Shown one piece after another: positions 1 to 30,667 of a DNA stretch of 30,667 bases (the first letter of the stretch is position 1; the number at the start of each line of letters is the position of its first letter). The translations under genes and the position numbers were made by a program. The notes beneath the pieces were generated by a model. That model worked only from the letters and a program-made list of their open reading frames with translations, was not told the origin of the DNA and did not search any database. This DNA is from a virus: IMG/VR virus record IMGVR_UViG_3300042478_003167, positions 1 through 30,667 of that record; one strand, written 5' to 3'.

Positions 1-1035
1 GAACTCAACGCCCGCCTCAAAGCCGGCGGCCACCGCTGCACCATCGAGCAGCGCAAAGCCTCGCTTGTGCTCCGGGCCACCCTGGTGGACCGCTCCGATC
101 CGGCCCTCAAGCGCCGCCAACGGATCAGCCTCGGCCTGCCCGCCGTCCTCGCCGCCCTCGGTGAAGCGGAGGACAAGGCCCACCTCCTCTCCCGGCAACT
201 GCGCACCGGCACCTTCTGCTGGGAAGCCTGGGACACCCCCGAAGGCCCCGCCGCCATCACCGTCGCGGAGTTCCGCACGGCCGCCCAGCGACTCCACGCC
301 AGCAAGTACCGCAAGGAACCCGAGCGCGGTGCCAGCGCCTGGTCCAAGAAATGGGCCCCCGCCCTGCGCAAGCTCCCGCCCTCGGGCGCCATCACCGAAG
401 TCTCCCTGCTCCGGGTCATCCGCTCCATGCCCGCCGGCAGCGCCTCCCGCCGCGACCAGGGCAACCTCCTGACCCAAGTGGCCAAGTCCCTGGGCCTAGA
501 GACCAGCGCCCTCCTCGAAGCCTGCCGCGGCTACGGCGTCGACAAGCTCACCGAGCGCGACATCCCCACCGACGAGGCCATCGAGGCCGCGTTCAAGCAA
601 ATCCGCCAGCCGCACTGGCGCTGGACCTTCGGGATGTGCGCTGCCTATGGCCTTCGTCCCCACGAGTGCGCTGAGCTCACCTGGCTCGAGGACGACTGGA
701 TCGAGGTCCACGACAAGACCAAAACAGGCGCCCGTCGTGTCACCCCGTGCCCGAGCGCCTGGATCAAGCTCTTCGAGCTACGGGACCTCCCGCGCCCCAC
801 GCAAAGCGCCCGCACCCTGACCAAGGTCTTCAACGACGCCCTGGACCGGGCCCAGGTGAGCATCAAGCCCTACAACCTCCGCCACGCCTACGCCCTGCGC
901 CTGCTGTCCAAAGGCGTCTCCGCCGACCTCGGTGCCCGCCTGATGGGCCACAGCCTCCAGGTCCACCAGTCCACCTACCAGCGCTGGATCGAGGGCGACC
1001 GCATCCAGAAGGCCATGCAGGGCATTTCGCTTTAG
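1..1035 (+). CDS. int: Tyrosine recombinase / phage integrase (5' end outside window)
   Basis: Site-specific recombinase expected to integrate and excise the phage genome at att sites. The reading frame is open from base 1, so the gene begins upstream of the window. The in-window GTG at 67 is not needed as a start, because the 22 codons before it continue a typical integrase N-terminal arm. The catalytic core is visible: first Arg in GLRPHE (codon 655-657), Arg-His in YNLRHAY (880-885), MGHS (943-954) and the likely nucleophile Tyr in STYQRW (976-978). The usual first His of the HxxR box is a Tyr here (Y-N-L-R), as in many cyanobacterial integrases. It is followed 37 bp later by a small excisionase-like gene, which fits an integration module. 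No att core can be identified because only one side is present. Confidence 0.93.
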   Translation, partial: ELNARLKAGGHRCTIEQRKASLVLRATLVDRSDPALKRRQRISLGLPAVLAALGEAEDKAHLLSRQLRTGTFCWEAWDTPEGPAAITVAEFRTAAQRLHASKYRKEPERGASAWSKKWAPALRKLPPSGAITEVSLLRVIRSMPAGSASRRDQGNLLTQVAKSLGLETSALLEACRGYGVDKLTERDIPTDEAIEAAFKQIRQPHWRWTFGMCAAYGLRPHECAELTWLEDDWIEVHDKTKTGARRVTPCPSAWIKLFELRDLPRPTQSARTLTKVFNDALDRAQVSIKPYNLRHAYALRLLSKGVSADLGARLMGHSLQVHQSTYQRWIEGDRIQKAMQGISL

Positions 1036-1072
1036 GTTGGGCTAGCATCTATCCAGATCCGGTTAGACCTTC

Positions 1073-1348
1073 GTGGACGAGATCCTCAACCGCCTCGATG
1101 CCCTTGAGCGGACCCTCGTGGCCCTAATCGAAAGCAAGCAGACCCCAGCCAGCAACGACTGGGTCGACTCCAAAGAGTTCTGCCGCCTGGTTGGGCTGCG
1201 CGACACCAAAGCCCTGGTGTACCAGATGTCCAAGGGCATCATCCACGGCCCCGCCATCAAGAACATCGGCACCGCCAAGCGCCCGCGTTACCGCTTCCAT
1301 CGCGTCAAAGCCGTCAACCAGTTCCTGAATAGGACAGTCAGCGCCTAA
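1073..1348 (+). CDS. Small DNA-binding protein, putative excisionase/directionality factor
   Basis: A 91-residue protein beginning at GTG 1073, 37 bp after the integrase stop. Residues 1-22 form a short amphipathic helix. Residues 29-70 contain a winged-helix-like stretch (VDSKEFCRLVGL, then a basic GTAKRPRYRFHR) resembling small DNA-binding proteins encoded next to integrases. Family knowledge plus position suggest an excisionase or recombination directionality factor; no specific family is certain. A copy of the dispersed CAGTTCCTGAAT motif lies in its last codons (1319-1331). Its 3' end overlaps the convergent gene 1338-1556 by 11 bp. Confidence 0.6.
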   Translation: MDEILNRLDALERTLVALIESKQTPASNDWVDSKEFCRLVGLRDTKALVYQMSKGIIHGPAIKNIGTAKRPRYRFHRVKAVNQFLNRTVSA

Positions 1349-1556
1349 CGCTTTTCCAGTACCGATCCTCTGCCTTGGCCTCCCAGGCCCGGTGTTGAGC
1401 GAGCCGCGCCGAAGCCCGAGCCCGTTTCTTGCTCAGGTTCCAGTCACTGAAGAACTCCGCATCAGCAACAAGTCGCTGCAACAGCCCATTTGGCAGCTTG
1501 CGGACCACCTTCTCCAAGCGACGCAACAACACGGCTCTGACTTCGAGCTCGGTCAA
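1338..1556 (-). CDS. Hypothetical basic protein, 72 aa
   Basis: Last gene of the minus-strand run that starts with the DNA polymerase. Its ATG overlaps the stop of the preceding 85-aa gene by 4 bp, which suggests translational coupling. It is helical and strongly basic towards the C-terminus (KKRARASARLAQHRAW). No known domain is recognised. It could be a small nucleic-acid-binding accessory protein, but that is only inferred from charge and position. Confidence 0.5.
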   Translation of the reverse strand: MTELEVRAVLLRRLEKVVRKLPNGLLQRLVADAEFFSDWNLSKKRARASARLAQHRAWEAKAEDRYWKSVRR

Positions 1557-1810
1557 CCGCCCACCGAGAACAACAGCTCGACGTACCGCCGTCCATCAAT
1601 CTCCATCCCACGCCCATCTCCGACCACGAGCCCATCGAAGTGGTCCTCGAGCCTGGTGGTCAGCACATCCATCACCGCCATAGCTTCGACGACCGCGTCA
1701 ACGCTCGGCGCCGCATCGATTGCCTCGGCGATGTCCTCCATCAACACGCAGTAGAAGGAGCGATCCCGGGGCACAAATTGTGGGGCCATGGATGTAGCGC
1801 CACTACCCAA
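1553..1810 (-). CDS. Hypothetical protein, about 78-85 aa
   Basis: Lies 15 bp downstream of the DNA polymerase stop and overlaps the next minus-strand gene by 4 bp, so the three are probably one operon. The first ATG is at 1810; a second at 1789 (MAPQFVPRDR) is an equally good start and would give 78 residues. It is acidic with a helical centre (EAIDAAPSVDAVVEAM) and a C-terminal beta-like stretch (MEIDGRRYVELLF). No family is recognised. Confidence 0.5.
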   Translation of the reverse strand: MGSGATSMAPQFVPRDRSFYCVLMEDIAEAIDAAPSVDAVVEAMAVMDVLTTRLEDHFDGLVVGDGRGMEIDGRRYVELLFSVGG

Positions 1811-1825
1811 GGCTACGGATGACCG

Positions 1826-3775
1826 TTATTTGGCATCCGCCCAAGTCTTGCCAGAGGACACCTCAGCAACGATGGGCACATGGGTGCAGACCTCTGACCC
1901 CGCCGACTCCATCGACTCCTTTAGCACCGTTCCCCAGTGCTCAGCGCGATCCTCACGCACCTCGAGGACGATTTCATCGTGGACCATGGCGATCAATTTG
2001 GCCTCACCAGCCGGCGCCTGAACAACGTGGCGCCACAGCTTGTCAATCGCGATCTTGGCGATGTCACCTGCGGTGCCCTGCACCTGCGTGTTGATCCGCG
2101 TCGTGTACTTGTCGTTGAAGCCAACCAACATCCGCCGGCGCCCAATCGCGGTGTTCACCGCCTTCGTGGTCTTGGTGCCTTCGCTCTGCTGCCAGGCATA
2201 GAGCGTGGGGTACGCAGCTCTGAAGCCCTCGACGATCTGCCGCGCCTCGTCGAGTTCCATGTCGAGCCCGTACTGCGCGACTGCCTGCTTCTGCAACGTC
2301 GCCGGCCCCGCGCCATACAGCAACCCGAAATTGGCCACCTTCGCTGAGGTCCTGGCCTCCTTGGTGACGTCCTCGAGGGCGACACCGGTCATCAAAGCGG
2401 CGGTCTCGGTGTGCAGGTCACGCCCCGCCCTATACGCCTCTCGCATCTTCTCCTCCCCCGAGAGCTCAGCCGCCACTCGCAGCTCCACCTGGGAGAAGTC
2501 AGCCACAACGAGCACATAGCCGGCCTCGGCAACGAACTTGCTGCGAAAATCCTTGCCCCGATTGACCTGCTGAAGGTTGGGAGACGCTGCGCTGAGCCTC
2601 CCCGTCTCAGTCCCCATTTGCCTGTAATTGCAATGGATCCGGCCATCCGGCCCCACGGACTCCAGGAGCTTTTCAATGTTCGAAACCTTGGTGACCGCTG
2701 TCTTCCAGTTCAGGTATTGATCGATCAGCTCATAGTCCTTGCGCAGGAACGCCAACAGGTTCTGATCCAGGCTCGGGGCGCCCTTCTCATCCGGGGGTAG
2801 CAGGATGCCCGCCTGCTCAAAGCGCTCGGCCATCTGCTTCGGCGAGCGCGGGTTGAAGCCCTTGTAGACCTTGGTTCCCAGCCGCTTCGAACCGGAATCC
2901 TTCTCCCTGGTGTTGACGCTGCCATCAGGATCACGCGGCAGCCACGAGTGCGGATCATCCGGCAGGTTCGCCCGGATCTCCTTGTCGAGGTGCTCCAGAA
3001 ACAGGGTTTTCAGAGCCTCAGCCTCCTGGGTCAGCGACAGCCGCAGGTCCTCTGCCCCAGGCTTGTCGAAGCCAAACCCGTGCCACTGCATCGTTGCGAT
3101 GGGCCGGAGCACCCGCATCTCCAGCAGAAACAGATCCCAGAGCGTGAAGTTCGCCCGAATCCGCTGACTCCTGAGGCTCTCCGCCAACTCATCCGCCAGG
3201 AACGGCAAGCAGATCACGTCACGCGCCGCGTACTCGACCATCTCGCTGGTGATCTCGCCGGACCAATCCGCCTTCTGCAGCTCCTTGGCCAAGGGCAGCT
3301 TGAGCACCCGGTCCACCAATGAGCCGAGGTCGTTCTTGGCCCCGGTCCCGTTATTGATGATCTTCGCGGCAATCATGGTGTCAAACAGCACACCACCGAG
3401 GACGATGTTCTCTCCTCGCAAGAAATTCAGATCAAACGCAGCGTTCTGCAAGACCTTTCGGTTAGGCCCTTCCAATAAATCTCTGAGCTCACGTAACCCA
3501 GGTGAATCCCACGGCACACTCCTCTCGCCCTCGGCGCGCCAACCGTCGAGGTCAACAATCAGTGCAAAATCTTTAGTCCCAACCTGAATTAGCCGCACCT
3601 GATTCGTCAGCGGATCAAGGCCGGTCGTTTCCGTGTCAACGCCAAGAAACCCGTCTACAGCTGCGATCTCAGCGATACGACGTTGTAATAGGCCCACCTG
3701 ATGGGGACCCTGAACAAAGTCGAAATCCAGACGTGTCAGGGCATCAACCCTTTCCTGTGTTTTTAGGGATGGCAT
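1826..3775 (-). CDS. Family A DNA polymerase with 3'-5' exonuclease
   Basis: Phage replicative DNA polymerase of 649 aa. The N-terminal DnaQ-like proofreading domain shows Exo I DTETTGL (47-53), Exo II in NAAFDLNF (Asp115) and Exo III EYAARDV (181-187). The polymerase domain shows motif A DFSQVELR (Asp426), motif B RTSAKVANFGLLYG (Lys479, Phe483, Tyr487) and motif C MVHDEIVLE (His599-Asp600). There is no N-terminal 5'-3' exonuclease domain, as is usual for phage Pol I-like enzymes. The residue equivalent to E. coli Phe762 is Phe. It is read on the minus strand together with the primase-helicase and followed by two small genes. The start ATG at 3775 is the only good candidate and is divergent from the small plus-strand gene at 3799. 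Confidence 0.95.
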   Translation of the reverse strand: MPSLKTQERVDALTRLDFDFVQGPHQVGLLQRRIAEIAAVDGFLGVDTETTGLDPLTNQVRLIQVGTKDFALIVDLDGWRAEGERSVPWDSPGLRELRDLLEGPNRKVLQNAAFDLNFLRGENIVLGGVLFDTMIAAKIINNGTGAKNDLGSLVDRVLKLPLAKELQKADWSGEITSEMVEYAARDVICLPFLADELAESLRSQRIRANFTLWDLFLLEMRVLRPIATMQWHGFGFDKPGAEDLRLSLTQEAEALKTLFLEHLDKEIRANLPDDPHSWLPRDPDGSVNTREKDSGSKRLGTKVYKGFNPRSPKQMAERFEQAGILLPPDEKGAPSLDQNLLAFLRKDYELIDQYLNWKTAVTKVSNIEKLLESVGPDGRIHCNYRQMGTETGRLSAASPNLQQVNRGKDFRSKFVAEAGYVLVVADFSQVELRVAAELSGEEKMREAYRAGRDLHTETAALMTGVALEDVTKEARTSAKVANFGLLYGAGPATLQKQAVAQYGLDMELDEARQIVEGFRAAYPTLYAWQQSEGTKTTKAVNTAIGRRRMLVGFNDKYTTRINTQVQGTAGDIAKIAIDKLWRHVVQAPAGEAKLIAMVHDEIVLEVREDRAEHWGTVLKESMESAGSEVCTHVPIVAEVSSGKTWADAK

Positions 3776-3798
3776 TGTGGTGTAACGGCGTTTTGTGG

Positions 3799-4026
3799 AT
3801 GGACCACCTCTCGCTGAAGTTCGCGGAGCAATCCGCGCTGCGCATGGTGGACAGCTGCACCGACCTCGAGCAGCTCAAGCCGCTGACTCGCAGCTTGGTC
3901 AAAGGACATTTCGAAGCCAAAGCCCTGATCTGCCTGCTGCTGGAGCAACAGATCGAAGCCCTCGGCCGAGATCGGTGTGAAGGGTGCCCATCCGTTTTCG
4001 GAACTGATCAGGCGCCAGCAAGCTGA
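3799..4026 (+). CDS. Hypothetical small protein, 75 aa
   Basis: A helical protein starting MDHLSLKFAEQ, read on the plus strand between two minus-strand genes. ATG 3799 was chosen because the upstream in-frame alternatives (GTG 3733, ATG 3769) would overlap the 5' end of the polymerase gene. The middle (DLEQLKPLTRSLVKGHFEAK) is amphipathic, and the C-terminus has a Cys pair (CEGC) that may bind metal. Its tail overlaps the end of the KilA-N gene by 19 bp. It resembles small conserved proteins of marine cyanobacteria; function is unknown. Confidence 0.55.
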   Translation: MDHLSLKFAEQSALRMVDSCTDLEQLKPLTRSLVKGHFEAKALICLLLEQQIEALGRDRCEGCPSVFGTDQAPAS

Positions 4027-4772
4027 GCCTTGAAACGCTGGAGCGTCTCGACCAGCCAGGAACGGCGATAGCTCTTCACTTGGCGAGGAGCACCATCAAC
4101 AAACTGCTGGCGAGTCGGGGGCTCTTCACCAAAGTCCTCGCGGTAGGCGTTCGCCACCAGGATCCCGGCGGAGCGGTACTTGGTCCGGGGCAGCACCTCT
4201 TGGAACACCTCCATCCAGGCATCGCTCAGGGTCAGCTCGTCTTCCCCAGCCAGCGCGGGCACTGAACCCGAGCTCGCGGACAGCACGTTGCTGCGCACGA
4301 TGTCCTTGAACAGCAGCTCGTCGCGCTGATCCATCCCGCCGAGCTTCTCGAACAGAGCCACGCTCCGCTCCACGAGGGCGACAACTTCAGCAGCACCGAG
4401 CCTGGGCGTCGATGTTTTCTGAGGTTGAGCAGCACCCTGGAAGCCCTCAATGAACCAGCCGTCCATCCAGACCGCGAACGGCGCCGAAATCCACCGGGCC
4501 AGATCCACGGCGACTTGGGGATGGACCCAGGTACCGCCGCCATGGCCCTGACGCGAAACGATCAGGTCAAACACCGGAATTTCCGTTGTTTGGGACAGGG
4601 CGTCCAAATACTGCTGGCACCGATCCGACTCCCGGTAGTCAGACCAGCGCTTCTCATTGGCCCGGCACATGGCCGTGGCGTTGACGAAGCCGTCGGTGGT
4701 CCGGCGGCTGATCGGGGTCCCGTTCCAGGAACGCGACACCAGCTTGTTGCTATCCATCGAGAAGAAAGACAT
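4008..4772 (-). CDS. KilA-N domain DNA-binding protein
   Basis: A 254-aa protein with an N-terminal KilA-N domain at roughly residues 10-110: DGFVNATAMCRA, a variable DxxYLDALSQ helix and HPQVAVDLARWIS, the family's characteristic segments. KilA-N proteins are DNA-binding regulators or antirepressors in phages and large DNA viruses. The C-terminal half is helical and of unknown role. ATG 4772 (MSFFSMDSNK) was chosen; an open stretch continues upstream to 4865 but is a low-complexity leader crossed by hairpins. The gene sits behind its own promoter candidate (4889-4916) and a structured leader. A role in the lysis/lysogeny switch is inferred. Confidence 0.88.
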   Translation of the reverse strand: MSFFSMDSNKLVSRSWNGTPISRRTTDGFVNATAMCRANEKRWSDYRESDRCQQYLDALSQTTEIPVFDLIVSRQGHGGGTWVHPQVAVDLARWISAPFAVWMDGWFIEGFQGAAQPQKTSTPRLGAAEVVALVERSVALFEKLGGMDQRDELLFKDIVRSNVLSASSGSVPALAGEDELTLSDAWMEVFQEVLPRTKYRSAGILVANAYREDFGEEPPTRQQFVDGAPRQVKSYRRSWLVETLQRFKAQLAGA

Positions 4773-4850
4773 GTAGGTTGTGCGGAGCCCTGCTCCGGAT
4801 GTGGTTGTCGGAGCGGCGCGGCCACCAGCGGTGAACGGTGGTGACGCAGG

Positions 4851-4872
4851 GGGAGGAGGTTGCACTCCTCCC
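4851..4872 (-). promoter_or_regulatory. Hairpin at the start of the KilA-N leader
   Basis: GGGAGGAG (4851-4858) and CTCCTCCC (4865-4872) form a perfect 8-bp stem with a 6-nt loop. It lies just downstream of the expected start point of the minus-strand promoter. Further hairpins (CACCA/TGGTG and CGGAGC/GCTCCG) follow in the same 110-nt leader. An RNA attenuator or a repressor operator are both possible. Confidence 0.4.
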
Positions 4873-4888
4873 TTTGCCGTATCTGGTC

Positions 4889-4916
4889 AGCCTAGCCCCG
4901 ATTCAGGAACTGCAAG
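4889..4916 (-). promoter_or_regulatory. Candidate promoter for the KilA-N gene
   Basis: On the minus strand CTTGCA (4916-4911) is followed after 16 bp by TAGGCT (4894-4889). The spacer contains a perfect copy of the dispersed motif CAGTTCCTGAATC (4912-4900). The same CTTGCA-N16-TAG(A/G)(T/C)T arrangement occurs at 8762-8789. It points at the KilA-N gene about 110 bp downstream. Confidence 0.45.
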
Positions 4917-4949
4917 CAGTCATCCACACCAGGGCTAGGGGCATGAGGC

Positions 4950-7760
4950 TCAGCCGGCCCTAAACCCAGCGTCGAGGTCGTCCCAGTCGACGACGGCCTC
5001 GGGCCTGGGCTCCTGTGCCCACACAGGCGGAGCCACCGGCTGACCACCGGATTCAGGGTGACTGATCACGGCCTCGGCCTCGGCACCGACGTCCTCCGAG
5101 CCAACTTCAGGGACGCCCTCGGGGCCCCTTATACCGAGTGTGGGCGTGTCATTTGCCCATTGCTCCTTGGAATCGCCCTCGGGGACTGGCGTTTGACCAA
5201 TGGACAACCTGTCCTGTTCTGGATGTTGTCCATTGCTTTTCTGAACTGGTTGGCTCGGCTCAGAGCAATGGACACCGTACTCGGCAGAAACTGCTGTGTC
5301 CATTGCTTTTTCCTGTTCCTGCAATGGGTTTGAAGGACGAATCGACAAAAGTCCCCTCGTAGTAGGCAACGCACGCGCGCGTGAGGGAGGGAGTGTGTAC
5401 GTCTGTACTGGTTTGTCGGCTCCATCCACAACCGTCTTCTTCCCGAGGACGAGGACGCCATCGTCAACCCATCGATCAAGCCAACGCTTCACGGTCCGAC
5501 TCGCCGGAGCCCGGCGCCCCTGACCCCCCATCTCCTCGACCAGCGACTCCCACACCTCCTTCGCCGTCAGACGGTCCACGAGAGCGTCACCGTCCTCACC
5601 CCGCGCCTTGAGGACTTGGTCCTTCACGATCCGCAGCGCCATGGTGTGGGGCTCCGGATCACCCTGGCCCTGGTCCTCCCGCCGCTCGGTCGGGGTGTAG
5701 TCCCACACCGAGTACGCGAAGTCGTGGTCCCGCTCCACCACCAGCAAGTCGCCCTGGCGCCCGAGCCTGGACTTCTTGATCTGGATCATCCGGCAGCTGG
5801 ACGGAACCCGCCCCCGCTCGCGCAGCGCCTCACGCTCATCCTCCGAGAGCGTCCGCAGGTGCCACTGCTCATCCACCGCAGCGATCAGGTAGCGCGTGCC
5901 CCTGGCATCGCCATTGGCGTTGTCGTGGTGAATCCAGATGATCGATGTCGCCGGGAACCCTGAGTCGTCCGGATCGCCGTTCTTCTCCGCGTAGTAATAG
6001 AAGGGGCTGGCGAACGCCTTGTCCTTCTCCTCGACCTGCATCTTGGTGCTGCAGGAGCCGATCGAGTCGACGACCACCAGCGCCGGCTTGTAGGCCCGGA
6101 TCCACTCCGCAAACTCGTGCGTGTGGTTGATCTGGAAGCCGCGCTTCACGATGAACCACTTGTCGAGGGCGGGGTTGATGCCGTTGTCCTCGCAGTCCCG
6201 CAGCAGCTTGGCCGGGTTCTGATCGTTCTGAATCCAGAGCACCGGGCCCTGCTTCACCGGCAGCTCAATGCCGCGGATCCGCATCGTTTCGCCGCGCCCG
6301 ACGACCTTGGCCAGGCCCATGCAGGCCGACGTTTTCCCGAGGCCGCCGGCCGCGTGCAGCATCACCTGGGTGGGCCGCATCAACAGGTTCGGCACCAGGA
6401 ACTGCATCTGCTCCACGTCCTGCCACCACTCCTTCTTCTGGTTGTTGCGGCGGCTGTCCTCGTAGTACCGGTACTCATCCATGGCAGCCAGGCACTGCTG
6501 GCCCGTCAGCCTCCGGCCGGTCTCAGCCGCCAAGCCCGCCATCCGCCCGAGCCTGATCGCCGGGTTGAGCTCCTCATCGTGGATCTTGATCAGCGCCTCG
6601 TGAAACTGGCGCTCATCCATCACCAGCCGCGGGGCCTCCTTTGTGATTTGCGCCCGCGCATCCTCTGGGTAGTTGAAGCCGAGCTTGGTAGTGATCTCCG
6701 CGACGTACCGCTCCAGGTCCGGGCCCTGGGGCCGCTCGGCATACAGGTCATTGACCGTGACCTTGTGAACGAAGTCGAGAACGTCACCGCCAACCCCGCA
6801 CGCCTTGCAATCCCAGCAGCCCGACTCTGCCGAGTACTGGAAGCTGGTCCCTGACTGCCCGCCATGCCATGGGCACCCGGACATCATCTGGGGCTTGTTG
6901 CCCCCGCGCTCCTTCCACCCGTACTTGTCGAACACCGGATGGTTGAACACCAGATCATCCAACCGAGGCCGCAGCAGCCGCTGCACCTCCTCCTTGAAGA
7001 ACCAGCCACGGATCTGCCGTGACGGAATCGCCGTCTCCCCGAGCTCGGCATCCAATGCCTTCTGGTCGGCATCGCTCAGCCACTGCACCGGTTTGCGGTG
7101 GTCCCGCAGAACATCGAGCACCCAAGCCGGTGCCGGAGCGACCTTCGCCTCGTTGTAGTTCAGCCAGCGATACGGCTTACCTGTGTCGGGGTGGGGCGAG
7201 CCCGGCACCACGCTCTGGCACTGGTTGAAGCGCAGCACCACCTCCTCGTACTGGGGCGCTTCGCTCGCCTCGGCCTTCCCGGCCTGACGTTCGACATCGC
7301 TGTGTCCCAGGTGCCAACTGCCGTCAGCACGCAGGATCAGCGTCTTGACATGCCGAAGCTCAGGGACAATCGACTGAGGCACCCGGTACAGCAGCTGCCG
7401 CCGCCCCGGCTTCCCCGATGTCCACGACATCGTGCGCTCCTCACCGAGCGCGTCGTAGTCGTTGCCGGCGGCATCCTTGTACCGACCGTCCGCCTCCGGC
7501 CCATCAATATCCAGGGCAATCAGGCCCCCCGAGAACTCCCCGGTGACCACACCGAGGCCGGCGTAGGCCCTGTTCGTCTTATAGGCATCGATGCAAAGCT
7601 CCCGGGTCAGGGGCTTGGTGCTCCACTCCTTGACGAAAGTTGCTTTCCCTGCCACGGGGACAAAAGTCCACCACTCGGGGAAAACGCCCTCCCGCAGGAG
7701 ATCGATGGCACGCTTCCCCTTGTCCGGGAACGCACCGCTTGCGGCTGGTACAGCTGTCAT
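4950..7760 (-). CDS. Primase-polymerase / zinc finger / helicase fusion protein
   Basis: A 936-aa replication protein. Residues about 15-210 form a bifunctional primase/polymerase (Prim-Pol) domain with the acidic motif ALDID (Asp84, Asp86), the RQLLYRVP strand and VVPGSPH...YRW. A CHC2-type zinc finger follows (Cys296, His299, Cys318, Cys321). A RecA-fold ATPase follows with Walker A GGLGKTS (472-478) and Walker B LVVVDS (Asp565). A winged-helix region lies near residue 720, and the C-terminus is a long low-complexity acidic/Pro tail. It should prime and unwind DNA at the phage fork. ATG 7760 (MTAVPAAS) was chosen; the frame stays open to 8009, but that extension runs through a terminator hairpin and a promoter candidate and looks non-coding. 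It is encoded with the polymerase on the minus strand. Confidence 0.9.
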   Translation of the reverse strand: MTAVPAASGAFPDKGKRAIDLLREGVFPEWWTFVPVAGKATFVKEWSTKPLTRELCIDAYKTNRAYAGLGVVTGEFSGGLIALDIDGPEADGRYKDAAGNDYDALGEERTMSWTSGKPGRRQLLYRVPQSIVPELRHVKTLILRADGSWHLGHSDVERQAGKAEASEAPQYEEVVLRFNQCQSVVPGSPHPDTGKPYRWLNYNEAKVAPAPAWVLDVLRDHRKPVQWLSDADQKALDAELGETAIPSRQIRGWFFKEEVQRLLRPRLDDLVFNHPVFDKYGWKERGGNKPQMMSGCPWHGGQSGTSFQYSAESGCWDCKACGVGGDVLDFVHKVTVNDLYAERPQGPDLERYVAEITTKLGFNYPEDARAQITKEAPRLVMDERQFHEALIKIHDEELNPAIRLGRMAGLAAETGRRLTGQQCLAAMDEYRYYEDSRRNNQKKEWWQDVEQMQFLVPNLLMRPTQVMLHAAGGLGKTSACMGLAKVVGRGETMRIRGIELPVKQGPVLWIQNDQNPAKLLRDCEDNGINPALDKWFIVKRGFQINHTHEFAEWIRAYKPALVVVDSIGSCSTKMQVEEKDKAFASPFYYYAEKNGDPDDSGFPATSIIWIHHDNANGDARGTRYLIAAVDEQWHLRTLSEDEREALRERGRVPSSCRMIQIKKSRLGRQGDLLVVERDHDFAYSVWDYTPTERREDQGQGDPEPHTMALRIVKDQVLKARGEDGDALVDRLTAKEVWESLVEEMGGQGRRAPASRTVKRWLDRWVDDGVLVLGKKTVVDGADKPVQTYTLPPSRARALPTTRGLLSIRPSNPLQEQEKAMDTAVSAEYGVHCSEPSQPVQKSNGQHPEQDRLSIGQTPVPEGDSKEQWANDTPTLGIRGPEGVPEVGSEDVGAEAEAVISHPESGGQPVAPPVWAQEPRPEAVVDWDDLDAGFRAG

Positions 7761-7801
7761 GTAAGTTTTGGACGCTTGAGACTTGTCCTTCAGGACGCCA
7801 G

Positions 7802-7834
7802 AGCCCCCGCCCCTGACCAGGCCGGGGGCTTTTT
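7802..7834 (+). terminator. Intrinsic terminator, plus-strand polarity
   Basis: AGCCCCCG (7802-7809) and CGGGGGCT (7823-7830) form a perfect 8-bp stem with a 13-nt loop, followed by TTTTT on the plus strand. No plus-strand gene lies upstream; it is antisense to the leader of the primase gene. It could end an antisense RNA or plus-strand read-through. It has no U-tract in the minus direction. Confidence 0.6.
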
Positions 7835-7862
7835 GCTGGTCGGCGCCCATCCAGGACAAGCC

Positions 7863-7891
7863 ACCGTACCGGCGCAACCTGAATCGGACAA
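7863..7891 (-). promoter_or_regulatory. Candidate promoter for the primase-helicase gene
   Basis: On the minus strand TTGTCC (7891-7886) and TACGGT (7868-7863) are separated by 17 bp, roughly 100 bp upstream of the primase ATG at 7760. The spacer carries a partial copy of the GATTCAGG motif. Confidence 0.45.
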
Positions 7892-7938
7892 GCTGCAAAT
7901 CCTGCGGATTTTGTGGAAAGGATGCCGACTTCGGCCGC

Positions 7939-7968
7939 AACCTTTTAAGGTTGGGTTGAACCCTTAAA
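7939..7968. promoter_or_regulatory. Overlapping inverted repeats between divergent genes (candidate operator)
   Basis: AACCTTTTAAGGTT (7939-7952) and GGGTTGAACCC (7953-7963) are adjacent palindromes. TTTAAGG (7944-7950) also pairs with CCTTAAA (7962-7968). The cluster sits between the divergent primase and regulator genes, where an operator would control both. Which regulator would bind is unknown. Confidence 0.4.
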
Positions 7969-8008
7969 GCCTTCAGGCGCAGAACTGGTGCCCAACCACA
8001 CCGTTTCA

Positions 8009-8722
8009 ATGGCTCAGCCTCGACTGGAACGGGAAGTCGATCCCCTCACCCAGTTCGAGGGAGGCGTCCAGACCTTCGCCCTGCTGTTCACCCGCTGGAT
8101 GGACACCAACGGCTGGTCACACCCAACGATGGTGACCCTGGCCAAAGCTTGCCTCGGCGGAACCGGCTGGCTCCACAGCAGCCAGATCAGCGGCCTCCGC
8201 CACGGGCGCCTCCTCAGCCCCGGCCCCCGGACCTTCATCGCTGTCGAGCGGCTCAACTTCTATATCCACCGCTACGCCACCACGAAAAAACTGCTCCCGG
8301 GCACCCCGGGCAGCAACCTCTACGCCAAGGCGTTCGCCATCACCGAGAACGACAAACCGCCCGAGCTCGGCTGGTGGGTCGAAGTCTTCTGCGGCCAACG
8401 CATCCCCCAGGACATCGACCTCCGTCAGACCTTCTTCACTGACGACCAAGCCACCAAGATCTCCAGCAGCTGGGGCGGGATGATCCGGAAGCTGATGATC
8501 CAGAAGGACATGGACATCATCGTTGAACTGGACCGGGTGCTCCGCGAGAGCTACCCCGCCAAGGATGCTGAACGTCTAAGCCGCGTCGCCAGCGTCATCC
8601 AGAACCGTGAGACCTGGAGCGCCCAGGAACTGGTGAACGAGCTCCCCGCCATCAGCAACCTCACCGCGAGCCTGGGCGGCCCCAAAACCGAGAGCGACCT
8701 GCTCCGCGCCCTCAAAGACTGA
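8009..8722 (+). CDS. Putative DNA-binding regulator, 237 aa
   Basis: Divergent from the primase gene across an operator-like palindrome cluster. ATG 8009 was preferred to GTG 7988. Residues about 15-75 (HPTMVTLAKACLG, then SSQISGLRHGRL) look like a helix-turn-helix of XRE style, in which a scaffold helix is followed by a recognition-type S-x-I-S-x-L-R. The remainder is helical with no recognised catalytic motif. The position suggests an early regulator of the phage; the family is not certain. Confidence 0.55.
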   Translation: MAQPRLEREVDPLTQFEGGVQTFALLFTRWMDTNGWSHPTMVTLAKACLGGTGWLHSSQISGLRHGRLLSPGPRTFIAVERLNFYIHRYATTKKLLPGTPGSNLYAKAFAITENDKPPELGWWVEVFCGQRIPQDIDLRQTFFTDDQATKISSSWGGMIRKLMIQKDMDIIVELDRVLRESYPAKDAERLSRVASVIQNRETWSAQELVNELPAISNLTASLGGPKTESDLLRALKD

Positions 8723-8761
8723 ATCCGCGCACCGCGCCACCATCTGTGGTGTCAACGGCTC

Positions 8762-8789
8762 CTTGCACACCATATGGGGCGGCTAGATT
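8762..8789 (+). promoter_or_regulatory. Candidate promoter upstream of the 8810 gene
   Basis: CTTGCA (8762-8767), a 16-bp spacer and TAGATT (8784-8789). This is the same layout as the minus-strand promoter candidate at 4889-4916. The expected start point would be near 8796, giving a very short leader before GTG 8810. Confidence 0.45.
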
Positions 8790-8809
8790 GAGGGGACTGC
8801 TTCTAGTTC

Positions 8810-9277
8810 GTGGACGTCACCTCCTTATTCGCCCCGGCACACGCTTCCCGACCGCTGCAGGCGATCAACTGGGAGTACAAACACCTTTTTGACATCGAAT
8901 TCATCGGTGAATCGGACCAGGAGTTCGTCCGCCTCATCTATGAAGACGACGAAAGCGGGGAAATGCACACCCTGCTGTGTGGCCGCCAGCATTACCGCCA
9001 TCTGGGCCCATACATCGCTGACTTCCGCGCCTGGAAATCAGACCCCTACGCCCACGAAAACACTGTCATCCCAATCGCTCTGAGCCCCTGCGGTCGCGCT
9101 GTGTTCAGCCTCGCCGGCGCTGAGCACGACCACCCAGAGCTGGCCAGGCGCAACGTCAACGTCAAACTCCACCCCGAGGCCGCTCACCAAATCCGGAAAG
9201 CGGCCAAAGCCCGCGGCATGACTGGGGCCGAGCTCGTACTGACAGCCCTCCTCAAATCTGCATCCAAATTCGGTTGA
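8810..9277 (+). CDS. Hypothetical protein with C-terminal ribbon-helix-helix-like segment
   Basis: 155 aa from a GTG start placed directly behind a promoter candidate. The first 110 residues are an unrecognised acidic domain. The C-terminal 40 residues (NVNVKLHPEAAHQIRKAAKA, then GMTGAELVLTALL) have the strand-helix-helix pattern of CopG/Arc-type DNA-binding proteins. It may be a regulator that combines a sensor-like domain with a DNA-binding tail. Its stop codon overlaps the -35 hexamer of the next promoter candidate. Confidence 0.6.
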   Translation: MDVTSLFAPAHASRPLQAINWEYKHLFDIEFIGESDQEFVRLIYEDDESGEMHTLLCGRQHYRHLGPYIADFRAWKSDPYAHENTVIPIALSPCGRAVFSLAGAEHDHPELARRNVNVKLHPEAAHQIRKAAKARGMTGAELVLTALLKSASKFG

Positions 9278-9302
9278 CATCACGGGCCAACCTGCTTAGG
9301 CT
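9274..9302 (+). promoter_or_regulatory. Strong sigma-70-like promoter
   Basis: TTGACA (9274-9279), a 17-bp spacer and TAGGCT (9297-9302), about 20 bp upstream of GTG 9324. It should drive the ribbon-helix-helix/SSB pair, which ends at the terminator at 10074-10097. Confidence 0.65.
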
Positions 9303-9323
9303 GACTTCAGTCGACCCTTCCGA

Positions 9324-9518
9324 GTGAGCACCAAGCACCGTCTTTACGGCGAGCTCAAGCGCAAACGGCATCTGTATCTCACGGACACCGCACACACTCA
9401 TCTGGTCGACCTGGCACACAGCTCTGGCTCTTCCCCCTCCGAGGTCTGCGAGCAGATCATTCGGAACCACGCCACCGCCGCCGCCATCCCAGTCACCTCG
9501 GCATCTGACGCCCCATGA
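9324..9518 (+). CDS. Small ribbon-helix-helix-like protein, 64 aa
   Basis: Starts at GTG about 22 bp downstream of a strong promoter candidate and overlaps the SSB gene by 4 bp (ATGA). A basic N-terminus and strand (KRKRHLYLTDTAH) is followed by two helices (HLVDLAHSSG and SPSEVCEQIIRNH), the layout of CopG/MetJ-type DNA-binding proteins. It may autoregulate the operon; that is inferred from size and position. Confidence 0.55.
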   Translation: MSTKHRLYGELKRKRHLYLTDTAHTHLVDLAHSSGSSPSEVCEQIIRNHATAAAIPVTSASDAP

Positions 9519-10054
9519 CATCCGCATTCCTTTCCCTCGACCTTGTCGAAGAGATCTCCAAGGAGTCTTCGAGCAACGGTCGCTACCTGAACCCCGCCAA
9601 ACTCACCGGCGAAAAGCGTCTCCGCTTCTTCGGTGAAGGCATCACGGGTTACAGCGCCTGGACCATCGACAAGAAACCAATCCGCTGGGAAGCCAAGCCC
9701 GCCGAACTCCCCCCGAACCTGGCTCCCGACCTGAGCGGCAAAGTCACGCTCAAGCGCTTCCTGGCCGGCGTGGTCTACGACTACGAGGCCGGTGACTTCA
9801 AGATCCTGGAGATCACCCAGCGCACCCTGATGGACCAACTGTTCAAGTTCATCAAGGACGAGGACTACGGCGACCCCACCGGCTACGACATCAAGATCAA
9901 CAAGACCGGTGAAGGCAAAGAGACCGAGTACTCCCTCGTCGCTGCCCCGCCGAAGTCCGTCACCAAGGACATGGCCACCGCTTTCGAGAACCTGACCTGC
10001 AACTTGAAAGCCTTGTTCGATGGCGACGACCCTTGGGCTGAAGCTGCTGCCTGA
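9515..10054 (+). CDS. ssb: Single-stranded DNA-binding protein (phage type)
   Basis: A 179-aa protein expected to coat ssDNA at the fork and during recombination. The central OB-like segment runs from ITGYSAWTIDKKPIRW to the segment YDIKINKTGEGKETEYSL, which is typical of phage SSB-like proteins. The C-terminus carries an acidic tail (DGDDPWAEAAA) of the kind SSBs use to bind partners. It is coupled to the upstream small gene by a 4-bp overlap and followed by an intrinsic terminator, so it can be expressed as a two-gene unit. The assignment rests on pattern recognition and on the neighbouring nuclease, polymerase and primase. Confidence 0.72.
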   Translation: MTSAFLSLDLVEEISKESSSNGRYLNPAKLTGEKRLRFFGEGITGYSAWTIDKKPIRWEAKPAELPPNLAPDLSGKVTLKRFLAGVVYDYEAGDFKILEITQRTLMDQLFKFIKDEDYGDPTGYDIKINKTGEGKETEYSLVAAPPKSVTKDMATAFENLTCNLKALFDGDDPWAEAAA

Positions 10055-10073
10055 GTTCACCAGTTCCTGAACG

Positions 10074-10097
10074 GGGCGGGCCGTAACCCGCCCTTTT
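10074..10097 (+). terminator. Intrinsic terminator after SSB
   Basis: GGGCGGG (10074-10080) and CCCGCCC (10087-10093) form a perfect 7-bp GC stem with loop CCGTAA, followed by TTTT. It lies 20 bp after the SSB stop and just behind a CAGTTCCTGAAC motif copy (10061-10073). Confidence 0.85.
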
Positions 10098-10119
10098 CGA
10101 TACTGTTGGCAAAACCTTT

Positions 10120-10380
10120 GTGCCCATGTCCGCGAACCAGCCGCCTCTCCTGCACGTCTACGCACGAAATGTCGAGCACTGTGCGTTCAAGCGCGGTTGG
10201 TCGACGCCTCGACTGGCCACAGAACTCGGCGTCTCGCTGAACACGCTCAACCGCATCCGCTTCGGCCGCAGCCGCTACCTCGACCCCGAGGTCTTCACAG
10301 CGCTGCTGGAGCTGTTCGGTTGTGAACCCAACGACCTCCTGCTCCCCCAGCCCGGCATTGACTACGCCATCACTGACTGA
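10120..10380 (+). CDS. XRE/Cro-type helix-turn-helix regulator
   Basis: 86 aa; GTG 10120 and ATG 10126 are both possible starts. Residues 22-60 read as a classical XRE helix-turn-helix: FKRGWSTPRLATELGVSLNT followed by LNRIRFGRSRY, then a C-terminal helix VFTALLELFGCEPNDLL. Single-domain proteins like this act as phage Cro/CI-type repressors or as operon regulators. It is the first gene after the SSB terminator and overlaps the nuclease gene that follows. Confidence 0.75.
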   Translation: MPMSANQPPLLHVYARNVEHCAFKRGWSTPRLATELGVSLNTLNRIRFGRSRYLDPEVFTALLELFGCEPNDLLLPQPGIDYAITD

Positions 10381-11065
10381 ACGTCTCCGGGCTCTCCCCC
10401 GCTACGAGCCTGTCCGCTCCCACGAGGGCGACGAGCGTCTCTACGCCACCCCCGTCGGCTCCTGCCCCTCGGTCACCACGATCCTCTCCGGCTCCCGCGA
10501 CAACTCCGGCCTCGAAGCCTGGCGCGAATCCGTCGGCCACGAGCGCGCTGACTTCATCAGTTCCCTGGCCTGCTTCCGGGGCAACAACCACCACCTAGCA
10601 ATCGAGCGGTACCTCACCGACGGCACCGAGCCCGGCTTCGACTTCCTCCAGACCCCCTACTGGAAGAGCACCAAGTCCTTCCTCACCACCGTCGACGCAC
10701 CGCTCCTCCTTGAGGGCGCGATCTGGCACCCCGACGGCTTCGCCGGCACGCTCGACTGCCTCGCCTACCTCGCCGAAGACGGTCTCCAACCGACATTGCT
10801 CGACTGGAAAACGGCTGACACCCCCCGCAAGCCCGACAAGATTTACGAGTACTCGCTGCAATGCGCCGCGTACACCGCCGCAGCGAACTACGTCTACGGC
10901 CACCTGGGCCTGCACATCACCCAGGCCAAGATCGTCATCGCCATCGCGGACTCCCCTCCGCAGATCGAGACCCTCGACGCCCGGGCCCTCGAACAGCTCT
11001 ACAAACACTTCCTCGCCCGGCTGAAGCGCTTCACCTTCAGCCGAGCCCGGAGGTCAAAACGATGA
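10358..11065 (+). CDS. PD-(D/E)XK exonuclease (RecB/Cas4/MGME1-like)
   Basis: About 235 aa. Residues PSVTTILS near the N-terminus, then GFAGTLDCLAYL (acidic Asp), LLDWKT (the D...D/E-x-K core) and QCAAYTAAANY (the QxxxY motif) define the PD-(D/E)XK nuclease superfamily, of the kind found in phage recombination/replication modules. It likely resects DNA ends together with SSB. TTG 10358 was chosen (MTTPSLTERL); GTG 10322 in the same frame is possible but overlaps the XRE gene more. It overlaps the next gene by 4 bp (ATGA). Confidence 0.78.
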   Translation: MTTPSLTERLRALPRYEPVRSHEGDERLYATPVGSCPSVTTILSGSRDNSGLEAWRESVGHERADFISSLACFRGNNHHLAIERYLTDGTEPGFDFLQTPYWKSTKSFLTTVDAPLLLEGAIWHPDGFAGTLDCLAYLAEDGLQPTLLDWKTADTPRKPDKIYEYSLQCAAYTAAANYVYGHLGLHITQAKIVIAIADSPPQIETLDARALEQLYKHFLARLKRFTFSRARRSKR

Positions 11066-11457
11066 AGCGCGAACAAAACAAGGTCGAGGAATACCTGAGT
11101 TCCGCCATCGCCGGCTCGCTCATCGGCCAAATCGCCAGCCGCCGCGAGCTCAGCTTCTACACGCTGCTGGGCCCCAGTTTTGACGGCGACTCCCCCGAAC
11201 TCCGCGCCCTCAGCGACGAACTCACCGAGCTCGGCATCAACCCCGACCTCCTCGCCAACCACGCCCTCTCCAGCCTGGTCGCCCTCTTCGTCGAAGAGAG
11301 CAACGCCAACTTGATCGTCTGCCAATACACCTCGCTCCTCTGGTCAATCCTCGGCGACCCCAAAAACGGGGGCAAACCCCCCGAGATCTACCGCAAAGCC
11401 GGCGTCGCAATGCACCTCGCCCTCCTCGGAATCCTCGACCCCTCCTTCCCCGAGTAA
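11062..11457 (+). CDS. Hypothetical protein, 131 aa
   Basis: Begins at an ATG overlapping the nuclease stop, so translation is probably coupled. It is helical throughout with a hydrophobic centre (ALSSLVALFVEE, then LIVCQYTSLLWSIL) and a charged N-terminus. There is no signal peptide and no recognised motif. Its place between a nuclease and a nucleotide kinase suggests a replication or nucleotide-metabolism accessory role, by position only. Confidence 0.6.
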   Translation: MKREQNKVEEYLSSAIAGSLIGQIASRRELSFYTLLGPSFDGDSPELRALSDELTELGINPDLLANHALSSLVALFVEESNANLIVCQYTSLLWSILGDPKNGGKPPEIYRKAGVAMHLALLGILDPSFPE

Positions 11458-11464
11458 CCCAGTC

Positions 11465-12040
11465 ATGCGCACCCCACCCCGTCTGATCGGCCTCTACAGC
11501 CCGGCCCCCCGCTCCGGCAAAACCACCATCGCCCGCTACCTGATCGACGCGGGCTACGAAACCATCTCCTTCGCCCACCCCATCAAGCGCATGGCCACGG
11601 TCCTGCTGATGGAACTCGGCCACGACCTCGACACCATCAACCGCCTCCTCGAGTACGGCAAAGGCGACACCATCCCCGGCATCAAAACCAACCTCCGCCA
11701 CATCCTCCAAACCCTCGGCACGGAGTGGGGCCGCGACTGCATCCACCCCGAGCTCTGGCTGATGTGCTGGGAGCACGCCGCCACCCGCCAACTCAACAAC
11801 GGCTTCAACGTCGTCTGCGACGACATCCGCTACCCCAACGAAGCCGCCCTGATCCGCCGTCTCGGCGGCGAAATCTGGTGCGTCACCCGCCCCCACACCG
11901 AGCGCGGCACCAGCCACTCCTCCGAGGGCTCCCTCGACAACTACCCCCTCTTCGACCGCCGCATCCTCAACGACGGCACCTTGCTCAACCTCTACGAGCG
12001 CATCCAACAAATCCTGACCCCCCAATCCATCGCCGTCTAA
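11465..12040 (+). CDS. Deoxynucleoside monophosphate kinase
   Basis: 191 aa, expected to phosphorylate dNMPs to dNDPs for phage DNA synthesis. The P-loop SPAPRSGKTT (12-21) lies near the N-terminus. LQTLGTEWGRDCIHPELW is the signature segment of the phage dNMP kinase family, and CDDIRYPNEAALIRRLGG is its DxRxxNE-type motif. It sits three ORFs upstream of no other kinase and two ORFs upstream of ThyX, which makes dTMP, so the pair would convert dUMP towards dTDP. ATG 11465 lies 7 bp after the previous stop. Confidence 0.85.
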   Translation: MRTPPRLIGLYSPAPRSGKTTIARYLIDAGYETISFAHPIKRMATVLLMELGHDLDTINRLLEYGKGDTIPGIKTNLRHILQTLGTEWGRDCIHPELWLMCWEHAATRQLNNGFNVVCDDIRYPNEAALIRRLGGEIWCVTRPHTERGTSHSSEGSLDNYPLFDRRILNDGTLLNLYERIQQILTPQSIAV

Positions 12041-12042
12041 CC

Positions 12043-12294
12043 ATGCCCCCCATCCCCACCAAATCCGTAACCCTGGCCCCCGAGCCCGGCGACATCCGCA
12101 CCTACCCCTGGCGCTTCCAACTCGGCGAGCTCGTCTACATCAAAGGCTGGCCCCTCGACGAAGTCCTCACCGTCATCGGCGGCGAACTCTGGCTCGGCTT
12201 CCCCCACCTCCGCCTGTACCACCGGGACGGCACCACCTGGCGTGTCCCCCAGCTGCACTGTTCCTCCAAACCGATCAGCTTCCGCAAGCCCTGA
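12043..12294 (+). CDS. Hypothetical protein, 83 aa
   Basis: ATG 12043 lies 2 bp after the kinase stop, and the gene ends 3 bp before ThyX. The sequence is beta-rich (GELVYIKGWPLDEVLTVIGG, then LWLGFPHLRLYH) and reads like a small SH3-like barrel. Function is unknown; the tight spacing implies co-translation with the nucleotide genes. Confidence 0.6.
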   Translation: MPPIPTKSVTLAPEPGDIRTYPWRFQLGELVYIKGWPLDEVLTVIGGELWLGFPHLRLYHRDGTTWRVPQLHCSSKPISFRKP

Positions 12295-12297
12295 CGC

Positions 12298-12921
12298 ATG
12301 CCCGCCGAGTTCGTCCACTGCACCCCCGACGCCGAGCGCCTCATTGTCAAGATGGCCCGCGTCAGCAACCCCGACAACGCCGACAACTGGGACACCGGAC
12401 CCAAGCTGCTGCGCTACCTCATCGCGCACCGCCACTGGTCCCCCTTCGAGATGGCCTCGCTCTGCCTCCGCCTCGAAACCGAGCGCGACATCGCGGCCCA
12501 ACTCCTGCGCCACCGCAGCTTCTCCTTCCAGGAGTACTCAACCCGCTACGCCCGCACCACCCTGGCCGAGTGCCCGCCCCAGCGTCTCCAAGACACCACC
12601 AACCGTCAAAACAGCCTGGACACCATCCCCTTCGCGATGAAGTCCTACTGGGACCTTCGTCTCGGCCGCGTCATCGGTGACGCCTTCCTCCTCTACGAAG
12701 ACATGCTCACCGAGGGCGTCGCCAAAGAAACCGCCCGCCGCATCCTGCCGCTCTGCACCCCCACCACGCTGTACATGCACGGCACGCTGCGCAGCTGGAT
12801 CCACTACATCGACGTCCGTTGCGACCCCGGCACCCAACTCGAACACCGCGAGCTCGCCACAGAGTGCAAAGCAATTTTTACTACCCAATTCCCCACCATC
12901 GCTGAAGCGGCTTGGCCATAG
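12298..12921 (+). CDS. thyX: Flavin-dependent thymidylate synthase ThyX
   Basis: 207 aa. It makes dTMP from dUMP with methylene-tetrahydrofolate, FAD and NADPH. The ThyX signature RHRX7S is intact: Arg71-His72-Arg73 and Ser81 in RHRSFSFQEYSTRYA. The N-terminal HRHWSPFEMASL segment (folate/FAD site) and a C-terminal TLYMHGTLRSWIHYIDVR followed by QLEHRELA (dUMP-binding Arg region) are also present. It is the last gene of the nucleotide cluster. A structured intergenic element starts 8 bp after its stop. Confidence 0.93.
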   Translation: MPAEFVHCTPDAERLIVKMARVSNPDNADNWDTGPKLLRYLIAHRHWSPFEMASLCLRLETERDIAAQLLRHRSFSFQEYSTRYARTTLAECPPQRLQDTTNRQNSLDTIPFAMKSYWDLRLGRVIGDAFLLYEDMLTEGVAKETARRILPLCTPTTLYMHGTLRSWIHYIDVRCDPGTQLEHRELATECKAIFTTQFPTIAEAAWP

Positions 12922-12929
12922 CACCAAGC

Positions 12930-13051
12930 TCTGGGCCTCCTTTTTAGGTGTAAGTCCCTGGTTTTGCGGCACCCTGCATCGCCTTGCAGCGCGGCGCACG
13001 GCCCCGCACAGCGGTGCGCCGCAAAGCACAGCTCCCCGCACCGAGTCGGGG
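12930..13051 (+). other. Structured intergenic element, copy 1
   Basis: A spacer between thyX and the 13082 gene. It contains the block AGGTGTAAGTCCC (12946-12958), a CTGCA/TGCAG hairpin (12974-12989) and a 9-bp stem GCGGCGCAC (12991-12999) with GTGCGCCGC (13014-13022). It ends in TCCCCG-CACCGAGT-CGGGGA (13033-13052). A competing 8-bp helix TTTGCGGC (12963-12970) with GCCGCAAA (13018-13025) would exclude the 9-bp stem. The AGGTGTAAGTCCC block and the CACCGAGT loop recur in copy 2, and the loop also in copy 3. No long U-tract follows. Confidence 0.6.
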
Positions 13052-13081
13052 ACCCCAACCCCTACGAGGAACTCACCATCA

Positions 13082-13750
13082 ATGGCTTTTCTCCGCTATT
13101 CAGTAGAGCTAACAGGCACAGCACCTTTGCTCTGCTCTAACAATTGCACAATCGATCAACTCGGCACTCCAGCTGACATCCTTGGCTGGTACCACAAGAT
13201 CCCGCAGAAGAAGCGAGAGCTCCGCGTAGAGCGTTCAATGCGCAACTTTCATTGGCTTTTCAGCGGCTACTGGAAACACGAAGGTGCGGTCCAGCACCCT
13301 TCAGAGACAGATGGCTGCGATGTTTTCGAGAACTACGCTGATCCGATTCTTCCCGCTCCCAACTTGCAGCGCTGTTTGCGTGATGCTGCAACGGCGTGGA
13401 AGCTTGGTAAAGACGTCTCACGCTCCACAATCGTGGAGAACGACTCCCCAATTACATACAACGGCCCGCGAGAAGCCCGCGCCATGCTCAAAGATGGGCG
13501 TTTCTACAGTTGCCGCCCTAATGGCAGAGGGAACATGGCTATCCGCGTCATGTTCCCTGAATGGAGCGTCCGCTTCCGCGTGCTGATTAACGACGAAATC
13601 ATGGGAGAACGGGATTTTGTCAAGATTCTTGATCGCGCAGGAGTAGCTGAAGGCTTGGGAGCCTGGCGCCCTGGCAGCCCTAAGGGCGGGCGTTTCGGCC
13701 GCTTTTCTGTTACTGATTTCACCCCGCTCTCATTTGAGGAGGCCGAGTGA
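13082..13750 (+). CDS. Conserved phage protein of unknown function, 222 aa
   Basis: Starts at ATG 13082 with a GAGGA-like ribosome-binding site. It opens with VELTGTAPLLCSNN and later has ITYNGPREA, a SCRPN-type strand, VMFPEWSVRFRV and AEGLGAWRPGSPKGGRFGRF. This order of segments belongs to a phage family I have seen in unrelated siphophages, without known function. The base composition is clearly less GC-rich than its neighbours, with third positions often A or T, so it looks like a recent arrival. It overlaps the next gene by 1 bp. A structured element precedes the pair and two more follow. Confidence 0.7.
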   Translation: MAFLRYSVELTGTAPLLCSNNCTIDQLGTPADILGWYHKIPQKKRELRVERSMRNFHWLFSGYWKHEGAVQHPSETDGCDVFENYADPILPAPNLQRCLRDAATAWKLGKDVSRSTIVENDSPITYNGPREARAMLKDGRFYSCRPNGRGNMAIRVMFPEWSVRFRVLINDEIMGERDFVKILDRAGVAEGLGAWRPGSPKGGRFGRFSVTDFTPLSFEEAE

Positions 13751-14256
13751 TGGAAACTCATAACGCCACAATTGACTACATCAACCTGCGCAAAGGAGAC
13801 CGCATCGAGGCCGACGTCGTTTGGAACTTCTACGCTTTGCTCAAACCCGAGGTTTATCAGAACTGGATCGACGAGCACGGCAACGAAGATCTAGCCAAAG
13901 CGGCACACATGCCCCAAACTCTCGTCCGAGTTCGCGACTGGATCGACGCACGCCGTAACGCACTGGACCTTCCCCCTCTCGTTATCAACACTAAAAACAC
14001 CGGGCTCAATGTTCTCAACGACGAAGAGGCCAGTCGTTACCTCTCCGACCGTGCTTTCGCCGGTCTGCGCCAGCACGCCAAGAACACCGGCAGACTGATC
14101 GCAGCGGTTGACGAGACACAGCTCAGCTCTGCCGCGTTGCGTGAACACGAAAGCCGATTGCGTACACATAGCTTCGTTCTTGCTTCCACCCATGGGGCCC
14201 AGACGATGCTTCGCAAGCTGCGCCGGGAGGGCAGAGAGGCTCCCAAGCTGAAGTAA
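13750..14256 (+). CDS. Hypothetical protein, 168 aa, cassette partner
   Basis: ATG 13750 shares a base with the stop of the previous gene (TGATG), so the two are coupled. The protein is helical and charged, with a KPEVYQNWIDEHGNEDLAKA segment and a basic end (MLRKLRREGREAPKLK). It shares the lower GC of its partner. No domain is recognised. It is followed 1 bp after the stop by copy 2 of the structured element. Confidence 0.65.
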   Translation: METHNATIDYINLRKGDRIEADVVWNFYALLKPEVYQNWIDEHGNEDLAKAAHMPQTLVRVRDWIDARRNALDLPPLVINTKNTGLNVLNDEEASRYLSDRAFAGLRQHAKNTGRLIAAVDETQLSSAALREHESRLRTHSFVLASTHGAQTMLRKLRREGREAPKLK

Positions 14257-14257
14257 T

Positions 14258-14369
14258 CCCTGGGCTTCCTTCCGAGGTGTAAGTCCCAGGGCCGCCGCAT
14301 TGCTCCGCGTCGCATCGCACCGCGCCACTTCGCCCCGCAAAGCCTAGGCCCCCACACCGAGTTGAGGGC
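14258..14369 (+). other. Structured intergenic element, copy 2
   Basis: Begins one base after a stop codon with CCCTGGG (14258-14264) pairing to CCCAGGG (14285-14291); the loop holds the shared AGGTGTAAGT stretch. A GC-rich middle follows. The end is GCCCCCA-CACCGAGT-TGAGGGC (14348-14369), a 7-bp stem with one C-A mismatch. The 8-nt loop is identical to copies 1 and 3 while the stem sequence differs. Confidence 0.6.
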
Positions 14370-14398
14370 ACCAACCCAACACAGAGTCCCGGCTCTCT

Positions 14399-14498
14399 GG
14401 TGGGTTGACCTACCACCGCCGCCGTGCATCGCATCGCTCACCTCCGCAACCCACCGCCGTGCTCCGCAGCGCAACGACCTCTGCACCGAGTCAGAGGT
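14399..14498 (+). other. Structured intergenic element, copy 3 (partial)
   Basis: Starts with GGTGG/CCACC (14399-14417), lacks the AGGTGTAAGTCCC block and ends with ACCTCTG-CACCGAGT-CAGAGGT (14477-14498), a perfect 7-bp stem. ATG 14517 follows 18 bp after the stem. It sits directly behind copy 2, so the two form a 240-bp array. Confidence 0.6.
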
Positions 14499-14516
14499 AC
14501 TACACAAGAACAACAA

Positions 14517-14864
14517 ATGACTCAACCCTTACGCATCACAATCGAGTCAACCGCCGATGGATATCTGCGGTGGGAGATGGTTTGCGGTCCGGACGGAAAG
14601 CTCCATTTCGCAGGCACGTCGCCGCTGCTCGAAAGATGTTTTGAGGATTTGATCAGAGCCCAATGGACCCTCGCCGACCACCTCACAGCTGACCCGGACC
14701 CCGAGCCCGACTGGCTGCCTGACCCACCCGCGCACCAGACGCCCATCCCCGAGGTCCATCCGACCGCTGGCGCTGCGCTCCCCGTGCAACAGGACATCCC
14801 AGCCGGCGGCCATCTAACTAAACCTTCCGAACTTTTTTACCCTCACCCATCCAGTTCTGGTTGA
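14517..14864 (+). CDS. Hypothetical protein, 115 aa
   Basis: ATG 14517 was chosen because the open frame upstream runs through element copy 3. The N-terminal 60 residues alternate strand and helix (LRITIESTADGYLRWEMVCG). The C-terminal half is Pro/Asp-rich and probably unstructured (DPDPEPDWLPDPPAHQ). No family is recognised. It is followed 10 bp later by the sigma factor gene. Confidence 0.55.
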   Translation: MTQPLRITIESTADGYLRWEMVCGPDGKLHFAGTSPLLERCFEDLIRAQWTLADHLTADPDPEPDWLPDPPAHQTPIPEVHPTAGAALPVQQDIPAGGHLTKPSELFYPHPSSSG

Positions 14865-14874
14865 CAATGCCCGC

Positions 14875-15750
14875 ATGTCTCAATCAGAAGTACACAGCTA
14901 TCTGACCGAGATCGGTCGCCACCCGGTCCTCTCGAAAGAGGCCCAGCTGCGGCATTGCCAGCGCATCTACGCCTGGGTCCACCACGAGGCCGGCCGCGAC
15001 GCAGCCCCCGACCGCATCCGCCGCTCCGGCTCCCGCTCCATGGAGGTGATGATCCGCACCAACCTCCGCCTGGTCGTCTCCATCGCCAAGCGCTACCAGG
15101 GTCGGGGCCTGGACCTCGCCGACCTCATCCAAGAAGGCAACCTGGGCCTGATCCGCGGCCTCGAGCTCTACGACCCGACCCGCGGCTACGCCGTCTCCAC
15201 CTACGCCTACTGGTGGATCCGCCAAGCCATCACCCGGGCCCTCCACACCCACGCCCGCTCGATCCGCCTGCCAATCAACACCCACGAACTGCTCGCCCGC
15301 ATCCAGCGCTTCACCACCGAGCACACCAGCCTCTACGGCACCGCCCCCACCGTGCTCCAAATCGCCGAATACACCGACACCAGCCCTGAGCGCATCGCCC
15401 AAGTCCTCCAAACCCACACGCTGACCGCCTGCTCCTCCCTCGACGCCATCACCACCGAGGGCGGCACCACAATCATCGACCTCATCCCCTCCCCCACCGA
15501 ATCCAACGAAAGCGAACCGGACGAAGTCCTCGCCCTCGACGCCAACAAAGAAGCCGTCCAAGCAGCCCTCGCGGCCCTGAACCCCACCGAATTCCGGATC
15601 ATCCAAGCCTCCTTCTTCCAGGGCCGCACGCTCAAAGACATCGCCACCGAGTTCGGTTTCAGCCGCTGCCGCGCCGGCCAAATCCAAAAAACCGCCATCC
15701 GCAAACTCCGCATCACCCTGTCCCTCGCTGGCCACGCCCCCACCCCATGA
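14875..15750 (+). CDS. Phage-encoded sigma-70 family RNA polymerase sigma factor
   Basis: 291 aa. Region 1.2 lies at 4-30, region 2 at about 60-125 (LVVSIAKRYQGRGLDLADLI; TYAYWWIRQAITRAL at 109-123), region 3 at 130-190 and region 4 at 225-280. Region 2.3/2.4 matches cyanobacterial group 1/2 sigma factors almost exactly, so -10 recognition should be host-like. The region 4.2 recognition helix is unusual: GFSRCRAGQIQKTAIRKLR, where housekeeping factors have V-T-R-E-R-I-R-Q-I-E. This may alter -35 choice. It should join host core RNA polymerase and favour phage promoters. It overlaps the next small gene by 4 bp. Confidence 0.93.
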   Translation: MSQSEVHSYLTEIGRHPVLSKEAQLRHCQRIYAWVHHEAGRDAAPDRIRRSGSRSMEVMIRTNLRLVVSIAKRYQGRGLDLADLIQEGNLGLIRGLELYDPTRGYAVSTYAYWWIRQAITRALHTHARSIRLPINTHELLARIQRFTTEHTSLYGTAPTVLQIAEYTDTSPERIAQVLQTHTLTACSSLDAITTEGGTTIIDLIPSPTESNESEPDEVLALDANKEAVQAALAALNPTEFRIIQASFFQGRTLKDIATEFGFSRCRAGQIQKTAIRKLRITLSLAGHAPTP

Positions 15751-15932
15751 GCCCCTCCCCCATCGTTCCCCTGCGCTGGTACGAACTCTGGATGCTCCGC
15801 TTCCTCTCCCGCAGCCCCCGCATCCAACGCATCACGATTTGGCAGGCCAGCCTCGAGCCCGTCGCCCCGGCCCAACCCGACCTCGTGGAGCAGCTCGAAT
15901 CCCTGTACGAGGGCCCCCCAGCCCAGCGGTAG
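15747..15932 (+). CDS. Hypothetical protein, 61 aa
   Basis: Coupled to the sigma factor by an ATGA overlap. It has a basic aromatic middle (RWYELWMLRFLSRSPRIQRI) and an acidic, Pro-rich end. It could modulate the sigma factor, judged only from the coupling. No motif is recognised. Confidence 0.45.
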   Translation: MSPSPIVPLRWYELWMLRFLSRSPRIQRITIWQASLEPVAPAQPDLVEQLESLYEGPPAQR

Positions 15933-15960
15933 AGTTGCGGTAACTCCCCTAGAACGTCAA

Positions 15961-16338
15961 GTGCCCGCCAAGAAGCCTGTCCCCAGAGCCGAATTCTTCG
16001 CCATCTGCGAGGACCATTACCGGCGGGACGGCTTCGTGAAGTGGGCTGCAGTCGCGGAACAACTCGGCGTGACCCGCCAAGCAGTAGCCGTGCGCCTTGA
16101 GAAGGCAGTACGGAATGGCCACCTGTCGGAAGATGACTACAAGCGCTGGGCTGGAACCAAGGCCAGAGAGGTGTTCTCCACCGAGCGCGAGGCCGAACGC
16201 CAGGAGAAGAAAAGACGCACAATCGCGACCTTATTAACCCCAGAGAACCACGACTGGGTAACCAACGAATGCGCACGACGCCACATTCGGTCGGGCGATT
16301 TAATAAACGAACTTATTAACGGAGCCCGAATCAAATAG
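15961..16338 (+). CDS. Helix-turn-helix protein, 125 aa
   Basis: Starts at GTG 15961. Residues about 18-50 (GFVKWAAVAEQLGVTRQAVA) form a helix-turn-helix. A charged linker (EREAERQEKKRRT) leads to a C-terminal segment, TIATLLTPENHDWVTNECAR followed by HIRSGDLINELINGA, with ribbon-helix-helix character. The last third is less GC-rich than the rest. It is probably a DNA-binding regulator and is the last gene before the large non-coding region. Confidence 0.62.
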   Translation: MPAKKPVPRAEFFAICEDHYRRDGFVKWAAVAEQLGVTRQAVAVRLEKAVRNGHLSEDDYKRWAGTKAREVFSTEREAERQEKKRRTIATLLTPENHDWVTNECARRHIRSGDLINELINGARIK

Positions 16339-16403
16339 GCGAATACCAACACATACATATTAAATTTTTACTGGCCCGGCGATGTGCAATCACTCGCCCC
16401 CAT

Positions 16404-16428
16404 GTCTCACGGCAAGACTCAGTGAGAC
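16404..16428. promoter_or_regulatory. Inverted repeat in the large intergenic region
   Basis: GTCTCAC (16404-16410) and GTGAGAC (16422-16428) with an 11-nt spacer, 20 bp upstream of the first tandem promoter. It could be an operator or a weak hairpin. The rest of 16339-16448 shows only an AT-rich patch (16360-16372) and nothing else recognisable. Confidence 0.4.
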
Positions 16429-16448
16429 CCAGGGTTTTCCGCAGGGGG

Positions 16449-16477
16449 TTGACGGGTGCGCCGAGTTGCCGTAGGAT
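16449..16477 (+). promoter_or_regulatory. Tandem promoter unit 1
   Basis: TTGACG (16449-16454), 17-bp spacer, TAGGAT (16472-16477): close to the sigma-70 consensus. The predicted start is followed at once by a hairpin ACGCGCG/CGCGCGT. Confidence 0.65.
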
Positions 16478-16547
16478 GCTCTCACGCGCGCACGCGCCGC
16501 GCGTTCTATCTCTGCCCGAGCATCCCCACGGGCTCGCTCTGCAGGGG

Positions 16548-16577
16548 TTGACGGATCGCCCGATTACCCCTTACCTT
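16548..16577 (+). promoter_or_regulatory. Tandem promoter unit 2
   Basis: TTGACG (16548-16553), 18-bp spacer, TACCTT (16572-16577). About 30 bp, from GGGG before the -35 to the -10, are repeated with one mismatch in unit 3. Confidence 0.55.
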
Positions 16578-16675
16578 GGTTTCAACGGATCGAAAGCACC
16601 CGCGGCCGTCGCGCCCGGTTCTCCGCTCTCGCTCCCAGGCCACCGGCTCGCCCGGCAGCCGCCAAACCCAGGGGG

Positions 16676-16705
16676 TTGACGGATCGCCCGATTAACCCTT
16701 ACCAT
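16676..16705 (+). promoter_or_regulatory. Tandem promoter unit 3
   Basis: TTGACG (16676-16681), 18-bp spacer, TACCAT (16700-16705), a near-exact duplicate of unit 2 located 128 bp downstream of it. A copy of the GATTCAGGAA motif overlaps the expected start region (16718-16730). Confidence 0.6.
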
Positions 16706-16711
16706 TCAGAG

Positions 16712-17253
16712 GCAACCGATTCAGGAAGCGAACATGCACTGACCCATAGCGCAACCGAACAAGCGCGGCCGGCCTGGCGGATCCCAGGAGCGATAGCTGT
16801 GGCAGCGTCCGGACTGACTGGGCGCTAGCTGTGGGCAACGGCTTTCATGCCGGCCTCACGTACGACCTGCTCGGATCACACCGAGCACGACGACCGGCAC
16901 CGACATACCCAAACGCCATAACGACGGGCGATAGCGGGTGAGGTGCTCAGTAGCCGATGGTTGGGGTGCTCATGGCGAACGCGGAACCTCCTGCAGAGGG
17001 GTGCTGCCACCGGTGTTTGTTTAGGGAGCGCTCCTGCAGGGCTCCCGGCGTCCTCCTAACCGAGGGCGTGGTGCGCCGGCCCCTTAACGCCCGGCCTGCA
17101 GGCATGGTGGTTCTGATCCACCCGGTGTCCGTCCCGCTGACTGACAACGGTGGCCGCGTGCCCACCGTGGCAACGAGCACTCGGCTCTGCTCAGCACGCA
17201 CAAAACATCTCCCCCAGAAGTTCCCCCTGGCGCACTGCGTCCGGGGGTCTTTT
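16712..17253 (+). ncRNA. Candidate large structured non-coding RNA (about 540 nt)
   Basis: There is no credible gene on either strand. Many local helices are visible: CCTGG/CCAGG (16773-16788); TGCCGG/CCGGCA (16848-16899) enclosing TGCTCGG/CCGAGCA (16868-16887); GGGAGC/GCTCCC near 17024-17046; GGTGG/CCACC (17106-17122); ACGGTGG/CCACCGT (17147-17168); GAGCA/TGCTC (17175-17192). It ends with a GC hairpin and U-tract at 17223-17253. It starts behind promoter unit 3. The ends are inferred from promoter and terminator. Large phage RNAs such as GOLLD and ROOL have this size and setting, but homology cannot be judged by eye. Confidence 0.45.
17223..17253 (+). terminator. Intrinsic terminator of the non-coding region
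   Basis: CCCCC (17223-17227) pairs with GGGGG (17243-17247), followed by TCTTTT. The stem has one mismatch above the five GC pairs. It ends the hairpin-dense stretch and lies about 50 bp before the next gene. Confidence 0.6.
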
Positions 17254-17301
17254 GGCTGAGGTGCTTTGCATCTCCATCCCTCTCAAGCTGTGAGTTCAGC
17301 C

Positions 17302-17535
17302 ATGCAATTCGACTCACGCCGGGCCACCTGCCCCGGCTACCTGGAGTTCATCTGGCGCACCGACACCCCCCTCCCCGAGGGCGCCAACCCACAAGCCATC
17401 GCCTACATCACCGACACCTACAGCACCCCGCGCAAGCCCTGGTTCTGCGGTGTCTACGGCATCCACGTCGTCGAAGGCGCCTCCATCGCCTCCGTCAAGT
17501 CCGAGCTGTTCGCCCTGATCGAAGCCGGCCAATGA
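17302..17535 (+). CDS. Hypothetical protein, 77 aa
   Basis: First gene of the small-gene island; ATG 17302 sits behind TCCATCCCTCTCA, a leader stretch also seen before the gene at 20176. The sequence alternates strands and a helix (WFCGVYGIHVVEGASIASVK). It overlaps the next gene by 4 bp. Function is unknown. Confidence 0.6.
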   Translation: MQFDSRRATCPGYLEFIWRTDTPLPEGANPQAIAYITDTYSTPRKPWFCGVYGIHVVEGASIASVKSELFALIEAGQ

Positions 17536-17762
17536 TCACCACCCACGCCACCGAGCACGACTTCTCCCGTTGGGAAGCTCACGCCAAAACCCTCGACGCC
17601 TACTCCCTCCGCTACGTCATCTCCGACTGCAAGCAAGCTGCAGCCGGCATGTTCGGGTGGAATCCTTCCCGCGAGGGCTACTACCTCGACCAAGCCGCCA
17701 CCTACGGCATGGAACTGACGCGCCGCAACCGCCAGCTCCCGCCCGCCTTGCGCCACCGCTAA
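17532..17762 (+). CDS. Small conserved phage protein, 76 aa
   Basis: Coupled to the previous gene by ATGA. The pattern DCKQAAAGM...GYYLDQAATYGMELTRR is common in small proteins of many tailed phages; none is characterised to my knowledge. Helical and soluble. Confidence 0.6.
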   Translation: MITTHATEHDFSRWEAHAKTLDAYSLRYVISDCKQAAAGMFGWNPSREGYYLDQAATYGMELTRRNRQLPPALRHR

Positions 17763-17764
17763 CC

Positions 17765-17777
17765 GATTCAGGAACTG
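17765..17777. repeat. Dispersed 13-bp motif, perfect copy
   Basis: GATTCAGGAACTG, the reverse complement of CAGTTCCTGAATC. It lies between two genes, 9 bp before ATG 17786. Other copies or near-copies lie at 1319, 4900, 7875, 10061, 16718, 19738, 21433 and 26166. A candidate operator. Confidence 0.45.
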
Positions 17778-17785
17778 CACACGCC

Positions 17786-17953
17786 ATGACCGCAACGCTC
17801 CACATCCATCCGGAGGACTTCGACGCCCTCCTCAAATACTTCGCTCGCGCAAACCAGCTCCATTACGACGGCTACTGCACCGAGGACGAGTTCAACACCG
17901 TGCAGGACTACATCGACCAGATCAAAGACCTCGCCCTGAACTACCGCCAATGA
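17786..17953 (+). CDS. Hypothetical protein, 55 aa
   Basis: ATG 17786 lies behind the 13-bp motif. Mostly helical and acidic (FDALLKYFARANQLHYDGYC). Overlaps the next gene by 4 bp. Not recognised. Confidence 0.5.
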   Translation: MTATLHIHPEDFDALLKYFARANQLHYDGYCTEDEFNTVQDYIDQIKDLALNYRQ

Positions 17954-18153
17954 AAACCCACTTCCACGATCCGGCCCAACCACCTGTCACTCCCGAGCAA
18001 CTGCGCTCCGTAGGTGTGGACCCCACCGACCTCTATTGGTCCGGCACGTTCCGCTCGTGGCGCTTCGCTGGCGCCACTGCCAGCCGCTCCCCTTACTTCT
18101 CCACCGGCCAGATCCTCCACGAGCTCGGCCTCACCCCCGACCCCCGCGCCTGA
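17950..18153 (+). CDS. Hypothetical protein, 67 aa
   Basis: Coupled to the previous gene by ATGA. Contains a TPEQLRSVGVDPTDLYWSG segment and a Ser/aromatic-rich middle. No known motif. Confidence 0.5.
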   Translation: MKTHFHDPAQPPVTPEQLRSVGVDPTDLYWSGTFRSWRFAGATASRSPYFSTGQILHELGLTPDPRA

Positions 18154-18158
18154 CAACC

Positions 18159-18443
18159 ATGCTCATCATCGACACCTGCTCCGGCACCGTCCTCGCCGCC
18201 GAGTACTGCGTCCTCGTGCCTGACGCCGCCCTCACCGAGGCCGAATGGGACGCCCTCGACGCCATGTCCGACAGCGAAGTGTCCGCCCTCGCCCGAGAGC
18301 GTGGCCGGCCAATCCTTCCGGACGCTCAAGCCCTCGACGCTGTCGCGGAGTTCTTGTCCGGTGAGGACTGGTCCTCCGAATACATCGAAGCAGTAGCTGA
18401 CACGGTCCGCGCCACAGGCCGCACCATCGCCGACCTGCCATGA
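18159..18443 (+). CDS. Hypothetical acidic protein, 94 aa
   Basis: ATG 18159 is 5 bp after the previous stop. It opens with LIIDTCSGTVLAAEYCVLV and continues into an acidic helix with SDSEVSALARERGRPIL, a pattern shared by small uncharacterised phage proteins. It overlaps the next gene by 4 bp. Confidence 0.6.
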   Translation: MLIIDTCSGTVLAAEYCVLVPDAALTEAEWDALDAMSDSEVSALARERGRPILPDAQALDAVAEFLSGEDWSSEYIEAVADTVRATGRTIADLP

Positions 18444-18640
18444 CCATCACCTTCTCCCGATCCCACGGCGGCTATGTCGTCCGCCTCGACCGCAACCTGA
18501 TCGGCCTACTGCTGGCGCCGCGCCCCCACGAACAGGACTGGCGCATCCTCACCGAGCACGGCGACTGCGCCAGCGCCCCCACGTTGCAGGACGCCAAGCG
18601 CCTCGCCGCCGACTTCCTCATCCTCGATCACGCCGCCTAA
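18440..18640 (+). CDS. Hypothetical protein, 66 aa
   Basis: ATGA-coupled. Beta-strands (GGYVVRLDRNLIGLLL) then a helix (TLQDAKRLAADFLI) suggest a small alpha/beta fold. Not recognised. Confidence 0.55.
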   Translation: MTITFSRSHGGYVVRLDRNLIGLLLAPRPHEQDWRILTEHGDCASAPTLQDAKRLAADFLILDHAA

Positions 18641-18645
18641 CCGCC

Positions 18646-19032
18646 ATGGCTACCCGCTCCGCCATCGGCTACGCCCTGCCCTCCGGCAAGGTGCGCGCCG
18701 TCTACTGCCACTGGGATGGCTACCCCGCCCACCAGCTGCCCATCCTCGAAGAGCACTACCCCACCTTGTCCAAGGTGCGCGAGCTCATCCGCCCGGGCTC
18801 AATGTCCGCGCTCCGCACCTCCCAAATCTGGGAGTCCGAAGCCACCCGCGACCCCCAACCCCTCTACCACCACGAGCGCGGTGCCGGCCCCTGGTCCGCC
18901 GGTGACGGCGGCTACGGCGACCCCCCGTTCTCCGTGCCCGATGCCGACGCCCCCTCCCACTGGGCCAAGTACGGCTGCGAGCACCTCTACATCTTCCGCC
19001 CCGGCTACGGCTGGTTCCACTACGAGCTCTGA
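18646..19032 (+). CDS. Conserved phage protein, 128 aa (MATRSxIG/CHWDGYP family)
   Basis: Begins MATRSAIGYALPSGKVRAVY followed by CHWDGYPAHQLPILEEHYPT, the hallmark of a family widespread in tailed phages and prophages. Its biochemical role is unknown. The C-terminal part is rich in Trp, Tyr and Cys (YGCEHLYIFRPGYGWFHYEL). It lies 5 bp after the previous gene and 3 bp before the next. Confidence 0.75.
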   Translation: MATRSAIGYALPSGKVRAVYCHWDGYPAHQLPILEEHYPTLSKVRELIRPGSMSALRTSQIWESEATRDPQPLYHHERGAGPWSAGDGGYGDPPFSVPDADAPSHWAKYGCEHLYIFRPGYGWFHYEL

Positions 19033-19035
19033 CCC

Positions 19036-19740
19036 ATGCCCACCAACCCCAACGGTCGAGTCCTCTACGAGGGCCCGTCCCTGCTCGATGGCGCCCCCAT
19101 CGTCGTCATCGCCACCGGCTTCGCCGAGCGCTCAGGCAACGCCAAGACCGGCTCGATGATCCAAACCTGGATCCTCCGCCAGGACATCCCCCCTCACCAC
19201 GCCTTCCGCGGCCCCGAGGGCGGCTCGGTCTGCGGCGACTGCTCCCACCGCCTCAATGACACCTGCTACGTCTCCTGGTGGCAGGCCCCGCTCGCCGTCT
19301 GGAACTGCTGGCACCACGGCGCCGGCTACGCCCCGGCTTCTCCGGCTGACTTCGACGACGTGCTCCTTCGCATCGGCTCCGGTGGTGACCCATGCGCTGT
19401 GCCCGAGCACGTCTGGCTTCCACTGATCAGCCGCGTAGCGGCCCACACCGGGTACACCCACCAATGGCGCAACCCCGTCGCTGCCTGGGCCCGGGGCGTG
19501 CTTCAAGCCAGCTGCGACGGCTTCGCCGACTACCTCGACGCCACCGCCCACGGCTGGGCCACCTTCCTCGTGACCCCTCCGGATGCGCCCGCCCCGGCCG
19601 GCACCGTCCACTGCGCCGCCTCTGCCGAGCGCGGCCACAAAACCACCTGCGCTGCCTGCACCCTCTGCGACGGCGCCACCACCAACGTCGTAATCCACGC
19701 CCACGGCTCCCGCGCCTCCCGCGTGGCCCTCCGTAACTGA
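19036..19740 (+). CDS. Conserved phage protein with Cys-rich segments, 234 aa
   Basis: Opens with RVLYEGPSLLDGAPIVVIA and KTGSMIQTWILRQDI, then SVCGDCSHRLNDTCYV and a QAPLAVWNCW segment. This order marks a widespread, uncharacterised phage family. Two Cys clusters (CGDC...C near residue 70 and CAASAERGHKTTCAACTLC near the end) probably bind zinc. No catalytic motif is recognised. Confidence 0.72.
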   Translation: MPTNPNGRVLYEGPSLLDGAPIVVIATGFAERSGNAKTGSMIQTWILRQDIPPHHAFRGPEGGSVCGDCSHRLNDTCYVSWWQAPLAVWNCWHHGAGYAPASPADFDDVLLRIGSGGDPCAVPEHVWLPLISRVAAHTGYTHQWRNPVAAWARGVLQASCDGFADYLDATAHGWATFLVTPPDAPAPAGTVHCAASAERGHKTTCAACTLCDGATTNVVIHAHGSRASRVALRN

Positions 19741-19759
19741 TTCCTGAATTGGTTGACTC

Positions 19760-19945
19760 ATGACCAGCCTCCGCCCAAGATCTCAACGTCGCCCCCGCGC
19801 CCCCATGCCCCCCTGGCTTGCCGCCGAGCACCTCGCCGGCTTCGTCCTTGGCCTGGCCCTCGCCGCCATGGCCATCGACCACGGAATGCAGCACCCCACC
19901 AACACGCTGCCCAGCCCTGTCCCCACCACCTACCCGGGCCCATGA
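19760..19945 (+). CDS. Small membrane protein, 61 aa
   Basis: A basic N-terminus (RPRSQRRPRAP) precedes one hydrophobic helix (HLAGFVLGLALAAMAI), then a Pro/Thr-rich tail. Predicted single-pass inner-membrane protein with the N-terminus inside. A copy of the TTCCTGAAT motif and GGTTGAC lie just upstream. It overlaps the next gene by 4 bp. Confidence 0.55.
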   Translation: MTSLRPRSQRRPRAPMPPWLAAEHLAGFVLGLALAAMAIDHGMQHPTNTLPSPVPTTYPGP

Positions 19946-20145
19946 CCTACTGCCCTGACCCCCGCACCCTCGATCCCCCGGACGAGCTCCCCTGCTCCCC
20001 ACCTCACCCCGTCTGGCACTTCCTCTCCGACGACTTGGAGCACGAGCACTGGGTCGACGACCCCACCGAGGTCGACGACTACCTCGCCGCCTACGCCGAG
20101 CGCGGCGCTCCCTTCACCCTGCGCCAGCTCCTCATCGAGGACTGA
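19942..20145 (+). CDS. Hypothetical acidic protein, 67 aa
   Basis: ATGA-coupled to the membrane protein gene. Rich in Asp, Glu and Pro, with a short helix (DDYLAAYAERG). Not recognised. Confidence 0.5.
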   Translation: MTYCPDPRTLDPPDELPCSPPHPVWHFLSDDLEHEHWVDDPTEVDDYLAAYAERGAPFTLRQLLIED

Positions 20146-20175
20146 GCGCCTCCATCCCTCTCATCCCTCACTGCT

Positions 20176-20541
20176 GTGACAACCACCATCACCCGGGCCC
20201 CCGCGCCCAGCGTCCGGCGCAAACGCGCCTACGTCCCAACCGGCGACGTCGGCCGCCACCTCTCCCGCGCCGCCGAACTCCAAGCCCAAATCGCTGAGCT
20301 CACCGCCCTCTACGACACCGAGCGCGACTGGCTCCGCACCCACATGGCCGGCCAATCCCTCGCAACCCTCGAGCTCGGCCCAATCCGCTGCACCCTCAAA
20401 TCCCGCAGCCGCTGGACCTACAGCCCCGAAACCCAGCGCGACATGCAGGCCATCGCCGTCACCCAGAAGTGGGAGCAGAAGCAAGGCATCGCGCAGAACG
20501 ACCCCACCTACTACGTCGCCCTCACCCACAGCGAGTCATGA
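20176..20541 (+). CDS. Hypothetical coiled-coil protein, 121 aa
   Basis: GTG 20176. A basic N-terminus leads into a helix (RAAELQAQIAELTALYDTER) likely to coil, then LELGPIRCTLKSRSRWTYSP and a charged end. Small proteins of this layout occur near recombination functions in phages, but no family can be named. Overlaps the next gene by 4 bp. Confidence 0.58.
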   Translation: MTTTITRAPAPSVRRKRAYVPTGDVGRHLSRAAELQAQIAELTALYDTERDWLRTHMAGQSLATLELGPIRCTLKSRSRWTYSPETQRDMQAIAVTQKWEQKQGIAQNDPTYYVALTHSES

Positions 20542-20738
20542 CTGTTACCCAGCTATCCCCAACCCAGCTGCACCGCACCGTCGCCTCCATGGAGCGCCAC
20601 GGCGGTGGCTTCTGCCGCGCCCTCGCTGGCGCCTGGTACCTCGCGGACCGCAACAACAAGGCCCGCATCGAGGCTGCCTTCGCCCACCTCCTCGCCGACT
20701 ACTCCCCCGGCTCCGGCTTCTACGAGGACGAGTACTAA
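20538..20738 (+). CDS. Small conserved phage protein, 66 aa
   Basis: The pattern FCRALAGAWYLADRNNKARI followed by AFAHLLADY is recurrent in small tailed-phage proteins of unknown role. ATGA-coupled to the upstream gene and 3 bp from the next. Confidence 0.6.
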   Translation: MTVTQLSPTQLHRTVASMERHGGGFCRALAGAWYLADRNNKARIEAAFAHLLADYSPGSGFYEDEY

Positions 20739-20741
20739 CCC

Positions 20742-20933
20742 ATGACCACCAGCTACCTCCGCCTCTGGTACCGCTTCGACGGCACCTGGCACAACCGCGT
20801 CTACGCCACCGAGGACCCCGAGTGGCGTAGCGCCTTCACCAGCCTCAGCGGGTCTCGATACAACGTCCGTATCGAGTACCTGCACGACCGCCCCACGCAT
20901 GACGGCACCAACACCTACTGCCAAGCGGCCTGA
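20742..20933 (+). CDS. Hypothetical protein, 63 aa
   Basis: Beta-rich and aromatic (LRLWYRFDGTWHNRVYATED). No motif. Its position in the run of closely spaced small genes supports coding. Confidence 0.5.
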   Translation: MTTSYLRLWYRFDGTWHNRVYATEDPEWRSAFTSLSGSRYNVRIEYLHDRPTHDGTNTYCQAA

Positions 20934-20941
20934 TCCACGCA

Positions 20942-21202
20942 ATGACCCCGACTTCGACACCTGGACCTACGGCACCGAGCCCATTCCCGGCGACAACACC
21001 TGGACAACGCCCCGAGCCCTACGCCCACGCCCGCTGGCAAGCCGGCTGGACCCATGACTCCGGGGTCTGGATCGCCCCCGACGGCACCACTGCCGCCGAC
21101 TGGGCGCTCGAAGGCAACCCCTTCCCCGAGGACGACGGTTACCTCAACTGGGCCGATGCCTACTGGCACTACGAACACCTCGACAACTCCCCCACCCCAT
21201 GA
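20942..21202 (+). CDS. Hypothetical protein, 86 aa
   Basis: A Pro/Thr-rich N-terminus followed by a Trp- and Asp-rich segment (WTHDSGVWIAPDGTTAADWA). ATG 20942 lies 8 bp after the previous stop. Not recognised. Confidence 0.5.
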   Translation: MTPTSTPGPTAPSPFPATTPGQRPEPYAHARWQAGWTHDSGVWIAPDGTTAADWALEGNPFPEDDGYLNWADAYWHYEHLDNSPTP

Positions 21203-21241
21203 CCAGAGCCGTGCTCTCGACCTTTGTTCCCGCATCTCCCC

Positions 21242-21442
21242 ATGACCCAGCTCCCACGTAAGCGCGACATCCCCATGCAATTCCGCGCCAGCCAACGCAT
21301 CACGATCACCGTCCCCTACTCGGTGTTCAACCGCCTCAACGACCTCGCCCACAAGCAGGGGCGCTCGTTCTCGAACTGCGCCGCCTACTACCTGGAGCGC
21401 GGCATGGATTCCGTTTCTGGATCTTCTGGCCTCCTGTCCTGA
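21242..21442 (+). CDS. CopG/ribbon-helix-helix-like protein, 66 aa
   Basis: Residues about 15-55: RITITVPYSVFNRLNDLAHK then GRSFSNCAAYYLERGM, the strand-helix-helix arrangement of CopG-type DNA-binding proteins. ATG 21242 was chosen; ATG 21275 would remove a basic leader. It lies directly before the DUF932 promoter and may control it. Confidence 0.62.
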   Translation: MTQLPRKRDIPMQFRASQRITITVPYSVFNRLNDLAHKQGRSFSNCAAYYLERGMDSVSGSSGLLS

Positions 21443-21447
21443 ATGGG

Positions 21448-21476
21448 TTGACCATTCATCCCATCCGCTCTACCTT
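21448..21476 (+). promoter_or_regulatory. Promoter upstream of the DUF932 gene
   Basis: TTGACC (21448-21453), 17-bp spacer, TACCTT (21471-21476), preceded by TCCTGAATGGG. The leader that follows contains CCGAGG/CCTCGG (21505-21522), a 6-bp hairpin. Confidence 0.6.
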
Positions 21477-21577
21477 CTCCTAGGTGGGCCGCACGCCCGT
21501 CCTCCCGAGGGGTGCGCCTCGGTCATCAACGCGCCCTCATCCACCCAGCGCTCGCCGCTGATCTCTCACCCCATGCA

Positions 21578-22654
21578 ATGACTTTCACCGCAAACCGCGT
21601 CACCACCGCCTACGCCGCCGACGGCAAGGGCCCCATGGTCTACGGCCGCTACCGAGACCGCGGCTACGCCGTCAACCCGCTGATCGGCCGCGTCGGCACG
21701 ATGATCACCGAGAACGCCTCGGCCTCCGAAGCCTTCGCCATCGCCGGCCTGGACTGGTCAGCCGACAAGCGCCCCGCCTTCTTCATGGGCCCCGACGGCC
21801 CGATGCAATCCCCCGAGCACTGCTCCATCGTCCGCAGCGACACCAACCAGCTCCTGGGCATCCACGGCTCGGGCTACACCCCGGTCCAGAACTCCTCGCT
21901 GATCAACCTCCTCGACTACCTGCGCGAGGACATCGAGATCGAGAACGTCCTCTCAATCCGGGACGGCCGCAAAGTCTTCGCCACCGCCTCAATCCACGTC
22001 GAGGACGAAGTCGTCCCCGGTGACCGCGTCCGCCGCTACCTCCACGCCTTCAACTCCTTCGACGGCTCCAGCTCCTTCGGCGTCTTCTTCTCCGACGTCC
22101 GCCTGGCCTGCGCCAACCAGCTCAGTTACCTCACCGGCAAAGCAGCGACGCGCGCTTCCAACGAAGGCCACGGCCTGCGCATGAAGCACACCACCTCTGT
22201 CACCGCCTTCGCTGAGCGCCTTCCCCACCTCATCGACCTCGAACGCCAATCCTTCCGGCGCTCCATCGACGAACTCCGCGACCTGGCCCACACCAAGCTC
22301 ACAGCCGAGGTCGCCCGCCGCGTTCTCGAAGCCACCTACGCCGACAAGCTCGCCATCCCCATCAAGGACAAGGTCACCGGCGACAAGCGAGATCGCACCC
22401 TCAACGACCTCCCCGAGATCGGCATGATCCGCAGCCACTACACCGGTGACACGGGCCTGGGCATCAGCTCTATCCCTGGCATCACCGGCACGGCCTACGG
22501 CCTGTTCAACGCCATCACCCAGTTCGAGACCCACGACGCCGGCCGCGCCAAGGACGAAACCGAGCGCGCCCGCGCCCGCCTCGAATCCCTCTGGGGTGGC
22601 GACGCCTCTCGCCGAATCGCCCGTGCCCGCGAAGCCTGCCTCGCTCTGGTGTGA
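21578..22654 (+). CDS. DUF932 phage/plasmid-like protein, 358 aa
   Basis: The segments GLDWSADKRPAFF, HCSIVRSDTNQLLGIHGSGY, VFATASI, YLHAFNSFDGSSSFGVFFSD, RLACANQL and GTAYGLFNAITQFETHDAGR match the DUF932 (phage/plasmid-like) family found in phages and plasmids, whose function is not established. Length is in the family range. ATG 21578 (MTFTANRVT) was chosen over GTG 21512, which lies inside the leader hairpin. It has its own promoter and is the largest gene of the island, so it is probably strongly expressed. A palindrome-rich spacer follows. Confidence 0.85.
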   Translation: MTFTANRVTTAYAADGKGPMVYGRYRDRGYAVNPLIGRVGTMITENASASEAFAIAGLDWSADKRPAFFMGPDGPMQSPEHCSIVRSDTNQLLGIHGSGYTPVQNSSLINLLDYLREDIEIENVLSIRDGRKVFATASIHVEDEVVPGDRVRRYLHAFNSFDGSSSFGVFFSDVRLACANQLSYLTGKAATRASNEGHGLRMKHTTSVTAFAERLPHLIDLERQSFRRSIDELRDLAHTKLTAEVARRVLEATYADKLAIPIKDKVTGDKRDRTLNDLPEIGMIRSHYTGDTGLGISSIPGITGTAYGLFNAITQFETHDAGRAKDETERARARLESLWGGDASRRIARAREACLALV

Positions 22655-22662
22655 TCAATTAT

Positions 22663-22847
22663 GCGCGCTAGTTTCTACATCTAGCGCGCGATTTGATGCC
22701 TTAGGTATCACATGTCCCCTCGCATATCTGTCGCCTAAGGCACTCCCAAAGGCGCTATGCACGATCTGCATAGCTATCCGGTTCAGCATTATTCAGCAAT
22801 CTGCTGCATATTGCACGCATTGCACCAATACGCAGCTTTAGTGCTGC
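22663..22847. repeat. Palindrome cluster (candidate origin or structured RNA)
   Basis: Occupies most of the 251-bp spacer 22655-22905, which is less GC-rich than its surroundings. GCGCGCTAG/CTAGCGCGC (22663-22689, 9-nt loop); TGCCTTAGG/CCTAAGGCA (22697-22742, 28-nt loop); GCTATGCA/TGCATAGC (22754-22774, 5-nt loop); CAGCA/TGCTG; GCAGC/GCTGC (22832-22847). Direct repeats TTCAGCA and TTGCACnnnTTGCACC lie among them. No U-tract follows the first hairpin, so it is not a classic terminator. Confidence 0.55.
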
Positions 22848-22905
22848 ATACTGCTCATCCCGCTGTGCATGGCACACCAGGCACACGGGCTCTTTTCCCC
22901 CTGAA

Positions 22906-23199
22906 ATGACCTCAAACGCCGTAATCATCTCGAAGAACCCTGCTGTCATCGACTGGCTCAATGACAAAGGCATTCACGCCCCCGTCCTCGAGCACGTAGT
23001 CCCGTTGGACGTCGCCCACAAGCACGTCTACGGAACGGTTCCCTATTGGCTTGCAGCCTTCGCCGATTGCATCACTGAGGTCAACATCCCCGGCTTAGAT
23101 CGCCCCTCCCGCGAGCGCTTCCTCCGCGGCGACATCACCATCCAGGAGATGGACGCTGCGGGCGCCGAGCTCGTCACCTACCGAGTCCGCCCTGTCTGA
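22906..23199 (+). CDS. Csx16-like protein, putative cyclic-oligoadenylate ring nuclease
   Basis: 97 aa. The order of segments matches the Csx16 (VVA1548) family: an N-terminal strand and S-K-N-P-A-V-I-D-W-L with KGI (9-23), VLEHVVPLDV (27-36), HVYGTVPYWLAA (40-51), then EVNIPGL, an R-rich helix (69-75), ITIQEM and a C-terminal AGAELVTYRV (85-94). Csx16 proteins accompany type III CRISPR-Cas systems and are regarded as ring nucleases that remove cyclic oligoadenylate. On a phage, such a protein could blunt type III or related signalling defence. No other cas gene is near. The sequence similarity was judged by eye; a different small Rossmann-like phage protein is the alternative. Confidence 0.6.
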   Translation: MTSNAVIISKNPAVIDWLNDKGIHAPVLEHVVPLDVAHKHVYGTVPYWLAAFADCITEVNIPGLDRPSRERFLRGDITIQEMDAAGAELVTYRVRPV

Positions 23200-23210
23200 T
23201 TAGTCCTTCA

Positions 23211-23414
23211 ATGTTGTCCGCTCAACGCCCATCGCAGACTTTCAACCTGTATTTAGGGGACGAAGATCTTTGCCTTCTCTTTGACGCGCTCGACATCGTT
23301 CTCGACAGCGAGGACGAAGCCACTCGACAGTGGCTGTGCGAAACCGTGGACTATTCCACTTTTCGCCAACGCACCGAACATCTGCGATCACGCATTGCCG
23401 CGCACCTGAACTGA
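23211..23414 (+). CDS. Hypothetical acidic protein, 67 aa
   Basis: ATG 23211 lies 11 bp after the Csx16-like gene, so they may be co-transcribed. Acidic and helical (LLFDALDIVLDSEDEATRQW), with a basic C-terminus (RTEHLRSRIAAHLN). The acidic surface is compatible with a small inhibitor or DNA mimic, but nothing recognised supports that. Confidence 0.55.
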   Translation: MLSAQRPSQTFNLYLGDEDLCLLFDALDIVLDSEDEATRQWLCETVDYSTFRQRTEHLRSRIAAHLN

Positions 23415-23427
23415 GCCCAAACAAAAA

Positions 23428-23453
23428 GGACCTGGGATCTCACCCCCAGGTCC
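23428..23453 (-). terminator. Strong hairpin with minus-strand terminator polarity
   Basis: GGACCTGGG (23428-23436) and CCCAGGTCC (23445-23453) form a perfect 9-bp stem with an 8-nt loop. An A-tract precedes it on the plus strand, so a U-tract follows it on the minus strand (TTTTTGTTT). It sits just after plus-strand genes, where no minus-strand gene is evident. It may instead protect the 3' end of the plus-strand message. Confidence 0.55.
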
Positions 23454-23583
23454 GCTCATCCACACGGACAGCGCTGTGAATCTCTGCCCATGCAACGCCA
23501 TTCTCCCACGCCCTCCCAGCTCCGGGCACCCCCATCCCCGCCCCGAGCACGCCCCCATACGCTGGAGTAGCCGGGCCAGTCCG

Positions 23584-23994
23584 ATGCAAATCCCCGACTC
23601 TCCCGAGGCCCTGTTCGAAGCGCTCGCGGACTCCTCCATCCGCGAGCTCTACCCCCGCTACGACGAGCTCGAACCCCGAAACCAAAAGCTGGTCCGCCTG
23701 CTCCACACCGAACTCACCAAAGGTGAGCTCAGTGACCGCACCTTCCAGCAATTCGTCGGCTTCGTCCTCATCCTCTGGCGCAGCTTCAACACCAGCGTCC
23801 TGCTCCACAACGCGAACCTGATCGACTCCGAGGACGAGATCGACACCGAATGGGTGGACACCGCCACCCACCTGGCCCGCATGGACCAGTACCTGCTCAA
23901 CCTCCTCGTCGCCCTCGAGTCTCTCCCCGAGGGCGATTCAGACGACGACAGGGATCCCACGACCCTCCGCTACCTGCTCAGGGATAGGGGCTAA
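23584..23994 (+). CDS. Hypothetical acidic helical protein, 136 aa
   Basis: ATG 23584 (MQIPDSPEALF) was chosen; the frame is open upstream but low in protein character. Helices throughout (RNQKLVRLLHTELTKGEL; FQQFVGFVLILWRSFN) and a strongly acidic C-terminus. Not recognised. The 130 bp upstream hold only the hairpin at 23428-23453. Confidence 0.6.
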   Translation: MQIPDSPEALFEALADSSIRELYPRYDELEPRNQKLVRLLHTELTKGELSDRTFQQFVGFVLILWRSFNTSVLLHNANLIDSEDEIDTEWVDTATHLARMDQYLLNLLVALESLPEGDSDDDRDPTTLRYLLRDRG

Positions 23995-24100
23995 CCACCC
24001 CCGACAAACTGGAAACAGCGTCCGCCTCCCCCGCCTGAGCCGGTAGAAGCGTCGCCCTTCTTCCCAACCCGACCCGCGCCGTTCCGGCAGCCGTTTCGAC

Positions 24101-24292
24101 ATGGACATCTCCATGGCTGGTTTTGCTGCGTACCAACTCATGCAAGTCGAAACAGGGATCCCCCTCTACACCACCTGCGCCACGGAGCAAGAGATCCTCC
24201 GTGCCAACAACAACCTGCGTGAACGGGGCTTCAGCTTCCGTTTCATCCCCGCAGGCACCTTCCACATGCCCTCCCTCCATGACCCGACCTGA
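24101..24292 (+). CDS. Hypothetical protein, 63 aa
   Basis: ATG 24101 follows a 106-bp spacer with no clear signal. Middle: LYTTCATEQEILRANNNLRE, a small alpha/beta pattern. Overlaps the next gene by 14 bp. Not recognised. Confidence 0.5.
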   Translation: MDISMAGFAAYQLMQVETGIPLYTTCATEQEILRANNNLRERGFSFRFIPAGTFHMPSLHDPT

Positions 24293-24446
24293 CCCCCTCC
24301 GCCTCACCGAGACCTACAGCTTCGCCCTGGCCCCAGTCGTGGGCCCCTTCCTCGAAGCCCTCGGCAACCTCGCCCAAAGCCTTGCCACCGCGTCCGACAA
24401 TCTCCGCATGGAGCGAGCCGCCCTGCAAAGCCCCGAGGACGAGTGA
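24279..24446 (+). CDS. Hypothetical protein, 55 aa
   Basis: ATG 24279 lies inside the end of the previous gene. One long amphipathic helix (FLEALGNLAQSLATASDNLR) ending in an acidic tail. Overlaps the next gene by 4 bp (GTGA). Confidence 0.5.
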   Translation: MTRPDPLRLTETYSFALAPVVGPFLEALGNLAQSLATASDNLRMERAALQSPEDE

Positions 24447-24706
24447 CCCACACCCCCGATCACATCAACCCCCTCGATCTCGACGACGACGCCTTCCTCG
24501 CCAAAGCCGAGGCCATGTGCTCCACCAAGGCGGCCTTCACCACCCGCCCCGAAGCCATGGCCCTCGCCAAACGCCGCGGCTACACCGTGACCCCCTACCT
24601 CTGTCCCTGGTGCGGCCACTGGCACCACACCAGCTACGACCGAGCCCGCGCCAAAGCCTTCAACCGCAGGCTCAAGCGCCTCCTCCGCGACCCCGCGGAG
24701 TGCTGA
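24443..24706 (+). CDS. Small zinc-ribbon-like protein, 87 aa
   Basis: GTG 24443. An acidic N-terminus, then CSTKAAFTTRPEAMALAKRR and YLCPWCGHWHHTSY, in which two CPWC cysteines and histidines look like a half zinc ribbon. It resembles small phage proteins with a C-terminal CPxCGxWH motif, of unknown function. The C-terminus is basic. Confidence 0.62.
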   Translation: MTHTPDHINPLDLDDDAFLAKAEAMCSTKAAFTTRPEAMALAKRRGYTVTPYLCPWCGHWHHTSYDRARAKAFNRRLKRLLRDPAEC

Positions 24707-24752
24707 CAACCCCGCCCATCACCCTTATCGTTTGCCCCGCTCTATCCCATTC

Positions 24753-24953
24753 ATGAACGCGACAGCCACCCAACCCCACCGCTTCATGCCCGGCTGCAAC
24801 CCCCTGGTCCAGCAAGCCCGGCAGGACCGCCTCGACGCGCTCTACGAGCGAGACGGGCGCCACGACCCCGCGCACCCCGCGCATCAGACCTACACCGGCC
24901 TCTGGGCCAAGTACGGCAACGAGCCCTGCACAGACGAGGCACCGCTGCCATGA
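24753..24953 (+). CDS. Hypothetical protein, 66 aa
   Basis: ATG 24753. Charged and helical (PLVQQARQDRLDALYERDGR), followed by a His/Asp-rich turn. Overlaps the next gene by 4 bp. Not recognised. Confidence 0.5.
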   Translation: MNATATQPHRFMPGCNPLVQQARQDRLDALYERDGRHDPAHPAHQTYTGLWAKYGNEPCTDEAPLP

Positions 24954-25288
24954 CCCTCGCCCCCACCAGCGACTTCCTGGGCACGCAGCCCGACCGCATC
25001 GAGCACGACTTCTGGGCGTTCCACGTTTCCAACCCTCGCGTCTACGAAGAGCTCCGGAACCACGCCCTGGAGCTCCGCCGCCGAGGTCGCAGCCATTACG
25101 GCATCAAAGCCCTGTTCGAGGTCGTCCGCTTCCACCGCGCCCTCCAAACGCAGGACAAGTGCTCCGAGTGGAAGCTCAACAACAACTACACCGCGCTCTA
25201 CGCCCGCATGCTCATGGCGAACGAGCCAGAGCTCCGCGACTTCTTCCGCACCCGAGTGCGCCGCGCCTCCTACACCCGAGTGCGATGA
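24950..25288 (+). CDS. Conserved phage protein, 112 aa
   Basis: The pattern FHVSNPRVYEELRNHALELR, HYGIKALFEVVRFH, WKLNNNYTALYARMLMANEP and LRDFFRTR belongs to a family common in tailed phages and prophages, with no established function. Basic and helical; nucleic-acid binding is possible. ATGA-coupled on both sides. Confidence 0.7.
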   Translation: MTLAPTSDFLGTQPDRIEHDFWAFHVSNPRVYEELRNHALELRRRGRSHYGIKALFEVVRFHRALQTQDKCSEWKLNNNYTALYARMLMANEPELRDFFRTRVRRASYTRVR

Positions 25289-25461
25289 GCCCCGACGACC
25301 TTTCTGTCGAGTACTACGTCGACTCCCACGGCCACGACTGCTATCGCATCTGCCTCCCCAAAGGCGGCCCCTGCTCGACCGTCAGCTCTGCCCATCTGAT
25401 CGATGAGCGCAAGACCCAGCTCCTGCGGTGGAACCACCTCCTCTACGAGCCCGGCCCTTGA
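25285..25461 (+). CDS. Hypothetical protein, 58 aa
   Basis: ATGA-coupled. SPDDLSVEYYVDSHGHDCYR, then a helix. Not recognised. Confidence 0.5.
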   Translation: MSPDDLSVEYYVDSHGHDCYRICLPKGGPCSTVSSAHLIDERKTQLLRWNHLLYEPGP

Positions 25462-25464
25462 CCC

Positions 25465-25545
25465 ATGCCTCCCGTAATCGTCTTCGGTCTGACCTGGCTG
25501 GTGGGAATGCTCGCCGCCACCATCTACCTCACCCAGCTCCGATGA
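25465..25545 (+). CDS. Tiny membrane protein, 26 aa
   Basis: ATG 25465 is 3 bp after the previous stop. After two prolines the product is almost one transmembrane helix (VIVFGLTWLVGMLAATIYL) with a short polar end ending in Arg. It overlaps the next small membrane gene by 4 bp (ATGA), which is the best support that it is real. Confidence 0.45.
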   Translation: MPPVIVFGLTWLVGMLAATIYLTQLR

Positions 25546-25661
25546 AGCGCACCCTCCTGCTCTTAGCCCTGGGCCTCGCCCTCGGCGCCGCCGCCCGCTG
25601 GGCCACCAGCCCTCTGGCACCGACGGCTTCCCCCTACGCCCCTGACGTCTGGCACGAGTAA
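25542..25661 (+). CDS. Small membrane or exported protein, 39 aa
   Basis: ATG 25542 overlaps the 26-aa gene. N-terminus MKRTLLLLALGLALGAAARW is a signal-anchor or signal peptide with a basic start. The short remainder is Pro/Ser-rich. It shares one base with the following gene (TAATG). The pair could be lysis-related or could act on a membrane target; neither is shown. Confidence 0.5.
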   Translation: MKRTLLLLALGLALGAAARWATSPLAPTASPYAPDVWHE

Positions 25662-25924
25662 TGGCCGTCAATCGGATGGGCCCGCCCTGCCCCGAGTGCG
25701 GTTGCCTGGTCAGTGACATCACTCGCACAAACCGCAGCGCCGAGGGCCACTTCTGGCGCCGCCGCGACTGCCCCAGTTGCGGACACCACTTCCAAACAGT
25801 GCAGCACGCCGAGATCGTCGCCCCCCGCGGCACGGTCAGCTGGCGCTACCGCACGGTCCAGATCAAATGGGCAAATTTCCGCAATCACTTCACCCAGTTG
25901 GTCGCGCAACCCCATGACGATTGA
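25661..25924 (+). CDS. NrdR-like zinc-ribbon protein, 87 aa
   Basis: Residues 10-50 form a zinc ribbon: CPECG...SDITRTNRSAEGHFW-RRRDCPSCGHHFQTVQ. The CxxC pairs and RRRxCxxCxxxFxT resemble the N-terminus of the ribonucleotide reductase repressor NrdR. The NrdR ATP-cone domain is absent, so nucleotide sensing is not expected. Ogr/Delta-type phage activators have a similar zinc fold and are an alternative. It probably binds DNA. Confidence 0.62.
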   Translation: MAVNRMGPPCPECGCLVSDITRTNRSAEGHFWRRRDCPSCGHHFQTVQHAEIVAPRGTVSWRYRTVQIKWANFRNHFTQLVAQPHDD

Positions 25925-26153
25925 GCCGCGCTACGACCTCAACGCGCTGGTCGCCACCTACACCCGTGCCACCCACGCTGCCGACGCGCACCCCTCCCCC
26001 GAGCACGCCGGCGTCAGCGCTGTCCTCGCCCACATCGCCGATGAAGCGCGGCGCGCCATCGCGTCCAACCTCGACCGCTACGACCACCGCTCCCTGTACG
26101 AGTTCGCCGCCGCCCTGGACTACGCCACCAAGCTCCAGCGCCCCGACCCCTAG
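25914..26153 (+). CDS. Hypothetical helical protein, 79 aa
   Basis: ATG 25914 overlaps the zinc-ribbon gene by 11 bp. Helical throughout (SAVLAHIADEARRAIASNLD). Last of the small genes before the terminase module. Not recognised. Confidence 0.55.
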   Translation: MTIEPRYDLNALVATYTRATHAADAHPSPEHAGVSAVLAHIADEARRAIASNLDRYDHRSLYEFAAALDYATKLQRPDP

Positions 26154-26165
26154 GCCCTTTTCCAA

Positions 26166-26178
26166 CCTGTCCTGAACT
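26166..26178. repeat. Dispersed motif variant before the terminase genes
   Basis: CCTGTCCTGAACT, a variant of CAGTTCCTGAATC, inside the 81-bp spacer before the small terminase gene; TTACGCT follows. It may overlap a late promoter, but a -35/-10 pair is not clear here. Confidence 0.3.
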
Positions 26179-26234
26179 GGTTACGCTGTGCCCAGAGGCG
26201 GTAACTACCCGTTCCCGTCAGTAACGATCCGGCC

Positions 26235-26708
26235 ATGGTTGCGCGCAATCCCAACATCGTCGACGGCCTCCGCGAGAACGAGCGCCTCGCTGCCGACCTC
26301 CTGGCACGCGGCAAGACCTGCCGCGAGGTCGCCCGCGCCCTCGGCATCGCCGAAAAGACCCTCTACAACTGGCGCAAGCGGCCCGCCGTCCAGCGCGCCA
26401 TCTACAACATGCAGCAGGAGCTGATCGACAGCTCCCAGTCGCGCAACGTCGCCCTGATGCCCGAGGCCATCGCGACCTTGACGTCGATCATGAACGACGA
26501 AAACGCCCGCGCCAGCGACCGCATCGCCGCCTCCCGCGCCCTGCTCAACGGCGCCGCCGCCTACCAAGAGCGCAAGCTCCTCGAGCGCACGGTGTCCGAC
26601 CTGGAGCACCAGATCTACGGCCTGCTCCAGATCCCTGCCGAGCCCGTCCCCGAGCCCGACGGCGAGGACCTGGATCTCCTGAAATCCGCTGATCCCGAGG
26701 ACGAGTGA
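26235..26708 (+). CDS. terS: Terminase small subunit
   Basis: 157 aa. Residues 15-60 carry a helix-turn-helix (LAADLLARGKTCREVARALG; IAEKTLYNWRKRP), the DNA-recognition domain of small terminases. A central helical oligomerisation region (IATLTSIMNDENARASDRIA) follows, then an acidic tail. It recognises packaging sites and stimulates the large subunit, with which it overlaps by 4 bp. The start follows a spacer that contains a dispersed-motif variant. Confidence 0.85.
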   Translation: MVARNPNIVDGLRENERLAADLLARGKTCREVARALGIAEKTLYNWRKRPAVQRAIYNMQQELIDSSQSRNVALMPEAIATLTSIMNDENARASDRIAASRALLNGAAAYQERKLLERTVSDLEHQIYGLLQIPAEPVPEPDGEDLDLLKSADPEDE

Positions 26709-28186
26709 CCGCCTCCCTCGCCCAGCTCCAACGCCGCGCCGACAAGCTCCGGCTCGAACTGGCCAAGCGCAAAGCCCGCTCCGCCAACTTCGACCCGGGC
26801 GTGCGCGTCACCAAGCTCCCCGGCGTCGAGGACTGGCCGTCGTTCGCACGACGCACCTGGATCCGCACCGGTGGCACCGTCGCCCCCTTCGACCCCTACC
26901 CCTACCAAGTCGAGCTCGTGCGCTCAATCAACGAGCACCCGAACACGATCATCAACAAGTCCCGCCAGATGGGCGCCTCCGAGACGGTGTGCTCCTATCT
27001 GCTCTGCCGTGCCCTCACCGAGCGCGGCTTCGCTGCCGTGGTCTTCTCCAAGACCCAGCAGGACGCCTCCGAGCTCGGCCGCCGCGTCCGCGCTATGGCC
27101 AACAGCATCGAGGGCGAATCCATCCGCTACCTGACAGACAGCAACACCCAGATCGCCATCGAAGGCCGGGGCACCCTGTACTTCCTACCTGCTTCACCGC
27201 GCGCAGCGCGGGGGATCCCCAGCTGCTCCGTCCTGTTCATGGACGAAGGCGCCTTCCTCGACGGTGCCGCCGAGATCTACCGGGGCGCCATGCCCACCTT
27301 GTCCATGGTGGGCGAGAACGCCAAGGTGATCGTCACCTCGACGCCCGACACCGAGCTCGACTGGTTCGGCCAGCTCTGGCACCAGGGCACGCCAGCTGAC
27401 TGGTACGAGTACGTCCGGCGCCGGCGCATCGAGGAGCTCAACGCCCGCCTCGCCCAGGTCAAGGACTCCTGGAACCGCGTCGCGATCCACTACAGCCAGC
27501 ATCCGCTCTACGGCCACGACCCGAACTGGGCGCGCAACACCCGCGAGTCGCGCCGGATGACCCAGGCCGCATGGGACTCCGAGTACGAGCTGGCGTTCGG
27601 CGCCACCGACACCCAGGTGTTCCCCTCGGATCTGGTGCGCCGCGCCGCCCGAGGCCACTGGCGCGAGTGTGGCTCCATCGGTCGCACCTACGTGATTGGC
27701 GTGGACCCCAACGCCGGCGGCAACGACTACTTCACAGCGGTCGTCCTGGACATCACCGAAAAGCCCTACGAGGTCGTGGGCATGTACCGCGAGAACGGTC
27801 GCAGCACCGAGTACAGCTTGAAGCACGTCAAAAGCCTCATCGAGGATTACCTTCCGGAGCGGGTAATCGTGGAGAAGCAGGCAATGGGCGCCGTAATCGC
27901 AGAGGCGCTGTCCAACATCCTGCCCAACTACGCTATCGAAACTTTTAACACCAGTCGCCCCAGCAAGATCGTGGCGACGGATCGGATCCTGTTCCTGATG
28001 GAGCACGACGAGCTGATCTTCCCCGAGGGCGTAATTAGCGACGAGCTCCGCGCCTTCCAGCAAAAGGAATCCGGCAACCGCGAAGCCGCCTCCGGCGCCC
28101 ACGACGACACGGTGATGGCCCTAGCTTTCGCCTGCCACCTTATCCCAGAGGTACCCAACACCGCCGGCTTCTTCGCACACATCTGA
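26705..28186 (+). CDS. terL: Terminase large subunit
   Basis: 493 aa; GTG 26705. The packaging motor ATPase shows a degenerate Walker A SRQMGAS (86-92), Walker B VLFMDE (Asp180-Glu181) and the coupling motif TSTPD (211-215). The RNase H-like nuclease shows IGVDPNAGGNDYF (Asp334), VIVEKQ (Glu390) and GAHDDTVMALA (Asp467-Asp468). It cuts concatemers and translocates DNA into the prohead. Translationally coupled to the small subunit. It is followed by an antisense HNH gene and a repeat region rather than directly by the portal. Confidence 0.95.
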   Translation: MTASLAQLQRRADKLRLELAKRKARSANFDPGVRVTKLPGVEDWPSFARRTWIRTGGTVAPFDPYPYQVELVRSINEHPNTIINKSRQMGASETVCSYLLCRALTERGFAAVVFSKTQQDASELGRRVRAMANSIEGESIRYLTDSNTQIAIEGRGTLYFLPASPRAARGIPSCSVLFMDEGAFLDGAAEIYRGAMPTLSMVGENAKVIVTSTPDTELDWFGQLWHQGTPADWYEYVRRRRIEELNARLAQVKDSWNRVAIHYSQHPLYGHDPNWARNTRESRRMTQAAWDSEYELAFGATDTQVFPSDLVRRAARGHWRECGSIGRTYVIGVDPNAGGNDYFTAVVLDITEKPYEVVGMYRENGRSTEYSLKHVKSLIEDYLPERVIVEKQAMGAVIAEALSNILPNYAIETFNTSRPSKIVATDRILFLMEHDELIFPEGVISDELRAFQQKESGNREAASGAHDDTVMALAFACHLIPEVPNTAGFFAHI

Positions 28187-28263
28187 GATGCCGAGCTACT
28201 ACCGCAAGCGCCTACAAAGAGGCCGCGGTGCGGATCATCGGTAACTTCGCGTTGCTCAACGAC

Positions 28264-28599
28264 CTAAGCGCTGACGGGTAACTCCATCGGCCCCTGCGTC
28301 CACCACCAGATCCGCTGTTCCCGCGTGCTGTCCCAAAACACCTGACTGCGGAACCAGCAAGTCCACTCCTCCGAGCCCTTGGCCCGGTTACAGCAGGCGC
28401 ATGCCGCGACGAGATTCCGCTGCACCGAAGCGCCCCCGCGCCTCCGAGCACGGACATGATCCAACGTCCCAGCCGGAGCGCCGCAATACGCGCACGCCCC
28501 ACCCCAGGAATCCAGGATCCCCTGTCGAAATCTCAGCTTGGCCGTGCGCTTTGAGCAAAGGAGGGATCCATCGATGTGATGGTCCAACATGCCGCGCAA
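28264..28599 (-). CDS. HNH endonuclease, antisense between terminase and portal
   Basis: About 111 aa. The HNH/beta-beta-alpha-metal core is CAYCG (Cys36, Cys39), LDHVRARRRGG (Asp47-His48), QRNLVAAC (Asn62) and CACCNRAKG (Cys67/Cys70 pair). A Trp/Phe-rich tail follows, with the EQRIWWW-type ending seen in cyanobacterial HNH proteins. It may be a homing endonuclease that invaded the packaging module, or a packaging nuclease; the opposite orientation favours the former. ATG 28599 (or 28590) is the start. Confidence 0.8.
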   Translation of the reverse strand: MRGMLDHHIDGSLLCSKRTAKLRFRQGILDSWGGACAYCGAPAGTLDHVRARRRGGASVQRNLVAACACCNRAKGSEEWTCWFRSQVFWDSTREQRIWWWTQGPMELPVSA

Positions 28600-28668
28600 G
28601 GCTGCTATCCCAGGCTACGAACCCCCGAGCGCGGACCCTTACCCCGCAGACTTTGCGCCTAAAAGCTG

Positions 28669-28773
28669 AATTATCGGCAGAAATTCTAAATTGTTGGGCC
28701 AAAACATCAAATTGTCGCCTTGCCAATCTAAATTCTTGCTCCAAAAAGCTGAATCTTCGCCAATTCGAAAAGG
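28669..28773. repeat. Five degenerate tandem repeats, period 20-21 bp
   Basis: AATT(A/G/C)T(C/T)G(G/C)-like units begin at 28669, 28689, 28710, 28731 and 28752. The stretch is far less GC-rich than the flanks. The period equals seven codons and two helical turns. Both strands are open across it and would encode heptad-like peptides. It lies in the 225-bp spacer 28600-28824 between the HNH and portal genes; the rest of the spacer shows nothing else clear. Confidence 0.6.
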
Positions 28774-28824
28774 TTTAGATTTCCCTCCATAAAATTTGAA
28801 CTGAACTCCCACGCTTTCACCGTC

Positions 28825-30657
28825 GTGGCCAACGCAGCTACTGAAGAGTTCCGGAACGACGGGGCACTCGTAAACATTCTCACTGGAATGGGAGTTCCTT
28901 CGAGAGACAAGACAGTTTCTACGGCTATAGGCGCAAAGGCTTTCCTTGGAGAAGCAGAACTTGAAGCTCTCTACAGCCACGGAATCCCTCGCCGCTACGT
29001 CGACGCCATCGGCGACGAGATCCTCCGGCACCACCCCACGATCACCCTCGGCACCGATGACGAGGCCAACGCCAACGATCTGATCGCCGGGTTCGAAGAG
29101 TTCCTGAAGGCGACGCAGTTTCACCACGCCCTGGCCGAGGTCGTCAAGCTCCAGCGTCTCTACGGTGGCGCCGGCCTGGTCCTGCTGATCGACGACGGCC
29201 TTGACCCAGCCGAGCCTGTCGAGCCTGAGCGCATCCGCGCCATCCGTGGCTACGTGCCCCTATCCCGTCACGAGCTGATCCCCGAGGACTTCTCGATCAC
29301 CGATTACTCGAAGCCCTCGCACTACCGGATCACCACCAGCCAGCGCCTGACCCCCGACCAGCAGGGCTCCTACGTCAACGTCCGCATCCACAGCAGCCGG
29401 ATCGCCCGCTTCGACGGCCTGTACCTGCCCTGGAACGTCCGCGTCCGCAACACCGGCTGGGGCCAATCCGTCCTCCAGCTGATCTGGGAGGCGTACAAGC
29501 GCTACGAGTCGGCAATGGCCGGCCTGGAGTCGATGACGACGGACGCCGACCTGTTCGTCCACAAGATCCCCGGTCTGTTCCAGCGCATCGCTTCCGGCAA
29601 CGAGGGCGATCTGCGCAAACGCCTCGAAGCCAACAGCCTCAGCCGCTCCGTCTACGGCGGCATGGTCGTCGACGTGGAAGAGGACCTGCAGTTCCTCAAC
29701 CGCGCCCTGAGCAACATCGCCTCCGCCACGGATCCCTTCATCAAGGACCTCCAAGCCGCCACTGGCTGGCCGGCCTCGATCCTGATGGGCGACTCCCCCG
29801 GTGGCCTCGGCAAAGAGGGTCGCTTCGAGGAGCGGGTCTGGGCCTCCCTGGTCGAGCAGTGGCAGGAGGTCTACTGCCGCACCCCGATCACCGAAGTCTT
29901 CCAGTACATCTTCCTCTCCAAGGAAGGTCCCACCCGAGGCCGTGCCCCGCGTTCCTGGACGGTCCACTTCCCCAACGTCTTCACGCAGACCGAAGCCGAG
30001 GACGCCGCCCTGCGCCTGCAAATGGCCCAGGTCGACGCCCAGTACATCAACCTCGGTGTGCTGAACCCGCTGGAAGTGCGCGAAGCCCGTTTCGGCGGTA
30101 CCGAATACACCCTGGAGACGACGCTCAACCCGGCGGTCACCGAGCAGCTGATCGCGACCACGGACGCCCAGTTCCAGAGCCAGATGATGGGCTACGAGGC
30201 GCAGGCTCAGGCCGCTCTCGTCCCGCCCGAGCAGCCCGCTGCTGAACAGGAAGACCCCGAAGAACCCGAGGACGACGCCCCGCAACCCAGCCCAACCGCC
30301 AAGACCGACGCCTTCGACCGCTACGAAGCCCAGGGCCTACGTATCCACGTAACGCACCGCAGCGGTGACATCCGCGCTGGTTACCTCGTCGGTCCCGATG
30401 GCCAGCGCACCGATGCCAGCAGCTCGGCCCCGCTGATGATCTTCGGGCCCAATCGCACCCGGGCCTACAAGCTCTACCGAGCCCGCTTCGCCTGCGACGG
30501 CGCCCTCGTCGACGGGCCCTACGCCACCGGCTTCGCCTCAATGCGCGCCGCCCGCAGCGCCGTGGCGACTTTCTTCCCTCGGCAGACTGTGGCAGGGCTC
30601 TCCCCTGTCCCCGAGGGCGAACTCGAAGCACTTCGTGCCGGTTGGGAGGCGTACTGA
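28825..30657 (+). CDS. Phage portal protein (DUF1073-type)
   Basis: 610 aa; GTG 28825. The portal core is recognised by LQRLYGGAGLVLLIDD, RVRNTGWGQSVLQLIWEAYK, AIGDEILRHH, MVVDVEEDLQFLNRALSNIA and ATGWPASILMGDSPGGLGKE, the DUF1073 portal segments. It forms the dodecameric channel at one prohead vertex. A Pro/Glu-rich linker (about 470-500) leads to an extra C-terminal domain (about 505-600) that ordinary portals lack. The first 150 bp have an AT-richer codon use than the rest, switching near 28985. It follows the terminase as expected and overlaps the next gene by 1 bp. Confidence 0.88.
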   Translation: MANAATEEFRNDGALVNILTGMGVPSRDKTVSTAIGAKAFLGEAELEALYSHGIPRRYVDAIGDEILRHHPTITLGTDDEANANDLIAGFEEFLKATQFHHALAEVVKLQRLYGGAGLVLLIDDGLDPAEPVEPERIRAIRGYVPLSRHELIPEDFSITDYSKPSHYRITTSQRLTPDQQGSYVNVRIHSSRIARFDGLYLPWNVRVRNTGWGQSVLQLIWEAYKRYESAMAGLESMTTDADLFVHKIPGLFQRIASGNEGDLRKRLEANSLSRSVYGGMVVDVEEDLQFLNRALSNIASATDPFIKDLQAATGWPASILMGDSPGGLGKEGRFEERVWASLVEQWQEVYCRTPITEVFQYIFLSKEGPTRGRAPRSWTVHFPNVFTQTEAEDAALRLQMAQVDAQYINLGVLNPLEVREARFGGTEYTLETTLNPAVTEQLIATTDAQFQSQMMGYEAQAQAALVPPEQPAAEQEDPEEPEDDAPQPSPTAKTDAFDRYEAQGLRIHVTHRSGDIRAGYLVGPDGQRTDASSSAPLMIFGPNRTRAYKLYRARFACDGALVDGPYATGFASMRAARSAVATFFPRQTVAGLSPVPEGELEALRAGWEAY

Positions 30658-30667
30658 TGGACAGCCA
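30657..30667 (+). CDS. Start of the next late gene (truncated by window end)
   Basis: ATG 30657 shares a base with the portal stop (TGATG), and only three codons (M-D-S) are visible. Coupling to the portal suggests a head morphogenesis or protease gene, inferred from normal gene order only. Confidence 0.4.

Follow-up and report, generated by a model that had tools for sequence, protein, structure and literature searches.

The window analysed here is a 30,667-nucleotide stretch of viral DNA (positions 1 to 30,667 of IMG/VR record IMGVR_UViG_3300042478_003167), and the features described below all lie on its plus strand. A thyX (Thy1) gene (12298..12921; Pfam PF02511, E 3.6e-43) is followed by a hairpin containing AGGTGTAAGTCCC, which we call motif-1 (copy a, 12929..12961; 39.1 bits with model R1; 11 nt from the thyX stop to its GGG), a tract of 12 NN-Y-G-C pentamers (12963..13022) and a hairpin with the loop CACCGAGT (13033..13052). 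Two genes come next (13082..13750 and 13747..14256), the second overlapping the stop codon of the first. Downstream of them are another motif-1 hairpin (copy b, 14258..14291; 43.9 bits; 5 nt from stop to GGG), a tract of 9 pentamers (14294..14338), a second CACCGAGT hairpin (14348..14369), an inverted repeat read from the sequence (14372..14407), a tract of 11 pentamers (14418..14472), a third CACCGAGT hairpin (14477..14498) and the next gene (14517..14864). The inverted repeat occupies the place where a copy of motif-1 might have been expected.

We found a sister record of 70.8 kb (IMGVR_UViG_3300044645_002754), in which window position 20000 maps to 66917 and position 25000 to 1057. Because the window runs across the ends of the sister record, that record probably represents a near-complete genome in circularly permuted form. 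The sigma factor gene has nucleotide similarity to S-CBS1, S-CBS3 and S-LBS1, and thyX to S-CRES3, and these resemblances suggest that the virus is a cyanophage.

A first-pass annotation of this DNA had described the three CACCGAGT hairpins, and all of them were located where it had placed them. The window holds seven occurrences of CACCGAGT, compared with 0.94 expected and a number reached in none of 100 shuffles; three of the seven lie between complementary arms. In all three copies the loop is identical and the arms differ. The arms are complementary as described; copies 1 and 3 form perfect stems of 6 bp and 7 bp, respectively, and copy 2 has one C-A mismatch. The hairpin is the minimum-energy structure in copy 1 (z -1.82, 7 of 200 shuffles as good) and copy 3 (z -1.00, 34 of 200), but not in the copy 2 stretch (z 0.10, 106 of 200). 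Two further hairpins of this kind, with loops CACTGAGT and CACAGAGA, are present on contig L129. Over the five sequences, few as they are, double-sided changes occurred at 5 of the 7 stem pairs, compared with 1.4 in shuffles, and this was reached in 1 of 500 shuffles. The selection on an RNA fold that the first-pass annotation had read from the stems is borne out, and the invariant loop and covarying stem together give a structured element in which copy 2 is the weak member. A pattern built from copies 1 and 2 and the L129 hairpins, which would miss hairpins like copy 3, matched four viral contigs: three near-identical ones of the window type, and L129.

The first-pass annotation had also noted AGGTGTAAGTCCC upstream of copies 1 and 2, in the loop of a further hairpin. 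It is present twice as described, but forms the 3' half and the internal loop of a hairpin of its own, not an apical loop. Two elements had been merged in that description: the CACCGAGT hairpin, the pattern for which occurs in window-type contigs and L129 only, and motif-1, which occurs in many phages. Each has relatives beyond the window. No part of the window matched an Rfam 15 family at the gathering score, and neither element belongs to a family above threshold.

A pentamer tract stands in front of each CACCGAGT hairpin. Among the 32 units, position 5 is C in every one, position 4 is G in 28 and position 3 is C or T in 29. The tracts were recovered with no motif supplied, by scanning 60-nt stretches for period-5 information: the three tract places ranked first in the window, and in the sister record exactly these three tracts ranked first to third (3.83, 3.50 and 3.40; the next place scored 2.92). 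Two competing helices had been reported at copy 1; they lie within or adjoining the (NNYGC)n tract, where inverted repeats arise easily. An early idea that the units were TRAP-like repeats was replaced by the comparison with VIPR. This system, which was published in 2026 as a possible precursor of CRISPR, comprises the Vipr protein, a vap gene and guide RNAs termed vrRNAs; each vrRNA carries 9-16 YNNGG repeats and ends in a structured 3' tail. The vrRNAs are described as reading DNA as NNxNNxNN, skipping one nucleotide (PMC13142463). The 12, 9 and 11 tandem units of the window, with a fixed triplet and a variable NN, fall within this range. When the first 50 kb of Escherichia phage SUSP1, a phage with VIPR, was scanned for period 5, the top places were the gaps that flank its vipr-vap pair.

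The product of 13082..13750 belongs to phrog_4652. A profile of 15 homologues matched the chain annotated as "SUSP1 Vipr protein" in the PDB (36pp_D) with an E value of 3.3e-40, and the window protein alone matched it at 2.3e-11. An AlphaFold2 model of the protein (pLDDT 84.8, pTM 0.81), used as a Foldseek query, retrieved CRISPR RAMP chains first, mostly Csm (23 matches with E ≤ 0.001, TM approximately 0.35-0.46). By profile match and predicted fold, we assign this gene as vipr, encoding a minimal RAMP protein of an ancestral CRISPR type. The predicted fold is shared with the Csm3/Cas7 RAMPs of type III CRISPR-Cas, in which the guide is contiguous, whereas in VIPR it is read with skips; neither a CRISPR array nor another cas gene was noticed in passing. 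The second gene (13747..14256) is a candidate vap. It has 29% identity to a gene of contig L034, which together with its near copy L102 shares the plan of the window (motif-1, vipr, second gene, motif-1). Comparison with SUSP1 vap1 by hhalign was not significant (E 0.39), and no PDB fold match was found at E ≤ 0.001.

Because the pentamer tracts end in hairpins and 13082..13750 encodes a Vipr protein, the region is very probably a phage-borne VIPR locus with three vrRNAs, of which the CACCGAGT hairpins are the 3' tails. Such a locus would consist of vipr and the candidate vap, with vrRNA1 upstream and vrRNA2 and vrRNA3 downstream. Each tract would be transcribed as a vrRNA of 9-12 pentamers, in which the free NN would serve as guide, the fixed (Y)GC would presumably be held by Vipr, and the hairpin would close the molecule. 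We propose that only the fold and the loop of the tail would matter, which would explain why the arms vary yet stay complementary. If the locus works as in SUSP1, Vipr would cover the tract and bind double-stranded DNA read as NNxNNxNN, thereby silencing the target.

As far as the SUSP1 system is described in the main text of the VIPR paper, the two loci share a RAMP-type Vipr of the same profile family, tracts before and after vipr-vap, a structured 3' tail and, in the window for vrRNA3, target reading with a 1-nt skip. They differ in that the window triplet is YGC rather than GGY, that its tail is a plain hairpin with the CACCGAGT loop rather than the pseudoknot of the SUSP1 clade, that motif-1 precedes vrRNA1 and vrRNA2, and that the targets of the window guide are orthologues of a neighbouring gene. 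The published code is given as GGY/NN "or a related consensus" (PMC13142463). Among the papers searched, this is the one in which Vipr and vrRNA occur together, and the word cyanophage is absent from it. Related GC-rich contigs have GGY; with YGC in its place, we file the window locus as a VIPR variant. The YGC consensus counts against the VIPR reading, as do the weak vrRNA2 tail, a vap that is not established, and the lack of targets for vrRNA1 and vrRNA2 described below.

Similar loci occur in S-LBS1/S-CBS-like contigs (L031, L037, L105, L126 and others), where a phrog_4652 gene also stands beside motif-1 and pentamer tracts; there the tracts are GGY/NN and the tails are longer, with multiple helices. 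We saw such longer tails after GGY tracts downstream of vipr in L031, L037, L049, L059, L089, L105, L126, L139 and L142; by eye, they seem to contain three adjacent helices with strands in common (CAC.GAG core). On L129, motif-1 is accompanied by two YGC tracts and two tails of the window type (8375-8600), yet the 39-kb record has no phrog_4652 match.

The first-pass annotation had interpreted the hairpins differently, as a possible translation switch in which GAGT of the loop pairs with ACTC near the next start codon. As cis-acting riboregulators, the hairpins would control translation of the next gene, and ACTC does occur close to the starts of genes 13082 and 14517, after copies 1 and 3. 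By eye, however, there is no ACTC partner for copy 2 or the L129 tails, so the pairing is not conserved. In addition, copy 2 precedes another tract rather than a gene, and this reading leaves the pentamer tracts and the Vipr gene unexplained. With the hairpins closing guide tracts beside a Vipr gene, we consider a riboregulatory role very improbable and retain the VIPR reading.

The suggestion that the hairpins bound a two-gene cassette was borne out by comparison with relatives. In loci L208 and L209, which have a ThyX 77% identical to that of the window, thyX runs directly into the 14517 orthologue, its stop codon overlapping the start of that gene; in the window, 1595 nt separate the two genes. 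The cassette of approximately 1.6 kb is therefore absent from this site in two relatives.

We searched for targets by decoding the tracts and comparing them with local loci (5.1 million positions on both strands, many of the loci overlapping), using skips of 0, 1 and 2. With a skip of 1, vrRNA3 matched 20 of 22 bases in L208 and L209, loci that had been fetched earlier through their ThyX. The matching site lies in the orthologue of gene 14517, the gene that adjoins vrRNA3. When the order of the units was shuffled, a score of 20 was reached in 1 of 150 cases; three other dinucleotide offsets also reached 20 of 22 at skip 1 in the local set. In a scan of viral sequences with 20 fixed bases and unit 8 free, 14 contigs matched, all of them in the 14517 orthologue, and in all 14 the skip falls on the third codon position; these contigs are related and not independent. 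In L301, where the gene order is DNMK, a distant thyX, the 14517 orthologue and a sigma factor, unit 8 matches as well, giving 22 of 22. The site in the window's own 14517 gene matches 17 of 22. The case for this target rests on its place, the codon phase and the L301 match, and vrRNA3 would be aimed at the 14517 orthologue in related phages. We did not find vipr in loci L301-L315, L208 and L209, which are flanks and not always whole contigs.

Skip-read targets in competing elements were found for vrRNA3 only. An 18-base pattern for vrRNA1 matched no contig in the viral scan, and one for vrRNA2 matched a single contig (L315), which is at chance level and has none of six tested window genes; neither guide has a convincing target. 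Before pattern-fetched loci were included, the best score of vrRNA2 in the local set was 15 of 18. We also compared 28 guides with 12 shuffles each, a count in which vrRNA2 and vrRNA3 are biased by L301-L315, fetched with guide patterns. None of the guides beat all of its shuffles at skip 0, six did at skip 1 and one at skip 2, and most had no outstanding match in this small local set. The pair of SUSP1 arrays had been left out of this count, as had the YGY arrays of L068 and L126, which were taken to be GGY tracts read on the other strand. The GGY guide of L031 matched 23 of 26 bases in terL of S-CBS1 and 22 of 26 in S-CBS3, and that of L139 matched 14 of 14 in terL of S-LBS1; by arithmetic from the annotated starts, the skipped base is at codon position 3 in these matches. 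The evidence from these GGY guides of related contigs is in line with that from vrRNA3. A guide of L037 matched 19 of 20 in its sibling L049, but also 18 of 20 in its own contig.

The two guides with no target, the poorly folding vrRNA2 tail, and the units that depart from the consensus (4 of 32 lack the G and 3 of 32 lack the Y) could also be explained if the VIPR locus had decayed and its tracts and tails were functionless remnants. The vipr frame is open, however, the tail loop is invariant while the arms covary, vrRNA3 matches another phage at 22 of 22, and off-consensus units are found in SUSP1 tracts too. We regard decay as very unlikely.

Motif-1 has an outer stem, an internal loop between GGCAN and UGUAAGUCC, and an inner stem whose loop is often GNRA, UNCG or a longer one. 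One of 78 aligned rows (L108) was dropped for having no stem pair, and ten others with fewer than 3 pairs were kept. In the remaining 77 sequences, 90.7% of pair cells were standard pairs, compared with 83.4% in shuffles, and 70 cells were doubly changed, compared with 29.0. Among 70 distinct sequences found with the model, seven pairs had double changes, compared with 3.2. The search patterns fixed GGGC, CC and GGTGNAAGTCC and left the outer stem free, so the conservation of these letters in alignment A1 proves nothing; the model-found copies (A2) vary at some of the fixed positions too. Motif-1 was found in many phages among the matches listed. Copies from L001, L022 and L035 matched nothing in Rfam at E ≤ 10, and the letters of the motif, as RNA or DNA, were not found in the literature searched. 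In 84,980 cellular genomes there were 15 scattered stretches, their stems unscored, which is below a rough chance estimate of approximately 45; one of these, L163, comes from a Halieaceae bin and by eye looks similar to L044 and L101.

The position of motif-1 is strict. Of 127 cases, 83 start 4-10 nt past the stop of a reading frame that is 50 codons or longer, and such a stop lay within 10 nt at 116 of 2540 random places. The stop itself varies (TAA 53, TGA 52 and TAG 9 of 114), and we rejected a stop-codon readthrough element for want of a fixed stop. A promoter-proximal 5' hairpin was also rejected, because the sequence taken for a -10 box overlaps an upstream frame's stop codon, as was a transcription terminator, since no T run was seen after the hairpins. 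The position after stop codons, and the hairpins flanking a cassette that is missing in two relatives, would fit attC-like or REP-like DNA hairpins that move the two genes. The apical loops of motif-1 are largely tetraloops of RNA type (GNRA, UNCG), and the tails close guide tracts, which makes DNA mobility the least probable of the readings we considered for the locus; the VIPR reading stands.

We found phrog_4652 in 14 of 49 records searched, and by coordinates it adjoins a copy of motif-1 in 12 of the 14; most of the 49 records (42) had been selected because they carry motif-1. S-EIV1 has two copies of motif-1 and no recognisable vipr, and none of its top 25 period-5 places is at those copies. 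It was the only one of seven named cyanophage records, searched whole, with motif-1. Motif-1 is therefore not a part of VIPR as such, although the VIPR loci here also use it. It is a separate hairpin family outside Rfam, found before vrRNA tracts here and before genes of S-EIV1-like cyanophages elsewhere. In the S-EIV1-like contigs G005, G008 and G011, 5-7 copies are clustered over a few kilobases, all on one strand. Across 20 S-EIV1-like stretches or records, an ATG lies 19-34 nt downstream of 63 of 66 copies, and the leader between motif-1 and the ATG is nearly free of G (72 G in 1631 nt).

These leaders would fit an RNA element that aids translation of the next gene, which lacks a Shine-Dalgarno sequence. 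In GC-rich VIPR phages, however, motif-1 precedes non-coding tracts, and the constraint common to both phage groups is the upstream stop codon. We therefore rank this possibility second, as doubtful, and weakly favour a role in RNA processing or in protecting mRNA ends, itself no better than tentative.

Taken together, one could picture the YGC/NN cassette as turning vrRNA3 on the orthologue of its own neighbour in cassette-free sibling phages: a weapon of one locus against another, which would give carriers an advantage in mixed infection, with its own copy spared by five mismatches. Motif-1, in addition, would be a new family of RNAs, apparently confined to viruses, with two uses: in front of guide-RNA tracts, and as a module between stop codon and leader at Shine-Dalgarno-less genes of S-EIV1-like cyanophages. 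We put this combined picture forward as speculative. A VIPR locus with a YGC triplet in a probable cyanophage probes the limits of variation in the code, and vrRNA3, its best guide, points to a specific gene of a rival. Motif-1 is a further RNA family, one outside Rfam, whose position after stops, and approximately 30 nt before the ATG in S-EIV1-like phages, is closely kept.

Several minor observations concern the surroundings of motif-1. In S-EIV1 (KJ410740), a second structure occupies the motif-1 slot upstream of the coding sequences at 29657, 32790, 36999 and 42715 and in the gap 39274-39728. By eye it is an H-type pseudoknot (GTC..AAGCA.GAC.TTAAAC.TGCTT) with changing stems, similar both to the SUSP1 vrRNA tail and to the ATCGT..GCCGG..ACGAT..CCGGC elements in L034, L137 and L141. 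Many minus-strand genes of S-EIV1 between approximately 24 and 44 kb have leaders that are nearly G-free and lack a Shine-Dalgarno sequence, unlike the plus-strand genes. In L053, L048, L056, L062, L074 and L078, motif-1 lies upstream of a gene similar to that for the S-CBWM1 major capsid protein; S-CBWM1 itself has no motif-1 match. On L083, motif-1 (3446-3483) stands directly before an apparent tRNA gene.
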